A stretch of 64,000 nucleotides of DNA. Origin: Lentisphaerae bacterium GWF2_49_21. Its GTDB lineage: Bacteria; Verrucomicrobiota; Lentisphaeria; Victivallales; GWF2-50-93. The position numbers and the translations under genes were made by a program. The notes under the pieces were generated by a model that saw only the letters and a program-made list of their open reading frames with translations, had not been told where the DNA came from and did not search any database. Below, piece after piece: positions 1-64,000 of the stretch. Each line of letters begins with the position of its first letter. The first letter of the stretch is position 1. The DNA lies in assembly GCA_001804805.1 (NCBI GenBank), contig MHBH01000040.1, positions 62,001 to 126,000 of the forward strand, given 5' to 3'.

Positions 1-1
1 A

Positions 2-670
2 GCGCTTGCACTTGCGGCGGGCATACTGCTGATAAACATGAGATACATTGCATATCTCTATGGATATTTTAACATGAAACCGCCTTCCCCGCTGGAATAT
101 ATCAATTACCTGCCGACATTTCTCGTAACCGTCCTAACTGTTTCATTCCTGCTGTTTATCTTTTATAATTATAAGCGGGGCGCCCTTCTGGATTCATTGA
201 AGCTTGCCCTGGCGACTGGCGCACTCGTAGTTGTGATAATGCTGCAGGCCTTCTGCTTCATTCTTCCTGTTGCCAGGCAATATGACATGAAGCGTCCTGT
301 TGGAACGGCAATAAACAAATGCGTTCCACCCGGGGAGCCCTTGTATCTTTTCGATTTCGGGGTCATGAACTATGAACCGTTCATATTTTACATAAGGCAG
401 CCTGTCAGATATGTTTTCGGAGATGACAACCTGACGGCCGATGTGAAGCATGTCCTTTTCGAAATGGAATCATACGGCAGGCGGAAAACCGACTACATGA
501 TAGCTGCAAGGGGGCCGGTGCCCATATTGGAATTCAGATTCAAGAAGAAAGGCTATTTGATAATTAAATTCGAAAAGCCTCCTCCGTCATTCCCGAAACC
601 GGAAAAGCCCGGACGGCCTGCGCCGTTGACTGGCAATACAAATGCGCCCACAGATTCCGGATCGAGATGA
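2..670 (+). CDS. C-terminal part of a membrane glycosyltransferase-like protein (partial)
   Basis: The reading frame is open to the left edge, so the start lies outside the window. The visible 222 residues begin with a hydrophobic stretch (ALALAAGILLI), followed by two more probable membrane segments around TFLVTVLTVSFLLFIF and LATGALVVVIMLQAFCFIL. After these comes a soluble C-terminal domain containing PLYLFDFGVMNYEPFIFYI and a Pro-rich tail. This layout, with a last membrane helix and then a small extracytoplasmic domain, is typical of ArnT/PMT-type lipid-linked sugar transferases (GT39/GT83). The assignment is inferred from layout only, because the catalytic N-terminal loop is not visible. 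No operon partner can be named. Confidence 0.5.
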   Translation, partial: ALALAAGILLINMRYIAYLYGYFNMKPPSPLEYINYLPTFLVTVLTVSFLLFIFYNYKRGALLDSLKLALATGALVVVIMLQAFCFILPVARQYDMKRPVGTAINKCVPPGEPLYLFDFGVMNYEPFIFYIRQPVRYVFGDDNLTADVKHVLFEMESYGRRKTDYMIAARGPVPILEFRFKKKGYLIIKFEKPPPSFPKPEKPGRPAPLTGNTNAPTDSGSR

Positions 671-896
671 TCGGGATTGTCTGCCCGGCCGGAAACCGCA
701 TGAGATTCGACTGCAAAAAACATTGCACTGCATTCTCCTGTAAAGTTTGCCTGTATGTTTTGCTTTTGGAGGAAATGAGTGTAAGTTATTCATTTAATTT
801 TTTACAAGCTTTGCTGTTGAAGATTTCAGGGATCAGGCGCCGATCTCGAACGTCGGAACCATGCGACCTGGAATGTCATAAGAAAGAGGATGAGGA

Positions 897-3800
897 ATGC
901 CCGGATACTGTAATACCTGCAAGAAACAAGTTGAATTTACCGTCGATTCCGCGACAGGCAAGCAAGCCTGCCAAACCTGCGGCACTGTACTCTCGGTTCC
1001 TTCTGTCAGCCAGCTTAATCCCGGCACAGTGATAAATGGATTCCTTGTTGAAAGCAGGCTGGGGCAGGGGGGCATGGGCGTTGTCTACAAGGCCAAACAG
1101 CTAAATCTGGAAAGATATGTCGCATTGAAAGTCCTTTCCGATGAACTCTCCCGCGATTCTGAATTCGTCGATCGTTTCTTCAAGGAGGCCCGTTCAGCGG
1201 CAAGCCTGAGCCATTCCAACATCGTACAGGTCTATGACGCAGGCAGCACTCTTGACGGGATCTATTATTTCGCGATGGAGCTTATAGAAGGCGAAACCCT
1301 GGACACAAGAATAACCCGGGAAGGCGTACTGCCTCCAAAAGATGCCATAGATATAGCGGTCAAGATTGCATCCGCCCTTGATTACGCATGGGAGAGACAG
1401 AAGCTCTGCCACGGCGACATAAAGCCTGAAAACATAATATTGAACAGCAGCGGAGGTGCGAAGCTCGCAGACCTCGGTCTTGCAAAATCCCTCCATGACG
1501 AAAAAGCCACCAAGGAAGGATTGATGGCAACGCCGTTATACGCGCCGCCCGAGGTTGTCGCCGGAGATGTCCACAGGATCGACTGCCGGTCTGACATGTA
1601 TTCCTTTGGCGCCACCTTGTACCATATGCTTTCAGGCTCTCCGCCTTTTACGGGCGATGATCCTGATGCTGTCATGAAACGGCATTTAAATGAGAAACCG
1701 GTGCCGCTTGCGCACCACAACAAGGATTTGAATCCCCTCCTTTCGAACATTGTAGATCACATGCTCGCTAAAAATCCTGAAAACAGGCCTTCTTCCTGGA
1801 AGGAAGTCTGCAAGTCACTTGAGAAGATACATGATGTCGAGAGGAAGGTCTTCCATAAGGTTGCGCCCGGGCCCTCGGCAAGACCAGGACAGCCACAGGC
1901 GCATGAGGAGGCATCTCATGATCCGCTGATGAAGATCGTGGCTGCCCTTGTCGCAACAGTTCTTCTTCTCGCCGTCCTGGCAATTGCCGTATTCCTCTTC
2001 CTCGACTATAAAAAGAAGAACGGAGGCGGGACACAAAAACCGCCGGCCGCCGCAGTTGACAACGTGAACGATGAATGGCAGAGGATCAAGACGGAGATAA
2101 ACCGTTGCGACCCCGAACTCGGAATAGAGCTGATTCAGAATTTCGTCAGGAAATATCCGACAAAGGTTCCTGCTGATGCCGACAAGCTCCTGCAGGGGCT
2201 CAAACAGAAGCTTGTCTCCTTGCAGGAGGAGAAGAAGGCGCACGAGAAGAAATTCCTCGACCTGCAGAAGGAGGTCACGGACCTCCTTGGGATACTGTCC
2301 TCAACCGACTTTTCAAAGGAGCAGAAGCCGAAGCTTGAGGAAATCAGCAGGAGGATTGAGGCCGCGCTGGATTTCATTACGAAAAACAAGGAGTTCCAGC
2401 TCTCCAAGGAAAGCAAGGACACGCTCAACCAGGGATTCCTCAAGATATCCGACATCCTCATAAAGCAGAAGCTTGAGGATGAAAAGAAGATCAGGGAGGA
2501 GGAGGCCAGGAAGGAGAAGGAGAGGATTGAACAGGAGAAGAGGAAACTCGCTGAAGAGGAGAAGCTGAGGCAGGACAGGCTTTCAATGAACCATCTCGTC
2601 GATGGATATTACCTTGCGATCAGCAACTTCGAGGCGTACTACCTGAAGAAGAAGGACGCTGCTTATCTCAAGGAGCTGCTGGACGCCTGGCTTGAAGAGA
2701 ACAAAAAAGGCGTAATCCCTGAAAACCTCCTTTCCAAATGCGAATTCATCAAGGCCACTGTCGTCCCCAGCGAACCGGGGCTTTACAGCATCTTCGAAAA
2801 GAACGAGGGCGCCCTGCGCGGAAAACCGCTCCCCGGCAACATAAAGGACACTTCCGGATACGATGTCGACCGTGTGGCAGAAAGATCGTTCAAGCTCATG
2901 ACAAGCATGGGGAAGGGGAAGTTCGGCAAGAACATCTCATGGGATCAGTTGAACAACGATATCATACTCCAGATCCTGAACCAGCGGATACTGAATCCTG
3001 ACTCCGGAGTAAAACTGGGCAAGCAGGAGCAATCAATAATATTGACCTTCCATCTCCTGAACGGAATGCACGCCCAGTTTTCCGAAATGTTGAAGAATTC
3101 AGGGACCGTTTACACAGCCCAGGAAAAGAAAAAATGGGAATCCGTTTCAGAGGATTTCCAGAAAGCTCCTGACGAACGCAAGGCCATTGATCTCTGGAGG
3201 GAGTTCACAAGCCTGATGAAGGAGGGGAAGGTACAGGAGGCCTCCCAGTACCTGATAGACATCAACAACAGCTGCAAGAACACTGAATTCTACAAGAGGT
3301 ACTCGGAGGAAATAGCAAGGCAGCTTTCCAATCTCCAGTCATACCTCCCGGATCTCCAGGCAATTGCATTCCTGGAAAATGCAGGCAGGGACATCAAGGC
3401 CAATAATTTCACAGGCGCCCTTTCCAAGGTCATGACCGCCTATGCCAGGTGCGGCGGCATGAAGAACCTCCGCCAGTCGATAAAGGACCAGATCCAGGGC
3501 ATGCAGACGCAGTGCCTCAATTCACTTTCCACATCAACGAACATCAAGAATATTTCCGATAACAGGATACCTTTCTACTACTGGGAGGTGGAGAGTCCGG
3601 GCGATTCGTGGATCTACGAACAGGTGGTGAAGAACAGCGGCAAGGTAAACCAGGACAAGCTCCTGGCGTCGATGGAAATAGGCAGCTGTCTTGATATTGG
3701 CAACTGGTCGCAGGCGCATCAGATATCGAATTCGGGCAGGAACCTGGGGATCGACAAGCTGATCGCCCCGCGGGGCAATCTCGCCTTCTGGTCGCCTTCA

Positions 3801-4835
3801 TTCATTTTCGCACAGGGACTCGTCTACATGAACTACAATGACTGGGAATCCCAGTCTTCCGCACTTTCCGGACTTCAGGCGATGTGCGAGCATTTCAAAC
3901 AGAATCCAATGGGGCCGATGGATACGCTGACATCCAACCTCGCAATTGAATATGCGCTTATGCTGCATATGCCTGTAAAGGCTTCAGACATTGCTGCAGG
4001 CTACCAGTACAACATGCAGAGGCCTGATCGCGAAGTGAGGATCGCCCTTCTTCAAATACTTCTGAACCTGCAGCTCAAACAGGACGAGTTTCCGAAGTCG
4101 GTCAAGAAATATTCCGAGCAGTTCAAGCAGTATCAGGAGGCCGTGAACGACTTCAACTGGTGCCGCATGGCAATGTGGATGCTCGATGAATCAAGGACCT
4201 TGGACCCCAAACGCATCCAGTTCCTCAAGGATTCGAAATGCATCGCGCCCGACATTACAGCCAGGATACTTTCCTCGGCGGTGGCGAAAGCCCATGCTTC
4301 CGGCCCGGGATTCGGCTCGGACAGGGAGATATATCCTTTCCTTGAGGCGAGAGTCAGCGGGAACCTGGTTTCCGGCGAGCTGTGGAGGAATATAAGCATA
4401 CTGAAAATCGCCCGTTCACATTCCGCCGCGGAAATGCTAAGGCAGACAGGGGAAATCCTGAACGACGGAAGGTTCTGCTCCATTGGATTCTATCCAAAGC
4501 TTTGCATGATAAGAAGCGGACTTGAAGTTGCCACCGGCAGGACAACGCCCCAGGAGGCCTCGAAAAGGTTGAAGTTCCTTCTTGACTCCTCCGGAGTGGC
4601 ATCGGATTCGGACAAGAAGTCGGTTGAAGTCATTTTGTCCGACAAGCCGGTGGAGCTTGTTTCGAAATTCATGTCGGAAAACAGGACTGCTTCCGCCTTC
4701 TGGTGTGGAATCCTCGGAATTATGACGCACAAGAAGGATGGTCCCAAGGTGTCTGCGATCTATAAGGCAATAGAGGAAAACATCCAGTTGCTGACATGGG
4801 AGGAAAGACTTCTCCTCAAAGTAGTTTCAGACTGA
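897..4835 (+). CDS. Large membrane Ser/Thr protein kinase with N-terminal zinc ribbon
   Basis: A 1312-residue protein. Residues 5-31 form a zinc ribbon (CNTC and CQTC pairs). The kinase domain spans about 50-310: glycine loop LGQGGMGVVYKA, lysine in VALKVL, catalytic loop HGDIKPENI, and DLG (ADLGLAK) where most kinases have DFG. The loop reads HGD instead of HRD, so this is a non-RD kinase. One membrane helix follows near 345-370 (AALVATVLLLAVLAIAVFLF). A long charged coiled coil (EEARKEKERIEQEKRKLAEE) leads into a roughly 700-residue helical region I do not recognise. The start at 897 has a purine-rich ribosome site (GAGGATGAGG). A sigma-54 regulator follows 26 bases downstream, suggesting a shared signalling unit. 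The kinase call is firm; the signal and substrate are unknown. Confidence 0.9.
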   Translation: MPGYCNTCKKQVEFTVDSATGKQACQTCGTVLSVPSVSQLNPGTVINGFLVESRLGQGGMGVVYKAKQLNLERYVALKVLSDELSRDSEFVDRFFKEARSAASLSHSNIVQVYDAGSTLDGIYYFAMELIEGETLDTRITREGVLPPKDAIDIAVKIASALDYAWERQKLCHGDIKPENIILNSSGGAKLADLGLAKSLHDEKATKEGLMATPLYAPPEVVAGDVHRIDCRSDMYSFGATLYHMLSGSPPFTGDDPDAVMKRHLNEKPVPLAHHNKDLNPLLSNIVDHMLAKNPENRPSSWKEVCKSLEKIHDVERKVFHKVAPGPSARPGQPQAHEEASHDPLMKIVAALVATVLLLAVLAIAVFLFLDYKKKNGGGTQKPPAAAVDNVNDEWQRIKTEINRCDPELGIELIQNFVRKYPTKVPADADKLLQGLKQKLVSLQEEKKAHEKKFLDLQKEVTDLLGILSSTDFSKEQKPKLEEISRRIEAALDFITKNKEFQLSKESKDTLNQGFLKISDILIKQKLEDEKKIREEEARKEKERIEQEKRKLAEEEKLRQDRLSMNHLVDGYYLAISNFEAYYLKKKDAAYLKELLDAWLEENKKGVIPENLLSKCEFIKATVVPSEPGLYSIFEKNEGALRGKPLPGNIKDTSGYDVDRVAERSFKLMTSMGKGKFGKNISWDQLNNDIILQILNQRILNPDSGVKLGKQEQSIILTFHLLNGMHAQFSEMLKNSGTVYTAQEKKKWESVSEDFQKAPDERKAIDLWREFTSLMKEGKVQEASQYLIDINNSCKNTEFYKRYSEEIARQLSNLQSYLPDLQAIAFLENAGRDIKANNFTGALSKVMTAYARCGGMKNLRQSIKDQIQGMQTQCLNSLSTSTNIKNISDNRIPFYYWEVESPGDSWIYEQVVKNSGKVNQDKLLASMEIGSCLDIGNWSQAHQISNSGRNLGIDKLIAPRGNLAFWSPSFIFAQGLVYMNYNDWESQSSALSGLQAMCEHFKQNPMGPMDTLTSNLAIEYALMLHMPVKASDIAAGYQYNMQRPDREVRIALLQILLNLQLKQDEFPKSVKKYSEQFKQYQEAVNDFNWCRMAMWMLDESRTLDPKRIQFLKDSKCIAPDITARILSSAVAKAHASGPGFGSDREIYPFLEARVSGNLVSGELWRNISILKIARSHSAAEMLRQTGEILNDGRFCSIGFYPKLCMIRSGLEVATGRTTPQEASKRLKFLLDSSGVASDSDKKSVEVILSDKPVELVSKFMSENRTASAFWCGILGIMTHKKDGPKVSAIYKAIEENIQLLTWEERLLLKVVSD

Positions 4836-4861
4836 TCACTAAAATCCAGGTTGTTGCTGAC

Positions 4862-6154
4862 ATGGCTAAAATACTTATTGTCGATGATGAACTGACGATT
4901 ATCGAGGTGCTGAAAAAGCTTCTCGCCAAATCAGGCTATGCGGTTTCCACCTGTCTTGATGGGAACGAGGCACTTGACAAGCTCAAGGAGGAAGTCTTCG
5001 ACCTCATGATAACCGATGTCAGGCTCCCGGGCATCGATGGTATAACGCTTCTTCAGCACGGCCGTGAACTGCAGTCCCACATGGCCGTAATCGTCATGAC
5101 CGCCTATTCCGATGTCGAACCGGCTGTTGCGGCAATGAAAAACGGGGCTTTCGACTATGTGATAAAGCCCTTCAACTTTGAAGAGCTCATGATAACGATC
5201 CAGCGGGCCCTTTCATACGAGATGGCCCTTGCGGAAAATGAAGTCCTGAGGACGACCCTCACCGCCAACTACCATTTCAACATGATAGTCGGCGACAGCG
5301 AGCCCATGCTGAAAGTCTACAGGCTTATTGAAAAAGTCGCAAAGACAAACAGCACAGTCCTGGTACTCGGTGAAAGCGGCACTGGAAAAGAACTCGTCGC
5401 CAAGGCGCTCCATATCTCAAGCCCGCGCCATGACGGGGCATTCGTGGTGGTGAATTGTGCCGCTATGCCTGAGACGCTTCTCGAATCGGAGCTTTTCGGT
5501 TATGTGAAAGGCGCCTTTACCGGAGCCAATACAAACAAGAAAGGGCTTTTTGAGACGGGCAGCAGCGGAACGATCTTCCTCGATGAGATCAGCGCAATAC
5601 CCCTCAACATGCAGGTGAAGCTCCTGCGCGTGCTGCAGGAAAAGGAAATAAGGAGGGTAGGGGGCACGGAAAACATTCCCGTGGACATCAGGGTAGTCGC
5701 TGCTTCGAATGAAAACCTCGAGGAGAAGATAAAAAGGAATGAATTCCGCGACGACCTTTATTACAGGCTGAGCGTAATCCCGATTGAAATACCTCCGCTC
5801 AGGGACAGGATCGAGGATGTTCCGCTCCTCGTCGGCCATTTCCTCGAACAGTATGAGAAGGAGAACAAACAGGCGGTTGGCATATCCCAGGAGGCGATAA
5901 CGGCATTTCTCTCATACAGATGGCCGGGCAATGTCCGCGAACTTGAAAACATCCTCAAGAGGGTTGCTACCCTATGCGAGGACAGGATGATCCAGATGTC
6001 GGACCTGCCTGAATCCATAGCAGGCGCAGTGCGGGACCGGGACAAGCAGGAAAGGAAAAATTCCGGCAGGAATGAAAACGGCCGGAGCACTTCAAGAATA
6101 TTCAAAAAGAACATTAACAAAGCAAGAAAAGGTTTCAACGATGAAAAAAAATAG
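4862..6154 (+). CDS. Sigma-54-dependent response regulator (NtrC family) lacking a DNA-binding domain
   Basis: I choose the ATG at 4862 because the receiver domain starts there at once (MAKILIVDDE); an ATG at 4796 would add 22 unrelated residues overlapping the kinase gene. The 430-residue product has a receiver domain with the phospho-acceptor Asp52 in ITDVRLPG and a Lys in VIKPFN. An AAA+ sigma-54 interaction domain follows with Walker A GESGTGKE, the GAFTGA loop and the arginine-rich WPGNVRELEN region. After the AAA+ C-subdomain the protein ends in about 35 charged residues with no Fis-type helix-turn-helix. The other frames of that stretch give no HTH either, so a simple frameshift is unlikely. 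It may activate without binding a specific enhancer, as known for FlgR-like proteins. Its last 14 bases overlap the next gene. Confidence 0.92.
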   Translation: MAKILIVDDELTIIEVLKKLLAKSGYAVSTCLDGNEALDKLKEEVFDLMITDVRLPGIDGITLLQHGRELQSHMAVIVMTAYSDVEPAVAAMKNGAFDYVIKPFNFEELMITIQRALSYEMALAENEVLRTTLTANYHFNMIVGDSEPMLKVYRLIEKVAKTNSTVLVLGESGTGKELVAKALHISSPRHDGAFVVVNCAAMPETLLESELFGYVKGAFTGANTNKKGLFETGSSGTIFLDEISAIPLNMQVKLLRVLQEKEIRRVGGTENIPVDIRVVAASNENLEEKIKRNEFRDDLYYRLSVIPIEIPPLRDRIEDVPLLVGHFLEQYEKENKQAVGISQEAITAFLSYRWPGNVRELENILKRVATLCEDRMIQMSDLPESIAGAVRDRDKQERKNSGRNENGRSTSRIFKKNINKARKGFNDEKK

Positions 6155-6680
6155 GATTTTAAACTGGTTCGCCCCTCTCCTCCTGATCATATCGCTCTGC
6201 AGCTGTGACACGACGGACTTCGGAAGCAAGAAAAAGGAGCCGGTATATGTGCTGACACTCAATGATATTGTGAAATACCCGAGAGCCCAGAGCATTGAAA
6301 AGGAAGTGCCGACCTATGCAGGCAGGACCATATGGATAAATACGAATGCATATCTCCATTCACGCAATATCATGGACATCGAAATGATCCCTTCCGCCCA
6401 GAAAAAAGGCTTCTACGACCTCCAGGTCAAGCTGGACTATCACGGAAAACTCGCATGGCTGCAGCTCAGCGTGAGCCATGCCTATGGCGAAGTCGGCCTC
6501 CTTGTCGACGGTGTCTTCTACCGTGCAATAACACCGGACAGGATAGCAAGCGAATACGAGGATACGGTGATTATCAGAGGCCAGTTTGATCCTGTGACTG
6601 CAAAGTCCCTGAAAGACAACGCGAAGTTGAATTACAGGATATTCAACGGCGAACCCAAGGACGAACCGTTCTCCTTCTGA
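6141..6680 (+). CDS. Putative lipoprotein of unknown function
   Basis: The ATG at 6141 is preceded by a ribosome site (AAAAGG) and yields a lipoprotein signal: Lys-rich start, hydrophobic core FAPLLLIISLC and a lipobox ending in SLCSC, so the mature N-terminus is probably a lipid-modified Cys. The remaining 155 or so residues show no family I recognise. They look like a mixed alpha/beta domain (YVLTLNDIVKYPRAQSI; GRTIWINTNAYLHSRNI). The gene overlaps the regulator upstream by 14 bases, implying translational coupling in one operon. It may be a cell-envelope component controlled or sensed by the kinase pair; that role is inferred from position only. Confidence 0.7.
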   Translation: MKKNRILNWFAPLLLIISLCSCDTTDFGSKKKEPVYVLTLNDIVKYPRAQSIEKEVPTYAGRTIWINTNAYLHSRNIMDIEMIPSAQKKGFYDLQVKLDYHGKLAWLQLSVSHAYGEVGLLVDGVFYRAITPDRIASEYEDTVIIRGQFDPVTAKSLKDNAKLNYRIFNGEPKDEPFSF

Positions 6681-6693
6681 AACATTTACACAC

Positions 6694-8805
6694 ATGACAT
6701 CGCCCCAGACGCTTGAAAATCTCTTCTTTGAAGCCGCTGATTCGGACAGCCAGGAAACGCTTGATGCGCTTTTGTCCGGTTTGGCGGCGCTGCCCGGGCT
6801 CGTTTCTGGAGATGCCCCGGAACATATAAGCCTCCTGCTTGAACACTGGGGTGACTCAGTGGAGGATTCGATCCGGAAATCCCTTTTCTCCTACCGGCTT
6901 TGCGAACTCGCCCCGCCTGATTCCCAGATGCTGAGAAATACCCTGTACAAGGCGCTGAAGAAGACCATCCCGCAGGATGTGTCAAGAAATGCCGCCGCAT
7001 CCGCCCTTGGGCTGAAGGATCCGGAATCTGCGCCAGCGACCATCGCATTGAAGTTCCGCAGGCTGCAACTGCTCAAGGAGGGGCTTTGTTTCTTTTCGGA
7101 AAAGGAGAACAAGTGGGGAATCGTCACATCCATCGATCCGCTCACAGGGGCAATCCACGTCAAGGATGCGCCCGCAGGCAAGAAGGCCTATCCTGTTTCA
7201 CTGGGCAAGCTCCTCTCGGAATTCATTCCCTTTAAAGACGGGAATGAAATGTTGAAAGGACTGGCTTCTTCCGCCAAGAATGGAAAAACAGACCGCGGCG
7301 AATGGATTGCACTCCTGAACAAACATACACTTCTCCCGCTGTCCGAAGCGCAAATCGACAAGATAGCATTTTTCACCCTCCTGCCTGATGTATTGACTCT
7401 CGACCAGTTCAATACATGGTGGAAGGCGGCGGAAGCAGCTGGAGCAAATACTGCTGAAAAGGACATTTCATCGGCAAGGAACATCAAGGAACTCCACACA
7501 ATCCTTTCCGGCATGATCGCGAAATCCATGAAGATCGGCCTGCTGACGGAGTCCGAAAGGAAAAAAATTGGGGAATGCCTATCAAAGCTGAAAGAAACCC
7601 CCGGGATGCAGGAGCAGATTCTTTTTGCAGAAACCCTTTCACTTCTGATTTCCGTAGGATGCAAGCCCCAGGACATCTCCGGAATCACCGTCAATCTCAA
7701 AGGCAGGGTTTCCTTCTGGCCTGAAAAGCTTGAGAATGCATCCCGTGAAAAACTCGCCTTATGGGATGAGATACCATATGAGCACATTCCAAACCTGCTT
7801 GAAATAACAGCCGCCGTCTTTTCAAAGGAATACATCGGCTCATTGATGATGAAACTGCCTTACAGGGCCATGAATGCCTCGACCGGCCCGATGGAATACG
7901 CAAAACTTGGCAGATTGGAGAACCTCACGGCAGACCTCCTGCTGCATATGTGGAAGAACAGGAACTCTGTCCCCGGGAACATTCTGTCAAAATTGACATT
8001 CAGGAACATCTTCCATGCATTGTCGGACAACGAGGAGATGTCATGGCCATCATCGATAAAGGAGCTTAAGAAGATTCTTATCGAAAACCAGGAGCTGCAG
8101 AAATATCTCCTCGAACTACATTCGGAGAATGAGGAAGGGATATTTGAGGCGATAAGGATCAATAAAGCGTTGTCGCAATATGAAATACAGAGCCTTCTGG
8201 CGAAAATGTCGAGGCTTTCCCCTGACTTCAAGAAATTCCTTGAGAAGAATCAGGGCAGGGGGGCTGTAAACATACAGAAAACAGACAAGTCGGCTGATAC
8301 CCCTATTCCCGTGACATCAATGAAGTCCTATAATCAAAGGATAAAGGAATTCGAGGACATAATCAACAAGCATCTCCCGGAGAATACAGCTGCTATCTCA
8401 CATGCCAGGGGATTTGGTGATTTAAGGGAGAACGCAGAATATTCAGCTGCAAAGGAAAGACAGCGTTTCCTTAACCGTAGGAAGGCGGAGCTTGAACAGG
8501 ATCTGGCGAATGTAATACCTTTCAACTTTGAAAAGATTGAATCATCGGAGTTTGCAAGGATTGGTACAACGGTCGTCCTTGACATAAACGGAACCATGGA
8601 AACTTACCATATAGTAGGGCTATGGGACTCTGATCCTGAAAGAAACATGCTTTCCAGCGATTCTAGATTCTCAAAGGCGGTCGTCTCCAAAAGGACAGGC
8701 GACCCGGTGATTCTTCCAGACGGCAATACTGCAAAAGTTATTTCCATCAAATCATTGCCGGAGGATATTATCGGCGAGCTTAATAATGAGCATATGCATA
8801 ATTGA
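6694..8805 (+). CDS. greA: Transcript cleavage factor GreA with a long N-terminal extension
   Basis: A 703-residue protein whose last 160 or so residues are GreA: a coiled-coil finger around residues 545-615 and a C-terminal FKBP-like domain (GTTVVLDINGTMETYHIVG; SPLG-type ending replaced by KSLPEDIIG). The finger tip reads GDLRENAEYSAAKERQ and keeps the acidic residues that stimulate RNA polymerase to cleave backtracked RNA. Ordinary GreA is near 160 residues. The extra 540 residues are helical and have no name I can give, but this size matches the long GreA of Chlamydiae and other PVC bacteria, and it is a main clue to the host group. It starts 13 bases after the lipoprotein gene with a poor ribosome site. 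Confidence 0.88.
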   Translation: MTSPQTLENLFFEAADSDSQETLDALLSGLAALPGLVSGDAPEHISLLLEHWGDSVEDSIRKSLFSYRLCELAPPDSQMLRNTLYKALKKTIPQDVSRNAAASALGLKDPESAPATIALKFRRLQLLKEGLCFFSEKENKWGIVTSIDPLTGAIHVKDAPAGKKAYPVSLGKLLSEFIPFKDGNEMLKGLASSAKNGKTDRGEWIALLNKHTLLPLSEAQIDKIAFFTLLPDVLTLDQFNTWWKAAEAAGANTAEKDISSARNIKELHTILSGMIAKSMKIGLLTESERKKIGECLSKLKETPGMQEQILFAETLSLLISVGCKPQDISGITVNLKGRVSFWPEKLENASREKLALWDEIPYEHIPNLLEITAAVFSKEYIGSLMMKLPYRAMNASTGPMEYAKLGRLENLTADLLLHMWKNRNSVPGNILSKLTFRNIFHALSDNEEMSWPSSIKELKKILIENQELQKYLLELHSENEEGIFEAIRINKALSQYEIQSLLAKMSRLSPDFKKFLEKNQGRGAVNIQKTDKSADTPIPVTSMKSYNQRIKEFEDIINKHLPENTAAISHARGFGDLRENAEYSAAKERQRFLNRRKAELEQDLANVIPFNFEKIESSEFARIGTTVVLDINGTMETYHIVGLWDSDPERNMLSSDSRFSKAVVSKRTGDPVILPDGNTAKVISIKSLPEDIIGELNNEHMHN

Positions 8806-8898
8806 CAAGTTATTAACACCCGAAATCATTAATAGTCATAACATCTTCATTGAATTACTGATAAGCCAAGCACTGTACCCTTTGCCTGAGGCTGAACG

Positions 8899-8926
8899 AC
8901 TTAACATAATGTATATTATGCGACGT
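8899..8926 (-). other. dif: dif chromosome-dimer resolution site / prophage attL
   Basis: Read on the - strand: an 11-base XerC arm ACGTCGCATAA (8916-8926), a 6-base centre TATACA (8910-8915), and an 11-base XerD arm TTATGTTAAGT (8899-8909). The XerD arm matches the E. coli dif arm TTATGTTAAAT at 10 of 11 bases, and the inner CGCATAA of the XerC arm is also identical to E. coli. The inovirus prophage begins at the XerC arm, so this is the junction where integration regenerated a complete dif; the phage side supplied the XerC arm. The site should mark the replication terminus. Confidence 0.88.
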
Positions 8927-8930
8927 TGCG

Positions 8931-8983
8931 GAAGTGACCAGGCCGGAAAGGACCTACGGCCTTTTATCCGGCCTGGTCACTTC
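8931..8983 (-). other. Strong hairpin after the secretin gene: candidate phage packaging signal or terminator
   Basis: A perfect 16-bp inverted repeat, GAAGTGACCAGGCCGG at 8931-8946 and its complement at 8968-8983, encloses a 21-base loop that itself can pair AAAGG with CCTTT. It overlaps the secretin stop codon and lies one base from the attP XerC arm. In Ff phages the packaging signal is a hairpin directly after gene IV on the virion strand, the same position and strand as here. There is no T-run after the stem, which argues against a simple rho-independent terminator. Confidence 0.6.
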
Positions 8984-10083
8984 ACTTTAACCGATACTAT
9001 GACATACATTGTTATTTTCTTCTCAGAATCATCGGAAGGCATAAACCATTGAAAAAACTCAAAAGCATTAAGGAAACCTGATTTCTTCTTTTCCTGCTTA
9101 TCAAGGTTGATCGATGCCAGGCATGTAGTAGCTTCATTTTTTGTAATCAATGTAGAATTCATAGAAACAATATCCTTTTGGTTAGATCCTTTCTGAACAG
9201 AATTTTCTAACTTAAATTCAACGTTCCAAATCTTTTCTTTAGAATCAAAAAAAGGTTCAACGTCAATCTTTAAACCAGTTTGAAACTGATTATATCCAGT
9301 CTTATAAATAGAACTTTGACCACCAACAGGAACGGCATCAAATATTTCCCTGTCCTCAGAAAACCCTAGAGTTATATTTGATTTCTTGCCAGAAACACAG
9401 GAAAGAGTATTATTGTAAATTTCCTTAAAATCCCTTACTGAAAAATCAGTCTTCACATCAAACGATACCTTGGAACCCTCAAAAAAATCCTTTACATCAA
9501 ATTTCCCACCCTTAAAAGTGTCAAAATCCAAATCTTTCATTTTAATAGTTGGATTAACCCCTATTCCAAAATTCTTTCCCTTATCAAATGATACCTGGAA
9601 TATATAAAAATAAACTTCACATGCATTCATCTTCTTTACCAAATCAATAGCCTCTGAAACATTCTTAACTTCTCTTTCATTTCCATGTATGACAACCTTG
9701 TCCCCTACTGTATCAGTCTTATCACCAAACTGCTTTGAAATATCCTTTATCCCAAATGTTTCACGGACATCATAAACTATTGTTTTACCACCAAAAAAGT
9801 AAATATCATCCTTGACCACATAATCACAGTTAAGGATCCATGAAAGAGTTTTAAGAAGCTTCTCGAGACTGTCAGTCTTTATACGAAGATTAAGCTTTTT
9901 CGTCTTGAATTCCTCAGAAACAACTATGTTAATCCCATAGTCTTCTGCAATCACCTGGAGAACTTCACTTGCAAGAACATCATCAAAAAAATACTCATTC
10001 TCTGATAACTCCGAGGTGGCTGCATTTGAAACGCTTACCAGAAGCGTCAGTGCAATAAACAAAATCCTTGTCAATTTTTTCAA
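8977..10083 (-). CDS. Phage outer-membrane secretin, pIV-like
   Basis: A 368-residue protein with an N-terminal signal peptide (KLTRILFIALTLLVSVSNAA). A short STN/N0-like domain follows (FFDDVLASEVLQVIAEDYG), then an N1-like ring-building domain (DVRETFGIKDISKQFGDK, VVIHGNEREVKNVSEAIDLV) and a C-terminal secretin core ending ITMYVIVSVKVK. In filamentous phages pIV forms the gated outer-membrane channel for virion exit and works with pI. The start is TTG at 10081-10083, supported by the ribosome site AAGGGGT nine bases before it, the same motif seen at other genes of this phage. It overlaps the pI gene by 89 bases in another frame. Carrying its own secretin means the phage does not depend on a host type II secretin, as CTXphi does. 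Confidence 0.92.
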   Translation of the reverse strand: MKKLTRILFIALTLLVSVSNAATSELSENEYFFDDVLASEVLQVIAEDYGINIVVSEEFKTKKLNLRIKTDSLEKLLKTLSWILNCDYVVKDDIYFFGGKTIVYDVRETFGIKDISKQFGDKTDTVGDKVVIHGNEREVKNVSEAIDLVKKMNACEVYFYIFQVSFDKGKNFGIGVNPTIKMKDLDFDTFKGGKFDVKDFFEGSKVSFDVKTDFSVRDFKEIYNNTLSCVSGKKSNITLGFSEDREIFDAVPVGGQSSIYKTGYNQFQTGLKIDVEPFFDSKEKIWNVEFKLENSVQKGSNQKDIVSMNSTLITKNEATTCLASINLDKQEKKKSGFLNAFEFFQWFMPSDDSEKKITMYVIVSVKVK

Positions 10084-11188
10084 TTTGATACCCCTTATAT
10101 AGTTCCCCTACCCTAATAGAAATTCCATTAGAATATTTTATCAACTTGTCAGTTCTAAGCTTGACTTTAATTTCCTCTGTCTTTTCCTTCTGATCCTTCT
10201 TTTCAACTGGAGCACTCAATGGTTTTTCAGACTTTGAAACAACATTATTTTCAGCTACTGCTTTGCTTTTATCAATATTTTCATTCTTATATTTTACCTG
10301 AATGGGAGCCATTGCCATCTTTAAATAAGCCTTGAAACAAAAGAAAACACCCAATATAAGACATGTAAAAAAAATCAATGTCATCTTAAATTGCCTAAAA
10401 AACTTTCTAAGTCCTACCCAGATAGACTGATTATAATCCGTGGACGATTGAGTCTTATCATTCACAAAGTTCCTGCCGACAACCCTTGAATTAGAAAAAG
10501 AATTATAACACCTGAAAATTTCCTTTTTTGAAGGAATAAAAAACCTGTCGGCCGCTGATTTTTCCCCGAACTCGAACCCCTCCACTATAAAGAACTGGAC
10601 AGGCCATTTAAGCCCCGTAAACCACCTTGAATTGACAATATTTGTGTATTTTGAATTACGTACAACATACAAATATTGAATTCCCCTTTTAATGAACGAA
10701 TCAAGATCCTGATAAGAATGAGAAACAAGGAAAATATCCTGTTTGAAATGCCCATGTTGACGAGACACGCTAAGAAGTTTTTTACGAAGATCCACATTCT
10801 TTTCCGACTTATCAAGATAATCAGTAGATGAAAAATATTCGTAAATCTCATCAAAAATTATGACTGAATTTTCCTTAACGTGCTCCCAGAAAGATTTTAT
10901 GTTCTTATCGGAAATTATATTTTCCTTGAAATGCCTGAAGAACATAGGATTCTTCCTTTGGAATTCACGAAGACTGAAAAAAGATGTATCCATGAAAATA
11001 TGTATCCTGGACATAAGCTCCGAATGCTCGAAAAGATTCCTGGACATATACCGAACAAGATAATCCGGATTGATAGGAAGATTTGTAAACACATGCCTTT
11101 TCGAATCGTTCAGGACAGGAAATATTATTTCCTTGACACAATAATAAGTCTTGCCAGCCCTCTGTTTGCCTGTAATAACTGATAACAT
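9995..11188 (-). CDS. Phage assembly ATPase pI (Zot family)
   Basis: A 397-residue protein with a Walker A motif at residues 7-14 (GKQRAGKT) and a hydrophobic strand ending in Asp-Glu (SVIIFDEIYEYF) as Walker B. The Zot-like signature region DIFLVSHSYQDLDSFIKRG follows. A single membrane helix (MTLIFFTCLILGVFFCFKAY, near 262-281) is followed by a Lys-rich periplasmic linker and a short terminal domain with two Cys (YCTDASGKRFKCS). This is the standard pI topology: cytoplasmic ATPase, one helix, periplasmic tail contacting pIV. It drives exchange of pV for coat protein during extrusion at the inner membrane. The ribosome site GCAGGGG lies upstream. The name Zot is historical and does not imply a toxin. 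Confidence 0.95.
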   Translation of the reverse strand: MLSVITGKQRAGKTYYCVKEIIFPVLNDSKRHVFTNLPINPDYLVRYMSRNLFEHSELMSRIHIFMDTSFFSLREFQRKNPMFFRHFKENIISDKNIKSFWEHVKENSVIIFDEIYEYFSSTDYLDKSEKNVDLRKKLLSVSRQHGHFKQDIFLVSHSYQDLDSFIKRGIQYLYVVRNSKYTNIVNSRWFTGLKWPVQFFIVEGFEFGEKSAADRFFIPSKKEIFRCYNSFSNSRVVGRNFVNDKTQSSTDYNQSIWVGLRKFFRQFKMTLIFFTCLILGVFFCFKAYLKMAMAPIQVKYKNENIDKSKAVAENNVVSKSEKPLSAPVEKKDQKEKTEEIKVKLRTDKLIKYSNGISIRVGELYKGYQIEKIDKDFVYCTDASGKRFKCSHLGVIRE

Positions 11189-11277
11189 CTTTCAGCCCCT
11201 GCTAAGTTACATTTACCCCTTTTAAACTGCGAATATGACATCCCTTGTCTCTGCTTTCCTGTAGTTGTATTCAACAT
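11125..11277 (-). CDS. Possible 50-aa ORF coupled to pVI, resembling a second pI start
   Basis: The ATG overlaps the pVI stop codon (TGATG), a typical coupling arrangement. The product starts MLNTTTGKQRQGMSYS, identical at 9 of 16 positions to the pI start MLSVITGKQRAGKTYY, with mainly third-base changes in the shared codons. After residue 16 it diverges and then overlaps the true pI start in another frame. It may be a decayed duplicate of the pI 5' end rather than a working gene; whether it is translated cannot be told. Confidence 0.25.
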   Translation of the reverse strand: MLNTTTGKQRQGMSYSQFKRGKCNLAGAERCYQLLQANRGLARLIIVSRK

Positions 11278-11675
11278 CAAAACACCTTGAATCTTAAAAC
11301 TACTTTAAGGACAAAAATAGATATGAAAAGCATTACAGAATAAGAAAAAATAAATAATGCGAAATCCAATGACTCGGATACTGGAATGAAATGATTTGCA
11401 TACATCAAATAATCAGAGGCATAATCAAATATTGAAAATGTATGTTCAAAACCTGTTACCTTAGGAAACAATTCCGAAAGTAGACCAAGTACCTTGTTTA
11501 AAAGATAAATTCCAAAGCTTGATAAAAATTCAAAAAGACTTTTGAAAAACAATGATATTAGAGTAAGAACAAAACCAGTTGCAATAGCTAAAAGGCTCAT
11601 ATGCTTCCCAGCTACAGAAGCAATTAAAGCAAGAAGTTTTCCAACCCAGCCAAACAATGATCCCCCGCCAGCCAT
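11277..11675 (-). CDS. Minor coat / tail-end protein pVI-like
   Basis: A 132-residue very hydrophobic protein with three probable membrane segments (LLALIASVAGKHMSLLAIAT, FVLTLISLFFKSLFEFL, and LFIFSYSVMLFISIFVLKVV) and a basic end (RFKVF). It sits between the pIII-like gene and pI, exactly where gene VI lies in Ff phages, and its size is close to pVI (112 residues). pVI caps the end of the virion together with pIII and joins in release from the membrane. Its ATG follows the pIII stop by one base (TGATATG), so translation is probably coupled. The family call rests on position, size and hydrophobicity. Confidence 0.78.
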   Translation of the reverse strand: MAGGGSLFGWVGKLLALIASVAGKHMSLLAIATGFVLTLISLFFKSLFEFLSSFGIYLLNKVLGLLSELFPKVTGFEHTFSIFDYASDYLMYANHFIPVSESLDFALFIFSYSVMLFISIFVLKVVLRFKVF

Positions 11676-11676
11676 A

Positions 11677-12822
11677 TCACACCTTCAACAGTAAAAATGT
11701 TATGGAAATTAACGAATAACATGCAAAAATAGCACATCCGAAAGATAAAAATCTTCTCGCATAAATCCTTACATCATCAACCCCCTGAGGAAAACTATTA
11801 AAATCCAAACTAATATTTCCTATCAAATTCCCTACCCAAGGAAGATCACTAAGAATAAAAACCTTTACAGGAGGCTTTGAATATCCATCGCCAAAACCTA
11901 TTCTTAATTTTTCTATTTCATCCCTCATTTTTTGGAACATGTCAACGCGAAAACTTTCAGGATTTACAGCTTCTTCTTGTAAATCCTGAAATTCATCCGG
12001 CATTTGAAATTGCCTTTCTTCAATAATAGGCTGTAAAACTTCAGGAGCATTTCCCGAATCATCTACAAGCTTTTCAAGTATATCGTCAAGTCTATCAACA
12101 ATTGTGTCAAGCCTTTCATTCACACCAATAAAACCAGCAGTAACAGCATCTTTAAGCGAATTTATAGCAGGAACATCATCGTCTGTATCAATACCGTCAT
12201 TTTCAACACCTTCTGCAAAAACCGCTGTAACAGTCCAATCAGAGCCAGGCATCACAATTTGATTGATTGCAACAGTTTCATCTTGTAATAAATTTTCGGC
12301 AGATTGCCATTTAACAAAATGACATCCCGCAGGAATTATAGGAGATATGTCTACAACAGTAAAAGGAGCATAATTTCCCGATCCGTTCCCGCCTGCTACA
12401 TTCAAATTAAATGTATCAGGTGGAACAATATTCAATGTATAAATTTCAATCGATCCAGAATAATCAGAGAAAACCCAATTTAACCATGTTGCAAATGTAG
12501 TATCATATTGACCGCTTATATTGTCATTTGTTATTATGACTTCTCCACCTCCCCAAATTCCATTTGTATTGTAAGGCAAACCAATATAATTAGAACGTGC
12601 TCCCCAGTTTCCTGCAGGTGCCACATACATATAAATAACCTGTGTTGAAATATTCTTTATTTTAAACGGTAATGGAATATGAGGAAAGCTACATGCAGGA
12701 GGTTCACCAGGAGAAAAATTATACGTGTTGTATAATTGCCAGTCTTGAGCTTTCGACATCGAACAAAAGGCCGTAATTATCACAAAAATAAATATTATTT
12801 TCCCTATTGAATTCACTTGCAT
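11677..12822 (-). CDS. Adsorption protein pIII-like
   Basis: I choose the ATG at 12822 because GGAG precedes it at good distance and it gives a clean signal peptide (IGKIIFIFVIITAFCSMSKA). The 381-residue product then has a beta-rich N-terminal region with Gly/Asn-rich segments (VAGGNGSGNYAPF) and an Asp/Glu-rich middle (DNIS..., NDGIDTDDDVP). A helical linker follows (VNERLDTIVDRLDDILEKL), and the C-terminal membrane helix ends in SISITFLLLKV-like residues. This is the pIII plan: exported receptor-binding domains, a linker, and a membrane anchor that ends the virion. The N-terminal domains resemble none I know, as expected for a host-range protein. It overlaps the 62-aa gene before it by 10 bases. 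Confidence 0.8.
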   Translation of the reverse strand: MQVNSIGKIIFIFVIITAFCSMSKAQDWQLYNTYNFSPGEPPACSFPHIPLPFKIKNISTQVIYMYVAPAGNWGARSNYIGLPYNTNGIWGGGEVIITNDNISGQYDTTFATWLNWVFSDYSGSIEIYTLNIVPPDTFNLNVAGGNGSGNYAPFTVVDISPIIPAGCHFVKWQSAENLLQDETVAINQIVMPGSDWTVTAVFAEGVENDGIDTDDDVPAINSLKDAVTAGFIGVNERLDTIVDRLDDILEKLVDDSGNAPEVLQPIIEERQFQMPDEFQDLQEEAVNPESFRVDMFQKMRDEIEKLRIGFGDGYSKPPVKVFILSDLPWVGNLIGNISLDFNSFPQGVDDVRIYARRFLSFGCAIFACYSLISITFLLLKV

Positions 12823-13001
12823 TGCTCCACAAAAAATTTGTATATGAAGATTCCCAGAAAGAAACAAAAAAGCATCTGGATAACGCCTATTTGCTGGATA
12901 AGAAAAGAATTATCACCAGTCTGCAAATTCAGAAGATTTTCGTTTACAACCCTAAGCTGATCCAGAATATTCAGCAAAGCATCTAATTGATCTTGATTCA
13001 T
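12813..13001 (-). CDS. Small phage membrane protein between pVIII and pIII
   Basis: A 62-residue protein: a helical N-terminal half (LDALLNILDQLRVVNENLLN), then one membrane helix (IGVIQMLFCFFLGIFIYKFF) and a short charged end. The ribosome site AAAGGGGTGG is the same style as elsewhere in this phage. By position and size it could be a minor capsid protein (pVII/pIX-like) or a pIII partner. No sequence family can be named. Confidence 0.65.
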   Translation of the reverse strand: MNQDQLDALLNILDQLRVVNENLLNLQTGDNSFLIQQIGVIQMLFCFFLGIFIYKFFVEQCK

Positions 13002-13052
13002 AATCCACCCCTTTAAAAACAGGGGAGAGGTTTGACCCCCTCCCCTACTCCG

Positions 13053-13304
13053 TCAAGCTTTCTTTTTGAACAGCAAACCGGAGATCAAGTTCCAAACGAA
13101 GAAAATCGCAGGAACTACGATGCAAGCGACCAGAAGACTTGCGATAATTATAAGTAGTGGACTTACAATCTCGCTGGGATTGAAAACAAGTGCTTCAAGA
13201 CCCGTCTTAGTGTTGTCAATCGTAAGGAATGCAGCTTCTGCATTCTGTCCGATAACAGCAACCATGGCCACAAGAGTCATAACTAAATATTTTACATATT
13301 TCAT
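13053..13304 (-). CDS. Major coat protein pVIII precursor
   Basis: The start at 13304 is set by GGGAG seven bases upstream. The 83-residue precursor has a 24-residue signal peptide with the cleavage site AEA/A. The mature part is about 59 residues: a short polar, partly acidic N-terminal segment (FLTIDNTKTGLEALVFNPSE), one long membrane helix (LLIIIASLLVACIVVPAIFF) and a Lys-rich end (LLFKKKA). This three-part plan, with the basic end facing the DNA inside the virion, is the hallmark of filamentous phage major coat proteins; Ff pVIII is 50 residues. It starts three bases after the stop of a 44-aa membrane protein, so the two are translated from one message. Confidence 0.9.
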   Translation of the reverse strand: MKYVKYLVMTLVAMVAVIGQNAEAAFLTIDNTKTGLEALVFNPSEIVSPLLIIIASLLVACIVVPAIFFVWNLISGLLFKKKA

Positions 13305-13306
13305 TG

Positions 13307-13441
13307 TCAGTGCTCCCAATGGATATTTTTTTCTTCTCCACCCCCGAGAACAAGAATTATGGCCTTCATTATGTTTGCAACCATGTGAATGAAGAACCCA
13401 ATCCCTACTCCCGCCAATATTACGACTATGTGATCAATCAT
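13307..13441 (-). CDS. 44-aa membrane protein, probable minor coat protein (pVII/pIX-like)
   Basis: A short gene with ATG at 13441 and ribosome site AAGGA nine bases upstream. Its 44 residues form one membrane helix (IDHIVVILAGVGIGFFIHMV and on through IMKAIILVLG) and a short charged tail (GEEKNIHWEH). It lies directly upstream of pVIII, the place of genes VII and IX in Ff phages (33 and 32 residues). The role at the virion tip that leaves the cell first is inferred from position, size and hydrophobicity. Confidence 0.65.
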   Translation of the reverse strand: MIDHIVVILAGVGIGFFIHMVANIMKAIILVLGGGEEKNIHWEH

Positions 13442-13524
13442 AGCTATAATTCCTTAATTAAAAACCCTGCTGAAAGGGGTATCCTATACAACAGGGAACC
13501 CGAAGGTTTTTAATTTTTCCCCTA
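13442..13524 (-). other. Phage intergenic region between replication and coat modules
   Basis: Contains self-complementary stretches: CCCTG/CAGGG around 13465-13492 and the short palindrome AACCCGAAGGTT beside a T-run (13498-13520). It could act as a terminator or a promoter region separating the early from the late genes. No clear -35/-10 pair was found, so the role is open. Confidence 0.3.
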
Positions 13525-13740
13525 TTAGACTTTAAACCCCTTCTTCTCAAAAAACTCTTTCAATGAATCCCTGCAAGACTTACAAATTCTCATTTGAACA
13601 CAACCATTAGATATAATTTTCATGTCATCTTTTTTGTTTGTGCAACATTGACAAATCCTAACATCCCTAGGATATGACCTAACATTAAAAAAACTTGGGT
13701 TTTCAACCGAACGAATATGTAAAAATTGTCCTAAAGTCAT
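13525..13740 (-). CDS. Small phage protein with a zinc-knuckle pattern
   Basis: A 71-residue protein with two Cys pairs, CQCC and CKSC, about 23 residues apart, suggesting a single zinc-binding site. It ends in a charged helix (DSLKEFFEKKGFKV). The start at 13740 has a strong ribosome site (TAAGGGGT). It lies directly after rep and before the coat genes. It could be a replication or transcription accessory protein of this phage, but I recognise no family. Confidence 0.6.
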   Translation of the reverse strand: MTLGQFLHIRSVENPSFFNVRSYPRDVRICQCCTNKKDDMKIISNGCVQMRICKSCRDSLKEFFEKKGFKV

Positions 13741-13754
13741 ATTTAACCCCTTAT

Positions 13755-14669
13755 TTAAAAAGTTCTTTTTGTATCAGCAATCCTTTCCATCTCATTCTTG
13801 AACAATCCCCATTGCACAGTAAAATATTTCTTAAATACATCCCTTGGCTGATGAAAAAATTCAACTTCGATAAGTTGCTTCCGCAATCTATGTCTAATCT
13901 GCTTATCACAGATTGCAAAAAATGCCTGGATACCTTCATGAAGAATAAAATATTCTGCAAGCTTTGTGAAAGTATTCTTTTTTGCAAAATAAAATTTCTC
14001 GTTATATGAAAGATTTCTGAAAGGATTATTCTTATCGTCATAATACCATGAAGAAAGCCAGTAAAAACCAGTTCTAATCTCAGATTCAACACGCCACCAT
14101 GAACCACCAATTTTAATATCAAACGACTCTTTTTGTTCCAAAGACTTATCATATATTCTCGTAAACTTATCTGATTTCTTTGATCCAAGATATACACTTT
14201 GCGCTCCTGTATCCTTACCCCAATAAACTGAATGTTTTCTCACATACTTATCACAAAAAGCCAACGGATTAACTTCCCTTCCATAATCGATAGCAACATC
14301 AATTCTAGACACATTGCATGAAATAAGCCTTCTTTTCCCGAGCATCTGTAAAAGTAAACAAATCTCATTCAGTTTGAGACTCGAGGGATTGAATTCAATT
14401 CTTAACTTCGAATCGGATTCAATCCCCCGACCCCAGCTTACAAAACAGTTATTGTACTTGACATTGAACTCGAATATTTTTGTTTCGCTGAACTCTTTTT
14501 GGCATCCATCCAATAATGAGTATAAAATCTTGTAAAAGTTTTTCGAATATAAATCATTTTTATGTAAGCTTGGGATCTCAAAAACCAGAGCCAACTTATC
14601 AATACTCAAAACTGGCTCGGTATCAATTTGAATACTTTTACCCGCTGTTAGACAGGGGGTAAAAGCCAT
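13755..14669 (-). CDS. Phage replication initiator (Rep_trans / RstA-like)
   Basis: A 304-residue protein with motifs of the Rep_trans family used by CTXphi RstA and pT181-type plasmids: RIDVAIDYG, QSVYLGSKKSDKFTRIYDK and GSWWRVESEIR. The Tyr in RIYDK is a candidate nicking residue. The enzyme should nick the double-stranded replicative form at the plus origin and start rolling-circle synthesis of viral strands. It follows the ssDNA-binding gene by three bases, so the two form an early operon driven from the divergent promoter region near 15000. The nick site was not identified; the gene-free stretch 15404-15675 is the most likely place. Confidence 0.87.
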   Translation of the reverse strand: MAFTPCLTAGKSIQIDTEPVLSIDKLALVFEIPSLHKNDLYSKNFYKILYSLLDGCQKEFSETKIFEFNVKYNNCFVSWGRGIESDSKLRIEFNPSSLKLNEICLLLQMLGKRRLISCNVSRIDVAIDYGREVNPLAFCDKYVRKHSVYWGKDTGAQSVYLGSKKSDKFTRIYDKSLEQKESFDIKIGGSWWRVESEIRTGFYWLSSWYYDDKNNPFRNLSYNEKFYFAKKNTFTKLAEYFILHEGIQAFFAICDKQIRHRLRKQLIEVEFFHQPRDVFKKYFTVQWGLFKNEMERIADTKRTF

Positions 14670-14672
14670 AGC

Positions 14673-14939
14673 CTATACCTTTCTTTCTTCAATTTTTACA
14701 ATCACCTGGGGAACGGCAACAGCCATTACACGCTTGAAAAGATAAGTAGTCTCCATCTTCGATTCGACCTGGATATTCACCTTTGAACCCACAGGAGGCA
14801 GCACTGGAAGCGAACAAGGGGCATTTATAGCCCCACCTTCATAGTCTACAGTGACATACTTTGAAATTTGACCCTGCTCGTTTTTCTTAGGATCACCGAT
14901 TCTTGAAACTGTCCCAGACACTAAAATCATTGATTTCAT
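14673..14939 (-). CDS. Phage ssDNA-binding protein (pV-like)
   Basis: An 88-residue protein with an alternating beta pattern expected of an OB fold: MILVSGTVSRIGDPKK, KYVTVDYEGGAINAPC, VGSKVNIQVESKME. pV-type proteins coat new viral single strands and switch replication towards packaging. The size agrees with Ff pV (87 residues). A strong ribosome site (AAAGGGG) precedes the ATG at 14939. It is the first gene after the leftward promoter and is placed before rep, unlike Ff phages where it follows gene II. The call rests on size, strand pattern and context. Confidence 0.75.
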   Translation of the reverse strand: MKSMILVSGTVSRIGDPKKNEQGQISKYVTVDYEGGAINAPCSLPVLPPVGSKVNIQVESKMETTYLFKRVMAVAVPQVIVKIEERKV

Positions 14940-14979
14940 CGTTCACACCCCTTTTTTTGAAGTTTTTCTAACTTTGTTA

Positions 14980-15000
14980 TGTAAGATGATTAATCTTACA
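14980..15000. promoter_or_regulatory. Palindromic operator overlapping the leftward phage promoter
   Basis: TGTAAGAT and its exact complement ATCTTACA flank a 5-base centre. The palindrome covers the proposed leftward -10 box TAAGAT (14993-14998 read on - strand), whose -35 would be TTGTTA at 15015-15020 with a 16-base spacer. More AAGAT/ATCTT half-sites lie at 15024-15095. It is probably the binding site of the divergent regulator. Confidence 0.6.
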
Positions 15001-15049
15001 TTTCATAGATAATCTAACAATACTAAGATTTAATTTCAATCTTCACGTA

Positions 15050-15077
15050 TTGATTTTGTCCATAAACATCTTATAAT
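15050..15077 (+). promoter_or_regulatory. Promoter of the divergent phage regulator
   Basis: A -35 box TTGATT (15050-15055) and a perfect -10 box TATAAT (15072-15077) with a 16-base spacer precede the start codon at 15107. An ATCTTATAATGAAGAT partial palindrome overlaps the -10, so the regulator may also control itself. Confidence 0.55.
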
Positions 15078-15106
15078 GAAGATAAAACATATCTTAGAAG
15101 TGTAAT

Positions 15107-15403
15107 ATGAATGACTATAAAAAATGGTTTACAGATTCATGGAACGAAAGCTGTGGACTTGTCAGCCCTAAAAAAATCAGCACTCTTTTAGGTCTTTCAG
15201 GAGGATCAGCATCTGTTTTACCAATATGGGAAAAGAAAAAATTCAAAATCTACAGATATTCACCAAAAAGCAGACCATTACTTGCATGGAAAGACTACCT
15301 AACAGAAGAACAAGACAGAAGAGACAAGATTAACGGTAAAGCTTCAAAAACAGCCCTTTCCATTGAATCTGAGGGCATCACAGAGAATGACAATAAAGCC
15401 TAA
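15107..15403 (+). CDS. Small divergent phage regulator, probable repressor
   Basis: A 98-residue basic protein, the only prophage gene on the + strand, facing away from the replication genes across an operator-rich region. Residues 18-45 (SPKKISTLLGLSGGSASVLP) have a helix-turn-helix-like pattern in which a Leu-Gly-Leu turn separates two short helices. This layout matches RstR of CTXphi and other inovirus immunity repressors in position, though I see no direct sequence link. The tail after residue 75 is polar and probably disordered. Its likely role is to hold the leftward early promoter shut in the lysogen. Confidence 0.65.
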   Translation: MNDYKKWFTDSWNESCGLVSPKKISTLLGLSGGSASVLPIWEKKKFKIYRYSPKSRPLLAWKDYLTEEQDRRDKINGKASKTALSIESEGITENDNKA

Positions 15404-15675
15404 GATTTCTTTTTATGTCCAAAGTCAAAATACCCAACTTTCCAAATTTCCCTGTTAAAACTGGAAAAAACCTTCACAGAAACACGTCAAATTTCAATTT
15501 TTAAGAGGCAATCCATATCCCAATACCCCCTATTTTACAACTTCATGCCAACAAATATTTTCATCAATCGCCAAAAACTTAAAAAAATATTTAGCCTCAT
15601 TTTAGCTTTTTCGGGATCAGCTGCAGAACCAGGAGCCTGACGGCCAGCCGAAAATCAGTTACTACATAATAAAAG
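15404..15675. other. Phage gene-free region, candidate replication origin
   Basis: AT-rich with no convincing gene on either strand. Around 15608-15655 an imperfect inverted repeat pairs TTTTTCGG with CCGAAAA across a GC-richer middle containing CAGCTGCAG and GGAGCC. A stable hairpin in the intergenic region is where rolling-circle plus and minus origins lie in filamentous phages, so this is the best origin candidate. Confidence 0.4.
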
Positions 15676-15768
15676 CAACGATCGCATAATATCGTTATGC
15701 CTTTTCCAATTTATGAAAGAAGAATCAGGGAGGAGAAAAGACATAAGCTATCCATTATGCGACGTTGC
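15676..15768 (-). other. Prophage attR with folded attP hairpin (XerC and XerD arms)
   Basis: In the viral (-) strand two regions can pair. GCAACGTCGCATAAT (15754-15768) pairs with 15676-15691 over 15 bp with one bulged base, forming an XerC-type arm. TTATGTCTTTTC (15735-15746) pairs with 15695-15707, forming an XerD-type arm. The arms are separated by an unpaired centre of 4 to 8 bases and closed by a loop of about 25 bases. CTXphi uses exactly this plan, a folded single-strand attP that XerC joins to dif. The XerC strand at the right edge is host-derived after integration; the phage copy is at 8915-8929. Confidence 0.75.
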
Positions 15769-15938
15769 CAGCCTGGCGGCTTTAATCTATTAATGCTTCT
15801 ATATGGTTAACATAATCTATAATATTTATATTAATCATTCCCCTATCCTTTTGACTTTTATACTTGCCTTTATTTCTTCTGGTATCAAATTAATCAATCA
15901 CATTATTTATGTTCATCTTAACTGAATAATTTATTATC
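15769..15938. other. Host intergenic DNA between attR and the restriction gene
   Basis: AT-rich with no gene or clear hairpin seen. It probably contains the promoter of the type IIG restriction gene at 15939, whose ATG lacks a clear ribosome site. Confidence 0.4.
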
Positions 15939-18797
15939 ATGCCTTTAAGCTGGAATGAAATCAATAAAAGAGCAATTGAGTTTTCCAACGAGTGGAAAGA
16001 AGTCAACTGCGAACGGTCGGAAGCTAAATCCTTTTGGGATTCCTTCTTCAATGTCTTCGGAATATCCCGCAAACGTATCGCAACCTTTGAAGAACCTGTA
16101 AAGCTAATTGGCGATAAACATGGTTTTATCGACTTGTTTTGGAAAGGCACTCTTTTAGTTGAACATAAATCAAAGGGGAAAGACCTTAATAAGGCTTATT
16201 CTCAGGCTTTAGATTATTTCTCTGGCCTCAAGGAATATGAACTTCCCAAATATGTCCTTGTATCTGATTTTGAAAGATTGCGCCTTTACGATCTTGAAGA
16301 TGGCTCCGAGAGCGAGTTCAACCTCTCTCAGCTTCATGCAAATATTCATCTTTTCGGATTTATCGCAGGTTACAGGAAGCAAACCTATAAAGATGAGGAT
16401 CCTGTCAATATAAAGGCCGCAGAATTGATGGGACGGCTCCATGACAAACTACTTGAATCCGGCTACTCTGGACATCAGCTTGAACTCTTTCTTGTCAGGA
16501 TACTTTTCTGTCTTTTTGCCGATGATACTGGGATATTCGAAAAAGGTACTTTTGCTGAATATGTAGAGCAGATGACCCCCGACGGTTCGGATACTGGCTC
16601 AAAGCTCGCACATCTTTTCCAGGTCTTAAACACCCAGGAAGCACAACGACATAAGACACTTGACGAAAGACTTGCTCAATTCAGGTATATTAACGGGAAA
16701 CTATTTGAAGAACCCCTTCCCCTCGCCTCGTTTGACTCCTCAATGAGAAACTCTTTCCTGGAATGCTGCTATTTCAACTGGAGCAAGATATCGCCGGCAA
16801 TATTCGGTTCCCTTTTCCAGTCCGTTATGGATCCGGAGAAAAGAAGGAATATTGGCGCTCATTACACTTCTGAAAAGAATATTCTCAAGGTCATAAAACC
16901 TCTCTTCCTTGATGAGCTCCAGTCTGAATTCGATGGAATTAAGAACGTCAAGACAAAGCTTCGCGTTTTTCATGATAAGATTGCATCTCTGAAATTCTTC
17001 GATCCTGCCTGCGGCTGTGGAAATTTCCTTGTAATAACCTACAGGGAGCTGCGGCTTCTCGAAATCGAGATACTCAAGGTCCTCCACAAACATGGCGACA
17101 TCCTCGATATAAAATATTTCTCCAAGATTGACGTCGATTCGTTTTACGGAATTGAAATCGAGGAGTTCCCTGCAAGGGTTGCGGAAGTCGCAATGTGGCT
17201 GATGGACCATCAGATGAACATTAAATTGTCTGAAGCTGTCGGCGACTACTTTGTCCGTCTTCCGCTCCAGAAGTCTGCGAACATCGCAAACGCGAACGCC
17301 CTCCAGCTTGATTGGAACAGCTTTATGCACGGGGATTATTTCGACGTGTCCGCCAATGTGGTGAACGTCGGCATTGTCAAAGAGCCTCGCGCACATTATG
17401 ACACCATCAACGTACTTGCCAAAAAGCTCAACGTCGTGGATGAAAAGGAAATCCAAAGCCAGCAGGACATGCATGGCATGAAATTCGATTATATTCTAGG
17501 GAATCCTCCCTTCATTGGCAAACATCTGCGAAATTCGCAGCAGGACTCCGACATGGACTTGGTTTTTCAGAGCATGAAAAATCACAAGTCCCTCGACTAC
17601 GTCACGTGCTGGTATCTTAAGGCCGCCCAATATATACAGGACACAAAAACCAAAGTGGCATTTGTCTCCACCAATTCTATTTCGCAGGGTGAACAGCCGG
17701 GGATATTATGGAATGAACTCTATCATAAATATCATATCAAGATTCATTTTGGACATAGAACGTTCAGATGGAACAACGAGGCAAGGGGAATGGCCCATGT
17801 TTATGTCGTAATAATAGGCTTCGCGAATTATGACACAAACAGAAAGTTTATCTATTATTATGACAGGCCTGATTCCGAGGCGCATGAGATGCCTGCGAGC
17901 AATATAAATCCTTATCTTGTTGAGATGAGCGACATCGTAGTATTGTCAAGGAAAAAAGCAATATCTCCTGTTCCGGAAATCATCTATGGAAATAAACCTG
18001 TTGATGATTGTAATCTAATTCTGACAGATGAGGAGAAGAATTCCCTTATAAGCTCAGAACCTTTGTGCAATAAGTTTATAAGGCCTTTAATCAGTGCAAA
18101 AGAATATTTGAATAATCAGAAAAGATGGTGTGTCTGGCTTGTTGGCTTGGAACCTAGCGAATTAAAACAATTACCCGATATAATGCTTCGCGTCAAAAAA
18201 GTTCGGGAATTCAGATTAGCGAGCAAAAAGATACCTACTCGAAAATCTGCAGACATCCCTGCCCTATTTGCTGAAATCCGCCAGCCTCAAGACAATTATA
18301 TTTTAATTCCACGTCACACTTCCGAGAACAGGAAATATGTCCCTTTTGGCTTCTTCTCTCCTGATTATATCGTTCATGACAGTTGTGCGTGTATTCCGAA
18401 CGCCACGTTGTATCATTTCGGAATGCTTAGTTCAGAAATGCACATGATATGGATGCGATACGTCTGTGGAAGGCTGGAAAGCCGTTTCAGATATTCTAAT
18501 GACATCGTCTATAATAATTTCCCATGGCCGGACAAACCTTCGGAAAAGAACATGAAGTTAGTGGAGCGGTCGGCCCAGCGGATTCTGGATGTACGAAAAG
18601 AGTTTCCTGACAGTTCGCTTGCGGAACTATACGATCCACTTTCTATGCCTCCTGCCCTAATCAAAGCACACAAGGAACTCGACAAGGCAGTCGATCTCTG
18701 TTACCGTCCACAGGGATTCTCCGATGAAATGAAACGGATTGAATATCTGTTCAGCCTGTATCAGAAATATACAGAACCGTTGCTGAAGAAGAAATAA
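15939..18797 (+). CDS. Type IIG restriction-modification enzyme, MmeI-like
   Basis: A 952-residue single-chain enzyme. Near residues 65-80 it has a PD-(D/E)XK nuclease core, an Asp nine residues before Glu-His-Lys (IDLFWKGTLLVEHKSKG), which is the D-X9-EXK spacing of MmeI. A helical connector follows, then a gamma-class N6-adenine methyltransferase: SAM motif DPACGCGNF and catalytic motif GNPPFIGKH. The C-terminal third should hold the target-recognition domain. MmeI-type enzymes methylate one strand and cut about 20 bases away, and need no separate restriction gene. It stands next to the prophage attachment site and is followed 11 bases later by hydE, an unrelated gene. Confidence 0.88.
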   Translation: MPLSWNEINKRAIEFSNEWKEVNCERSEAKSFWDSFFNVFGISRKRIATFEEPVKLIGDKHGFIDLFWKGTLLVEHKSKGKDLNKAYSQALDYFSGLKEYELPKYVLVSDFERLRLYDLEDGSESEFNLSQLHANIHLFGFIAGYRKQTYKDEDPVNIKAAELMGRLHDKLLESGYSGHQLELFLVRILFCLFADDTGIFEKGTFAEYVEQMTPDGSDTGSKLAHLFQVLNTQEAQRHKTLDERLAQFRYINGKLFEEPLPLASFDSSMRNSFLECCYFNWSKISPAIFGSLFQSVMDPEKRRNIGAHYTSEKNILKVIKPLFLDELQSEFDGIKNVKTKLRVFHDKIASLKFFDPACGCGNFLVITYRELRLLEIEILKVLHKHGDILDIKYFSKIDVDSFYGIEIEEFPARVAEVAMWLMDHQMNIKLSEAVGDYFVRLPLQKSANIANANALQLDWNSFMHGDYFDVSANVVNVGIVKEPRAHYDTINVLAKKLNVVDEKEIQSQQDMHGMKFDYILGNPPFIGKHLRNSQQDSDMDLVFQSMKNHKSLDYVTCWYLKAAQYIQDTKTKVAFVSTNSISQGEQPGILWNELYHKYHIKIHFGHRTFRWNNEARGMAHVYVVIIGFANYDTNRKFIYYYDRPDSEAHEMPASNINPYLVEMSDIVVLSRKKAISPVPEIIYGNKPVDDCNLILTDEEKNSLISSEPLCNKFIRPLISAKEYLNNQKRWCVWLVGLEPSELKQLPDIMLRVKKVREFRLASKKIPTRKSADIPALFAEIRQPQDNYILIPRHTSENRKYVPFGFFSPDYIVHDSCACIPNATLYHFGMLSSEMHMIWMRYVCGRLESRFRYSNDIVYNNFPWPDKPSEKNMKLVERSAQRILDVRKEFPDSSLAELYDPLSMPPALIKAHKELDKAVDLCYRPQGFSDEMKRIEYLFSLYQKYTEPLLKKK

Positions 18798-18808
18798 AGG
18801 ACGAGCAC

Positions 18809-19906
18809 ATGAGAACATTTGCCAATATCTTGGACGATCTGTCTTCCGGCTCCAATCTATCGTCTGATGATATGAAATTCCTTCTCAGTATCACCAATAA
18901 ATCAGAAATGCAGGAACTCTTTGATTATGCTTATGGCATAAAATCCTCCAATATCGGAAAAACCGTTTACTTCCGCGGAATCATTGAACTAAGCAATGTA
19001 TGTGAAAAGGACTGTTATTACTGCGGAATAAGGAATGGCAACAAGGCACAGGAACGATACCTGATGACCGAAGAGGAGATTCTGAACGCCGCTGAATGGG
19101 CTTTAAAGAACAAATATGGATCAATCGTCCTCCAGGCCGGCGAGAATACATCGGGTCATTTCATTGATTTCATCGAGATGATCCTTAAGAAAATCAAGAA
19201 GTTCTCCGACGGCAGGCTGGGCGTGACGCTTTCGCTTGGTGAACAGAACAAGGATACTTACAGAAGATGGATGCATGCAGGCGCCCATAGATATCTCCTG
19301 AGGATTGAAACTTCAAATGAGAAACTTTACAGGAAGCTCCATCCTGAAAACCACCTTTATTCTGCACGGCTGAAATGCCTCGATTACCTTAAGAAACTTG
19401 GTTTCCAGCTCGGAACAGGTGTCATGATTGGTCTTCCATACCAGACAATTGACGACCTGGCCAACGATATAATATTTTTCAGGAAAATCGACGCCGACAT
19501 GATAGGGATGGGGCCATACATAGTCCATAAGGAGACCCCCCTCGCCGATTCTTTTCCCAACTTTGACAAGATCAAGGAATACCAGCTCAATCTCTCATTG
19601 AAGATGATCGCCGTGACCAGGATATATCTCAAGGATGTGAATATCGCATCAACAACCGCCCTCCAATCCTTGAATCCCACCGGAAGGGAGATGGGGCTCC
19701 TCGCAGGAGCCAATATCATAATGCCAAACATCACTGACACAAAATACAGGTCTTCCTACCAGCTGTATGACGACAAGCCATGCCTTGATGAGAATTCCTC
19801 CCTCTGCAAGAGCTGTCTCGAACGCAGGATTTCCTCAATCGGGGAAACCATCGGTTATGATGAACGGGGTGATTCGAAGCATTTCACCAGGAAAAAACAC
19901 CGCTGA
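18809..19906 (+). CDS. hydE: [FeFe]-hydrogenase maturase HydE (radical SAM)
   Basis: A 365-residue radical SAM protein with the cluster motif CEKDCYYC (Cys-X3-Cys-X2-Cys), followed by a TIM-barrel pattern close to biotin synthase (QERYLMTEEEI, GSIVLQAGE). The C-terminal ending SIGETIGYDERGDSKHF is characteristic of HydE. HydE acts with HydF and HydG to build the two-iron part of the H-cluster. Neither HydF, HydG nor the hydrogenase itself is in this window. The ribosome site AAGGA precedes the ATG. BioB and PylB are relatives, but the C-terminal pattern favours HydE. Confidence 0.85.
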   Translation: MRTFANILDDLSSGSNLSSDDMKFLLSITNKSEMQELFDYAYGIKSSNIGKTVYFRGIIELSNVCEKDCYYCGIRNGNKAQERYLMTEEEILNAAEWALKNKYGSIVLQAGENTSGHFIDFIEMILKKIKKFSDGRLGVTLSLGEQNKDTYRRWMHAGAHRYLLRIETSNEKLYRKLHPENHLYSARLKCLDYLKKLGFQLGTGVMIGLPYQTIDDLANDIIFFRKIDADMIGMGPYIVHKETPLADSFPNFDKIKEYQLNLSLKMIAVTRIYLKDVNIASTTALQSLNPTGREMGLLAGANIIMPNITDTKYRSSYQLYDDKPCLDENSSLCKSCLERRISSIGETIGYDERGDSKHFTRKKHR

Positions 19907-19910
19907 ATTT

Positions 19911-20849
19911 TCACTTTGTCCAGCTTTTCGCCTTCTGATTGTCCGGCGGCTCCACCAGGAATATATTTCCCAGATAGACGCTCTTGAATCCGCGCTTCAT
20001 CGCATTTTCCCTTATCTCGTAGAGTTTTCCGGGAGGCGTGCGTGGACTCTCCTTGTATTTGTAGTCCGGATGATATGCTGAAAAATGCAGGGGGATTTCC
20101 TTGCCGAGATTCTCTTCCGTCCAATCCAGGAAGGCGCCTATCATCTCATCGGAATCGTTTTTATTCGGGATGACAAGATTTGTGATTTCAAGATGCCCGC
20201 CCAGCGACAAATAATATTTAATCGCATCCAGGACGGGTGCGAGCCTGCCTCCGGTCATCTTGGAATAAAAGTCTTCCGAAAAACCCTTCATGTCCATGTT
20301 GGCGGCATCAATCAGCGGGAAGAGATCGGCTGCGGCCTCAGGAGTGACATATCCGTTTGAAACCAGGACCGTGGCAAGTCCGGCTTTCTTCGCAAGCGTT
20401 GCTATGTCTATTACATATTCCGACCAGATTACCGGCTCATTGTATGTGAATGCAATTGATTTGCAGTCTTCTATCATTGCCAGCTGGACGATTTTTTCCG
20501 GCGAAAAGAACTTGCCGCTCCCCCCCTCCCCCTTCTCCTTGTCATAATAGCCTCTTGACAGATGGTAGTTCTGGCAGAATGAACATGCGAGATTGCATCC
20601 GTATGTGCCGAGTGAGAATGTCCATGTTCCGGGCATGAATTCGGCAAGAGGCTTCTTCTCTATGGGATCAATGTTGAGTGCCACAGGATGTCCGTAGGCC
20701 AGCGCATAGAGCTTGCCGGCGATGTTCTTCCTGACCCCGCAGAAACCCGTCCTGTCCTCGAAAACATGACATGCCCTTGGACAGAGGCGGCAGAAGACTT
20801 TATTCCCCTGTTCGGGCTGCCACCATCTCGCCTCATGTAGATTTTGCAC
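19911..20849 (-). CDS. amrS: AmmeMemoRadiSam system radical SAM protein AmrS
   Basis: A 312-residue radical SAM enzyme with the cluster motif CNLACSFC and an N-terminal Cys-rich patch (CRLCPRACHVFEDRTGFCGV). It continues with the family signature NIDPIEKKPL and GTYGCNLACSFCQN. AmrS is related to pyruvate formate-lyase activators and is usually found with AmmeMemo proteins; its substrate is not established. The start appears to be GTG at 20849. It converges with hydE with only four bases between the stop codons, and its 5' side is separated from serC by a terminator. The family call is firm; the role is not. Confidence 0.87.
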   Translation of the reverse strand: MQNLHEARWWQPEQGNKVFCRLCPRACHVFEDRTGFCGVRKNIAGKLYALAYGHPVALNIDPIEKKPLAEFMPGTWTFSLGTYGCNLACSFCQNYHLSRGYYDKEKGEGGSGKFFSPEKIVQLAMIEDCKSIAFTYNEPVIWSEYVIDIATLAKKAGLATVLVSNGYVTPEAAADLFPLIDAANMDMKGFSEDFYSKMTGGRLAPVLDAIKYYLSLGGHLEITNLVIPNKNDSDEMIGAFLDWTEENLGKEIPLHFSAYHPDYKYKESPRTPPGKLYEIRENAMKRGFKSVYLGNIFLVEPPDNQKAKSWTK

Positions 20850-20884
20850 GTTGCTATTGATAATACACCATCATCTGTTAATAA

Positions 20885-20919
20885 AAAAGAGCATCGTGGC
20901 AATGCCGCGACGCTCTTTT
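20885..20919 (-). terminator. Rho-independent terminator of serC
   Basis: Read on the - strand, AAAAGAGCGTCGCGGCA pairs with its near-complement over about 15 bp, with two G-U type pairs, and is followed by a run of T. It lies 17 bases after the serC stop. The A-run on the other side means it could also act in the + direction. Confidence 0.85.
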
Positions 20920-20936
20920 CAAATTGCCATGATTCC

Positions 20937-22013
20937 TCAGGAATTCGCCTTTTCAAAGGCGTTCATGAAATCAATGAGCTTTTCAACTCCTTCAAGAGGC
21001 ATCGCATTATAGATGCTCGCCCTGATTCCTCCGACTGAACGGTGTCCCTTGAGCCCGATAAGGCCCTTGGCCTTGGCCTCCTTGACAAACTTCTCCTCGA
21101 GGGCCTCGCTGGGCAGGCGGAATACGACGTTCATCTTGGATCTGCTCGCAGGCTCGACTGGATTGCTGTAGAATTCACCTTCCTCAATTGTTTCATAGAG
21201 AGCTTCCGACTTGGCATCGTTTATTGTCTCGATTGCCGCAAGCCCGCCTTTTTTCTTCATCCAGTCCGTCACAAGACGGATCATGTAGATTCCGAATGTG
21301 GGCGGAGTGTTGTAGAGGGAATTGCTGTCAATGTATGTCCCGTATTTGAGCATTGTCGGAAGATTTGCAGGAGTCCGCTTCACCAGTTCCTTCTTGATGA
21401 TGACCACCGCAACACCGCTCGGTCCAATGTTCTTCTGGGCACCGGCATAGATGAGGCTGAACTGGTCGACATCAACCACCCTGGACATGAAATCGCTCGA
21501 CATGTCGGCTATCAACGGAACCTTTGAATCAGGGAAGGAATGGTACTGTGTTCCAAAAATAGTATTGTTGCTTGTTATGTGCAGGTATGAGGCCTTGGCG
21601 TCGAGCTTCCAGTGGCGTATGTCAGGTATCTTGTTATATTTCGTGTCCTTGGAGCTGCACACGACCTTGACATCACCGATGAACTTCGCCTCCTTGATGG
21701 CGGCGGCGGACCATGCGCCGGTATCTGCGTATTCCATGGAAGTCCCGGGAACGTGCAGATTCATCGGAATCATGGCGAACTGGAGGCTTGCCCCGCCCTG
21801 TATGAACAGGACGGCATACTCGTCGCCTATGTTCATGAGCTCCCTTATATTCTTCTCGGCCGTCTCAATCACCTCTGTGAATTCCGCCCCCCTGTGCGAA
21901 TGCTCCATGATGCCACATCCGGTCTTATGATAATCCGAAAACTCATGCTGGGCCTGTTCCATCACCTCTGTAGGAAGCATCGCCGGGCCTGGATTGAAGT
22001 TGAATACTCTCAT
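20937..22013 (-). CDS. serC: Phosphoserine aminotransferase
   Basis: A 358-residue class V aminotransferase, the usual SerC length. The start MRVFNFNPGPAMLP and the phosphate-contacting HRGAEF region are typical. The PLP lysine lies in YAGAQKNIGPSG, and the C-terminal GHRSVGGIRASIYNAMPLEG is highly conserved. It converts 3-phosphohydroxypyruvate and glutamate to phosphoserine in serine synthesis and also serves pyridoxal phosphate synthesis. A purine-rich site (GAGGAGAAA) precedes the ATG. It is a single gene with its own terminator; the AT-rich 200-base region upstream should hold its promoter. Confidence 0.96.
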   Translation of the reverse strand: MRVFNFNPGPAMLPTEVMEQAQHEFSDYHKTGCGIMEHSHRGAEFTEVIETAEKNIRELMNIGDEYAVLFIQGGASLQFAMIPMNLHVPGTSMEYADTGAWSAAAIKEAKFIGDVKVVCSSKDTKYNKIPDIRHWKLDAKASYLHITSNNTIFGTQYHSFPDSKVPLIADMSSDFMSRVVDVDQFSLIYAGAQKNIGPSGVAVVIIKKELVKRTPANLPTMLKYGTYIDSNSLYNTPPTFGIYMIRLVTDWMKKKGGLAAIETINDAKSEALYETIEEGEFYSNPVEPASRSKMNVVFRLPSEALEEKFVKEAKAKGLIGLKGHRSVGGIRASIYNAMPLEGVEKLIDFMNAFEKANS

Positions 22014-22214
22014 TTTCTCCTCTTTCTGCGTTTTTAAAATCGCATTTTATAATTATTGGTTTATCATTATAATAATTCAGATGCGAAAAATCCAATCAAT
22101 TAATACTTTTTTTTAATTTTGATTTTTATTGCTTGATTTTTCAATTGATAAAAATAGATTATAGCTTAATTAATGTGGAAGTGATGGAAACAAAAGAATC
22201 AACCGGAATATTTC

Positions 22215-22715
22215 ATGGATAATTATTCAGGAGCCTTAGCCGAAATGCCAAAACTTATCTGTCTCAGCGGTATGAACAAGGGGGAGGAGTTCCAGCTCAT
22301 CGAAGGAGAGAACTCCATCGGACGCAGCGAAAAGAACACCGTCTGCGTCTTTGACAAGAAGGTCTCCCGCGTACACTGTAAGATATATGTGAACGTCGAA
22401 GGCGTCCTGCTTGAGGATATGGGAAGCACCAACGGTTCCAGGGTGAACAACGTTTTCATAAACGGAAAACAGGAACTCAAGACTGGCGACCATGTCAGGG
22501 TCGGGCAGACTGTCTTCATGCTCAGCGACAGGCCAATTTCAGAGACCGATGAAATGAGCTCGTCCGGCCAGGATGTCGACGACAAGGAATATGAATCCCT
22601 GCTGGAGCAGACTTCTTTCCATGTCACCAAGACAACCGCCTTCAGGAAAATGAAAACAGACAAGTCCGGTACGGATGTCGGCTTCCTCTCGTTCTTCGAG
22701 AAGGATAAGAAATAA
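22215..22715 (+). CDS. FHA-domain protein
   Basis: A 166-residue protein with one forkhead-associated domain, about residues 12-105: the conserved motifs IGRSEKN, SRVHCKIY and GSTNGSRVNN are all present, so it should bind phosphothreonine peptides. The C-terminal 50 residues are polar and carry several Thr (TSFHVTKTTAFRKMKTDK), possible kinase targets. In PVC bacteria such proteins pair with Ser/Thr kinases like the one at 897-4835, but no direct link is visible. It stands alone between serC and the ferredoxin gene. Confidence 0.88.
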   Translation: MDNYSGALAEMPKLICLSGMNKGEEFQLIEGENSIGRSEKNTVCVFDKKVSRVHCKIYVNVEGVLLEDMGSTNGSRVNNVFINGKQELKTGDHVRVGQTVFMLSDRPISETDEMSSSGQDVDDKEYESLLEQTSFHVTKTTAFRKMKTDKSGTDVGFLSFFEKDKK

Positions 22716-22828
22716 TTCCGCCCCCTTTCTGATGTTCCGGGATAAATTCCTTGTTTTTTCATTCCCTTCCTAAAACTTTTCATTTTTTTATGTATATTAT
22801 TTCAATTTTTATTTGAGGTTTTTTTTCA

Positions 22829-23068
22829 ATGGACAGGAAAAAGAAGAAATTCACACCGGTCATAACCGTGAACGAGTGCAAGGGTTGTGAAAGATGCGTC
22901 TACTCATGTCCGAAAAAAGTCCTCCGCCTGGAGAACAAGCTTAATTCGTATGGCTATCGATACGCCTTCTATATCGGCGAAGGATGCATTGGATGCGGTT
23001 CATGTTTCTATACCTGCCCCGAGCCCGGCGCCGTATCAATATACGAGGAGACGGAAGACAACACCTGA
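22829..23068 (+). CDS. 2-oxoacid:ferredoxin oxidoreductase, ferredoxin (delta) subunit
   Basis: A 79-residue protein with two [4Fe-4S] motifs, CKGCERCVYSCP and CIGCGSCFYTCP. It is the first gene of a three-gene operon: ten bases separate it from the alpha subunit. In KorABCD/VorABCD enzymes the delta subunit passes electrons from the thiamine centre to external ferredoxin. Confidence 0.9.
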   Translation: MDRKKKKFTPVITVNECKGCERCVYSCPKKVLRLENKLNSYGYRYAFYIGEGCIGCGSCFYTCPEPGAVSIYEETEDNT

Positions 23069-23077
23069 ACATAATAT

Positions 23078-24145
23078 ATGAGTGAAAGAAATAAAATAAT
23101 GCTGAGAGGGAATGACGCCGTCATATATGGCGCCCTTCTGGCCGGATGCGACTGTTTCTTCGGATATCCAATAACACCCGCAAACGAAATTGCGCATTCC
23201 GGCGCGGCCCTCTTCCCGATGCTCGGAAGGGTTTTCCTGCAGGCCGAATCGGAATTGGCCGCGATAAACATGGTGCTCGGCGCGTCAGCCGCAGGAAGAC
23301 GCGCAATCACAGCATCCTCGGGACTCGGAATAAGTCTCAAGCAGGAAGGAATCTCATACATCGCCACAATGGAGCTCCCCGCTGTAATCGTCGATATTAT
23401 GAGAGGCGGCCCCGGCCTTGGCAATCTCGGCCCGGAACAGGGCGACTACAACCAGGTCGTCAAGGGCGGCGGACATGGCAACTACAAATGCATCGTCCTG
23501 GCCCCCAACTCCCCGCAGGAGATGTGCTCGTTGACAATGAAGGCTTTTGAACTCGCCGACAATTACAGGACGCCGGTCTACGTGCTCTCCGACGCCTTGA
23601 TAGGCCAGATGATCGAATCCGTGCTGCTGCCGGATCCGGTTGACAAGAAGCCGATCCCGGACTGGGCCATTGCAGGAACCGCTGAATACCGGAAAAACTA
23701 CATCACGTCAATCTATCTCGACTATGACGATCTTGAGAGGCTCAATTTGAAACTCCAGGAGAAATATGAACTTATAAGGCGCAACGAGCAGCTCTGCGAA
23801 TCCTATATGACCGATGACGCCGACACTGTGATCATCTGCTATGGGATCGTAAGCAGAATAGCAAAATCAGCCGTGAACCTGCTCCGCGAAAAAGGGCATA
23901 AGGCCGGCCTCCTCAGGCCCATGACCCTCTTCCCCTTCCCCTCGACCGAAATACAGCGGCTCGAAAAGAAGATTTCATCATTCCTCTGCATCGAACTGAG
24001 CAATGGACAGATGCTCGATGACATAAAACTTTCAATGGAATCGGACATCCCCCTGCACTTCTATTCGAGAATGGGCGGAAATTTACCAAACGAACAGGAC
24101 ATAATCAATAAATACTTGTCAGTTCACGGAAAGACCAATGGCTAA
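23078..24145 (+). CDS. 2-oxoacid:ferredoxin oxidoreductase, alpha subunit
   Basis: A 355-residue protein with the pyrimidine-binding half of a thiamine diphosphate enzyme: GYPITPANEIAH near the start, then ASAAGRRAITASSGLGISL and MRGGPGLGNLGPEQGDY, all typical of KorA/VorB. It pairs with the next gene, with which it overlaps by eight bases, implying equal synthesis. The substrate could be 2-oxoglutarate or branched-chain oxoacids; the sequence alone does not decide, so no gene symbol is given. Confidence 0.9.
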   Translation: MSERNKIMLRGNDAVIYGALLAGCDCFFGYPITPANEIAHSGAALFPMLGRVFLQAESELAAINMVLGASAAGRRAITASSGLGISLKQEGISYIATMELPAVIVDIMRGGPGLGNLGPEQGDYNQVVKGGGHGNYKCIVLAPNSPQEMCSLTMKAFELADNYRTPVYVLSDALIGQMIESVLLPDPVDKKPIPDWAIAGTAEYRKNYITSIYLDYDDLERLNLKLQEKYELIRRNEQLCESYMTDDADTVIICYGIVSRIAKSAVNLLREKGHKAGLLRPMTLFPFPSTEIQRLEKKISSFLCIELSNGQMLDDIKLSMESDIPLHFYSRMGGNLPNEQDIINKYLSVHGKTNG

Positions 24146-25568
24146 AAAACTGATATATGGAAAACCAAGCGGCTTCTTCGACACCTTCGACAGGAGGCCG
24201 GGCATAACTCACAGCACGCACTACTGCCCTGGCTGTGGACATGGCGTCCTTCACAAGCTGATTGCTGAAGCCGTCGCCGATCTCGGCATGCTCGACAAGA
24301 CAATCTTCATCTGCCCGGTCGGATGCTCCGTCTTTGGATATTACTATTTTAACATGGCATCAATATCAGTACCGCACGGCCGCGCACCTGCAGTTGCAAC
24401 AGGACTTGTAAGATCCAATCCGGATTGTTTTGTCATTTCCTACCAAGGTGACGGCGATCTGGGGGCAATCGGCTTCAATGAATTCATACAGGCCGCCAAC
24501 AGAGGCGAGAACATGGCCGTATTCTTCGTCAACAACGGCGTCTACGGAATGACAGGCGGCCAGCTTGCGCCTACCACCTTGCCCGGACAGAAGACGCTTA
24601 CATCTCCTTACGGCCGTTCAGTTGAAAACGAAGGATATCCCCTCAAGGTCTGTGAAATGGTGGCCGCCCTTGATTCACCTGTGTACGTTGAAAGGACAGC
24701 TGTCACATCCCCGAAAAATATCCGCGCCGCAAGGGCTGCGCTGAGAAAAGCACTGACATATATGAAGGAGAAGAAAGGTTTCTCGCTCGTTGAATTTCTT
24801 TCCGGATGCCCTGTCAACATGAAGAGGAGCGCAAAGGACACCGACGAATGGATCGAGAAGAACGTGATACCTTATTTCCCTGTAAAATGTTTCAAGGATA
24901 TCGCCAATGAACGGAAGCCAAAACAGTCTCCTGTTGGAATATACGACAAGGAGAAGGTCAAGGATTCGCTGCTTGCAACTGAAAAGATCCATCCATCCGA
25001 CGAATCCGAACTTCCTGTTCCTGACATCAAAGGCGAACTGAGGATCAAATGCGCGGGATTCGGCGGCCAGGGGATTCTCAGCCTTGGCATGCTGATTGCA
25101 GAAGCGGGACATCTCCAGAACCTCAAAGCCAGCTGGCTCCCCTCATACGGACCCGAAATGCGTGGCGGCACGGCAAACTGTTCGGTTGTCCTGAGCCGCG
25201 AGGCGGTAGGTTCCCCTCTTGTCAAGACCGCCGATGTCGTGCTTGCGATGAACCAGCCGTCCATAGACAAGTTCAGCCCTGATCTGCGCGACGGCGGCAT
25301 ACTTATATATGATTCAGTGAACATAAAATTCGACAATCCCGGGAAATGCAATGTGTATTCCCTTGACGCCTCCATGATCGCAAAGGACGTAATAGGAGAT
25401 GTCAGATGCGCAAACAGCGTGATGCTTGGCGCCTTCTGTGAAATCATAAGAAGCATTGACGAGAAATCCTTCATCAGTTCGATAACCAACAACTTCCGCG
25501 GCAAGGAGAAGGTGATCAGCATGAATATCAAGGCCTTCCAGGAAGGCCGCAAGGCCGTAAGAAAATAA
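24138..25568 (+). CDS. 2-oxoacid:ferredoxin oxidoreductase, fused beta-gamma subunit
   Basis: A 476-residue fusion. Residues 1-260 or so are the beta subunit that binds thiamine diphosphate and Mg ([42 protein letters not shown]). A linker follows, and from about 295 comes a complete gamma subunit ([33 protein letters not shown]). The two are separate genes in most bacteria. With the alpha and delta genes upstream this makes a full enzyme that oxidatively decarboxylates a 2-oxoacid to an acyl-CoA and reduces ferredoxin. The run is continuous with hisF (15 bases) and malic enzyme (12 bases). Confidence 0.92.
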
Positions 25569-25582
25569 CGGATGGTATTGCA

Positions 25583-26377
25583 ATGCTTGCTAAAAGAATA
25601 ATCCCATGTCTTGATGTAACCGCAGGCCGGGTCGTCAAAGGGGTTAACTTCCTCAATCTCATTGATGCCGGCGATCCCGTCGAAGTTGCACGCGAATATG
25701 ACAGGCAGGGCGCGGACGAGGTGGTCTTCCTCGACATCACCGCAAGCAGCGATGAACGTAGGACGATGATCCATGTCGTCGAAAAAACCGCTGAACAGGT
25801 CTTCATCCCGCTCACGGTGGGCGGCGGAATCAGGACCGTTGAAGACATGCGTCTCATGCTCAGCTCCGGAGCCGACAAGGTCTCCGTAAATACTGCCGCC
25901 ATAAAAAATCCCAAGCTTATCAGTTCTGGCGCCAGCAAGTTTGGAAGCCAGTGCATAGTCCTCGCAATCGATGCGAAAAGAGACGCGAAGCATAAGGGGA
26001 GATGGACGGTTTACACGCACGGGGGGAGAAATCTTGTCGAACTCGATGCTGTCGAATGGGCCCGGAAAGCCGTCTCTCTCGGCGCCGGTGAAATACTTCT
26101 CACGAGCATGGACACCGATGGGACAAAGGACGGCTACGACTGCGAACTCACAAGGATGGTCTCCGAGGCTGTCGACGTACCGGTCATCGCCTCCGGTGGC
26201 GCTGGAAAACTCGAACATTTCCATGAAGTCCTCGATTTCGGAAAAGCTGATGCAGTTCTCGCCGCCAGCCTGTTCCATTTCGGGACTTTTACCGTGGAAC
26301 AGGTGAAGGAATATCTTTCATCAAAAGGAATTTCCGTCAGAAAGACATTTACAAGCACAAAGGGAACCTCTAAATAA
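25583..26377 (+). CDS. hisF: Imidazole glycerol phosphate synthase subunit HisF
   Basis: A 264-residue TIM barrel. Key marks: [31 protein letters not shown], the catalytic AIDAKR aspartate, [15 protein letters not shown], and [11 protein letters not shown]. HisF joins PRFAR and ammonia supplied by HisH to give imidazole glycerol phosphate and AICAR. HisH and other his genes are not near. The protein should end soon after GISVR; here it runs on for 11 residues ([11 protein letters not shown]), the last part encoded by the repeat AAGGGAACCTCTAAA at 26360-26374 that also occurs beside the GH16 gene. It lies inside the oxidoreductase/malic enzyme run. Confidence 0.95.
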
Positions 26378-26389
26378 AAGGATACTTCA

Positions 26390-27733
26390 ATGGCTCTTGA
26401 TGAAGCTCTAAAGAATTCCGCGCGCGACTACCACTTCGGAAGCAAGCCTGGAAAGATAGCGCTTAAAACTACAAAACCTTGCGATACACAGCTGGATCTT
26501 TCACTTGCATATACCCCTGGAGTCGCAGCGCCATGCCTTGACATCCAGGCAAATCCGGATGACATCTGGAAATATACGTCTAAGGGAAATCTCGTCGCCG
26601 TAGTCAGCGACGGAACCGCCGTCCTCGGTCTTGGAAATATCGGGCCTGGCGCTGGAATGCCGGTCATGGAAGGGAAAGCTGTCCTTTTCAAGAAGTTCGC
26701 CGACATTGATGCATTTCCAATCTGCATCGGTTCGGTTTTCGATGAAAATGGAAATTCAGATGCGAAAAAGATTATCGAGACCGTGAAAAGGCTGGAACCG
26801 ACATTTGGCGGGATCAACCTCGAGGACATCGCGGCGCCTGCTTGTTTCAAAATAGAGAAGACGCTCAAGAAGATGATGTCCATCCCGGTATTCCATGACG
26901 ACCAGCACGGCACGGCCATCATTTCCCTGGCTGCAGTCATGAATGCCATAAAGCTTCTCGGCAAGGACATCAGGAAATGCCGCTTCGTCCTAAACGGTGC
27001 CGGAGCTGCAGGCATCGCCTGCGCCGAATATTACATAAGCGCCGGCGGAGCGAAAAGAAAGAACTTCATACTCTGCGACTCGAAGGGCGTCATCCACAAG
27101 GGACGCACAGAGGGCATGAACGCCCAGAAGAAAAGATTCGCCGTTGAAACAGATGCAAGGACTCTCGAAGACGCGCTCAAGGGCGCTGATCTTTTCATCG
27201 GCCTCTCAAAAGGCAACTGCGTCACCCCTGAAATGGTGAAAACCATGGCCAAGGATGCGATTATCTTCCCGATGGCCAATCCAGTTCCGGAGATCGATCC
27301 CGAACTTGCCCTTGCAGCAGGCGCAGCAGTCGTAGGCACTGGAAGAAGCGATTTCCAGAACCAGATCAACAATGTCCTCGGATTCCCGGGTATTTTCCGC
27401 GGAGCTCTTGATGTAAGAGCTACGGATATCAATGAGGAGATGAAGTTCGCAGCTTCCAAGGCGCTTTCGGAAATTGTCAATGAAAAAATCCCGCCGCACA
27501 TTTATGCGATCCTGAAAAATGCCTATCCCAAGGATGCAGCAGGAGGAATGTTCGAAGGAGAATGCCCTTTGAAGAGGAACTTCGTAATCCCGAAGCCTTT
27601 TGATCCGCGCGTTGTTCCAAGAGTGGCGAAATATGTGGCCGAGGCCGCCATGAAGAGCGGTGTGGCAAAAGCACCGATCGCAGACTTGGAGAAATATGAA
27701 CAGGAACTGATAAAACGTCTATTGAATAAGTAA
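26390..27733 (+). CDS. Malic enzyme (malate dehydrogenase, oxaloacetate-decarboxylating)
   Basis: A 447-residue protein of the short bacterial malic enzyme type without the C-terminal phosphotransacetylase domain found in MaeB. Marks: [10 protein letters not shown], the catalytic Lys in [15 protein letters not shown], the metal site [21 protein letters not shown], and the nucleotide site [11 protein letters not shown]. It decarboxylates malate to pyruvate and yields NADH or NADPH; the cofactor cannot be fixed here. Following the ferredoxin oxidoreductase, it links C4 acids, pyruvate and reducing power. The operon ends at a hairpin after it. Confidence 0.93.
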
Positions 27734-27754
27734 TTTCCCGGGGCCGGGAAATTA
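27731..27754. terminator. Hairpin between convergent malic enzyme and HEAT-repeat genes
   Basis: TAATTTCCCGG and its exact complement are separated by two G, giving an 11-bp stem. It touches the malic enzyme stop and the end of the opposing gene at 27752. AT at both ends of the stem could allow bidirectional termination, although the T-runs are short. Confidence 0.7.
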
Positions 27755-29161
27755 TTCAATGGTCGTCTCAAGGGTGCTCTCCTCCTTTTCCGCGCCCCTG
27801 CCCTTCTCTTTTTCCTTCTTCCTGAGATCCTCGAGCTTCTTCCTGAGCGATTTTTCGGCGTCCTCGCCGGCGACCTTGCTGCTGAAATAGAATCCACCAA
27901 TCTCCTTTGAGCTCTTCATGACACGCTCAAGCATGTCGGCGGCCTTGCCATATTCCCCCCTCTCCTCCAGATATGGTGCGGCCCTGAGCAAGGCATTGAT
28001 GACATAGATGCTGTCCTTCTTGCCCTTTCCAAGCTCAATGATCTTCCACCATATCTGTTCCGAGAGCCTGTCTTTTCCCTTTTCGGAAATGAATTCACCT
28101 AGTGTGAACAGTTCTTCTTCGGTGTACTCTGTCGCAAGGATGTTCTTCCATCCCTCTTCGGCCTCCTTGGACTTGCCTGTGCGTGACAGGACGATGATCC
28201 TCATGTAGATGAAAATGCCTTCCTTGCGATCCGCAGCCAGCTTCATCAGTTCTTCATACTGGCCGTTCTTCAGGAGGATTTCACAGACCCTCTGCAGCGT
28301 ACTCTTGTCCTCGATCTTTCCGCCTATGGCGCCAAGAACCTCCTTGATCTTGTCCTTCCTGTCGAGCTCGCCTGCCAATGAAATATAAAACGCCGCGAGT
28401 ATTTCACGGGAGCTCTTATCTCTTTCATCCTCTATCTCCCTGATGCAATGCTCCCATATCTCCTTGCCCATCATACCGAGCCTGACAGCTTCGGCGGTCT
28501 CGGCAATGAGCTTGTCATTCTTCCAGCTTATCCAGGCGGCCTTTCCAAATTCGACGGCGTCCTCATAGAGCCAGAACTGCTTGAGCAGCTTGAGCATCTT
28601 CACCGACAGTTCGGTATTCATGTTCTCCGGCATGACCGACTTTATGAACTTCACAAGCTCCATCCTGGTCGATTCCACCTTGCATCCGCTTATCTTGGCG
28701 GACAGTTCAGCGAGATCAGATTTCTCCAGCAGATATTTAAACCCCCTGATACCGGCGTCGGAAAGCTTCTTGTCGGAACGCATCTCCATGATGATGTAAA
28801 TGATGTCGCAGCCGTAAACGCGATATAAATTCCCCCATATCTCGACATCGGCGTCCCTGTTTGCCATCTTGGAAACTGATTGGTATATATCCTGGCCTGC
28901 ATTTTCAAAGACCATCCATTTCAGGCTTTTCCAAAGCTCACGCGCACGTTCCTTCACCTCGGGATCATCGGACGACAGCGCCTTCCTGACATCATCCCTC
29001 GCCTTGAAACCGCTCTTCTTCAATTCATCCATGGCGTTCTGGCGCAGTTCATATTTCTGATCACCGAGTTGTTTCACAAGTTCGGCAGGACTCTTCTCCT
29101 CCGCAGGCAGGATTATTCCGCCCATAAGCATTAAAAAGAAAACTGTAAATATCATCTTCAT
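27752..29161 (-). CDS. Exported HEAT/TPR-like repeat protein
   Basis: A 469-residue protein with a signal peptide (MIFTVFFLMLMGGIILPAEE). It is otherwise almost wholly helical. The first 80 residues (LGDQKYELRQNAMDELKKSG, DDPEVKERARELWKSL) look like HEAT repeats of the type common in PVC secreted proteins. The rest has TPR-like helix pairs (EEGWKNILATEYTEEELFTL; YLEERGEYGKAADMLERVM). The end is strongly charged and probably disordered. The role is likely a periplasmic scaffold; no partner is visible. Confidence 0.7.
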   Translation of the reverse strand: MKMIFTVFFLMLMGGIILPAEEKSPAELVKQLGDQKYELRQNAMDELKKSGFKARDDVRKALSSDDPEVKERARELWKSLKWMVFENAGQDIYQSVSKMANRDADVEIWGNLYRVYGCDIIYIIMEMRSDKKLSDAGIRGFKYLLEKSDLAELSAKISGCKVESTRMELVKFIKSVMPENMNTELSVKMLKLLKQFWLYEDAVEFGKAAWISWKNDKLIAETAEAVRLGMMGKEIWEHCIREIEDERDKSSREILAAFYISLAGELDRKDKIKEVLGAIGGKIEDKSTLQRVCEILLKNGQYEELMKLAADRKEGIFIYMRIIVLSRTGKSKEAEEGWKNILATEYTEEELFTLGEFISEKGKDRLSEQIWWKIIELGKGKKDSIYVINALLRAAPYLEERGEYGKAADMLERVMKSSKEIGGFYFSSKVAGEDAEKSLRKKLEDLRKKEKEKGRGAEKEESTLETTIE

Positions 29162-29315
29162 TCGGCAGCAACCTCCTACTTGTAAAATGCGTAATCAACA
29201 GTTTTTTCATGATAAAACGGCTTTCAACGTGAAAGACGTGGTGTCCACAGTCAATTTCTGCATTTTATTTTTAGTACGGATTAAGTAAACGACATAGTTT
29301 ACTGAATACGTACTC

Positions 29316-30140
29316 CTACTTGTTCGTCAAATAATGGAACAGATGCCTGAACGATTCATCAATCCTGCCCTCCAGAACATCATAATCCACCTTGTACTTG
29401 TGGGTAAATCCCTTGCCAAGCGGATTTACTCCTCTTACCGTAATGAACTCCATTTCGTCCAGACAGTCCGTCTGTATCCCCTTGTCAACCTCCTCCTTCT
29501 CCATCTCCTTGCCGTTTATTTGAAATACCAGATCCTTGCAGAGCTTATATTGGCCGAACTCCGGTACGTTGAATATATAGTCGAAAGTTCCAAGCCATAT
29601 GAGCATGAGCTCCTTTCCGTCCGCCGACATCGCGTAAAGCCCCATCTGGTCGCGCTGTCTCATCGCAAAACGTACAATCCCGTGCTTGTCCGGAAGATCC
29701 AGCTTCACATCCTTCATTTCACTTGTCTTGTTGAGCATTACCTTGAGCTTTCCGCTTTCAACATCAACGGCAGGTGATAAAACTGGTTTTTCAGGTGCCA
29801 TTGAAAGGGTGACTCCTTTCGGCTGGATCTTGAGGTAGAACTGGAAGTCGGATAGAAGAACTGCACCTGCCGTCGAGGCGCTCAGAAGGAACTTGAACTT
29901 GCCATCATCCGAATTGATGGTGTGGGACACATGGTCGGAACCGGAGGATTTCACGGTGACTCTTATCGTCTTGGAAATGTCGATCATGCCATCGTCATCC
30001 GTCTTTCCAGCCTGCGGCTTATCAGCCTTGTCCGAGGCTTCTCCCGATTTCGCCTCCACTTTGTCTTCAGCATACGCACCCTGCTGAAAAATTAAAAAGA
30101 AGGCGGCGGATAGAAGAGCAAGAATCAATTTTGAATTCAT
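29316..30140 (-). CDS. Exported protein of unknown function
   Basis: A 274-residue protein with a clean signal peptide ending in GAYA/ED and a charged linker rich in Lys, Ala and Asp (residues 25-50). The folded part that follows seems all-beta (TIRVTVKSSGSDHVSHTINS; GVTLSMAPEKPVLSPAV; GIVRFAMRQRDQMGLYAMSA). No family is recognised. Its stop lies 155 bases from the start of the HEAT-repeat gene, so the two may be co-transcribed. A surface or periplasmic role is the most that can be said. Confidence 0.6.
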   Translation of the reverse strand: MNSKLILALLSAAFFLIFQQGAYAEDKVEAKSGEASDKADKPQAGKTDDDGMIDISKTIRVTVKSSGSDHVSHTINSDDGKFKFLLSASTAGAVLLSDFQFYLKIQPKGVTLSMAPEKPVLSPAVDVESGKLKVMLNKTSEMKDVKLDLPDKHGIVRFAMRQRDQMGLYAMSADGKELMLIWLGTFDYIFNVPEFGQYKLCKDLVFQINGKEMEKEEVDKGIQTDCLDEMEFITVRGVNPLGKGFTHKYKVDYDVLEGRIDESFRHLFHYLTNK

Positions 30141-30221
30141 GGCACCCCCGGCGGATGGTTTGATTTCCTGATTTCAATCATTGAATATACTCCCAAGCAG
30201 ACGAGTCGCAAATCAAAATGA

Positions 30222-30247
30222 AAGAGGCAATTTCAAAATCGCCTCTT
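30222..30247. repeat. Small palindrome GAGGCAATTT type, copy 1
   Basis: AAGAGGC and GCCTCTT flank an AT-rich middle that also pairs in part. A near-identical hairpin occurs at 34658-34679. It lies in the leader of the bioH-like gene and could form a small RNA hairpin there. Confidence 0.55.
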
Positions 30248-30282
30248 GCGAATATCGCAATTCCTTGGTAAATTCAGAGGAT

Positions 30283-30981
30283 ATGGACAAGTCATTGAAA
30301 AAAATCATAATACCCGGATGGGCCGTCCAGCCTGAAGCCTGTTCTGCCATGGGAACCGGCAACTCCTTCGTCTATGATTTCGATTTCTTCCATGGAACCG
30401 GGGCAGGGGCAGTAATAAACTTCAATAAAAACATGATGATGCTCTGCGCCAGCCCGTGCATATTACACGCACATTCGCTTGGAGCAATGCTCGCACTCGG
30501 ATGTCTTGACCAGCTCGGATCGGCAAAGGCACTTGTCATCTGGTCCGGTTTTGCGAAGTTCGCAAAGGACGATGGGAATGATCACGGACAGGATCCCGGC
30601 GCCATTGAATCCATGGAGAAGCAGCTCCTTCAAAATCCATCAGGACTCGTTAAAAGCTTTTACAGGACGATGTATTCACCGGGAAAATACAATGGACGAA
30701 TACCTGACGTCTTCAACATCCCTGCACTGGCTGCCGGACTTGACTGCCTCTTGAAATGCGATTTCCGTAAGAAACTTGCCGAAATCAGGACACCGGTTTT
30801 GATTCTCCACGGAAACGAGGATAGAATAGCCGATGTTGAATTGGCGTCTGTACTTTCAGGAAGCCTGGAATCGTCTTCCCTGAAGATTTTCAATGGCGCC
30901 GGACATGCACTTCCATTCACACATCCGGATGAAGCGGGACTTGTTGTCGATAAATTCCTGAGGGTTCATGATGTCATCTAA
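30283..30981 (+). CDS. Alpha/beta hydrolase, BioH-like pimeloyl-ACP esterase
   Basis: I use the ATG at 30283, preceded by AGAGG, because the hydrolase fold starts there (KKIIIPGWAVQPEACSAM). The 232-residue product has the nucleophile Ser in LHAHSLGAML, the acid Asp in LHGNEDRIADVE and the His in NGAGHALPF. The elbow reads Ala-His-Ser-Leu-Gly, with Ala where Gly is usual. It overlaps the bioC-like gene by 14 bases. In early biotin synthesis BioC protects malonyl-ACP by methylation and BioH removes the methyl group from pimeloyl-ACP; this pairing supports the call. Other hydrolases cannot be excluded from sequence alone. Confidence 0.72.
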   Translation: MDKSLKKIIIPGWAVQPEACSAMGTGNSFVYDFDFFHGTGAGAVINFNKNMMMLCASPCILHAHSLGAMLALGCLDQLGSAKALVIWSGFAKFAKDDGNDHGQDPGAIESMEKQLLQNPSGLVKSFYRTMYSPGKYNGRIPDVFNIPALAAGLDCLLKCDFRKKLAEIRTPVLILHGNEDRIADVELASVLSGSLESSSLKIFNGAGHALPFTHPDEAGLVVDKFLRVHDVI

Positions 30982-31753
30982 AATAATAGCGGATAATTTT
31001 TCCAGGGGCGCCGATTTATACGATGAATCCGCCAGATGCCAGGGCCATGCGGCAAAAACCCTTGCCGGAATGATATTCAAGGACTGCCCTGCCCTGCCCC
31101 GGAATGCAAGAATCCTGGAACTCGGCTGCGGAACGGGATTCCTTACTGAAAGGATGTTCAACATGTATCCTTCAGCAAGCTTTACAGTTACTGACATATC
31201 CAGGAAAATGATTGAGAGATGCAAGGCTAAAACCGATGGCATTGGCGCAGGAAATAAAGATTTCATGATCTGCGACTTCGACTTAAAAATCCCCAGGGAC
31301 AAATTCGATCTTGTCGTTTCAAGCACTGCTTTCCAGTGGTCTTCCGACCTCTCCCGGCTCGCATCCGGAATAAAGGAAAGGCTGCGCCCCGGCGGAAAAC
31401 TCTTCTTTTCCATCCTGGCAGAACCTACATTCCATGAGCTGAAGGAGACATTCAAGGCTCTGGACATATCATATCCGGGGCCGCGACTGATGACCGAATC
31501 TGAAATCCGCAAAGCCTTCTGCATCTTCAAAGCAAGAACATTTTCAGGGGAGACATGGTGCGAGACATACAAGTCCACATCGGCATTCCTTAGGCACATC
31601 AACAGCATTGGTGCAGGAAATCCCACGGAAAAGAGGATTGGCACCGGAAATCTTAGAAGGATAATTGCAGCGCACAATTCAAAATCCGGACACGGACATG
31701 ATATTGAAGCCGTGTACCGGATAGAATATGGGATGCTGGGAAAGCAATGGTAG
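30968..31753 (+). CDS. bioC: Malonyl-ACP O-methyltransferase BioC-like
   Basis: A 261-residue class I SAM methyltransferase: SAM motif ILELGCGTGFLTERM, then FTVTDISRKMIERC and the BioC-type segment LVVSSTAFQWSSDLSRLASG followed by LRPGGKLFFSILAE. The start region FSRGADLYDESARCQGHAAK matches the usual BioC opening (F...A..Y...A..Q...A). BioC methylates malonyl-ACP so that fatty acid synthesis can use it as a primer for pimelate. It is the second gene of a two-gene unit with the BioH-like hydrolase. The other bio genes are elsewhere. Confidence 0.82.
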   Translation: MMSSKIIADNFSRGADLYDESARCQGHAAKTLAGMIFKDCPALPRNARILELGCGTGFLTERMFNMYPSASFTVTDISRKMIERCKAKTDGIGAGNKDFMICDFDLKIPRDKFDLVVSSTAFQWSSDLSRLASGIKERLRPGGKLFFSILAEPTFHELKETFKALDISYPGPRLMTESEIRKAFCIFKARTFSGETWCETYKSTSAFLRHINSIGAGNPTEKRIGTGNLRRIIAAHNSKSGHGHDIEAVYRIEYGMLGKQW

Positions 31754-31791
31754 GATTCACTGTTATAAATCCAAGAACATGCCTTACAGCA

Positions 31792-31839
31792 TTAACTACA
31801 AACGAATCAAGAATTAGATGAGGATTTGTTCGTAGTTAA
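31792..31839. repeat. Dispersed inverted repeat TTAACTAC family, copy 1
   Basis: TTAACTACAAACGAATC pairs with GATTTGTTCGTAGTTAA across a 14-base loop. A short GC hairpin GCCCGTAAGGGC follows directly. A related copy with the same outer ends and another short hairpin (CGTCGCAAGACG) lies at 54444-54498. Confidence 0.75.
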
Positions 31840-31922
31840 GCCCGTAAGGGCTGTGCCTTTGATTTCTCTGTTTAAGATTGGAACTTGGACTTTGGAGCTT
31901 GGAAGTTTCGCATCCCGGTGAA

Positions 31923-32975
31923 TTACTTGACTATCCTTGCGGGCATGAACGCCCTTCTGTCATGGTTCTGCGAACCATATCTGTTGTCACCGTAGATGAA
32001 TGTCGGGAAAAGCTGGAGTTCCGCGCAGCTGGGATCAGCCAGGTCCCTGTAGTTCCTGACAACCTGCACCAGTATTTCCTTGCCCGCGTCAAGCTTGGGG
32101 AAGCCCATGCTCTGGAGGTTGACCTCCATTGTCACCTTGTATCCTTCGGGGCACTTTTCCGAGCGTATGAAGGGCTTCTTGAATTCAGCGGGGAAATCGC
32201 CCTGGTTAACTCCGGAAGTGATGCTGCCCTCCTGGGTCTTCATATAGAATATATGGCTCAGGCCGGAGGCGGAGGTGGCTATCTGGTAATAACAATCGGC
32301 ATTCTTGTCCTTCATGAGGAAAAATTCTATGCTGTCATCCTTCCATGCCGAAATCGTGCCTTCGGACTCGGAATATTTCGTCGTAAGGTTCGCCGGATCG
32401 GCATCATAGCACAGGAACGAGGCATATAGGGACAGGCCATCCGAAGCCATTCTGATCTCAGTCTTCTCCTTTTTCCATTCAGTGCCGTTGAATGAGCGCA
32501 GAGGAGGAAAGAGAGGCATCTTCTTTTCGTCTATGTCCTGCATCGAGCTTGAAGCGACCAGGAGTATCTTCGGCTGTGGTGTCTGCGGAAGATTGCTCCT
32601 TACAGGCTTGCTTGGATCGGATTCGGTTTTCTTGGCGGCGGGAGCAGCCGTCTTGCTGTCTGTAGCTTTCTTGTTTTTGGCGTCGGCGGCCGGTTTGGCG
32701 CCCGTAGCGGCTGGCGCCGGGTAATCGTCATCCTTTCCTCCTTCGGAGAACCTTACCTGCTGGATCTCGCCCGTCAGCGCAAAAAGCCAGGAATTGACGG
32801 AATATAGCGTGTGCCTGTAGGAGGCGAAGTACCAAGCAAATACAAGGAAGATGAAGACACCGTAGATCACGTCCTTGAACTTCTGGAACCAGCTTCTTTT
32901 TCTGAAGAAGAACAGCAGCGCCATCAAAAGCAGTATGACGAGCAGTTCAACACATATTTTAATTAAGACATCCAT
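31923..32975 (-). CDS. Membrane-anchored protein with a CBM9-like domain
   Basis: A 350-residue protein with two N-terminal membrane helices (IKICVELLVILLLMALLFFF; DVIYGVFIFLVFAWYFASY). A low-complexity Ala/Lys/Pro linker covers about residues 85-135. The C-terminal beta domain has the family 9 carbohydrate-binding-like pattern: LYASFLCYDADP, WKDDSIEFFLMKDKN, YQIATSASG, GYKVTMEVNLQSMGF. These domains bind chain ends of polysaccharides in some enzymes, but many bacterial copies stand alone with unknown ligand. The topology suggests display outside the cytoplasmic membrane. Confidence 0.75.
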   Translation of the reverse strand: MDVLIKICVELLVILLLMALLFFFRKRSWFQKFKDVIYGVFIFLVFAWYFASYRHTLYSVNSWLFALTGEIQQVRFSEGGKDDDYPAPAATGAKPAADAKNKKATDSKTAAPAAKKTESDPSKPVRSNLPQTPQPKILLVASSSMQDIDEKKMPLFPPLRSFNGTEWKKEKTEIRMASDGLSLYASFLCYDADPANLTTKYSESEGTISAWKDDSIEFFLMKDKNADCYYQIATSASGLSHIFYMKTQEGSITSGVNQGDFPAEFKKPFIRSEKCPEGYKVTMEVNLQSMGFPKLDAGKEILVQVVRNYRDLADPSCAELQLFPTFIYGDNRYGSQNHDRRAFMPARIVK

Positions 32976-33053
32976 AATAAAAACGCCATCTATACAAATT
33001 GACCAGGCAATAATTCCAAGGTGCTTTCCTGATAAATTAACGCAAGTTTGGCT

Positions 33054-34151
33054 TTATTCAATCTCAAGGAAGGTCGGGAAACGGGTAATGGTGTCGGCAG
33101 AGCTCTTTTTTACAACTACCGTGTCCTCAAGTCTCACACCGCCCCATTCGGGATAATAAAGTCCAGGCTCGACAGTAACTACATTTCCGGTTTCGAGAGG
33201 CTTGTTGTTCTTCGGGGAAAGCCTGGGCTCCTCATGTATTTCAAGCCCCACTCCATGTCCCAGGGAATGGAAGAAACCATAATTTCCTGATTCACTTTTG
33301 CCCGTCTTGAATCCATGCTTCTCGAGGATTTTCATGGCGGCCAGATACACATCCGAGGCGATAGCCCCGCTTCTGATGATTGTTTTCGAAAAATCCCTTG
33401 CATCCTTGACGGCACAATAGGCTTTCAGCACCTGACGGGGAATCCTGCCCTTTACAAAAGTCCTTGTGATGTCACCCCAGTATCCGCTGTTCTTCAACCT
33501 TGGAAAAATATCGATGACTATCGGCTGGCCGGCGTAAACATGTCCTGCCCCCCTGTTATGCGGTTCGGCGCTATGTTTCCCGCATGATGAAATCGTCCCC
33601 TCTGCGATTCCACCGCCGGAAAGGATTTCCACGTCGATCACCGTCTGCAGATATTCCGAGGTGAGGATCATCTTTCCATATACCAGTCTTTTACGGGAAT
33701 CCACAGACGAGTTCGAAATGACTTCAACGGCTTTTGCCATCGCCTTTTCAGCGAGCCGCAAAGCTTTAAGCATTTCCTTCAGCTCTTTTCCGGATTTCAC
33801 GGAACGTTCCGGGAACAGCTGGTTTTCAGGGCATGCGAGCAAGGCGCTGTTCTGGCGCATGAACTCAGCAAGATGGAAAGGGAATTCCTGCGGAACTGTC
33901 CATGTGGTCCCAGGATGCTCCTGGACGATTGTCTTCAGCGTGGTCTTTATTGAGCCTTCAACAAGCTCATAAACCTTTATCCCGGATTTCATTTCCGTCG
34001 TCGCCCGTGAATGCTCAAGAGGGGAGACATAGGCCGTCCTCTGCCTGCCGCAAATCACAAACACGAATGGATCCGGGGCGTTGAACCCGCTGGCATATAG
34101 GATGTCAGGGCTGTTCTGCGGAGTCGCTGATATTATTATTCCGGTCTTCAT
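33054..34151 (-). CDS. M24 family metallopeptidase (Xaa-Pro peptidase-like)
   Basis: The ATG at 34151 is chosen because the N-terminal domain begins there (MKTGIIISATPQNSPDILYA); longer versions run back through the ferredoxin gene in another frame. The 365-residue product has a creatinase-type N-terminal domain and a C-terminal pita-bread domain. All five metal ligands are seen: Asp in VIDIFPR, Asp in WGDITRTF, His in HSLGHGVGLEIHE, Glu in TVEPGLYYPE and Glu in VRLEDTVVV. Such enzymes remove an N-terminal residue before proline or cut proline dipeptides. It lies just after a ferredoxin gene with a strong hairpin between them. Confidence 0.9.
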   Translation of the reverse strand: MKTGIIISATPQNSPDILYASGFNAPDPFVFVICGRQRTAYVSPLEHSRATTEMKSGIKVYELVEGSIKTTLKTIVQEHPGTTWTVPQEFPFHLAEFMRQNSALLACPENQLFPERSVKSGKELKEMLKALRLAEKAMAKAVEVISNSSVDSRKRLVYGKMILTSEYLQTVIDVEILSGGGIAEGTISSCGKHSAEPHNRGAGHVYAGQPIVIDIFPRLKNSGYWGDITRTFVKGRIPRQVLKAYCAVKDARDFSKTIIRSGAIASDVYLAAMKILEKHGFKTGKSESGNYGFFHSLGHGVGLEIHEEPRLSPKNNKPLETGNVVTVEPGLYYPEWGGVRLEDTVVVKKSSADTITRFPTFLEIE

Positions 34152-34153
34152 TA

Positions 34154-34183
34154 TAAAGAATCTCCGGCACCGGAGATTCTTTA
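34154..34183 (-). terminator. Perfect hairpin between ferredoxin and M24 peptidase genes
   Basis: TAAAGAATCTCCGG and its exact complement are separated by two bases, a 14-bp stem. It includes the ferredoxin stop codon and ends two bases before the peptidase start, covering its ribosome site. There is only a short T/A tail, so it may act as a partial terminator, an mRNA processing site or a translation brake on the peptidase. Confidence 0.6.
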
Positions 34184-34351
34184 TTCCATCTTGATTGCTT
34201 CGACAGGGCATTCCTGTACGCAGGCGCCGCAATCGACGCAGGCGTCCGTGACGGTCGCCTTTCCATCCTTCATCACGATGGCCTCGGTCGGGCATGAGCT
34301 TACGCAAGCCTCGCAGCCGGTGCATTTTTCCTTGTCAATTTTTGCTGCCAT
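34181..34351 (-). CDS. 2[4Fe-4S] ferredoxin
   Basis: A 56-residue ferredoxin with two complete cluster motifs, [12 protein letters not shown] and [12 protein letters not shown], the clostridial type. The start at 34351 is favoured because GGAGGATACC lies in front of it; an upstream ATG at 34363 is itself part of that ribosome site. It is a general low-potential electron carrier and a possible acceptor for the oxidoreductase at 22829-25568. Confidence 0.93.
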
Positions 34352-34459
34352 GGTATCCTCCATATGGGTTGGTTTTTATTAAAAATTTCCGCATAACTTA
34401 ACAACGTAAAATCATTATGCAAGGCAAAACTCATGGTAAACAATAAAATTCTAAGATAA

Positions 34460-34654
34460 TGAGCTGATTTCAAAAATACGAAAAACGTTTGTTGCGGGAA
34501 TAACGCTTGTTGGAGTTCACAGCTTCAGCGTGTCTTGGTATTTCCCGACGCCCGTTGGGGCCGGGATCTTCGACAACAGGTTGCACACGCTAAAGTCAAA
34601 GATCCCGGCTCAGCGATGTCGGGACAGCGCACTCCAACTTTTGAAATCAGCTCA
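34460..34654. repeat. Inverted-repeat element upstream of the GH16 region
   Basis: TGAGCTGATTTCAAAA (34460-34475) is exactly complementary to 34639-34654. Between them, GTTGGAGTTCACAGCTTCAG at 34509-34528 opens a second, imperfect inverted repeat ending near 34637. The same opening motif occurs at 43000-43027. There is no ORF, so it resembles a small non-autonomous element. Confidence 0.65.
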
Positions 34655-34657
34655 AAA

Positions 34658-34679
34658 GAGGCAATTTTGAAATTGCCTC
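34658..34679. repeat. Small palindrome GAGGCAATTT type, copy 2
   Basis: GAGGCAATTT and AAATTGCCTC with a two-base centre, closely related to the hairpin at 30222-30247. It abuts the direct repeat that begins the GH16 region. Confidence 0.6.
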
Positions 34680-36165
34680 AATTTTCAGAGGTTCCCTTGT
34701 GGGATTGTTCGGCCCGCCAAACCTTGATTGAGCGGACGGTCATGTCGCCGACCCCGTCGCCATAGGGTGATTCCGGCTTCGCCTTGACCGCGACATTGGT
34801 CAGGGGATACCACGTTTTGCCGTTAAACGGGTTGGCATAGCGCATCGTTTCGACACCGTCGATAAACATCGTGATCCAATCAGGATCTACAGTGACCGCA
34901 AATTTGTGAAATTCGCTGTCGAGCGTTTCGGGCAGTCCGAACGTCACCATCGTCATTCGCATGGCGGGACGGGTGAACGTGCGAATCCCGTTGCTGCCGC
35001 CGTGGATGTTCGTCGAAAGACTGGACGGAAATTTCCAGGAGCCGTTATATCCGAAACCCTCATAGACATCGATTTCTGGCGGCCATCCGCCGGTCGGCAC
35101 AAGCCACAGCGCCGGCCAGGAATCACGCCTGTTGGACATCTTTACAACCCATTCGACGCTTCCGTGCTTGAATTGCGTCTCGGGCGTCTTATGGCCTGAA
35201 AGCATTGTCGCGAGGAACGGATATTCGGTCGCCGGCGAACCAACCTTGACGGGCTTTTCGAGACGACGGGAGGCAAGAACCAATCCTTCAGGCGTGCGAA
35301 CAAATCCGCCCATGTCAACCGTGCCGTAATAGCCCGTTTCGCCATTTCCGACCTGAGTGCGGCCGTGAGACAGAGAGGTGGAAAAACTCTTGGAGCCGCC
35401 TTTATCGTCGAATTGGATCGTCTGTCCGGTTTCGTCATAGGCCAGCTTCCCCAGAGGTTCGAACTTGAGCGCCTCGCGCCCACCCTCCACAGGCTCATTG
35501 ACCGCGCCCGCCTTGGCCGTGATGAGGATGCCGCCGTCCTTGCGTTCTCCGCCGTCAGGGACCGAAGATTGAACAGCCTTGACGTTGTTGCCCTCGCTCA
35601 TCCCGCGCACATTGAAGCTGACGGTTTTCGTGAGCGGATCGCCCGGGCGGAAAATAACTGATTTTGTCGTGTCAGGATTGCTCCGTCCGCCCTTACCGTC
35701 ATAAACCCGGACATGTGCAATGACGGTATTCGGACTGGGCTTGTCGAGCGTGACAGGGACATGAACGACCGTGGCTCCGACAGGAACCTCGAAACTCCTG
35801 ATCTGGACATTCGATGCAGGCGGATATTTCTTGCCGTCTCCGTAAATATCGGTCGGAGCCTGAGAAGCATCAGCGCTCTTAAGGCGCTCGATATGCTTGT
35901 CGAGCTGACCGATGACGCGGACGAGAGCGCTCTCTGCAATCTTCGCATTCTTGCGCATCTCCTCGGTCTCCTCATTCCGGATAACTTGTTTGACCGCGTT
36001 CGCGGCAATGTCCGTATCATTGCGAAGTTCCTGAGCCTCTTTAAGCGTCATGTTCTGGGCCGCGAGAGGGACGGCGATCATCGGGATGTAGAGTGCGGCG
36101 AGGATTGCTTTGCAAGCCATATGCCAATTTTTAGAGGTTCCCTTAAGTTGGAAATTGCCATTCAT
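34678..36165 (-). CDS. Glycoside hydrolase family 16, secreted
   Basis: The start at 36165 has AAAGGGG upstream; an internal ATG at 36120 would begin exactly at a signal-like segment (MACKAILAALYIPMIAVPLA). A helical linker and an immunoglobulin-like beta domain (VPVGATVVHVPVTLD, VIFRPGDPLTKTVSFNV) come first. The GH16 catalytic domain follows, with WPALWLVPTGGW and the active-site motif EIDVYE near residue 370, where the two Glu are nucleophile and acid/base. Known members cut laminarin, lichenan or agar. The region is richer in GC than its surroundings and lies between two copies of a 20-base repeat, so recent transfer, perhaps from a proteobacterium, is likely. Confidence 0.85.
   Translation of the reverse strand: MNGNFQLKGTSKNWHMACKAILAALYIPMIAVPLAAQNMTLKEAQELRNDTDIAANAVKQVIRNEETEEMRKNAKIAESALVRVIGQLDKHIERLKSADASQAPTDIYGDGKKYPPASNVQIRSFEVPVGATVVHVPVTLDKPSPNTVIAHVRVYDGKGGRSNPDTTKSVIFRPGDPLTKTVSFNVRGMSEGNNVKAVQSSVPDGGERKDGGILITAKAGAVNEPVEGGREALKFEPLGKLAYDETGQTIQFDDKGGSKSFSTSLSHGRTQVGNGETGYYGTVDMGGFVRTPEGLVLASRRLEKPVKVGSPATEYPFLATMLSGHKTPETQFKHGSVEWVVKMSNRRDSWPALWLVPTGGWPPEIDVYEGFGYNGSWKFPSSLSTNIHGGSNGIRTFTRPAMRMTMVTFGLPETLDSEFHKFAVTVDPDWITMFIDGVETMRYANPFNGKTWYPLTNVAVKAKPESPYGDGVGDMTVRSIKVWRAEQSHKGTSEN
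34679..34698. repeat. Direct repeat at the 3' end of the GH16 gene
   Basis: CAATTTTCAGAGGTTCCCTT, identical at 19 of 20 bases to 36125-36144. It encodes the last residues of the GH16 protein (KGTSEN). The core also occurs in the opposite orientation at the end of hisF (26360-26374). Confidence 0.8.
36125..36144. repeat. Direct repeat at the 5' end of the GH16 gene
   Basis: CAATTTTTAGAGGTTCCCTT, partner of 34679-34698. It lies just inside the proposed GH16 start and encodes KGTSKN there, before the signal peptide proper. Confidence 0.8.
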
Positions 36166-36313
36166 GCCAATTGGCCCCTTTCTCAAGAGTACCGAGTTCT
36201 CGACCTTCAAGAAGCGGCCTCCTTGTCCGTTAATTTAGCCAGTTCGATCGACAAGTCAACAAGTTCAAGGCTCATTGCCCTGGAAAAAACCGGTGCCAGT
36301 CCAATGCCGTTAA

Positions 36314-36496
36314 CTTAAGCGCAACGCCTTGCTCATAGTCGTCTTCGGCATGTTTTTGCTGATGGGGTTCCTCCGGCCGAATCTGTGGATATATTCGATA
36401 ATCTCCCTCCTTGCCTACATACTGGTAAACAAGCTCAGGACCAGGATCCTGACTTTCGTGGACAAATTTTTAAATAACTTGAAAAAGAATCCTTAA
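36314..36496 (+). pseudogene. Truncated 3' end of a small membrane-protein gene, copy A
   Basis: The frame is open after a stop at 36311 and has no good start. It encodes a hydrophobic segment (IVVFGMFLLMGFLRP, IYSIISLLAYIL) followed by LVNKLRTRILTFVDKFLNNL and a stop. A second copy of the last 24 codons and about 35 bases beyond lies at 36898-37009. Base changes between copies are mostly silent or conservative, so both came from genes that were under selection. The parent family is unknown. Confidence 0.55.
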
Positions 36497-36897
36497 AACA
36501 ATTCCTCATGCGGACAGGATTGGCTCCAAGGATGATTTTATTTACTTTGAAAAACGAAGCAGAGATTCAAGTGAAGATATATGGTGGCTGTTGTCCGCCT
36601 TGCACAGTCGCTAAGATGCTTCCCGCTTCGCCTTAGAGGCTACGAGGGAAAGGACGGCGCGACATTTTTTGCTTCAAGAGCTCATCGGTGCCATGCTGGA
36701 TATATCCTTGTATTATAATTATTTATATTATTGGTGTATTTATTCTGGTTTTCTGTAATTGCCATCGGCATCTTTTATCGCAAAAGATTTCTCGAACACC
36801 AATAATTACACCGTATCGCATTCCACGTCAAACAGATCCCCAGCATGGCACCAATGCCTTGCCCAGCATGGCACCAATGCCTTGGCACCAATGCCTC
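36497..36897. other. Gene-free repeat-rich stretch between two gene-tail copies
   Basis: Contains a GC-rich repeat (TCGCTAAGATGCTTCC, 36608-36623) related to sequences at 40900-40926 and 55900-55940. A 23-base tandem repeat beginning CAGCATGGCACCAATGCC lies at 36841 and again at 36864, with an inverted copy of part of it (GGTGCCATGCTGG) near 36688. A short open stretch encoding VYLFWFSVIAIGIFYRKRF (near 36732-36800) may be another gene remnant. Confidence 0.5.
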
Positions 36898-37009
36898 CTG
36901 GTAAACAAGCTCAGGACCCGGGTATTGAGCTTCGTGGACACGATACTGAAGAACCTGAAAAAGAATTCCTAAAACAATATCCTTATGCGGACAGGATTGA
37001 CTGCAAGAG
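36898..37009 (+). pseudogene. Truncated 3' end of a gene, copy B
   Basis: Encodes LVNKLRTRVLSFVDTILKNL and a stop at 36970-36972, paralogous to copy A at 36422-36496. Similarity continues past the stop through a shared ATGCGGACAGGATTG stretch. Nothing upstream of the repeat matches a gene start, so this is a fragment. Confidence 0.55.
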
Positions 37010-37104
37010 CCATATTTGCTTGCTCCGGCGTATCCCTGCTTGCTTACTATTCGATTGTTATACATTCTCAAAAGGGTCAGCCTCTTTTGGCAGCTCTGAT
37101 AGTC

Positions 37105-38019
37105 TCACGGCGCTTTATTTTGCTTTACTTCAACCGGGAAGGGGATGAGGATTGCAATATTGCTTCCAACTTTTCTCTCAGTCCCGTCAGATGGTCTATT
37201 GATCACGCCTGGAACGGCATCTTTATTAGTCATTACAAGAGTAGCTGAACCTCCACCATCAAGCGCGATGGCATCAACCGCACCAAACTCCTTAAGAATA
37301 TTTGCAACATCCTCGTACGACATTCCCTCGCTGAAGCCTGGCTGACGGCCATCTGACACAAAGAGAATCAGGTGATTATCGGCTGTATGCCCTATGGCGG
37401 TCTGGGGATATGTCTGATCTCCTCCCTTGACGTTCATAGCCCCGTTCCTTATCAACCTGGCATTTCCTGCAACTGAATTGTATAACTTGACCTTCGGCTC
37501 AGTATCGAATCCACCGCCTGCTTTGACAGATCCGATAAACGTAACCTTGTTGTCCTCTCCGAAATTAATGCCATGATTGTGCACGTCAGCCATAGACCAT
37601 GGCGAGACCTGAACACCTTCAGAAACTGACAACGAAACCAGCTTTGTTACACCGCTCAGTTTAGTAAGCATGGAATTGTCGAAGAAACCGCCGTTTATTC
37701 CGATTTGGGCCTTGTTCTTTCTGACAAACTCCCGGGTTCTCTCGAGTTCTGTTTCACCGATATTACCTCCCTTGCGCTGGCCGGTGACTTTTATCTGGAT
37801 TCCAGGAACGTTCAAGTCTATAATTACAAGATGCATGTCTATTTTGCGAGGACTGTCTATATGGCGATGTATATAACGGACTCCATTGAAGGGAAAAGAC
37901 TCTTCATCCGTAGTGCCTTCTGCTAAAAGCAGGTTAGGCGGAATCACTACAAGGAAATAAACAAGGAAATGCATGAAAGCGTTCTTCATCCCCTTACCCA
38001 TTATTGAATGCGTTTTCAT
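37105..38019 (-). CDS. Exported phosphodiester glycosidase-domain protein
   Basis: About 304 residues from the ATG at 38019 (a GTG at 38034 is also possible; neither has a clear ribosome site). A signal segment (AFMHFLVYFLVVIPPNLLLA) is followed by a NAGPA-type domain: IGINGGFFDN, QTAIGHTADNHLILFVSDGR, and AIALDGGGSATLVM near the C-terminus, the conserved core of phosphodiester glycosidases. The mammalian relative removes GlcNAc from phosphodiester-linked mannose; bacterial members may act on exopolysaccharide or teichoic-acid type phosphodiesters. It has no obvious operon partner. Confidence 0.85.
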   Translation of the reverse strand: MKTHSIMGKGMKNAFMHFLVYFLVVIPPNLLLAEGTTDEESFPFNGVRYIHRHIDSPRKIDMHLVIIDLNVPGIQIKVTGQRKGGNIGETELERTREFVRKNKAQIGINGGFFDNSMLTKLSGVTKLVSLSVSEGVQVSPWSMADVHNHGINFGEDNKVTFIGSVKAGGGFDTEPKVKLYNSVAGNARLIRNGAMNVKGGDQTYPQTAIGHTADNHLILFVSDGRQPGFSEGMSYEDVANILKEFGAVDAIALDGGGSATLVMTNKDAVPGVINRPSDGTERKVGSNIAILIPFPVEVKQNKAP

Positions 38020-38228
38020 TTTATTATCTTGCACTATTAGATTTGTGTGCCCAACTTGATCATGATAGACTCTGGGCCAGACCCTTTTGGCGATCCTTTT
38101 GGCGAATCAGAAATATCTGACCCCGATTCCCGAACACCCGATCGATTGCCATAAATTCAAGATTCCAGAAACCTTGCCGGCTTGGATATCTTGAACCAGG
38201 TGCGGTCAGTTATAGTACTGCATGGCAA

Positions 38229-38831
38229 CTATCTTAAGAGATTAATAATTAGAATTGACATAATGGAAAATAAAAAAGAAATTAAAGCCAGAGGGATCAC
38301 GCAACCGGTTTTTGAAGCACTTTTGAAATCAGGCCGCACTATGGCATTATTTGCTTTCCTTAGATATGCCTTTTTTTCCACAGGGGCACCATCGCAGCAT
38401 TTAGGGTAAACAAGCTGCAATTCAATCCGGAAATTCTCATTAATATTATCCCCTTGCCACCACGAATAATCCCTTTTGCTCAATATATTTATTGCTTTTT
38501 TAATTTTATCCTTTGTTAGCTTCTCGGAAGACCCTTTAATATTATTCCTAATATAAGTATGGAGCTTTTCCGGCAAGTCATGGTCAAGGAAATATTTAAG
38601 TTCGTATTGATATAATTCAGGATGCAATACAAGTTTTTTTAAATTCCAATCTTCTATTCTTGCCTTCATCGCCTCAAGATGGTTTTCGTCTTCTGCAATA
38701 TCCAGGATAGTATTCCTGATTTGATTAATCATTTCGCCGGCTTCGCTTTTTGAAAGCTTATCCGCTGAAGGGATGCCAACGTAATCAAGGAATGCTTTTT
38801 GCTTAGGAGTAATTTGAGTATTGTTAACCAT
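38229..38831 (-). CDS. Unknown protein with C-terminal membrane anchor
   Basis: A 200-residue AT-rich gene. The first 170 residues are charged and helical (ITPKQKAFLDYVGIPSADKL; EAGEMINQIRNTILDIAEDE). The end is one membrane helix (PLALISFLFSIMSILIINLL). The start region TPKQKAFLDYLGI resembles a short motif seen in unrelated helical proteins, not enough for a family. Probably accessory DNA, with base composition like the two following genes. Confidence 0.5.
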   Translation of the reverse strand: MVNNTQITPKQKAFLDYVGIPSADKLSKSEAGEMINQIRNTILDIAEDENHLEAMKARIEDWNLKKLVLHPELYQYELKYFLDHDLPEKLHTYIRNNIKGSSEKLTKDKIKKAINILSKRDYSWWQGDNINENFRIELQLVYPKCCDGAPVEKKAYLRKANNAIVRPDFKSASKTGCVIPLALISFLFSIMSILIINLLR

Positions 38832-38947
38832 TGAGCAATATAACCACGTAAGAGGGAAAGGGCAATACAGGCCAGGCCGACTAAAAGATATTTACAGGGG
38901 ATAGGCAATCAAATAATTAAGAAAGTGTTTTGAAAAGTTGAAAAGGG

Positions 38948-39424
38948 TCACCCTTTTGGTCGAGTAGCATTCTCATCAAACAATAAACTCGTAAGCTTTT
39001 TTGTAATTATGATATATAGCCAAATTAATCCGGCGATGAGAAGAACCATGAGTATGTTCCGAATATTTTCATTCTGTGTTAACACTTTAATTATGTAAAA
39101 ATCAACAATGAAAAACACGCAGGTAAGAGAGAATCCGCAAACATGCCGAATGGAACTCGTTGAAAAATTAAACCAATTCAAATAGCCAATATAAAGACAA
39201 TAGAGGCCAACCATGGCCATAATAACAGCACCACCCCAGTCATGACTTGACGCAAGAATGTACGTGCGCTTAAAGAAAAACAAACATGATAAACAAAACG
39301 CGCTGCCTAAAAACAGCAAACCGTTTTTTGCATTTTTTGCGTTAATCTCTTTCGATTGACTAATGAATATATACATGCGCCCCCCTTCATCCGTATAACC
39401 GCAAAACGTTAGGATAATGGACAT
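38948..39424 (-). CDS. Small integral membrane protein, unknown
   Basis: A 158-residue protein with about four membrane segments (GLLFLGSAFCLSCLFFF; WGGAVIMAMVGLYCLYIGYL; VCGFSLTCVFFIVDFYIIKV; ILMVLLIAGLIWLYIII). No motif is recognised. AT-rich and alone. Confidence 0.5.
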   Translation of the reverse strand: MSIILTFCGYTDEGGRMYIFISQSKEINAKNAKNGLLFLGSAFCLSCLFFFKRTYILASSHDWGGAVIMAMVGLYCLYIGYLNWFNFSTSSIRHVCGFSLTCVFFIVDFYIIKVLTQNENIRNILMVLLIAGLIWLYIIITKKLTSLLFDENATRPKG

Positions 39425-39502
39425 TGGAAGGATGGAAAGTCAAGATTTCAGATGCCTTGCCACTTGTGTCAGAAGGGCTATATTAATGGAAAGGGGCAAC
39501 AT

Positions 39503-40267
39503 ATGAAGAAAACAATTATCTTTCTTTCCTTAATGTCTTTCACACTTAGACTAAACGCTCTGGATGTTACGACCACGGACGGGACCACCTACAAAGATAT
39601 TCAATATCTCTCCGTTACATCCGTTGGAATACGGTTTTATCAGGATGGAAAAGGGGATATTGCAGGGAGTAAAAGCACGTTTATAGGGAATGTCGATCTT
39701 ACAGAAGAATCCAAGAAGGCCATTAAGGAATATCAGGAAAAGCAAAAAGCTGAAGAAAAGGCAAAGAAAGACAAGGCCTTTGAGGATGAACTAAAAAAAG
39801 AACAATTAGAAGCAATAAAGGCGGATGCAAAAAGGAAGGCTGAAATAAAACCAGAAGACAAACCTGTATTTCCAATCTTCCAAAGAAACACCAATAAAAC
39901 AAATGATAAGGAAAAGGGGCAAACAAAGAAATTAGAAGCAATAGTTCCAGGCGCTAAGGATAAGACAGAGGACGAAATAATTAAACTTGTCGATAAGAGT
40001 AAGATTCCCTCGGGTCGGATTTCCCCTACAATTGAAATTGGTGGATATGGGAAACTTGACGGGAAAATTATCCAGACAGTTAATGATGATTTAATTCTGG
40101 TTAATTGGGGACTGGATTATATTTATGCCGTAAAAGATCCCGGTATTGGCAAAGATAAGGTTGACAATCAATTTGTAGAAATAGATATTGTCCGTGTTGG
40201 AACTTATAAATATACCTCTATCGCTGGCGTCAATAAACAGGTCCCGCTTTGCCGAGTAGTTCGATAA
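39503..40267 (+). CDS. Exported protein with a charged coiled-coil middle
   Basis: The ATG at 39503 has AAGGGG upstream and a signal peptide (TIIFLSLMSFTLRLNALD). Then comes a short beta domain (VTTTDGTTYKDIQYLSVTSV), a Lys/Glu-rich coiled coil (residues about 70-130) and a C-terminal beta domain (GYGKLDGKIIQTVNDDLILV). The first domain resembles sequences that follow signal peptides in many PVC secreted proteins (DVTTTDGKTYKN-like). The function is unknown. Confidence 0.6.
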   Translation: MKKTIIFLSLMSFTLRLNALDVTTTDGTTYKDIQYLSVTSVGIRFYQDGKGDIAGSKSTFIGNVDLTEESKKAIKEYQEKQKAEEKAKKDKAFEDELKKEQLEAIKADAKRKAEIKPEDKPVFPIFQRNTNKTNDKEKGQTKKLEAIVPGAKDKTEDEIIKLVDKSKIPSGRISPTIEIGGYGKLDGKIIQTVNDDLILVNWGLDYIYAVKDPGIGKDKVDNQFVEIDIVRVGTYKYTSIAGVNKQVPLCRVVR

Positions 40268-40379
40268 ATTTTCACCAAAGAGAATGATTCTCTACATGAG
40301 CACGCACCCCGGCGATATCTTCAAAGGGACTTTTTATTTACTAATGTAGGCTTTATATTTCATATACATAAGGGGAAAT

Positions 40380-40478
40380 ATGCCGTTCTATATTAGAAAA
40401 AGTATAAAAGTTGGGCCGCTACGGTTTAATCTTTCAAAATCCGGTGTTACATCTAACAAGCAGCACGGGGCTAAATGA
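40380..40478 (+). pseudogene. DUF4236 remnant
   Basis: With AAGGGG as ribosome site, the frame starts MPFYIRKSIKVGPLRFNLSK, the typical opening of the short DUF4236 domain, but stops after 32 residues. Sequence from about 40446 no longer matches the family, as if an insertion or deletion replaced the rest. Confidence 0.6.
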
Positions 40479-40752
40479 GAAGTTTCAATTCTCCAAAAAG
40501 GGGATTTGGCGATACCGGGGACGTTCCCACTTAACTGATTGTTGATGAGAGCATTACTGATATTAACGCGCATCTGCTTAAGCCTTTGTATTCGATTTTC
40601 ATGCCAGAAAATTGTGAATAATGCTGAGGAAATATGAAGTTTGCCTTCATAAAAACATGGAGAGACAGGCAACTTTTGTTTTGCAGAATGAGACAGTTGG
40701 GGATATATGGTTTTTGTCCGGCTTCGTCCTCACTCGGAGGACTACGCCGAGA
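40479..40752. repeat. Gene-free region with palindromic stretches
   Basis: No gene supported. It contains GGGGACGTTCCC (about 40517-40528) and an inverted repeat pairing CGTCCTC with GAGGAC near 40725-40742. It looks like accumulated small repeats between the DUF4236 remnant and the tRNA gene. Confidence 0.4.
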
Positions 40753-40780
40753 CAAATTTGCTTCAGCTGAAGCAAATTTG
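40753..40780. repeat. Perfect palindrome at the 3' end of tRNA-Leu
   Basis: A 28-bp perfect palindrome (CAAATTTGCTTCAG and its exact complement) sharing the CCA end of the tRNA. Read with the tRNA it gives a 14-bp stem with no spacer. It may stop transcription or guide 3' trimming, or be a small inserted element. Confidence 0.75.
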
Positions 40781-40865
40781 GTGCCGACAATAGGATTTGA
40801 ACCTACACCCCCGTGAAGGGACTACGCCCTGAACGTAGCGCGTCTGCCAATTCCGCCATGTCGGC
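40779..40865 (-). tRNA. tRNA-Leu (anticodon CAG)
   Basis: An 87-base tRNA with long variable arm. The acceptor stem pairs GCCGACA with TGTCGGC, and CCA is encoded. The D-arm (TGGCGGAATTGGCAGACGCG) and anticodon loop TTCAGGG are typical of bacterial leucine tRNA, and the T-arm GGTTCAAATCC is intact. Confidence 0.93.
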
Positions 40866-41160
40866 ACGCGATAAAAAAAGAATGGGTGAATGGATGGCCC
40901 GCCTTCGCTAAGAAGCTACGGCGCGGCAAGTTGGACGATTGGGAAAAACATTAATCCAACAATCCAAGAATCCACCTTCCCGTTCTCAAGGGTCATTATT
41001 TTATTCCATCTCCGGCTTTTTGCAAGCATAATCATAAACTTCCATTATTTCCCTTTGCCAGTTAAAGCGTTATGCCTATTTTTGTCTTTATGGGTATTTA
41101 CATTATCAAAATCGTTTTCCGGCACTATTTTATTAAAAAACAATAAAAACGGTCGAGGTA
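40866..41160. other. Intergenic region upstream of recJ
   Basis: Holds one copy of the hairpin-forming repeat CGCCTTCGCTAAGAAGC (40900-40916) and otherwise AT-rich DNA. No gene seen. Promoters of the tRNA and recJ should lie here. Confidence 0.4.
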
Positions 41161-42873
41161 ATGGGTAAATATTTATGGAAATTAGCTGATATTCCTGAAC
41201 ATAGAATCCGAGAACTGATGTCAAAATTGAACTGTTCCCGTCCCTTGGCACTGTTCTTTGCGGCAAGAGGAATTAATCACAGCTCCGCTGATACCTTCTT
41301 CGAAACCCCGCTTCAGGGACTTGGAGATCCTTATATTATTCCCGGCATGAAGGAATCTGCAAAACGCCTCTGGGACGCCATCTGCGCAAAAGAAAAAATC
41401 CTCATACACGGTGATTACGATACCGATGGCGTGACCGCAGCAGCCCTGCTCTACTGGGTGCTCTCCGAAAACGGCGCCGACGTGTCCTGTTTCCTGCCGG
41501 ACAGGTTTGACGACGGCTATGGTTTCACTGTCGAGTCCCTTGCAAAGGCCCTTGCCGAAAGCAACTACAAGCTGATCGTCACTGTTGACTGCGGAATAAC
41601 AAGCCTGGATACTATCGCCCTTGCGAAATCGAAGAAAGTCGATGTGATTGTCACCGACCATCATGAGCCCAAGGAAACACTGCCAGATGCTTTCACCGTC
41701 ATCAACCCGAAGATACATGCGCATCTCCAGGACCTGCATATCCTCGCAGGAGTCGGCATTTCATTCAAGCTATGCCATGCCTTCATAAAGTATGGGAGAG
41801 AAAATCTTTTCCTCGACGACAAGTTCGACCTCAAGGACGGACTCGATCTCGTCGCGCTTGGAACTGTCGCCGACATCGTCCCGCTCACAGGCGAGAACAG
41901 GATACTGGTCCGCAACGGCCTCAAGGTACTGAGCAAGCAGGTCAGGCCGGGCATCCGCGCACTCTGTGAAATAGCGGGTTTGAACGCGGACATAAAGGCT
42001 TCCGACATAACATACTGCCTCGCTCCGCGCCTTAACGCGGCAGGCAGGCTGGGAAATGCGAAAGTCGCATTCGATCTTCTCAACACCGGAAACATCATAG
42101 AGGCCTACAGGTACGCCGAACAGCTTGAGGACTTCAACCGCAAGAGGCAGAGCAAGGAGGAGTCGATCATCAACGAGGCCAACATGGATCTGAAGAACAA
42201 GATGAATCTCAGCGAATGCTCTTCAATACTTGTATCCGGTTCCGACTGGCATCAGGGCGTCATTGGAATTGTCGCCTCGCGGTTTGCAAAGGAGCATAAC
42301 AGGCCCGCCATTGTCTTCAGCATCAATGGTGATGTCGCCCTCGGTTCCGGCAGGAGCGTTGAAGGGATCAACATACTTGACGTGCTGGCGAAATGCTCGG
42401 ATCTTCTCGACAGGTTCGGCGGACATCCCATGGCCGCAGGACTATGCCTCAAGACTTCCAACCTCCCGGAATTCAACAGGAGGTTTGAGCTGGCCGTACA
42501 GGAGGCCACAGGAAAGAAACTCTCCATCCCACGCCTTGCCATCGACGGCGAAATCGACTTGAGCGACCTGAACAAGGACTTCTTCTCGGTCCTGGAAAAA
42601 CTTGAACCTTTCGGATACTGCAACGCCCAGCCGCTTTTCAGGATAAACGGCCTTGAACCGTTCAAGATAGCAAAGGCGGCATCATATCACAGCCGCGGCT
42701 TCCTGAAGGACAAAAGGGAGAACATCCTGCAGTTCATAGCGTTCAACAGGAACGTGGAAAGCCTTCCGACGCAGACATTGTGGGACGTCGTCGCCTCTCC
42801 TCAGCTTAACAAGTTCAGAGGTGACAGCATCCCCCAGCTGCAGATAATGGATCTGGATCCGAGCGAGGGGTAG
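41161..42873 (+). CDS. recJ: Single-stranded-DNA-specific exonuclease RecJ
   Basis: A 570-residue protein, the usual RecJ size. DHH-family motifs are in order: HGDYDTDGVTAAALL, TVDCGITSLD, VTDHHEP, ALGTVADIVPL, and the DHHA1 motif SGRSVEGINI with RFGGHPMAAG. The OB-like C-terminal domain follows. RecJ degrades single strands 5' to 3' in recombination and mismatch repair and needs Mn or Mg bound by the DHH residues. GAGG precedes the ATG. It appears to be a single gene with rnc about 215 bases downstream. Confidence 0.96.
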   Translation: MGKYLWKLADIPEHRIRELMSKLNCSRPLALFFAARGINHSSADTFFETPLQGLGDPYIIPGMKESAKRLWDAICAKEKILIHGDYDTDGVTAAALLYWVLSENGADVSCFLPDRFDDGYGFTVESLAKALAESNYKLIVTVDCGITSLDTIALAKSKKVDVIVTDHHEPKETLPDAFTVINPKIHAHLQDLHILAGVGISFKLCHAFIKYGRENLFLDDKFDLKDGLDLVALGTVADIVPLTGENRILVRNGLKVLSKQVRPGIRALCEIAGLNADIKASDITYCLAPRLNAAGRLGNAKVAFDLLNTGNIIEAYRYAEQLEDFNRKRQSKEESIINEANMDLKNKMNLSECSSILVSGSDWHQGVIGIVASRFAKEHNRPAIVFSINGDVALGSGRSVEGINILDVLAKCSDLLDRFGGHPMAAGLCLKTSNLPEFNRRFELAVQEATGKKLSIPRLAIDGEIDLSDLNKDFFSVLEKLEPFGYCNAQPLFRINGLEPFKIAKAASYHSRGFLKDKRENILQFIAFNRNVESLPTQTLWDVVASPQLNKFRGDSIPQLQIMDLDPSEG

Positions 42874-42999
42874 AAGATTGAAACTCGATACTTGATATTT
42901 GATACTGGGGTTGGAGATTTTATGGGAGCGCTGGCCTGCTTCGACTATGCTCAGCACAGGTCTGGCCGGCAAAATAGGATTTTTGCAATTAAAAATTCA

Positions 43000-43027
43000 G
43001 TTGGAGTTCACGGCTTTAGCGTGTCTT
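43000..43027 (+). repeat. Repeat fragment shared with the 34509 element
   Basis: Begins GTTGGAGTTCACGGCTTTAG and matches 34509-34536 at 26 of 28 bases. Here it stands alone in the recJ-rnc spacer without the inverted partner. Confidence 0.65.
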
Positions 43028-43089
43028 TAATCAATTATATTGTATTTCGTTTCAATTTGGTCTTAAAAATCGAAAATTGAAAATCGGCA

Positions 43090-43791
43090 ATGTTTGACGG
43101 CCTTCCAAAATTTGAAGAGATCGGATATGACTTCAAAAAGAAGGAACTCCTTCTTGAAGCGCTTACGCACCGTTCCCTTTCCGTCGAAAAGGGATTCTCC
43201 TATGACAACCAGAGGCTTGAATTCCTCGGCGACGCCGTCATCCAGATAATCATCACCGAGTATCTCTTCGCCAGATATCCCGCCCATGACGAAGGGCAAC
43301 TCACCAAGATGCGTTCGGCTCTCAACCAGCAGAGCACGCTTGCGAACTTCGCAAAAAACATCTCACTGGGAAATTTCATACGGCTCGGGAAAGGGGAATC
43401 CAAGGCAAAGGGGAATGACAGGAACTCCACGCTCTGCGACGCGTTCGAGGCGCTTACAGGTGCGATATATCTCGACGGCGGCATGGAAATGACCAGGAAT
43501 TTCCTCGTCCCCCTGATCGACGATCTGTATCCATCCCCGGAATCACTTCTCCAGATCGCAAACCCAAAGGGCTACCTGCAGGAGCTGACGCAGAAGAATT
43601 GGGGATGCAAGCCCGAATACAAGATTGACGAAGTCAACGGGCCAGAACATCAGAAGTCCTTCCTGGTGTCAGTTTCAGTCAACGGTGAACAGGCGGGTAC
43701 CGGCACGGCGTCAAGCCGCAAGGCGGCGGAAAGCATCGCTGCCGAGAACGCCTTGAAATTCCTTGAAGCAGCCAAGCCGCAATCGAAATGA
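43090..43791 (+). CDS. rnc: Ribonuclease III
   Basis: A 233-residue protein. The RNase III signature RLEFLGDAVIQIIITEYLF is present and the second acidic cluster lies in CDAFEALTGAIYLDGG. The C-terminal double-stranded-RNA-binding domain starts near residue 155 (PKGYLQELTQKNWGCKPEYK) and ends with the Ala/Lys-rich helix SSRKAAESIAAENALKFLE. It processes rRNA precursors and other RNA duplexes. The many long hairpins between genes in this genome are possible substrates, which is only a thought. Confidence 0.96.
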   Translation: MFDGLPKFEEIGYDFKKKELLLEALTHRSLSVEKGFSYDNQRLEFLGDAVIQIIITEYLFARYPAHDEGQLTKMRSALNQQSTLANFAKNISLGNFIRLGKGESKAKGNDRNSTLCDAFEALTGAIYLDGGMEMTRNFLVPLIDDLYPSPESLLQIANPKGYLQELTQKNWGCKPEYKIDEVNGPEHQKSFLVSVSVNGEQAGTGTASSRKAAESIAAENALKFLEAAKPQSK

Positions 43792-43810
43792 TTATCAGTT
43801 GTGTGTATTT

Positions 43811-44932
43811 ATGAAGCACTCATTCACGCTTTCCTATCCACCGAGGATCATTTTCGGGCCTGGCGCCATGGCCGAACTCCCCTCCATCATCCCTGGGAAT
43901 TCCAGAATACTGCTTGTGGCCGGGAAAAGCGTTGTTGAATCAGGGAAGGCAGATGAAATAAAAAAGCTTCTGTCGGCGCACCACGTCATCTCCTATTGCG
44001 GAATTCCGCCGGAACCTTCACTGGCTTCGGTGGATGAGCTTGCAATCCTTGGCAGGAAAGAGAGGATCACGTCGGTTGTCGCCATAGGCGGCGGAAGCGT
44101 CATCGATGCATCCAAGGCGGCTGCAATGCTGATCCCGAAGGACGGTTCATGCCCTGATTATTTCTATGGGAAAAGGAAGGTTGAATCGAAAGGATTGTTT
44201 TTTGCGGCCCTGCCGACAACTGCGGGGACAGGAGCTGAGATAACTGTCAATTCAGTTCTTACAGATCCATCAAACAAGATAAAGAAATCCATAAGGAGCC
44301 CCTTCATGGTTCCGGATCTTGCGATAGTTGATCCGGTCCTGACCTTGAACGCACCTCCGCGGCTGACTGCCGCAAGCGGCCTTGACGCATTCACCCAGGC
44401 GGTGGAATCATACACGTCCGCAGATGCGAACTTCGCAACAAAGGCTCTCGCCAGCAGGGCCGTGGCGATAATATTCAACAACCTCTTGAATACATATGGG
44501 GATGGAAACGACATCGGCCTGCGGACGGAAATGGCGAAGGGGAGCCTGCTGTCGGCGATGGCTTTCTCCCAGAGCGGCCTTGGGGCGGTCCATGGGATTG
44601 CACATCCTGCAGGAGCCCTGCTTGGAATTCCGCACGGCGTAATATGCGCCATACTCCTCGGGCCGGTACTGGAATGGAACCTGCCTTCATGTTCCGCGGA
44701 ATATGATGAACTTGCAAGAGCATGCGGTCTGGGCGACGGAGGGGATTTCATAATCGAAATCAAACGTCTATGCTCGAGTTTGAAAATCCCCGGGGACCTG
44801 TCCTCATACGGCCTGAAGGAGGAACATTTCCCATTCATTATCGCCAACTCCAGAAGCAGAAGCATGGAATGCAATCCGCGGCCCATGTCCGACCAGGAAA
44901 TCGGAATCCTCCTCAGGAAAATGCTTCCCTGA
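43811..44932 (+). CDS. Iron-containing alcohol dehydrogenase
   Basis: The ATG at 43811 gives the standard family start (HSFTLSYPPRIIFGPGAMAE). The 373-residue product has the nucleotide-binding stretch VVAIGGGSVIDASKA, PTTAGTGAE, and the metal-binding His residues in VHGIAHPAGALLGIPHGVIC. Substrates range from ethanol and butanol to lactaldehyde or glycerol and cannot be fixed here. The gene follows rnc by 19 bases and is probably cotranscribed with it. Confidence 0.93.
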   Translation: MKHSFTLSYPPRIIFGPGAMAELPSIIPGNSRILLVAGKSVVESGKADEIKKLLSAHHVISYCGIPPEPSLASVDELAILGRKERITSVVAIGGGSVIDASKAAAMLIPKDGSCPDYFYGKRKVESKGLFFAALPTTAGTGAEITVNSVLTDPSNKIKKSIRSPFMVPDLAIVDPVLTLNAPPRLTAASGLDAFTQAVESYTSADANFATKALASRAVAIIFNNLLNTYGDGNDIGLRTEMAKGSLLSAMAFSQSGLGAVHGIAHPAGALLGIPHGVICAILLGPVLEWNLPSCSAEYDELARACGLGDGGDFIIEIKRLCSSLKIPGDLSSYGLKEEHFPFIIANSRSRSMECNPRPMSDQEIGILLRKMLP

Positions 44933-45030
44933 CCCCATCCTGTCTCCTGTTGTAGCTATTTATCGTGCTTTTACATTGTAAAGCCCTCCTTTCAAAATAC
45001 CTTATTCACCTATTACATGGGGTGCTGAAC

Positions 45031-45399
45031 ATGGCTAAGAAAGTCCTGATCCTTGACGATGAAAAAGGGCTGCGTCTGATACTCCGGACCTTGATTCAAA
45101 GGACCGGGGAATGCGAAATATTCGAATCCGATTCCCTGCATGAAGCCCTGTCTATGTGCAAAAGCACCAGATTCGACATCATCTTCCTCGACCATAATGT
45201 CTCGGACGGCATAGGCTGGCATATAGCGGAGGAGATCAAGAAAAATCCGGAGTCCTATGGAAGTCCGAAGGTCATTGGAATGTCAGGAAGCGTCCCGTAC
45301 GATACGGAACGGAAGCTGTTCGACTACTTCTTCGTGAAGCCGTTCAGCGTGGCAGAGCTGATGCCGAAACTTGACAGCTACATGGCCGACAAGGAATGA
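45031..45399 (+). CDS. Stand-alone response regulator receiver domain
   Basis: The ATG at 45031 starts the receiver fold (MAKKVLILDDEKGLRLILRT). The 122-residue protein has only this domain: acidic pair in LDDE, phospho-acceptor Asp in IIFLDHNVSDG, Ser/Thr position in GMSGSV and Lys in FFVKPFS. Asp-His-Asn replaces the more usual Asp-hydrophobic-Met. With no output domain it probably signals by protein contact or phosphate relay. No kinase is adjacent. Confidence 0.88.
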   Translation: MAKKVLILDDEKGLRLILRTLIQRTGECEIFESDSLHEALSMCKSTRFDIIFLDHNVSDGIGWHIAEEIKKNPESYGSPKVIGMSGSVPYDTERKLFDYFFVKPFSVAELMPKLDSYMADKE

Positions 45400-45419
45400 T
45401 TTTCCGGTTTCCGGACAAA

Positions 45420-46223
45420 TCATTCATCATCAATCTCCGGCGGTTTCAGGACGACCTGCCCCTCGAACCTGAGATCTATCGTCGTGGCCGGATTCCTGGT
45501 GAGCTGCCTCTGCTTGAGAGCCTCCCCCAGCACAGAAAGTTTTTCCTCGAGCTTTGCCCTGGGCATAATGGCATTGAGCGGGATATCCGAGGACGGTGAC
45601 ATGAAACTCATCTGGATCTCCCTGGGCACGCTGAGATTTATCCTGAGTATTTTTATTTCAGGATATTTTTTCACGACAAGCATGATCAGTTCCAGGGGCT
45701 GCCGCAGATGCGGCATTTCATCACCGGGCATCGGCCTGGCGTCGGCCTTGAACCCGGTTATCACAGGAAGGTTCTTGCGCATGTTGACACATGACCTTGA
45801 ATCCATCACGAACCCATTGGAATCGACAAGCAGGGGCGAATTTGAATTGTAGAGGAATGCCCTTGGTATCCTCTCGACAATGTTTATCTGCAAGGTATCC
45901 GGGAGTATCCTTGACATTGAGACTTTTTCGACGCTCGGATGTGCGGCAAGGATCTTGCAGGCATTTTGGAGGTCGATGCCAAATAAATTGGCGGATCCTG
46001 TCTTTATCCCCAGGGTCTTTGACATCTCATAATCCTTGCCGTTCCACCATCCGCTGCTCCTGACATCAATGTGCCTGAGCATGAAATGCGCATTGCGTGA
46101 GAACAATGACCGCTGGGCCAGCCAGAAGGAGAGAATTACGCAGGCGACAATAATCATCAGGGTAGAGATTACAAGTCCAATCCTCATCCCCGGCTTCTTC
46201 AGGATATTGTTCTTTATAGCCAT
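45420..46223 (-). CDS. FtsQ/DivIB-like cell division protein
   Basis: A 267-residue protein: short cytoplasmic start, one membrane helix (IGLVISTLMIIVACVILSFW), a POTRA domain (RHIDVRSSGWWNGKDYEMSK; ACKILAAHPSVEKVSMSRIL; LQINIVERIPRAFLY), then a beta domain (NLPVITGFKADARPMPGDE). This is the FtsQ plan, a divisome scaffold linking early and late division proteins. FtsQ normally lies in the mur/fts cluster; here it follows carB on the same strand, 13 bases away, so the identity is probable, not certain. Confidence 0.75.
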   Translation of the reverse strand: MAIKNNILKKPGMRIGLVISTLMIIVACVILSFWLAQRSLFSRNAHFMLRHIDVRSSGWWNGKDYEMSKTLGIKTGSANLFGIDLQNACKILAAHPSVEKVSMSRILPDTLQINIVERIPRAFLYNSNSPLLVDSNGFVMDSRSCVNMRKNLPVITGFKADARPMPGDEMPHLRQPLELIMLVVKKYPEIKILRINLSVPREIQMSFMSPSSDIPLNAIMPRAKLEEKLSVLGEALKQRQLTRNPATTIDLRFEGQVVLKPPEIDDE

Positions 46224-46236
46224 ATTATATATTCAT

Positions 46237-49200
46237 TCAAACATTCAACTTCAACGAGTGCCTGTGATACTCCTGGAGGCTGCATACTTCCATGATCCTG
46301 ATCTCCTGCAGGGCCTTGAGCCCGTCAATTGCGGCGCGCATGCCATTGATGGTTGTCGTAATTGGAATTCCCCGGCTGGTAGCCTCCGCCCGCATCTGTA
46401 TCTCATCCACCTTGGCGGACGGTCCGGATGAGGGGGTGTTGACGATCCAGCTGAGCTCCTGGTTGAGAATCAAGTCCAGTGCGTTCGGCCTTCCATCCGA
46501 TATCTTGAAAAGGGCCAGGGATTTTATCCCGTTGTCCATCAGCTTCGTCGAAGTCGATCTCGTCGCATATATCTTGAATCCCATGCTGACAAGCTCCCGC
46601 GCGAGCGGGACAAGTGCATCCTTGTCCTCGTCCCGGACGCTCAGGAAGACGTTCCCTGTTTCTGGCAGGATGCTTCCTGCGGCGATCTGTGATTTCAAAT
46701 ATGCCATTCCGGCAATATAGTCAATCCCCATCACTTCTCCGGTGGATTTCATCTCCGGGGAAAGGACGATGTCAATTCCAGGGAAGCGCTTGAAAGGGAA
46801 TACGGCCTCCTTCACGGAGACATGCTTCGGAATTATCTCCTTGGTGAAACCTATGTCCCTGAGTTTCTTTCCCACCATGGTGAGCGCTGCGATCTTCGCA
46901 AGAGGCACTCCGATCGCCTTGCTGACGAACGGTACTGTCCTTGAAGCGCGGGGGTTCACCTCGAGTATGTAGACTTCGTCATTCTGCACCGCATACTGGA
47001 TGTTCATGAGCCCGCACACGTTCAGTTCCTTTGCCAGGGAGAACGTGTGTGCGCGGATCCTGTCGAGTACTTTCTCCTTGAGGTTGAGGGCGGGGATCGA
47101 GCAGGCGCTGTCCCCGGAATGTATTCCCGCAAGTTCAATATGCTCCATGATCGCGCCAATGACATGTGTTTCGCCGTCTGAAATGCAGTCGACGTCGAGT
47201 TCAAGCGCATTCTCAAGATACCTGTCGATGAGGATGGGCCTTTTCTCCGAGACTTCGACGGCCTCGTCCATGTATTTCCTGAGCCATTTCTCATTATATA
47301 CAATGACCATTGCCCTGCCTCCGAGCACGAAGGACGGGCGCATCAGCACGGGATATCCTATCTTCTGGGCGATCTTCACGGCCTGCTCGGTATTTGTCGC
47401 CATTCCGTTGTCGGGCTGCCTGATTCCAAGCTTGCGTACAAGCTTCTGGAAGATATCCCTGTCTTCGGCGGCCTCTATGCTGGAAGGGCTGGTGCCTATT
47501 ATCTTGACGCCGTTCGCCTCAAGCTCCTTTGCAATGTTCAATGGCGTCTGTCCGCCGAACTGGACAATCACCCCGTCGCATTTCTCCCTCTCATAGATAT
47601 GCAGGACGTCCTCCACGGTGAGAGGTTCGAAGTAGAGCTTGTCGCTGGTGTCATAGTCGGTACTCACGGTTTCAGGATTGCTGTTGACCATGATTGTCTC
47701 ATAGCCGGCCTTCCTGAGCGCGAATGAAGCGTGCACGCAGCAGTAGTCGAACTCGATCCCCTGGCCTATCCTGTTCGGGCCTCCGCCGAGGATCATGATC
47801 TTCTTCTTGTCGGACCGCCTGCATTCATCAACGTCGCCGTATGTGGAATAATAGTATGGGGTGTATGCGTCAAATTCCGCGGCGCATGTGTCGACAAGGC
47901 CGTAGACAGGAAGGAGGTTGATCTTCTTCCTTGCCTTTCTTACGGCATCCTCCGTAGTGTCCAGGGCAAATGCGATCTGCTTGTCGGAATATCCCATTTC
48001 CTTTATCTGCCGGAATAAGGCCTGGTCCTTCACAAGGTTCCCGAGGGAGCCTGCGGACCTGATCTCCTTTTCAAACATCGTAAGCTCATGCATATGCCTG
48101 AGGAACCAGGGATCGATCCCGGTGAGCTCATTTACCTTGTCGATAGTCCAGCCCCTCTTGAAAGCCTCGCGCACATAGAAGAGCCTCCATGCGTTCGGGC
48201 GTTTCAGTTCGGCCCTCACACCCTCGTTGGATTCCGATTCAATCTTCAGGTCCTTCGGACCAAGTCCGAATCCGGCCCTGCCGACCTCCAGCGATCGGAA
48301 GGCCTTCTGCAGGGACTGCTTGAAAGTCTTGCCTATGCTCATGGTTTCACCCACGGACTTCATCTGCGTGGTCAGCGTACTGTCGGCCGTAGGGAATTTC
48401 TCGAACGCGAATCTCGGGACCTTTGTCACAACATAATCTATCGAAGGCTCGAAACATGCAGGCGTCTTCAACGTGATGTCGTTCCGGATCTCATCGAGCG
48501 TATATCCGATTGCAAGCTTCGCTGCGATCTTCGCAATTGGAAATCCGGTGGCCTTGGATGCGAGGGCGCTTGACCGGGAAACCCGCGGATTCATTTCAAT
48601 GATGACCATGCGTCCCGTCTTCGGATCGACGGCCCACTGCACGTTCGAACCTCCGGTCTCGACACCGATCGCACGCATGACGGCAAGAGTCGCGTCACGC
48701 ATCACCTGGTATTCCCTGTCGGTGAGAGTCTGCGCCGGAGCGACGGTGATGCTGTCGCCGGTGTGTACACCCATCGGATCAATATTCTCTATGGAACATA
48801 CGATGACTGCATTGTCCTTCTTGTCACGCATGACTTCAAGTTCGAACTCCTTCCATCCGAGGAGGGATTCCTCGATGAGGATTTCGCTTGTCGGACTTGC
48901 GGCGAGACCGCGTTCGACGATGACCCGGAATTCATTCCAGTCATAAGCGACTCCGCCGCCCGTGCCGCCGAGCGTGAATCCGGGCCTGATGATGACCGGG
49001 AACTTGCCTACTGCACCAAAATTCTGTTCAGCCTCGGCCATGGTGTGCGCCGAATAGCTTTTCGGGATGTCCAGTCCGATGCCCGCCATTGTCTTCTTGA
49101 ATATTTCCCTGTCCTCGGCCCTGCGTATCACTTCGGCGTTGGCGCCGATCATCTCTATGTTATACCTCTTCAGGATTCCAGCTTCGTGGAGCTGCATGGC

Positions 49201-49494
49201 GAGGTTGAGGGCGGTCTGGCCTCCGAGGGTAGGCAGGAGCGCATCGGGGCGTTCCCTCCTGATTATCTCATGGAGGAACTCCCTTGTAAGAGGTTCTATA
49301 TATGTCCGGTCGGCGAACTCAGGATCGGTCATTATGGTAGCGGGATTGCTGTTCACGAGGACGACTTTGAAGCCCTCCTCCCTCAGCGCCTTGCACGCCT
49401 GGGCGCCTGAATAGTCGAACTCGCAGGCCTGGCCGATCACTATCGGGCCGGAACCTATCAGCATTATTTTCTTTATGTCTTTTCTTTTTGGCAT
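46237..49494 (-). CDS. carB: Carbamoyl-phosphate synthase, large subunit
   Basis: A 1085-residue protein of normal length with two homologous halves. The first begins [20 protein letters not shown] with [10 protein letters not shown] and an ATP-grasp region ([14 protein letters not shown]). The second starts near residue 565 ([20 protein letters not shown]) with [13 protein letters not shown]-terminal allosteric MGS-like domain includes [15 protein letters not shown]. It makes carbamoyl phosphate from bicarbonate, ATP and ammonia channelled from CarA, for pyrimidine and arginine synthesis. carA is not in the window. Confidence 0.97.
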
Positions 49495-49619
49495 TGTGAT
49501 TTTTCCGGAATTTGAATTGTTTTTATCATCAATCTGCTGGATTTTTCTCGGAGAAGAACTATACTTTGAAGATTGAAAGTTTCCATATGCAATTAATTTT
49601 ATTGTAAAAATACTGGAGA

Positions 49620-49934
49620 TTGGCAGACACCATGTTCTTCAAACGCCGCAAACTCGGGACAACCTATACGCGTTCTCCAGCACAGAACGTACAGACCGCC
49701 ATGGCGGGAAACTTCTCCAAGGTAGTCTTCACCATTTTCATAATCATCACCTACCTAGTCATCCTCTATGTAGTCGTCGGGATCATCAGGTTCCTCGGCA
49801 CGGAATTCGGCAACATGCCCCAGGAGACGAGGGTGATAGACCTCTACAACAGTCCTTATAACTTCCCAGTCAAGGTCGCCGGCATCGTATTCATAATATT
49901 CTACGTGTTCCGCGACAAAATGACAAATAGATGA
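49620..49934 (+). CDS. Small membrane protein upstream of trpC
   Basis: 104 residues from a TTG start with GGAG in front; an ATG at 49632 is the alternative. Two membrane helices ([20 protein letters not shown] and [15 protein letters not shown]) flank a short polar loop. No family known. Its stop is three bases before trpC, so the two are co-transcribed, although a functional link is not evident. Confidence 0.6.
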
Positions 49935-49937
49935 GAT

Positions 49938-50738
49938 ATGCCTGACACCTTACCAATTCTGGACATTTTGAGAAAAATCGTCGAGACCAAGAAGATCGAA
50001 GTCAAGGATACCAGACGGAATAAAAAACTTTTCACCGGTAAGATAGGGGGAAATCCTCCTCCGCTCGATTTCAAGGGCGCCATTTCAGGCGAACAACTTT
50101 CCGTCATCGCCGAAATAAAAAAGGCCTCCCCTTCCGCCGGGATTATCGCACAGGACTTCAAGCCTCTCCAGATTGCAGCCGCATTCCGCAGGGCCGGAGC
50201 CAACGCCGTAAGCGTATTGACCGACAAGACATATTTCAAAGGAAGCATCGGCATCATTTCCCTTGTGAGAAAGACACTCGGGAACATCCCTATCCTGAGG
50301 AAGGACTTCATAATCGACGAGTCCCAGATTTACGAAACAAGGGCCTGCAAGGCCGACTCATTCCTGCTCATAGCTGCAATCCTGTCCGGTTCCCAGCTCG
50401 CTGAATTCATCCTGCTCGGCAGGAGCCTCGGAATGGAACCTCTTGTCGAATGCCATGACGAGGAGGAACTTGAAAAATCCATAGGCGCCGGCGCCCAGAT
50501 AGTAGGAGTCAACAACAGGAACCTGCGGACATTCAAGGTGGACCTCTCCATTTCCGGAAGGCTGATAGGGAAGATTCCCGCATGCCTTACTGCCGTCGCT
50601 GAAAGCGGAATAAAATCCCCGGAGGACTCCGCATATCTCCACCGCCTGGGTTTCAATGCTGTCCTTGTAGGTGAGACAATCATGAGGGCGGGTCCGGAAA
50701 ACTGCGGGAAAATAATATCCGAATTCAAGAAATCTTAG
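49938..50738 (+). CDS. trpC: Indole-3-glycerol phosphate synthase
   Basis: A 266-residue TIM barrel with the catalytic Lys in VIAEIKKASPSAGII, Lys in PILRKDFIIDESQIYE, and phosphate-binding loops VAESGIKSPED and NAVLVGETIMRAG. VGVNNRNLRTFKVD is also diagnostic. It closes the indole ring of tryptophan precursor from CdRP. It stands without other trp genes, between a small membrane protein and a lipoprotein. Confidence 0.96.
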   Translation: MPDTLPILDILRKIVETKKIEVKDTRRNKKLFTGKIGGNPPPLDFKGAISGEQLSVIAEIKKASPSAGIIAQDFKPLQIAAAFRRAGANAVSVLTDKTYFKGSIGIISLVRKTLGNIPILRKDFIIDESQIYETRACKADSFLLIAAILSGSQLAEFILLGRSLGMEPLVECHDEEELEKSIGAGAQIVGVNNRNLRTFKVDLSISGRLIGKIPACLTAVAESGIKSPEDSAYLHRLGFNAVLVGETIMRAGPENCGKIISEFKKS

Positions 50739-50764
50739 AACAATTCATAAAGAGGATATACACA

Positions 50765-51304
50765 ATGAAAACAACCAGGATGATTCTGATATCTGCGGTC
50801 TTCGCAGGAATGCTGCTGGCTTCCTGCAAATCAAAGGACGAGGTCAGGATGGGGGTGGTCACCGAACTCGAGCATTTCCCGAAGATCAGGAATGTCAACG
50901 CTGAACTCGATATCGTTTCACCGGCCAGGACTTTCAACATAAACGAACCTGCACTCCTGATTTTCAGGTTCACCAACTACTCCACAAAAAGACTGGTTGT
51001 ATATGAATGGAAGATGGTCGACGAATACAATGTCCGCCTATATCTCACCCCATGGTCGGAAGGAAAACCGGTTCCGCCCCCGGACCAGTGGATATGCCTT
51101 AAGCCTGAAATAAAGAAGCCAAGACTGATGACACTCGACCTTGGCCTGGATAATTTTACGCTTGTCGAAAAGAGGATCGACTTCAAGAAGGACATCATCA
51201 AAGGCGAGATTGAAAAGCCCCGGACATTCCTGGTCTACGGCGAACTCAACCTGGAATCCGTCAATCTCAAGACGAATTCCACCGTCCTGACAATTACTCC
51301 GTGA
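50765..51304 (+). CDS. Putative lipoprotein of unknown function
   Basis: A 179-residue protein with a lipoprotein signal (MILISAVFAGMLLASC, Cys near residue 21). After it comes an all-beta domain (NINEPALLIFRFTNYSTKRL; RLYLTPWSEGKPVPPPDQW) that looks immunoglobulin-like. AGGAT lies before the ATG. No family recognised. Confidence 0.65.
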   Translation: MKTTRMILISAVFAGMLLASCKSKDEVRMGVVTELEHFPKIRNVNAELDIVSPARTFNINEPALLIFRFTNYSTKRLVVYEWKMVDEYNVRLYLTPWSEGKPVPPPDQWICLKPEIKKPRLMTLDLGLDNFTLVEKRIDFKKDIIKGEIEKPRTFLVYGELNLESVNLKTNSTVLTITP

Positions 51305-51357
51305 ACCATCCTTTATTGTGTTCCATGGAGCAGCTTGCGCCGCTGCAACCAAATTCG

Positions 51358-51487
51358 AAATCCGAATATCGAAACTCGAAACAAACTGGGAAATAAAGGA
51401 ATTTCAAACGTTTTAAATATTGTTTTAGAATTCATGTTTTCTTAATTTCGAGCTTGTTTCGGATTTCGAGTTTCGTGCTTCGGATTT
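51358..51487. repeat. Long imperfect inverted repeat, MITE-like
   Basis: AAATCCGAA (51358-51366) matches the complement of 51479-51487, and CGAAACTCGAAACAA (51370-51384) pairs with the region 51454-51475 allowing an extra segment. The centre is AT-rich. It has no coding capacity and resembles short strings of Tyr/Arg-codon-like repeats (CGAAATCCGAA) that occur between genes in PVC genomes. Confidence 0.6.
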
Positions 51488-51602
51488 ATTGTGCCATATG
51501 AACGCACAAAAAGAACAAGAAAGTGACAGATAGTATTACGGAGGAGATGGTTCCGACATGCAAGTGCAATCGGCCTTTTATAACAATACGAGAGGATGAA
51601 AC

Positions 51603-54377
51603 ATGGAAAAATCAGCAAAGCACATCAAAAGGATAAAAGTAATTTCAAACACCCACTGGGACCGTGAATTCCGCTGGTCGTTCGAGAAGACAAGACGGCG
51701 CCTCCTCGACATGATGGACATCACTCTCGACATCCTCGAGAAAAATCCCAAGTTCCATTCCTTCACCCTTGACGGTCACGCAATCCTCATCGACGACTAT
51801 CTGGAGATGAGACCTGAAAAAAGACCGCTCGTTGAAAAGTTCATCAGGGAAGGCAGGCTTGTCGCCGGCCCATGGTACACGCTCGCTGAAGAATTCAGCA
51901 TATCCCACGAAGCCCTGCTCAGGAATTTCCTCTGGGGCCGGAAGACTGTCGAAAAATACGGCGGCAGCCAGGGGGCGGTCGCCTACACCCCTTCGTCATG
52001 GGGACAGACCGGACAGCTCCCGCAGATCCTGCTCGGATTCGGTATTGACAAGATGATGTTCTACCGCGGGATCTCACACCATGAGTCAGATGCGGAATAT
52101 GTCTGGAGCGCTCCGGACGGCAGCCGCGTGCTCGCTACTCGGTTTGCGATTTACGCAAGATATAACTGGTACTACCAGGTGCACCGTCCAGTAACCCGCG
52201 GCAGGGTGTTTGAGAAGGATTTCACATGGGCGCAGTGGAACGACGTGCCATTCCGTTTCATCGACGGCCTCAGCGATACGGATGCCCATTTCAACCTGCT
52301 CTCACCCGAAATGCCTTATGACAAATCACGGCTGAAGAAATCCATCCAGGACATGGTCGAACGCGAAGGAAGCCATTTCACCACCAGCATGTTCCTCGCA
52401 ATGAACGGGCATGACATCTCAGTCCCCTACCCGCTTGAACCACAGGTCATCGAAGATGCGAAAAAAATCTTCAAGGGGAAATATTCTATCGAACATACCG
52501 ATCTCGAAACCTACTGGAAGGAACTCGTCAAACTCCTGGACATGAAAAAACTTCCTGTCCTCTCAGGGGAAAGGCGCGCGGCCCTCAAACAGGGGATGTG
52601 GACTTATCTTTTCCCATCGACAATAAGCGCGAGGACTTATCTCAAACAGCAGGACTTCAACGCATCGACAAACCTCGTCTATCTTGCCGAACCACTGGCC
52701 TCGCTGAGTTCGCTTCTTGGAGCGGAATATCCTTCGAAATACCTCGACCGCGCATGGCAGTACCTTCTTTCGAACCATACACATGACGCAAACGGCGGCT
52801 GCGCACCCGACGCCGTCTGCACGGACATGGAATACAGATACAGGAAGACTTCGGACATCGCCGACATCGTGGCTGAAGATTCCATCGGACACATCGCACG
52901 CAATCTTTTACCGAAGGGCCTAGACAAGGACATAATGCAGGTCGTAGTCTTCAACCCCCTGCCCTTCAAACGCGATGTGACCATGTCCCTTGACCTGGAA
53001 GTACCGTCCTCATTCAAATCGAAATTCATCAGGCTCGAAAGTCCTGACGGGAAAATTGCCGCACTCCAACCGGTGTTTGATGAGAAGTCCAGCGTCTTCG
53101 TCGACAACTTATGGGAAGTCCCATCCATACTCAGCACGAACAGATACAGCGTCCACGCCTCCTTCAAGGACATCCCGGCTCTCGGATACAGGACTTATCT
53201 CATCAAACAGGAAAACGACGTTCCCAGAAATCCGGCTACTCTTGTCACCGGCCCTGACAGCATGGAGAACGCCCACGTTAAAGTAAAGGTCAACTCCAAC
53301 GGAACCGTTGACATCCTGAACAAGAAGACTGGAAAGACGTTCAGCAATCTGAACTACCTGACCGACCAGGGGGAATGCGGGAACGCCTGGATGCACAGAG
53401 CTCCACGCTTCGACAGGATCTACAACAGCCTCTCAGTAAAAGCTTCGCTGGCCGTCACTGAAAGCGGTCCTCTAGTCTCTAAGATAACGGCGGAATTCGA
53501 ATTTCCGGTTCCCGCCGACTACGCAGACGGCAAATCTAGAAGCATGACCATGAAAAACATACCGGTCAGAATCGAATACATTCTGAGGAAAGATTCATCC
53601 CGTCTCGACGTGAACCTGACTCTCGACAATATTGCGAAGGACCACTGGCTAAGGGCTTCATTCCCGACGGGATTGAAAACTGACAGGACATGGGCCGACA
53701 GCCATTACGACGTGGTATCACGTCAGATTGAACTGCCGGACTCGACAGGCTGGGTCGAACCCGCCTGGGGTGCGCATCCGCTAAGGACCTTTGTCGCAAT
53801 GAGCGATGGAAAGGACGGAATAGCCGTCATGCCTAAAGGCCTTTTCGAATATGAAGCCCTCAACGACTCCGATCGCACTTTGCTGCTGACCCTCATCCGC
53901 GCATGCCGAATCAAGCTGGCGGTCAGCGAGGAGAAAATGACGGAACTCCCGGACATGGGGATACAGTGCCCGGGCTTCCATAAATTCGAATACTCCATCG
54001 ATGTCCACAAGGGCGATTGGAAGAACGCAAACATCATTTCAAAGGCGGCGGAATATTATACTCCTGCGCGCATTGTCATGACAGGACGAGGGAAAGGCAA
54101 GCTCGAACTTGAGGCGAGTCTTTTCTCCATGGACAATCCGAAGCTCCATGTAAGCTGCATCAAGAAGGCTGAAAAAGGAGATGCCACCATCATCCGCCTT
54201 TTCAATCCTCTCGAGGAAAAACAGCAGGTGACGATAAAGGCCGGGATTGACATTTCATCAGCCGTGCTGTGCCGTCCGGACGAAACTGAAACCGGAAATG
54301 CCATACTGAAAGGCAGGACAATCCATCTGGAAGTCCCCGGCAAGAAAATCCTGACCGTAAAAATTTCGCGGAAGTGA
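51603..54377 (+). CDS. GH38 alpha-mannosidase-like protein, nucleophile apparently missing
   Basis: A 924-residue protein of the bacterial MngB-like GH38 type. The zinc-site motif NTHWDREF is at residues 16-23 and the helical-domain motif NHTHDANGGCAPDAV is present; beta domains make up the second half. In active members the nucleophile is an Asp in a PDxFGQ-type motif; here residues 130-134 read PSSWG, with Ser131 where Asp is expected, and the following GQTGQLPQIL is normal. Either the enzyme uses another residue or it is a binding protein. It has no signal peptide, so it should be cytoplasmic, and stands alone between repeat regions. Confidence 0.85.
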   Translation: MEKSAKHIKRIKVISNTHWDREFRWSFEKTRRRLLDMMDITLDILEKNPKFHSFTLDGHAILIDDYLEMRPEKRPLVEKFIREGRLVAGPWYTLAEEFSISHEALLRNFLWGRKTVEKYGGSQGAVAYTPSSWGQTGQLPQILLGFGIDKMMFYRGISHHESDAEYVWSAPDGSRVLATRFAIYARYNWYYQVHRPVTRGRVFEKDFTWAQWNDVPFRFIDGLSDTDAHFNLLSPEMPYDKSRLKKSIQDMVEREGSHFTTSMFLAMNGHDISVPYPLEPQVIEDAKKIFKGKYSIEHTDLETYWKELVKLLDMKKLPVLSGERRAALKQGMWTYLFPSTISARTYLKQQDFNASTNLVYLAEPLASLSSLLGAEYPSKYLDRAWQYLLSNHTHDANGGCAPDAVCTDMEYRYRKTSDIADIVAEDSIGHIARNLLPKGLDKDIMQVVVFNPLPFKRDVTMSLDLEVPSSFKSKFIRLESPDGKIAALQPVFDEKSSVFVDNLWEVPSILSTNRYSVHASFKDIPALGYRTYLIKQENDVPRNPATLVTGPDSMENAHVKVKVNSNGTVDILNKKTGKTFSNLNYLTDQGECGNAWMHRAPRFDRIYNSLSVKASLAVTESGPLVSKITAEFEFPVPADYADGKSRSMTMKNIPVRIEYILRKDSSRLDVNLTLDNIAKDHWLRASFPTGLKTDRTWADSHYDVVSRQIELPDSTGWVEPAWGAHPLRTFVAMSDGKDGIAVMPKGLFEYEALNDSDRTLLLTLIRACRIKLAVSEEKMTELPDMGIQCPGFHKFEYSIDVHKGDWKNANIISKAAEYYTPARIVMTGRGKGKLELEASLFSMDNPKLHVSCIKKAEKGDATIIRLFNPLEEKQQVTIKAGIDISSAVLCRPDETETGNAILKGRTIHLEVPGKKILTVKISRK

Positions 54378-54443
54378 AATTAAGTACTGAATTTAGTACT
54401 TTTAGATAGTACGTTATGAAGAGCTGGAACAGCTCTTGCGAGC

Positions 54444-54498
54444 TTAACTACGAACGAATGCAATTATTGAATATGTTTGTAGTTAACGTCGCAAGACG
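54444..54498. repeat. Dispersed inverted repeat TTAACTAC family, copy 2
   Basis: TTAACTACGAACGAATG pairs with the TTTGTAGTTAA end across an AT loop (54444-54486), then the short hairpin CGTCGCAAGACG. Just before it are GAGCTGGAACAGCTC and GCTCTTGCGAGC, also hairpins. Related to 31792-31851. Confidence 0.75.
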
Positions 54499-54546
54499 TG
54501 TTCTGTTGATTGTCAGTGTGGCTGCGGTGGATGAGCGCGGTTGGGA

Positions 54547-54583
54547 TCAGGAGGCGTTCTTATCGGGAACTGCCCTAGATGCA
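54547..54583. repeat. 37-base direct repeat left of the AAA ATPase gene
   Basis: Begins TCAGGAGGCGTTCT and contains a hairpin (GTTCTTATCGGGAAC). It matches 55962-55998 at 34 of 37 bases; the two bracket the DUF4143 gene. Confidence 0.8.
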
Positions 54584-54587
54584 ATTA

Positions 54588-55709
54588 TTACTTCAGCCAA
54601 TTGATAATATCATCACGGCTGATTGTTTTCATCTCCGAACCCGGATATGCGTCTGCAAATGTCTTGGGAAACCTGACTTTCCTTGGATTCCACTTGAATT
54701 CAAACGCATGCAGTTTCCCATCCCGCTCCTCAACGTAGTCGATTTCCTGATGCTGGGTCGTCCGCCAGAAATAGCAGTTCGCGTGAATATCCTTGTAATG
54801 GAGGTATTTCATCCGTTCTGAAATTATGAAGTTCTCCCATAATGCGCCCGTATCGGTCCGGAGGGACAGTGAATTGAAATTTGAAATGATGGCGTTCCTT
54901 ATCCCGTTGTCATAGAAATAGAATTTCCTGCTCTTCTTCAATTCATTCCTGACATTCCTGCTGAAGGCCCTGAGCCTGAAGACTACAAATGCGTTTTCAA
55001 GCATAGTCACATAGCGTTCCACTGTCATAGGATCGGAACCTGTGATCTGTGCAAGCTCGTTGATTGAAACCTCGGAACCTATCTGCAGCGCAAGCGCCTC
55101 CACGAGCTTCTGGATCATTTCCGGTTTCCTGATTTCATTGAAGGCAAATACGTCCTTGTACAGATAGCTCCCGGAAAACTCCTTCAGCGTCTCCTTCTCC
55201 CCTCCGCCCGGAATGACCACTTCCGGATACATGCCATAGATCAGCCTGGATTCCAGAAGACGCCGTTCCTCCGTTTCACCATTGTGCCTGAGGAGTTCGC
55301 CCTCTGAGAACGGGAAAAGATGATACTCATATTTCCTTCCTGTAAGAGGTTCCTTGATCTGGTTGGCGAGTTCGAACGAGGATGAGCCGGTCGCGATCAC
55401 CTGGACTTCGGGAATCTTATCGGTAAAAAGCTTCAGCGTAACTCCGATGTTCTTGATACGCTGCGCCTCGTCTATCAGAAGCACCTTGTTTCCACCGGCA
55501 AGCTTTTTAAGCTCGGACGAACTCACATCTGAAAGCTTTTTCCTGACATCCGGCTCGTCCCCGTCGAGAAAAAGGGTCTTCCCGCCGATGTCCATTTCGA
55601 TTTTTTTCAGAAGCGTGGTTTTTCCGACCCTCCTTGGTCCTAGGACAATTATTGCCTTGCCCTTGAAAAGACGTGCCTTTATCTTTTTATAGAGTATCCT
55701 TTCAATCAT
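54588..55709 (-). CDS. AAA ATPase with DUF4143 domain
   Basis: 373 residues from the ATG at 55709, preceded by GAGG; an ATG 12 bases upstream contains that ribosome site. The N-terminal AAA domain has Walker A GPRRVGKTTLL, Walker B VLLIDEAQRI and sensor ATGSSSFEL. A winged-helix-like middle follows (INELAQITGSDPMTVERYVT). The C-terminal DUF4143 domain carries a nuclease-like core (HQEIDYVEERDGKLHAFEFK: Asp, then Glu-X-Lys). Such proteins are very common and often mobile; no function is firmly set. It lies between two direct repeats, so it may have moved or been duplicated as a unit. Confidence 0.88.
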   Translation of the reverse strand: MIERILYKKIKARLFKGKAIIVLGPRRVGKTTLLKKIEMDIGGKTLFLDGDEPDVRKKLSDVSSSELKKLAGGNKVLLIDEAQRIKNIGVTLKLFTDKIPEVQVIATGSSSFELANQIKEPLTGRKYEYHLFPFSEGELLRHNGETEERRLLESRLIYGMYPEVVIPGGGEKETLKEFSGSYLYKDVFAFNEIRKPEMIQKLVEALALQIGSEVSINELAQITGSDPMTVERYVTMLENAFVVFRLRAFSRNVRNELKKSRKFYFYDNGIRNAIISNFNSLSLRTDTGALWENFIISERMKYLHYKDIHANCYFWRTTQHQEIDYVEERDGKLHAFEFKWNPRKVRFPKTFADAYPGSEMKTISRDDIINWLK

Positions 55710-55721
55710 TTTAAACCTCAT

Positions 55722-56102
55722 TATTTAGATTGTAATCATATAATATCATAATATTTCACGATTACAACCGGCAATATGAGGTTTTTTGCTATTTCAGGGG
55801 GCATGTTGACTATTATTATAAATCCAACCGCTGATGTAGACCAGCACTCGACCTGTCCGCCATCTTGTCACGGCGGAGGCCTTGCGACTGTGTGCACCAT
55901 AGCATCTTAGCGACGGTGTAAGACGGAAGCTTCTTAGCGACGGTGGACGAGGGCGGTTGCTTCAGGAGGCGTTCTCATCGAGAACTGCCCTACATGCAGA
56001 AAACAGCCTATAAAATGACACTTGCCAGACTCAAACAAGCCAATACTTTTATTGTATCTCTCTGCCCATATAAATTTTCCCTAGAATGGCACCTGTTTTT
56101 CC
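55722..56102. repeat. Gene-free repeat-rich region
   Basis: Contains the right-hand 37-base direct repeat (55962-55998) and tandem copies of a TCTTAGCGACGGTG-type repeat (about 55904-55945). No gene seen. The tandem units are complementary to sequences at 36608-36623 and 40900-40926. Confidence 0.6.
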
Positions 56103-57029
56103 CTATTTCCCGCTGACTTTGCTGCGTGCGTCAACGCCAACATCAAAGCCGAAAATCCTCAGTTTCGACACCAGGAGACCATCCAATGCCGACAAGTCCT
56201 CTGGATATACGGAAATGACACGTTTGCCTTCCTGCTGATAGAGGATCTGTTTCTTGAACATGCTCATTTTGTATTGTGGAGTGTCCATGCCCCAATACTC
56301 TATATAGACATCCAATTCCGGCAAGTAGAAATCCGGACGTATCTGGAATTCCCCGACAATGCGGAATTTGGCATCATAGCGGTACGCAAGGCCATTGTCG
56401 GTCAACCATCGGGAGATCCGCCGCTCTCCCTCGGATTGCACGACGGTGCCAGAGCCAGCCTCGATGGTCTTGTTGAGCTCCACCTGCATCTCGAAGTTAC
56501 GTCTTTCTAGAAACACCTCGTCGAAACAGCGGTCGCAGAAAACGCGCTGAAAGGCCTGTTGCGAACGTGCATACTCTTCAGCGGAAACATGGGTATTGCA
56601 GCGCTGGCAGCATTTCTTTTCGGCAGAGGCGGCTATTCGCACAGCCTCCTCGATGAAGGCCACTGCCGCCTCAGCATCGCGCCGGATATATGGCTGTTCG
56701 CCAGAATTCCACGCAATGTCGCGCAAATCGTCCAGATGCTCCTGTGCCATTGCCCCGTATGCCTTCAGCGCCCTGATGGCATATTGGCGTGTCTGAGCGT
56801 GAGGATCGTTGCGTACAACGAGACCCAAGTTTCTCACTGCCGCGATCTGGTCCACTCCCATCCAAGACAGCTTGCCCAATGCCGATGCCGCTAGTCTCCG
56901 GACATTGGCCGAGGATGAGTGCAGAAGTGTAAGAAGCTCATCAAATGCCGCAGTGTCTCCTTCGCGACCAATTTCCACGGCTCGCTTGGAAAGCCGTCCC
57001 TCAAGTTGTCTGTCCATCGGGTTTTTCAT
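56103..57029 (-). CDS. HEAT-repeat / zinc-finger / nuclease-like protein
   Basis: A 308-residue three-part protein. Residues about 20-130 are HEAT repeats (SSANVRRLAASALGKLSW; DPHAQTRQYAIRALKAYG; EQPYIRRDAEAAVAFIEE). Residues about 140-175 hold a zinc site (CQRC and CDRC). The C-terminal 110 residues have a PD-(D/E)XK-like nuclease pattern also seen at the ends of some helicases: SEGERRISRWLTDNGLAY, RPDFYLPELDVYIEYWG, then KKQILYQQEGKRVISV. I know no named family with this order. Its place among restriction and toxin genes suggests a defence role; that is inference. Confidence 0.7.
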   Translation of the reverse strand: MKNPMDRQLEGRLSKRAVEIGREGDTAAFDELLTLLHSSSANVRRLAASALGKLSWMGVDQIAAVRNLGLVVRNDPHAQTRQYAIRALKAYGAMAQEHLDDLRDIAWNSGEQPYIRRDAEAAVAFIEEAVRIAASAEKKCCQRCNTHVSAEEYARSQQAFQRVFCDRCFDEVFLERRNFEMQVELNKTIEAGSGTVVQSEGERRISRWLTDNGLAYRYDAKFRIVGEFQIRPDFYLPELDVYIEYWGMDTPQYKMSMFKKQILYQQEGKRVISVYPEDLSALDGLLVSKLRIFGFDVGVDARSKVSGK

Positions 57030-57139
57030 TGTTGCCCTTCTTTAGTTCGGCATGTGCGCGCGAAAGCGAAGTCAGCCGAGTCTTTTCCAAGATTTCCGTC
57101 CCATCTTTATACGGTGCCCATTATCTATTCTTTTCATGA

Positions 57140-57787
57140 TTATAGTCCGTTGCTGCTTTTGGGTTTTGATTCAGGCTGCTTGGCTTTATTGCTAATTATC
57201 GAATCAAAATACTTGTCGGCAATCACCTGGATTCTTCCTTTGAAGATGAACAAATAGAATCCCTCGCCCCTCATAGCTGAAACAAGGTTGTAGGAAAAAG
57301 AACTGCCAAGGCCTACGGCAACTGTGTTGTTGCTGAGATACGGCCTGTATTCCTGCTTCACATCAGAAAGATTTATTTCCTTTATTCCTCCATATATCTT
57401 TTTGATATCATTCTCCAGCCCGTCTGTGCCCTGATATTCAATTCTAACACATTTATCGTTTAGGAAGACGCAGCGGAGCTTCATATTGTTCTTTTCATAA
57501 TCACGAAAGATAAAACCATTTTGATCTGGCGTGGTGTGCTTTTTTGTGACTCTCTTACAATCATCTCCATACTTCTCGACAATCTTCTTCCTTAGCTCAT
57601 CGTTGGCTTTCTGCAGTGATGCGTTTTTGCTGTCGTTAAGCTTTTCCAAGTCAATATCCAAATTGCTTTTACCATATCGGATACTGCACTGAGTTACTGT
57701 TTCATCAAGCCTGGCCTGGCAGTTCTGTGACACGACAAAGAAAAGTAGAGGAACCAACTGAAGTTTTAAAAGAAATGATGTTTTCAT
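57140..57787 (-). CDS. Exported protein of unknown function
   Basis: A 215-residue protein with a signal peptide (LLKLQLVPLLFFVVSQNCQA). A helical, Lys-rich part follows (LEKLNDSKNASLQKANDELR), then a beta-rich part (MKLRCVFLNDKCVRIEYQG) and a segment LSNNTVAVGLGSSFSYNLVS before the end. No family recognised. AT-rich. Confidence 0.5.
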   Translation of the reverse strand: MKTSFLLKLQLVPLLFFVVSQNCQARLDETVTQCSIRYGKSNLDIDLEKLNDSKNASLQKANDELRKKIVEKYGDDCKRVTKKHTTPDQNGFIFRDYEKNNMKLRCVFLNDKCVRIEYQGTDGLENDIKKIYGGIKEINLSDVKQEYRPYLSNNTVAVGLGSSFSYNLVSAMRGEGFYLFIFKGRIQVIADKYFDSIISNKAKQPESKPKSSNGL

Positions 57788-57907
57788 TGTTTCCTTTCAG
57801 TATACTCTTTCTATGGACTTTAATGCCGCTTCAATATTTTTCAACGCCCTGCTAATTTCAGCATCTGTCCAAATTAAAATAGTAAGAGTGTGACCCCGTT
57901 ATCCTAA

Positions 57908-58639
57908 TTAAAATACCTTTCTGCATTCTTTTTCGACAATACATTCATTGCATAGCGGTTTTTTGGGTTTGCACCATTTTCTCCCGATTTCCCAGCAGGA
58001 GAAATCAATGATTCCAGGAAACTCGGGATTTAGCTCCCTTGCCTTGTAAATAATCAACTCGTTATTTGCGTCTTTCGGAACAAACCCCATTCTTTTCATC
58101 ACCCTGTAAATGTGGATGTCTGGAGATATATCAATGGAATAATTGTCGGAAAATGGGATTCTAAACTGCCTTGCCAATATATTAGCTGCCATAGTGGAAA
58201 TCTTTATGCCACTTCCTTTGAATTCCAAGAACCTATAGACAACTGTGGAACTGCTTGGGCAGTTATTCCATATGTTTGCAGCATTGCCCTTATATTTCCT
58301 GCGAATATCGGAGATAGCTTCGTGAAATACTTCTGCCATTGTATTGTTGAAGCGATGAAGCTTTTTACGATTGAAAATGGATTTAAATTCTCTCAGTTTG
58401 ATCTTTTCAAGGTCACGTAATTCAAAGGTGGATGTTTCCTTGTATATCTCATACGGTATAGCCCATGCCCTCTCTGCTTTGATTTGCCTGTCCATTAGGC
58501 AAGCTAAGACATAAGCATGAGGATATTTCTTCAGGTCATTGAGGAATTTATTCGCCTTTTCATCATCAACAAAATGTACAATCTGGCTTTTAGGATTGGA
58601 AAACCGTTTTTTTGCAATTTTCACGAGTAAATTATTCAT
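57908..58639 (-). CDS. Endonuclease III-like HhH-GPD protein with iron-sulfur cluster
   Basis: A 243-residue protein. A DNA-glycosylase helix-hairpin-helix region (MAANILARQFRIPF) leads to the conserved Asp in DISPDIHIYRVMKRMG, the position of the catalytic Asp in EndoIII/MutY enzymes. Near the end is an exact Cys-X6-Cys-X2-Cys-X5-Cys cluster motif (CKPKKPLCNECIVEKEC), as in EndoIII. The rest diverges from housekeeping Nth. It sits among defence-type genes, AT-rich, so a role in modified-base attack or mismatch repair linked to methylation is possible but not shown. Confidence 0.8.
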   Translation of the reverse strand: MNNLLVKIAKKRFSNPKSQIVHFVDDEKANKFLNDLKKYPHAYVLACLMDRQIKAERAWAIPYEIYKETSTFELRDLEKIKLREFKSIFNRKKLHRFNNTMAEVFHEAISDIRRKYKGNAANIWNNCPSSSTVVYRFLEFKGSGIKISTMAANILARQFRIPFSDNYSIDISPDIHIYRVMKRMGFVPKDANNELIIYKARELNPEFPGIIDFSCWEIGRKWCKPKKPLCNECIVEKECRKVF

Positions 58640-58741
58640 AATATCCTTTAGCTTTTATTCTCCTTCATGCACTTTTAAATTGTTACCAGCTTATTATCAA
58701 AGACATAACCTGCAACGACCAGCATCATCCCTCCAAGATAA

Positions 58742-59962
58742 CTATTTAAATATAGAAGGATACATGTTATTTATAAACATTATTGGTCCATTTTTAGGAA
58801 TAACTTTGTCAAAAACAAACTGATCTAATACTCCAACAGCTAAACCAGCTGGAGGATATAAACTTCCAATCAATGTCTTAGCAAGAAATTTAAGCGCAGT
58901 TCCATCTCTTGCCCTAAGCCAGCTGGGAAGTTTTGAATTGAATGAAGACATTTGATCTTGAATTTCTTTGTCAGTCAAAGTATCAATATTCCCTATCCAG
59001 TCTCTAAATGCAATACATTCAGGCGACTGTCTAATTTCCAATAATCTACATATGTCTATTTTTTTATTCTCAAAGTCTATGTCAGGAAATTTTAAATCAA
59101 CAATTCTATTAATATTGTTTTCGATTTTATTTGGATTAACTTTTGACAATAAAAACATGAGCTTGTTTTGAGGAAAGCCAATCTCGCTATTTATAAAACC
59201 TGACATTGCAGAGAAGTATTCCATCTCTTCAAATCTAATATTCAATCTTCCAATACTAAGCAATGCAGATTCAATTAGCTTATGTACTTTTTCTTCCGAA
59301 ATATTTACCTTGCTCGCTAAATTATTATCGACCTTAAAGTGATCCGATCCGATTTGATGAATTTTTATGGAATAATCAGAATCATTAATTTCAATTCCAG
59401 TATCTTTGAGGAAAACTGCGTTTATTGACTTCTTAATCAATGCCTCTTCATTCCTTAAATCATAATACATCTGATTCAATGCCTTGGCACCAAATTTTTC
59501 CAAGCACGGGAACGTTGCTCCGTTAACAAGATCCTCTAATTCCAGCTTTTCTTTTAGTTTTAAGCCGCTTATGCTACGGATAGAATCAAGAGTTATGTTT
59601 TTATCATTGAATTTATCCATTACTTTTATCACGGAAAACTCATAGCAATATTTTGGAAGCGTCTTTACTTCTACGCCCATGCTTTTCGACTTTCTTTCTA
59701 ACTGCCCAACGGCCATTATATCATAATTAAGCTTTATCGAATTGGATGATAACAGTTTTTTAGTGCCATCGTATCCAAAATATCTTATAAACAATGGAAT
59801 TTCTTTTAGCCGTGCGGATTGAAGAATATAGGTGTCAAATATTATAAGCCTGTTGATAAATGACTTAAGGTTGAACTTGATTCCGTTGTTTTCTCTAATT
59901 GAAACAGCACAAGGGGCAATTAATCGTCTATTAAAATTTAATTGTTCCATTTTATGAATCAC
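58742..59962 (-). CDS. Unknown protein coupled to the type IIG enzyme
   Basis: 406 residues from GTG at 59962, which overlaps the restriction gene stop (GTGTGATT); an ATG at 59950 is the alternative. The N-terminal 60 residues (FNLKSFINRLIIFDTYILQS) look like an alpha/beta domain, the middle is helical, and the end has a hydrophobic stretch (FLAKTLIGSLYPPAGLAVGV) followed by DQFVFDKVI. I recognise no family. Strong overlap with the Eco57I-like gene shows they are made together, so it may be an accessory or partner of that restriction system. Confidence 0.6.
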   Translation of the reverse strand: MIHKMEQLNFNRRLIAPCAVSIRENNGIKFNLKSFINRLIIFDTYILQSARLKEIPLFIRYFGYDGTKKLLSSNSIKLNYDIMAVGQLERKSKSMGVEVKTLPKYCYEFSVIKVMDKFNDKNITLDSIRSISGLKLKEKLELEDLVNGATFPCLEKFGAKALNQMYYDLRNEEALIKKSINAVFLKDTGIEINDSDYSIKIHQIGSDHFKVDNNLASKVNISEEKVHKLIESALLSIGRLNIRFEEMEYFSAMSGFINSEIGFPQNKLMFLLSKVNPNKIENNINRIVDLKFPDIDFENKKIDICRLLEIRQSPECIAFRDWIGNIDTLTDKEIQDQMSSFNSKLPSWLRARDGTALKFLAKTLIGSLYPPAGLAVGVLDQFVFDKVIPKNGPIMFINNMYPSIFK

Positions 59963-62900
59963 ACCCCCTCCACAATCTTGATTTCATCTTCCGTGAGGCC
60001 GTAGAGGGCGTAGACTAATTTGTCGATTTCCTTGTCGGTGGCGTCTATCTGGCGCTGAAGCATTGTCTTCGTTTCGGGAACCTTCGCCTCCGATAGCTTC
60101 TTGTGAAGTTCGATCATTTTTGCGACAAGAGCAATAAGTCTTTCTGACAACTGTGGCTTAGTTTTTGCTATTGGGAAGTCTTTAAAAAACACATAGCTTG
60201 GTTCGTAAAATCCCCCGCGCAACTTGGGAAGGATCATTTTAAAAAGGGAAAACGTTACTTGACTATTAAGAATTCCCAATAGGAATTTGTCATCACAAGG
60301 TATTATAAAACATTTCTGATTTGTATAAAGAGATGAGTTATCAAACAAGAATTCCGGTCTCTTTAAGATATTAGGGTAAATTATTTTAGGCTTCTCAAAC
60401 TCAGAATAATAATCAACTGCATCTTGTATCTCATACCATTTATATTTTCCAGGTTTTCTGCCTTGCCAGCCTGTGCCTTTGAATCCATTTGGCTTTGGTG
60501 TCAAGTTTTCCCTGTAAATTTCAAGGTGTTTCAAAATTGCAGGATATTTGTTTATATCCATTCCTCGTCGTGTAAAAATAAGATATCTATCAGCTTCAGG
60601 CGTTTCATATCTTTTAATATCTCTTCCTGCCAGGAACGGCTTGATAATTTCTGCGGATTTCGCATCTTCAGAAATAAGGCGATTGCGAGTTTCGCAGTCA
60701 ATCACAAAGGCTTCGTTAAGGCCGGTAAGAACTCCTCTATAGATTTCTCCTTTCGCATATTCACCGAGAGGGATTCCAGCCTTGCGAAGTTTTTCTAGAA
60801 GGTTTTGGCTCTCCTGATTCACCAGAGTCCAAGCAGTATCGTCAAGGGAGGACTTCTTTAGAGGGAATGAAACTTCTTTTACAAAATTATTCAGGTTCGA
60901 GAAATCAAGACTTGCGATGTTCGCAACATTAAATTCTGAATTCGGTTTGGCCCTTTTAATCCGGATAATACACGGGTAAGTCGTGGCATTCTCAAAGACG
61001 GGCAGATCTCCGAAGTCTGTAATTTCCTCGATGCACTGCTGCTTTAGCCAAGTCCGCAGAGGCTTCCCGTAATTTGCCCGCATCCACTTGTTGGCAACGA
61101 TATAACTGAAATAGCCACCTTCACGCAGGAGAGATACGCCTTTCTCAATGAAATACGTATAAAGGTCGGCGGTTCCGGCGAAGGTCTTATAGTGAGTCTG
61201 GGCATAAGTCTTGAACTGTTCGCCAAGGGTTTCCTGTCGGACATACGGCGGATTACCGATCACCGCATCAAAGCCACGGATATCCGCCTCATTGTCTTTT
61301 TGTTGGAGTACAAACTTTGGTTTGTCTTTTCCCTCTCTAGAAGAGCAAGCTAAAGCTTGTACTCCAACGTTGAATATCTCCGGGAACTGACTTTCCCAAT
61401 CGAAGGCGTTTACACGGATCATCTCTTCTTCATTGAAAAGATCGGACTGCCTGTCCTTGTAGAAGTCGGAACCTATCAGGGAGTTTCCGCATTTGATGTT
61501 CTGACCAAGGTCCGGGAGCGCGCGTTCGTGGAAAAGCTGTCCCTGCATCGTCTCCTCGTTCTCCCCTTCCAGGACTTTCAGCAGCAGTGAAAGCTTCGTG
61601 ACCTCCACCGCCTGCGAATCAATGTCAACCCCGTAAATATGCTCAAGCAGAATTCTTTTGCGTTCGTTGATGGTGAGTTTCCAGTCGCCGGTCGAACCGC
61701 GCCTAATTCTTGGATTCTTGCCTTTGGAATATTTCTCCGGATTCTGATTGTACTGCTTCAGATACCAGTCGAGGAGACGTTGGTATGCAACAATCAAAAA
61801 GGAACCCGAACCGCACGCCGGATCAAGAACGCGCAAAGGCGAAGATTTGCCGATTGAATAGGTTTCAAGAAGCTTGCCGAGGGTGTTATCCACGATGTAA
61901 TCGACGATATATGTAGGAGTGTAATAGACGCCGCCAGCTTTGCGGACTTCCGGTTTCTCTTCGACCTTCGCCTGGTGTCCTTCGGTAAGACGGATCACTT
62001 TTCCAAGGAACTGTTCATAGACCTGACCAAGTATGTCGGCGGGCAGGACGGAGAACTCGAAGGGACATTCAGGATAGTAGAGCGTCCCTATGATCTCCTT
62101 GAATATCTTGTCATCAATCTTGATGCCTGGCGTCAGGGCATCCAGACCTTCGGGGCGTTCCTTTTCCTCGTTGAAATGGAAGAGACCGGAATTGTAGCGC
62201 GAATCGGCCTCGCGGAAATACTGGACAAGCCTCTCATATATGTTCACACCGTTCTGGAGCGCGCCGAGGCGACCATAGTGTTCAATTCCGCGATCTTCGC
62301 AGATTCTCAGGAAGATGAGGCGGTCGATGGTCTTCTGGACGGCGAAATTTAGTTCGCGCTGGGAAAGCTGCGAATTCCGCACGGCAATATTCTTTGCGAG
62401 GTTCGCACGCCAGTTCTCGATTTCCTCGAGGAACGAGGCGTCGACGGAAGCCGTGCCCTTTTTGCCTTTTGCGGTTTCCGCATATTTGTCGAATGAACCT
62501 TTGAGAATGGCTTCACGTGAGAATACCGAATATATCTCATCCCATATCTGGGGATAATCCTTGTAGGTGAAATATTTTACACGACCAAGCGCCGGGGCGT
62601 CATTCTTGTTCGGCCTTATGCGGCAGTCGTAGACGGCGAATTCCTCGAAATCGGTGAGTATGCTCAGCGGGAGCTTTGACGACCAGGCGTATCTGCGGAG
62701 CTGGTATGCGGGAGGGACTGCCTCCTTGATGAATACAGAAGGTTTCTTGGCTTCCAAAAAGAACTTCCTTGTTCCGCCGATCCGGAAACAGTAGTCGGGC
62801 GCTTCGGTGGCGGAGCCTATCTTGATTGAATCCTCGTGTATGACATCCTTGTATGCTTCGGCGTATCCGTTCTTGTTGCCCATGTCCCAACCGAGCTGTT

Positions 62901-63021
62901 CGAAGAACGGATCGAGGAACTCGATCCTTATCTGCGCCTCCTTGTATTCGCCCGACATATAAGATTCGCGGTTGGTTTCGAATCTTTCTACGAGCTTCAG
63001 GATTTCCTGCGGCGCTGGCAT
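59959..63021 (-). CDS. Type IIG restriction-modification enzyme, Eco57I-like
   Basis: 1020 residues from the ATG at 63021, where the protein family begins (MPAPQEILKLVERFETNRES); the frame is open further upstream but without family sequence. The nuclease core is near residues 75-100 (APDYCFRIGGTRKFFLEAKK: Asp, Glu-X-Lys). A helical linker follows, then the N6-adenine methyltransferase with DPACGSGSFLI (SAM) and IGNPPYVRQET (catalytic NPPY). The C-terminal target-recognition domain has the frequent segment GVLTGLNEAFVID. These enzymes cut and methylate in one chain. It is next to a 406-aa unknown gene on one side and a toxin-antitoxin pair on the other. Confidence 0.92.
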   Translation of the reverse strand: MPAPQEILKLVERFETNRESYMSGEYKEAQIRIEFLDPFFEQLGWDMGNKNGYAEAYKDVIHEDSIKIGSATEAPDYCFRIGGTRKFFLEAKKPSVFIKEAVPPAYQLRRYAWSSKLPLSILTDFEEFAVYDCRIRPNKNDAPALGRVKYFTYKDYPQIWDEIYSVFSREAILKGSFDKYAETAKGKKGTASVDASFLEEIENWRANLAKNIAVRNSQLSQRELNFAVQKTIDRLIFLRICEDRGIEHYGRLGALQNGVNIYERLVQYFREADSRYNSGLFHFNEEKERPEGLDALTPGIKIDDKIFKEIIGTLYYPECPFEFSVLPADILGQVYEQFLGKVIRLTEGHQAKVEEKPEVRKAGGVYYTPTYIVDYIVDNTLGKLLETYSIGKSSPLRVLDPACGSGSFLIVAYQRLLDWYLKQYNQNPEKYSKGKNPRIRRGSTGDWKLTINERKRILLEHIYGVDIDSQAVEVTKLSLLLKVLEGENEETMQGQLFHERALPDLGQNIKCGNSLIGSDFYKDRQSDLFNEEEMIRVNAFDWESQFPEIFNVGVQALACSSREGKDKPKFVLQQKDNEADIRGFDAVIGNPPYVRQETLGEQFKTYAQTHYKTFAGTADLYTYFIEKGVSLLREGGYFSYIVANKWMRANYGKPLRTWLKQQCIEEITDFGDLPVFENATTYPCIIRIKRAKPNSEFNVANIASLDFSNLNNFVKEVSFPLKKSSLDDTAWTLVNQESQNLLEKLRKAGIPLGEYAKGEIYRGVLTGLNEAFVIDCETRNRLISEDAKSAEIIKPFLAGRDIKRYETPEADRYLIFTRRGMDINKYPAILKHLEIYRENLTPKPNGFKGTGWQGRKPGKYKWYEIQDAVDYYSEFEKPKIIYPNILKRPEFLFDNSSLYTNQKCFIIPCDDKFLLGILNSQVTFSLFKMILPKLRGGFYEPSYVFFKDFPIAKTKPQLSERLIALVAKMIELHKKLSEAKVPETKTMLQRQIDATDKEIDKLVYALYGLTEDEIKIVEGV

Positions 63022-63134
63022 TGTGTGAAGACCCCCGGGGTTAAAAGATTCTCTTAAGATACTCCGTTTTACCTGTTGTAAAAGATTCGCAAGGGCAAGA
63101 ACTCGGTACTCTTGAGTAAAGGAAACTTCCTGGC

Positions 63135-63380
63135 TTAACGGTGTTCCCCATATTGAGCATTGTCTTCGCTGACCTTCAGAAGGCATGAAGAATGGCTTGG
63201 AAAAGCTTTATTCCTCGACTTCAGCACCATGCTCTTACTTATTACAGGCCAGCCTTCTTTTTTCAGCTTTTCAGTGTTCCGCTTCAGTCTTGCAGCAAAT
63301 GAATGCAAATCATTCCCACATTCATCCTGGATCTTCATTCCGGCCTTGCGGACTTCCTCCACAACTGAATCTTTCAACAT
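63135..63380 (-). CDS. Probable antitoxin of the PIN toxin
   Basis: An 81-residue protein starting MLKDSVVEEVRKAGMKIQDE and running into a helix with LHSFAARLKRNTEKLKKEG. This opening (hydrophobic-VVEEVRK) is the usual form of the short partner found with PIN toxins of the neighbouring type. It starts two bases after the toxin gene, an order of toxin before antitoxin. The C-terminal 25 residues are not like the family and may be an extension. Confidence 0.7.
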   Translation of the reverse strand: MLKDSVVEEVRKAGMKIQDECGNDLHSFAARLKRNTEKLKKEGWPVISKSMVLKSRNKAFPSHSSCLLKVSEDNAQYGEHR

Positions 63381-63382
63381 GT

Positions 63383-63865
63383 TTAATCTCCCTTGTGAAA
63401 ATCTAAAAGTTCCTCAGGCGTACATATTTCAGGTGTTCTAAATCCCAGCCTGCTATTAAACCTGGCAAGCTCAAGCTTAATATGAGCGTTCGCAAGATGT
63501 TTGCAATTCCAAGTCAAAAGAAAATCCATTTCATAATACACCGTATATGCTATGTGAAACACATCCCTGAAAAGTTTGTCTGGAAAAGAAAAATGCCTCA
63601 TGTATTTTGCTGCAATTGGCTCGATCTTGGGATTGTAGTCAAGAACTGGAATTCCTGCCAGCAACTCAATTCTCTTTTCTGCAAATGATGGATTGCCTGC
63701 ACTTATTTCCTCAATGACCACATCCGAAATGAAGAGCTTGTATTCTTTTCGCCTGCGCTGCCACCATTCTGATGTAATCTGACGATGTCCGAGTATTATT
63801 ATATTGTCTGTCCTTTTACCAACAAGGTAACTGGGAATCGTAGTTTCAACGTAGACGTTATACAT
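63383..63865 (-). CDS. PIN-domain ribonuclease toxin
   Basis: A 160-residue PIN protein: YVETTIPSYLVGKRTDNIII at the start (Glu in place of the first Asp, as usual in this subgroup), Glu in VVIEEISAG, and Asp in FRDVFHIAYTVYYEMDFLLT with TWNCKHLANA after it. These acidic residues bind Mg for RNA cleavage. Partner of the antitoxin gene just downstream. As an addiction module it could stabilise the restriction island. Confidence 0.85.
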   Translation of the reverse strand: MYNVYVETTIPSYLVGKRTDNIIILGHRQITSEWWQRRRKEYKLFISDVVIEEISAGNPSFAEKRIELLAGIPVLDYNPKIEPIAAKYMRHFSFPDKLFRDVFHIAYTVYYEMDFLLTWNCKHLANAHIKLELARFNSRLGFRTPEICTPEELLDFHKGD

Positions 63866-63886
63866 TTTTGAATTCTCCTAATTCAT

Positions 63887-64000
63887 TCAATGCTTAAGTT
63901 CTTTCAGTTTGCGGTGGAGCGTACGCCTGCTGATTCCTAATTTCGCGGAGGCCTTGGTGATATTTCCACTGCATTCGTCGAGAGCCTTCTGGATCAGCAT
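63887..64000 (-). CDS. Fis-type HTH end of a sigma-54 regulator (partial)
   Basis: The last 37 residues of a gene that continues past the right edge: LIQKALDECSGNITKASAKL, then GISRRTLHRKLKEL and the stop at 63887-63889. This is the C-terminal DNA-binding helix-turn-helix of NtrC-family regulators. It is exactly the domain missing from the regulator at 4862-6154. The rest of the protein is outside the window. Confidence 0.85.
   Translation of the reverse strand: MLIQKALDECSGNITKASAKLGISRRTLHRKLKELKH

What the first reader, a model, noticed from the sequence alone, without database searches (positions are those of the whole stretch)
15676..15768. CTXphi-type folded single-strand attP at the prophage right end
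On the viral strand the two halves fold into an XerC arm (15 bp, one bulge), a short unpaired centre and an XerD arm (about 12 bp), closed by a loop. This is the plan by which CTXphi integrates single-stranded DNA using only XerC. Finding it here suggests the mechanism extends to phages outside Proteobacteria.
Basis: partly seen in the sequence, partly recalled or inferred. Interest (0 to 1): 0.9.

Follow-up and report, generated by a model that had tools for sequence, protein, structure and literature searches.

The report
Folded single-strand integration site of phage
A filamentous phage living in a bacterium far from the cholera germ carries a DNA stretch that folds on itself into a copy of the host's own recombination site, most likely so that its single-stranded genome can slip into the chromosome with host enzymes; the trick is known from the cholera phage, and here it recurs in several related phages with changed letters but the same fold.

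Summary
The strand read 15768 to 15676 folds into the described two-arm hairpin (-18.0 kcal/mol, z -5.3, 0 of 200 shuffles as good). It is the right end of a 6839-bp filamentous prophage (8916-15754, most genes on the minus strand) inserted at the XerC border of dif; a complete dif stands at the left end (8899-8926). A same-genus genome shows the empty site with the same dif centre. The host shares its order with Victivallis vadensis (Lentisphaeria). The same fold occurs in 6 of 137 genomes of the order (5 by pattern, reversed control 0, plus the window), among them V. vadensis and a perfect tandem array. In these the first 11 XerD-arm positions always pair while six change on both sides. The same pattern found 17 viral contigs; all 24 hairpins fold better on the presumed viral strand. 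No phage recombinase was recognised; the host has XerD and an XerC-like protein. Best reading: CTXphi-type integration of single-stranded DNA by host XerC. Mechanism inferred, not assayed. Prior art: CTXphi, Ypf, CUS-1, and a CTX-like second dif in Bacteroidetes microviruses. New member of a known kind.

The parts
8916..15754 (-). filamentous prophage, 6839 bp, between the two inferred XerC cut points
   Evidence: empty-site alignment with a same-genus genome; gene content
15755..15768 (-). attP1 side, XerC arm (host-derived after integration): GCAACGTCGCATAA
15747..15754 (-). attP1 centre, 8 nt, TGGATAGC (phage)
15735..15746 (-). attP1 XerD arm TTATGTCTTTTC
15707..15734 (-). loop, 28 nt (the MFE puts three pairs in it)
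15695..15706 (+). attP2 XerD arm TTATGCCTTTTC (in attP2's own reading direction)
15690..15694 (+). attP2 centre, 5 nt, TATCG; its first three bases equal those of the host dif centre
15675..15689 (+). attP2 XerC arm with one extra (bulged) base at 15681
8899..8926 (-). complete dif (ACGTCGCATAA TATACA TTATGTTAAGT): phage XerC arm, host centre and XerD arm
8977..10083 (-). probable pIV/secretin-like gene (Pfam FecR_C E 4.5e-7)
   Evidence: name by position, inferred
9995..11188 (-). Zot/pI-type assembly ATPase
   Evidence: Pfam Zot E 3.5e-9; PHROG 197 E 5.7e-20
11277..11675 (-). small membrane protein, pVI-like by position
   Evidence: inferred, no family hit
11677..12867 (-). probable adsorption protein, pIII-like by position
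   Evidence: Pfam Flg_new_2 repeat E 4.2e-6; role inferred
12813..13001 (-). short frame, perhaps a minor coat protein
   Evidence: no significant family
13053..13319 (-). probable major coat protein by size and position
   Evidence: inferred
13525..13740 (-). short frame of unknown role
13755..14669 (-). Rep_trans-type replication initiator
   Evidence: Pfam Rep_trans E 4.3e-11
14673..14939 (-). small protein, perhaps pV-like single-strand binding protein
   Evidence: position only; no family hit
15107..15403 (+). divergent small gene, perhaps a repressor
   Evidence: position only
8931..8984 (-). strong 17-bp hairpin at the 3' end of the phage, candidate packaging signal or terminator
   Evidence: fold of 8926-8990: -24.9 kcal/mol, z -9.57; function inferred

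Best explanation
It is the phage attachment site attP of a filamentous phage, built to work as folded single-stranded DNA. Two dif-like half-copies in opposite orientation pair on the viral (gene-coding) strand. The pairing makes one double-stranded XerC arm and one double-stranded XerD arm with a mismatched centre between them. The host XerC/XerD pair binds this imitation dif together with the chromosomal dif. XerC cuts each at the border of XerC arm and centre and exchanges one strand; XerD only helps. Because the unequal attP centre (8 and 5 nt) does not fit the 6-bp dif centre, the second exchange is blocked and host replication is left to finish the insertion. The product is a prophage with a dead site at its 5' end and a working dif at its 3' end, which allows repeated insertion in tandem. 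Shown by sequence: the fold, the insertion point, the complete dif at the 3' end, a tandem array in a relative, changes on both sides of the XerD arm, and a strand bias over 24 hairpins. Inferred: which strand is packaged, protein binding, XerC-only chemistry, the block of the second exchange, resolution by replication.
For: Fold -18.0 kcal/mol, z -5.3, 0 of 200 shuffles as stable. The left-end dif is the only exact match to CGCATAATNNNNNTTATG in the 5.9-Mb host assembly. Empty site in a same-genus genome: left flank aligns through the dif, right flank continues after it, same centre TATACA. A relative has two identical 8627-bp prophages in tandem, ending in dif. Same fold in 6 of 137 genomes of the order (5 by the pattern, reversed control 0, plus the window, whose 5-nt attP2 centre that pattern excludes) and in contig L096. 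In these 7 hairpins all 77 cells of the first 11 XerD-arm positions pair (G.T included) although 6 positions change on both sides; attP1 centre 8-11 nt, attP2 centre 5-6 nt. The same pattern found 17 viral contigs; all 24 hairpins are more stable on the attP1-first strand, with 25 G.T against 0 A.C among arm differences in the first 8 XerD-arm positions. That strand is also the Zot-coding strand in 13 of 13 viral contigs where a Zot frame was found (all 13 confirmed as Pfam Zot). The first three bases of the dif centre can pair with the attP2 strand in 6 of 6 lineages. Of 12 matches to the XerD model in the host, the best is over the XerD cut-off (363 bits) and the second has XerC as its best model (325 bits, under its cut-off of 335). 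No integrase hit among the 9 prophage proteins or the 10.
Against: No experiment. attP1 can pair with the dif bottom strand over only 2 bases in 5 of 6 lineages and 0 in V. vadensis, whereas CTXphi attP1 shares three bases with dif1 (PMC3089051, table seen). Re-pairing attP2 and dif among lineages kept 6 of 6 in 36 of 720 permutations, so fit to the own host is weakly specific. Ascertainment: the pattern itself asks for an attP1 centre of 7-12 nt, an attP2 centre of 6 nt and pairing at XerD positions 1, 2, 3 and 5, so these features are not independent evidence for the hits found only by it (G089, G409 and the 17 viral contigs). Strand bias: in the order alone it rests on about 5 independent G.T pairs; a wider scan of whole attP stems gave 24 G.T to 3 A.C, and other hairpins in 16 phage sequences 136 G.T to 85 A.C, so part of the bias is general, and relatedness inflates the counts. 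In the 17 viral contigs 7 of 136 arm cells do not pair. The coding strand is also the RNA strand, so an RNA hairpin could cause the same bias. In one genome with Zot and dif (G364) no attP was found. In V. vadensis, G197, G089 and G409 the attP lies at a contig end, so its continuity with phage genes is inferred; for G409 no phage gene was looked for beyond the Zot profile, which did not hit.
Confidence: 0.86

Rival explanations
1. Double-stranded integration of the VGJphi kind: one dif-like site in the replicative form recombines with dif by XerC, and the inverted second site is irrelevant or regulatory.
For: The junctions alone (XerC-side crossover, dif kept at the 3' end) would look the same. 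The window attP1 has an 8-nt centre, which Xer tolerates at cer (recalled).
Against: attP1 centres are 8, 9, 9, 9, 10, 10 and 11 nt in the 7 hairpins of the order and L096 (two of them found by a pattern that asked for 7-12). attP2 and the XerD-arm pairing are kept with changes on both sides in each. All 24 hairpins fold better on one strand.
Confidence: 0.07
2. A transcription terminator or RNA hairpin at the end of the phage transcripts that only resembles dif.
For: In V. vadensis the XerD arm runs on into A5-GCCCCGGC...GCCGGGGC-T5, which looks like a two-way terminator (by eye). RNA pairing would explain the coding-strand G.T bias.
Against: The XerC arm matches host dif exactly and forms the prophage boundary; the unequal centres have no reason in a terminator. 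The terminator scan does not decide it: it allows loops of 3-8 only, and its single site (15764-15780, + strand) overlaps the outer arm by 5 bases without being formed by this hairpin.
Confidence: 0.04
3. An invertible DNA switch: inverted dif-like sites recombined as double-stranded DNA.
For: Other genomes of the order carry inverted pairs of dif-like sites about 80-105 bp apart, some at the start of pilin-like genes.
Against: In the pairs printed in full the two sites have equal 6-nt centres; here they are unequal in length and sequence (8 against 5 nt), and the pair is a prophage end.
Confidence: 0.01
4. A replication origin or packaging hairpin only.
For: Filamentous phages carry such hairpins between genes (recalled).
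Against: A separate, stronger hairpin exists at 8931-8984; the attP arms track dif.
Confidence: 0.02

Closest known systems
CTXphi attP(+) of Vibrio cholerae
   Same: Two inverted dif-like sites; longer attP1 centre (12 nt) and shorter attP2 centre (6-7 nt); XerC-side insertion leaving one functional dif; tandem integration; host XerCD instead of an own integrase (PMC3089051, part 1 of 3 read; passages of PMC4246890).
   Different: Hairpin here is about 90 nt against about 150; the longest match to the dif centre lies in attP2 rather than attP1; the window's Rep and Zot proteins have no tblastn match at E 1e-5 in 50,697 phage records; host is Lentisphaeria.
YpfPhi and CUS-1Phi (Enterobacteriaceae)
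   Same: [quoted passage not shown] Both are listed with CTXphi in PMC4246890 (passages).
   Different: Gammaproteobacterial hosts.
BMV microvirus proviruses of Bacteroidetes
   Same: Single-stranded DNA phages at dif; BMV4-6 have a second dif-like site near one end, called reminiscent of CTXphi-like vibrioviruses by the authors (PMC3091885, passages).
   Different: Microviridae, not filamentous; the words hairpin and stem do not occur in that main text.
VGJphi and TLCphi types
   Same: Filamentous phages or satellites using XerCD at dif (PMC4246890, PMC5357621, passages).
   Different: Single 28-29-bp attP used as double-stranded DNA.
Integron attC sites
   Same: A single strand folded into a recombination site (recalled; PMC3089051 mentions integrons as a single-stranded case).
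   Different: Recombined by the integron integrase, not XerCD (recalled); not a phage end.

Membership tests
CTXphi-type IMEX (folded ssDNA attP) | two dif-like sites in inverted orientation near one end | tested here: met
CTXphi-type IMEX (folded ssDNA attP) | stable two-arm hairpin on the viral strand | tested here: met
   the viral strand is taken to be the coding strand, not proved
CTXphi-type IMEX (folded ssDNA attP) | insertion at the XerC side of dif, functional dif left at one end | tested here: met
   empty site; that the dif functions is inferred from its sequence
CTXphi-type IMEX (folded ssDNA attP) | no phage recombinase, host XerC and XerD present | tested here: met
   the XerC assignment is by best model, just under the curated cut-off
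CTXphi-type IMEX (folded ssDNA attP) | pairing of the first central bases to stabilise exchange | tested here: inconclusive
   dif to attP2 strand 3 or more in 6 of 6; attP1 to dif 2 in 5 of 6 and 0 in 1; 36 of 720 re-pairings as good
CTXphi-type IMEX (folded ssDNA attP) | single-stranded DNA is the substrate; only XerC catalysis needed | not testable with these tools
   needs an assay
CTXphi-type IMEX (folded ssDNA attP) | tandem arrays | tested here: met
   two identical 8627-bp copies in G278; the window's own genome has one Rep and one Zot match, so one copy
VGJphi-type IMEX | single dsDNA attP | tested here: not met
   two inverted sites with unequal centres of 8 and 5 nt
Filamentous phages (Tubulavirales) | Zot/pI assembly ATPase in a small gene cluster | tested here: met

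The most novel reading that the evidence does not exclude
Folded single-strand attP sites mark a broad class of filamentous phages reaching at least the Lentisphaeria, recognisable without protein homology: two inverted dif-like sites with a longer first centre, a paired XerD arm, and arm differences that are mostly G.T on the viral strand (hence A.C on its complement), so that the incoming viral strand makes a good site and its complement a poorer one. In the Victivallales members the attP2 strand, rather than attP1, is the main partner of the dif centre.
Probability: 0.45. Interest if true: 0.65.

Novelty: new member of a known kind. Interest (0 to 1): 0.52.

Why it matters
Integration of single-stranded phage DNA through a folded site has been worked out in detail for the cholera phage. 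Here the same anatomy stands, with other letters, in a distant bacterial phylum and in a cultured species (V. vadensis DSM 14823, a human gut isolate as I recall). That gives an independent natural test of which features of the fold matter, and a pattern that finds such phages without protein homology. It also shows another lineage in which a phage without a recognised integrase can lodge in an XerCD host.

Tried and rejected
Single-sequence Rep search in the viral collection: 17 stretches, no relative. Rep in 50,697 phage records: none; Zot likewise. Zot profile in the viral collection: one weak hit over 48 residues, no dif pair seen, dropped. The Rep hit in G302 is at a contig edge and its dif has no phage attached in the stretch seen; dropped. 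G364 has Zot and dif, but its attP was not found; not counted as positive. The loose inverted-repeat pattern gives at least as many control as true hits in 4 of 6 genomes, so it served only to locate sites. The pattern has no shuffle control; its reversed control was run only in the genome search. The MAFFT alignment of 5 hairpins misaligns the 3' XerD arm; pair counts use fixed arm positions instead. Two viral hairpin folds failed at contig ends and were repeated with shorter flanks. In one search the attP stems of the window and of G278 were not recognised as such, because the linear phage sequences begin after the XerC arm, and were counted under 'other'. Strand bias inside the order alone is too thin to stand by itself. 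Literature: searches.

Full report
What is there. The 93-nt stretch read from 15768 to 15676 folds as single-stranded DNA into the structure described: XerC side of 14 bp (15 with base 15675) with one bulge, unequal centre (8 and 5 nt, with three weak pairs in the MFE), XerD arm of 12 bp, loop of 28 nt; -18.0 kcal/mol, z -5.30, 0 of 200 shuffles as stable. The complement folds at -15.3. The dif-like pattern occurs three times in the 64 kb, at 8905, 15682 and 15742, against 0.01 expected.

Surroundings. Between these sites lie genes, all but one on the minus strand, for a Rep_trans initiator, a Zot/pI ATPase and small membrane and coat-like proteins (roles other than Rep and Zot by position). 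The 1-kb windows from 9001 to 16000 have 33-37% G+C against 44-52% in the 9 kb to the left. No integrase was recognised. The complete dif at 8899-8926 is the only exact match to CGCATAATNNNNNTTATG in the 5.9-Mb assembly; four other places match with one mismatch.

Empty site. In G235, of the same genus, the left flank of the window aligns up to and including dif (8897-8925, 29 of 29) and the right flank resumes 42 bases later (81% over 4.1 kb); its dif centre is TATACA, as in the window. So the prophage is 8916-15754, 6839 bp. The exact cut lies somewhere in the 15 letters GCAACGTCGCATAAT shared by the two ends and is placed at the XerC border by analogy.

Host. V. vadensis belongs to Lentisphaerota, Lentisphaeria, Victivallales. 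The order is therefore very likely Victivallales.

Relatives. A Zot profile from two sequences hit 5 of 137 genomes of the order, the window's own included. In G278 two identical 8627-bp prophages stand in tandem and end in dif. Attachment hairpins were found in G278, G197 and V. vadensis without using the later pattern, and in L096, a 7503-bp contig binned as Porphyromonadaceae whose Zot is 92% identical to that of V. vadensis (the bin label is probably wrong). A tighter pattern was then run on all 137 genomes: 5 matched (G197, G089, G409, G278, G009), with 0 in the reversed control; the window is a sixth, excluded by the pattern's 6-nt attP2 centre. G089 has a Zot gene (Pfam E 1.4e-5) and other phage-like frames upstream of its dif on another contig, although the Zot profile had missed it. 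For G409 only the hairpin and dif are known. G364 has Zot and dif without a found attP.

Conservation of the fold. Over the 7 hairpins (6 genomes plus L096) all 77 cells of the first 11 XerD-arm positions pair; positions 4, 7, 8, 9, 10 and 11 change on both sides (position 4: T-A, C-G, A-T). In G089 and G409, found by the pattern, positions 1, 2, 3 and 5 were asked for. G278 and G409, and V. vadensis and L096, share arms, so there are about five independent arms. The XerC heptamer never varies here and says nothing. Centres (attP1/attP2) are 8/5 window, 11/6 G278, 10/6 G409, 9/6 G197, 9/6 V. vadensis, 10/6 L096 and 9/6 G089 nt.

Strand. The same pattern found 17 contigs in IMG/VR. In 13 of them a Zot frame was found, always on the attP1-first strand, and all 13 are Pfam Zot; in the other 4 none was found. 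All 24 hairpins fold better on that strand. Arm differences in the first 8 XerD positions are 25 G.T, 0 A.C and 7 others. A wider scan of stems in 16 phage sequences gave 24 G.T to 3 A.C in recognised attP regions and 136 to 85 elsewhere, so part of the bias is general; relatedness inflates the counts. The hosts of the 17 are not known to me; the best tblastn matches of two of their Zot proteins are Pseudomonas phages for one and animal-associated inovirus records for the other.

Exchange rule. Taking strand exchange as described for CTXphi (PMC3089051), the first three dif centre bases can pair with the attP2 strand in 6 of 6 lineages with a known dif, and attP1 with the dif bottom strand over 2 bases in 5 and 0 in 1. 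The chance product for the first is about 3e-8 under uniform letters, but 36 of 720 re-pairings among lineages also give 6 of 6, because the dif centres resemble each other.

Recombinases. Of 12 matches to the XerD model in the host the two best were examined: a XerD over the curated cut-off (363 bits) and a protein best matched by XerC (325 bits, cut-off 335); V. vadensis shows the same pair (348 and 319 bits).

Mechanism. Best supported: CTXphi-type integration, XerC-catalysed, of the folded viral strand into dif, finished by replication. Sequence shows product, fold and conservation; chemistry is inferred.

Known and new. RS1, YpfPhi and CUS-1Phi are the listed relatives of CTXphi in a 2014 review (PMC4246890, passages). 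Bacteroidetes microviruses with a CTX-like second dif were reported in 2011 (PMC3091885, passages). Filamentous phages from deep-sea Lentisphaerae were reported in 2024; 'Xer' and 'dif site' do not occur in that main text (PMC11361711, passages). The large inovirus survey has no 'XerC', 'attP' or 'Lentisphaer' in its main text (PMC6813254). I found no earlier statement of a folded attP in Lentisphaeria in the searches, which cover open-licence PMC papers only and of which I saw listings.

Verdict. The finding stands and is strengthened. It is a new member of a known kind in a phylum new for it among filamentous phages, as far as searched; the strand rule is the most novel part and needs a wider, phylogeny-aware count.

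Noticed in passing
L052-L054, L057-L065 (genomes of the same order): Several genomes of the order carry inverted pairs of full dif-like sites about 80-105 bp apart. In 5 of the 14 regions fetched (L057, L058, L061, L063, L064) the site at one end holds, by eye, the start codon of a pilin-like frame (M-R-x-F-T-L-I-E-L). In L057 against L064 (two genomes of one genus, 92% alike) the centre changed in the same way in both sites, as expected for an Xer-type invertible switch; no inverted form was seen.
   Followed up: partly
window 8931-8984, minus strand: Hairpin with 17 perfect pairs between the last phage gene and dif (z -9.57); candidate packaging signal or terminator.
   Followed up: partly
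L096 (CASEAJ010000032.1, 7503 bp): Phage contig with Zot 92% identical to the V. vadensis phage and a REP_ORF2-G2P type Rep, unlike the window's Rep_trans; binned as Porphyromonadaceae; its two ends look alike, perhaps a circular genome.
   Followed up: partly
window 15939-18797, plus strand: MmeI-type restriction-modification gene directly beside the prophage end.
   Followed up: no
L090 and L092 (V. vadensis): The chromosomal flank before attP1 resembles, by eye, the phage's own 3' end over about 60 nt, as if an older related prophage stood there.
   Followed up: no
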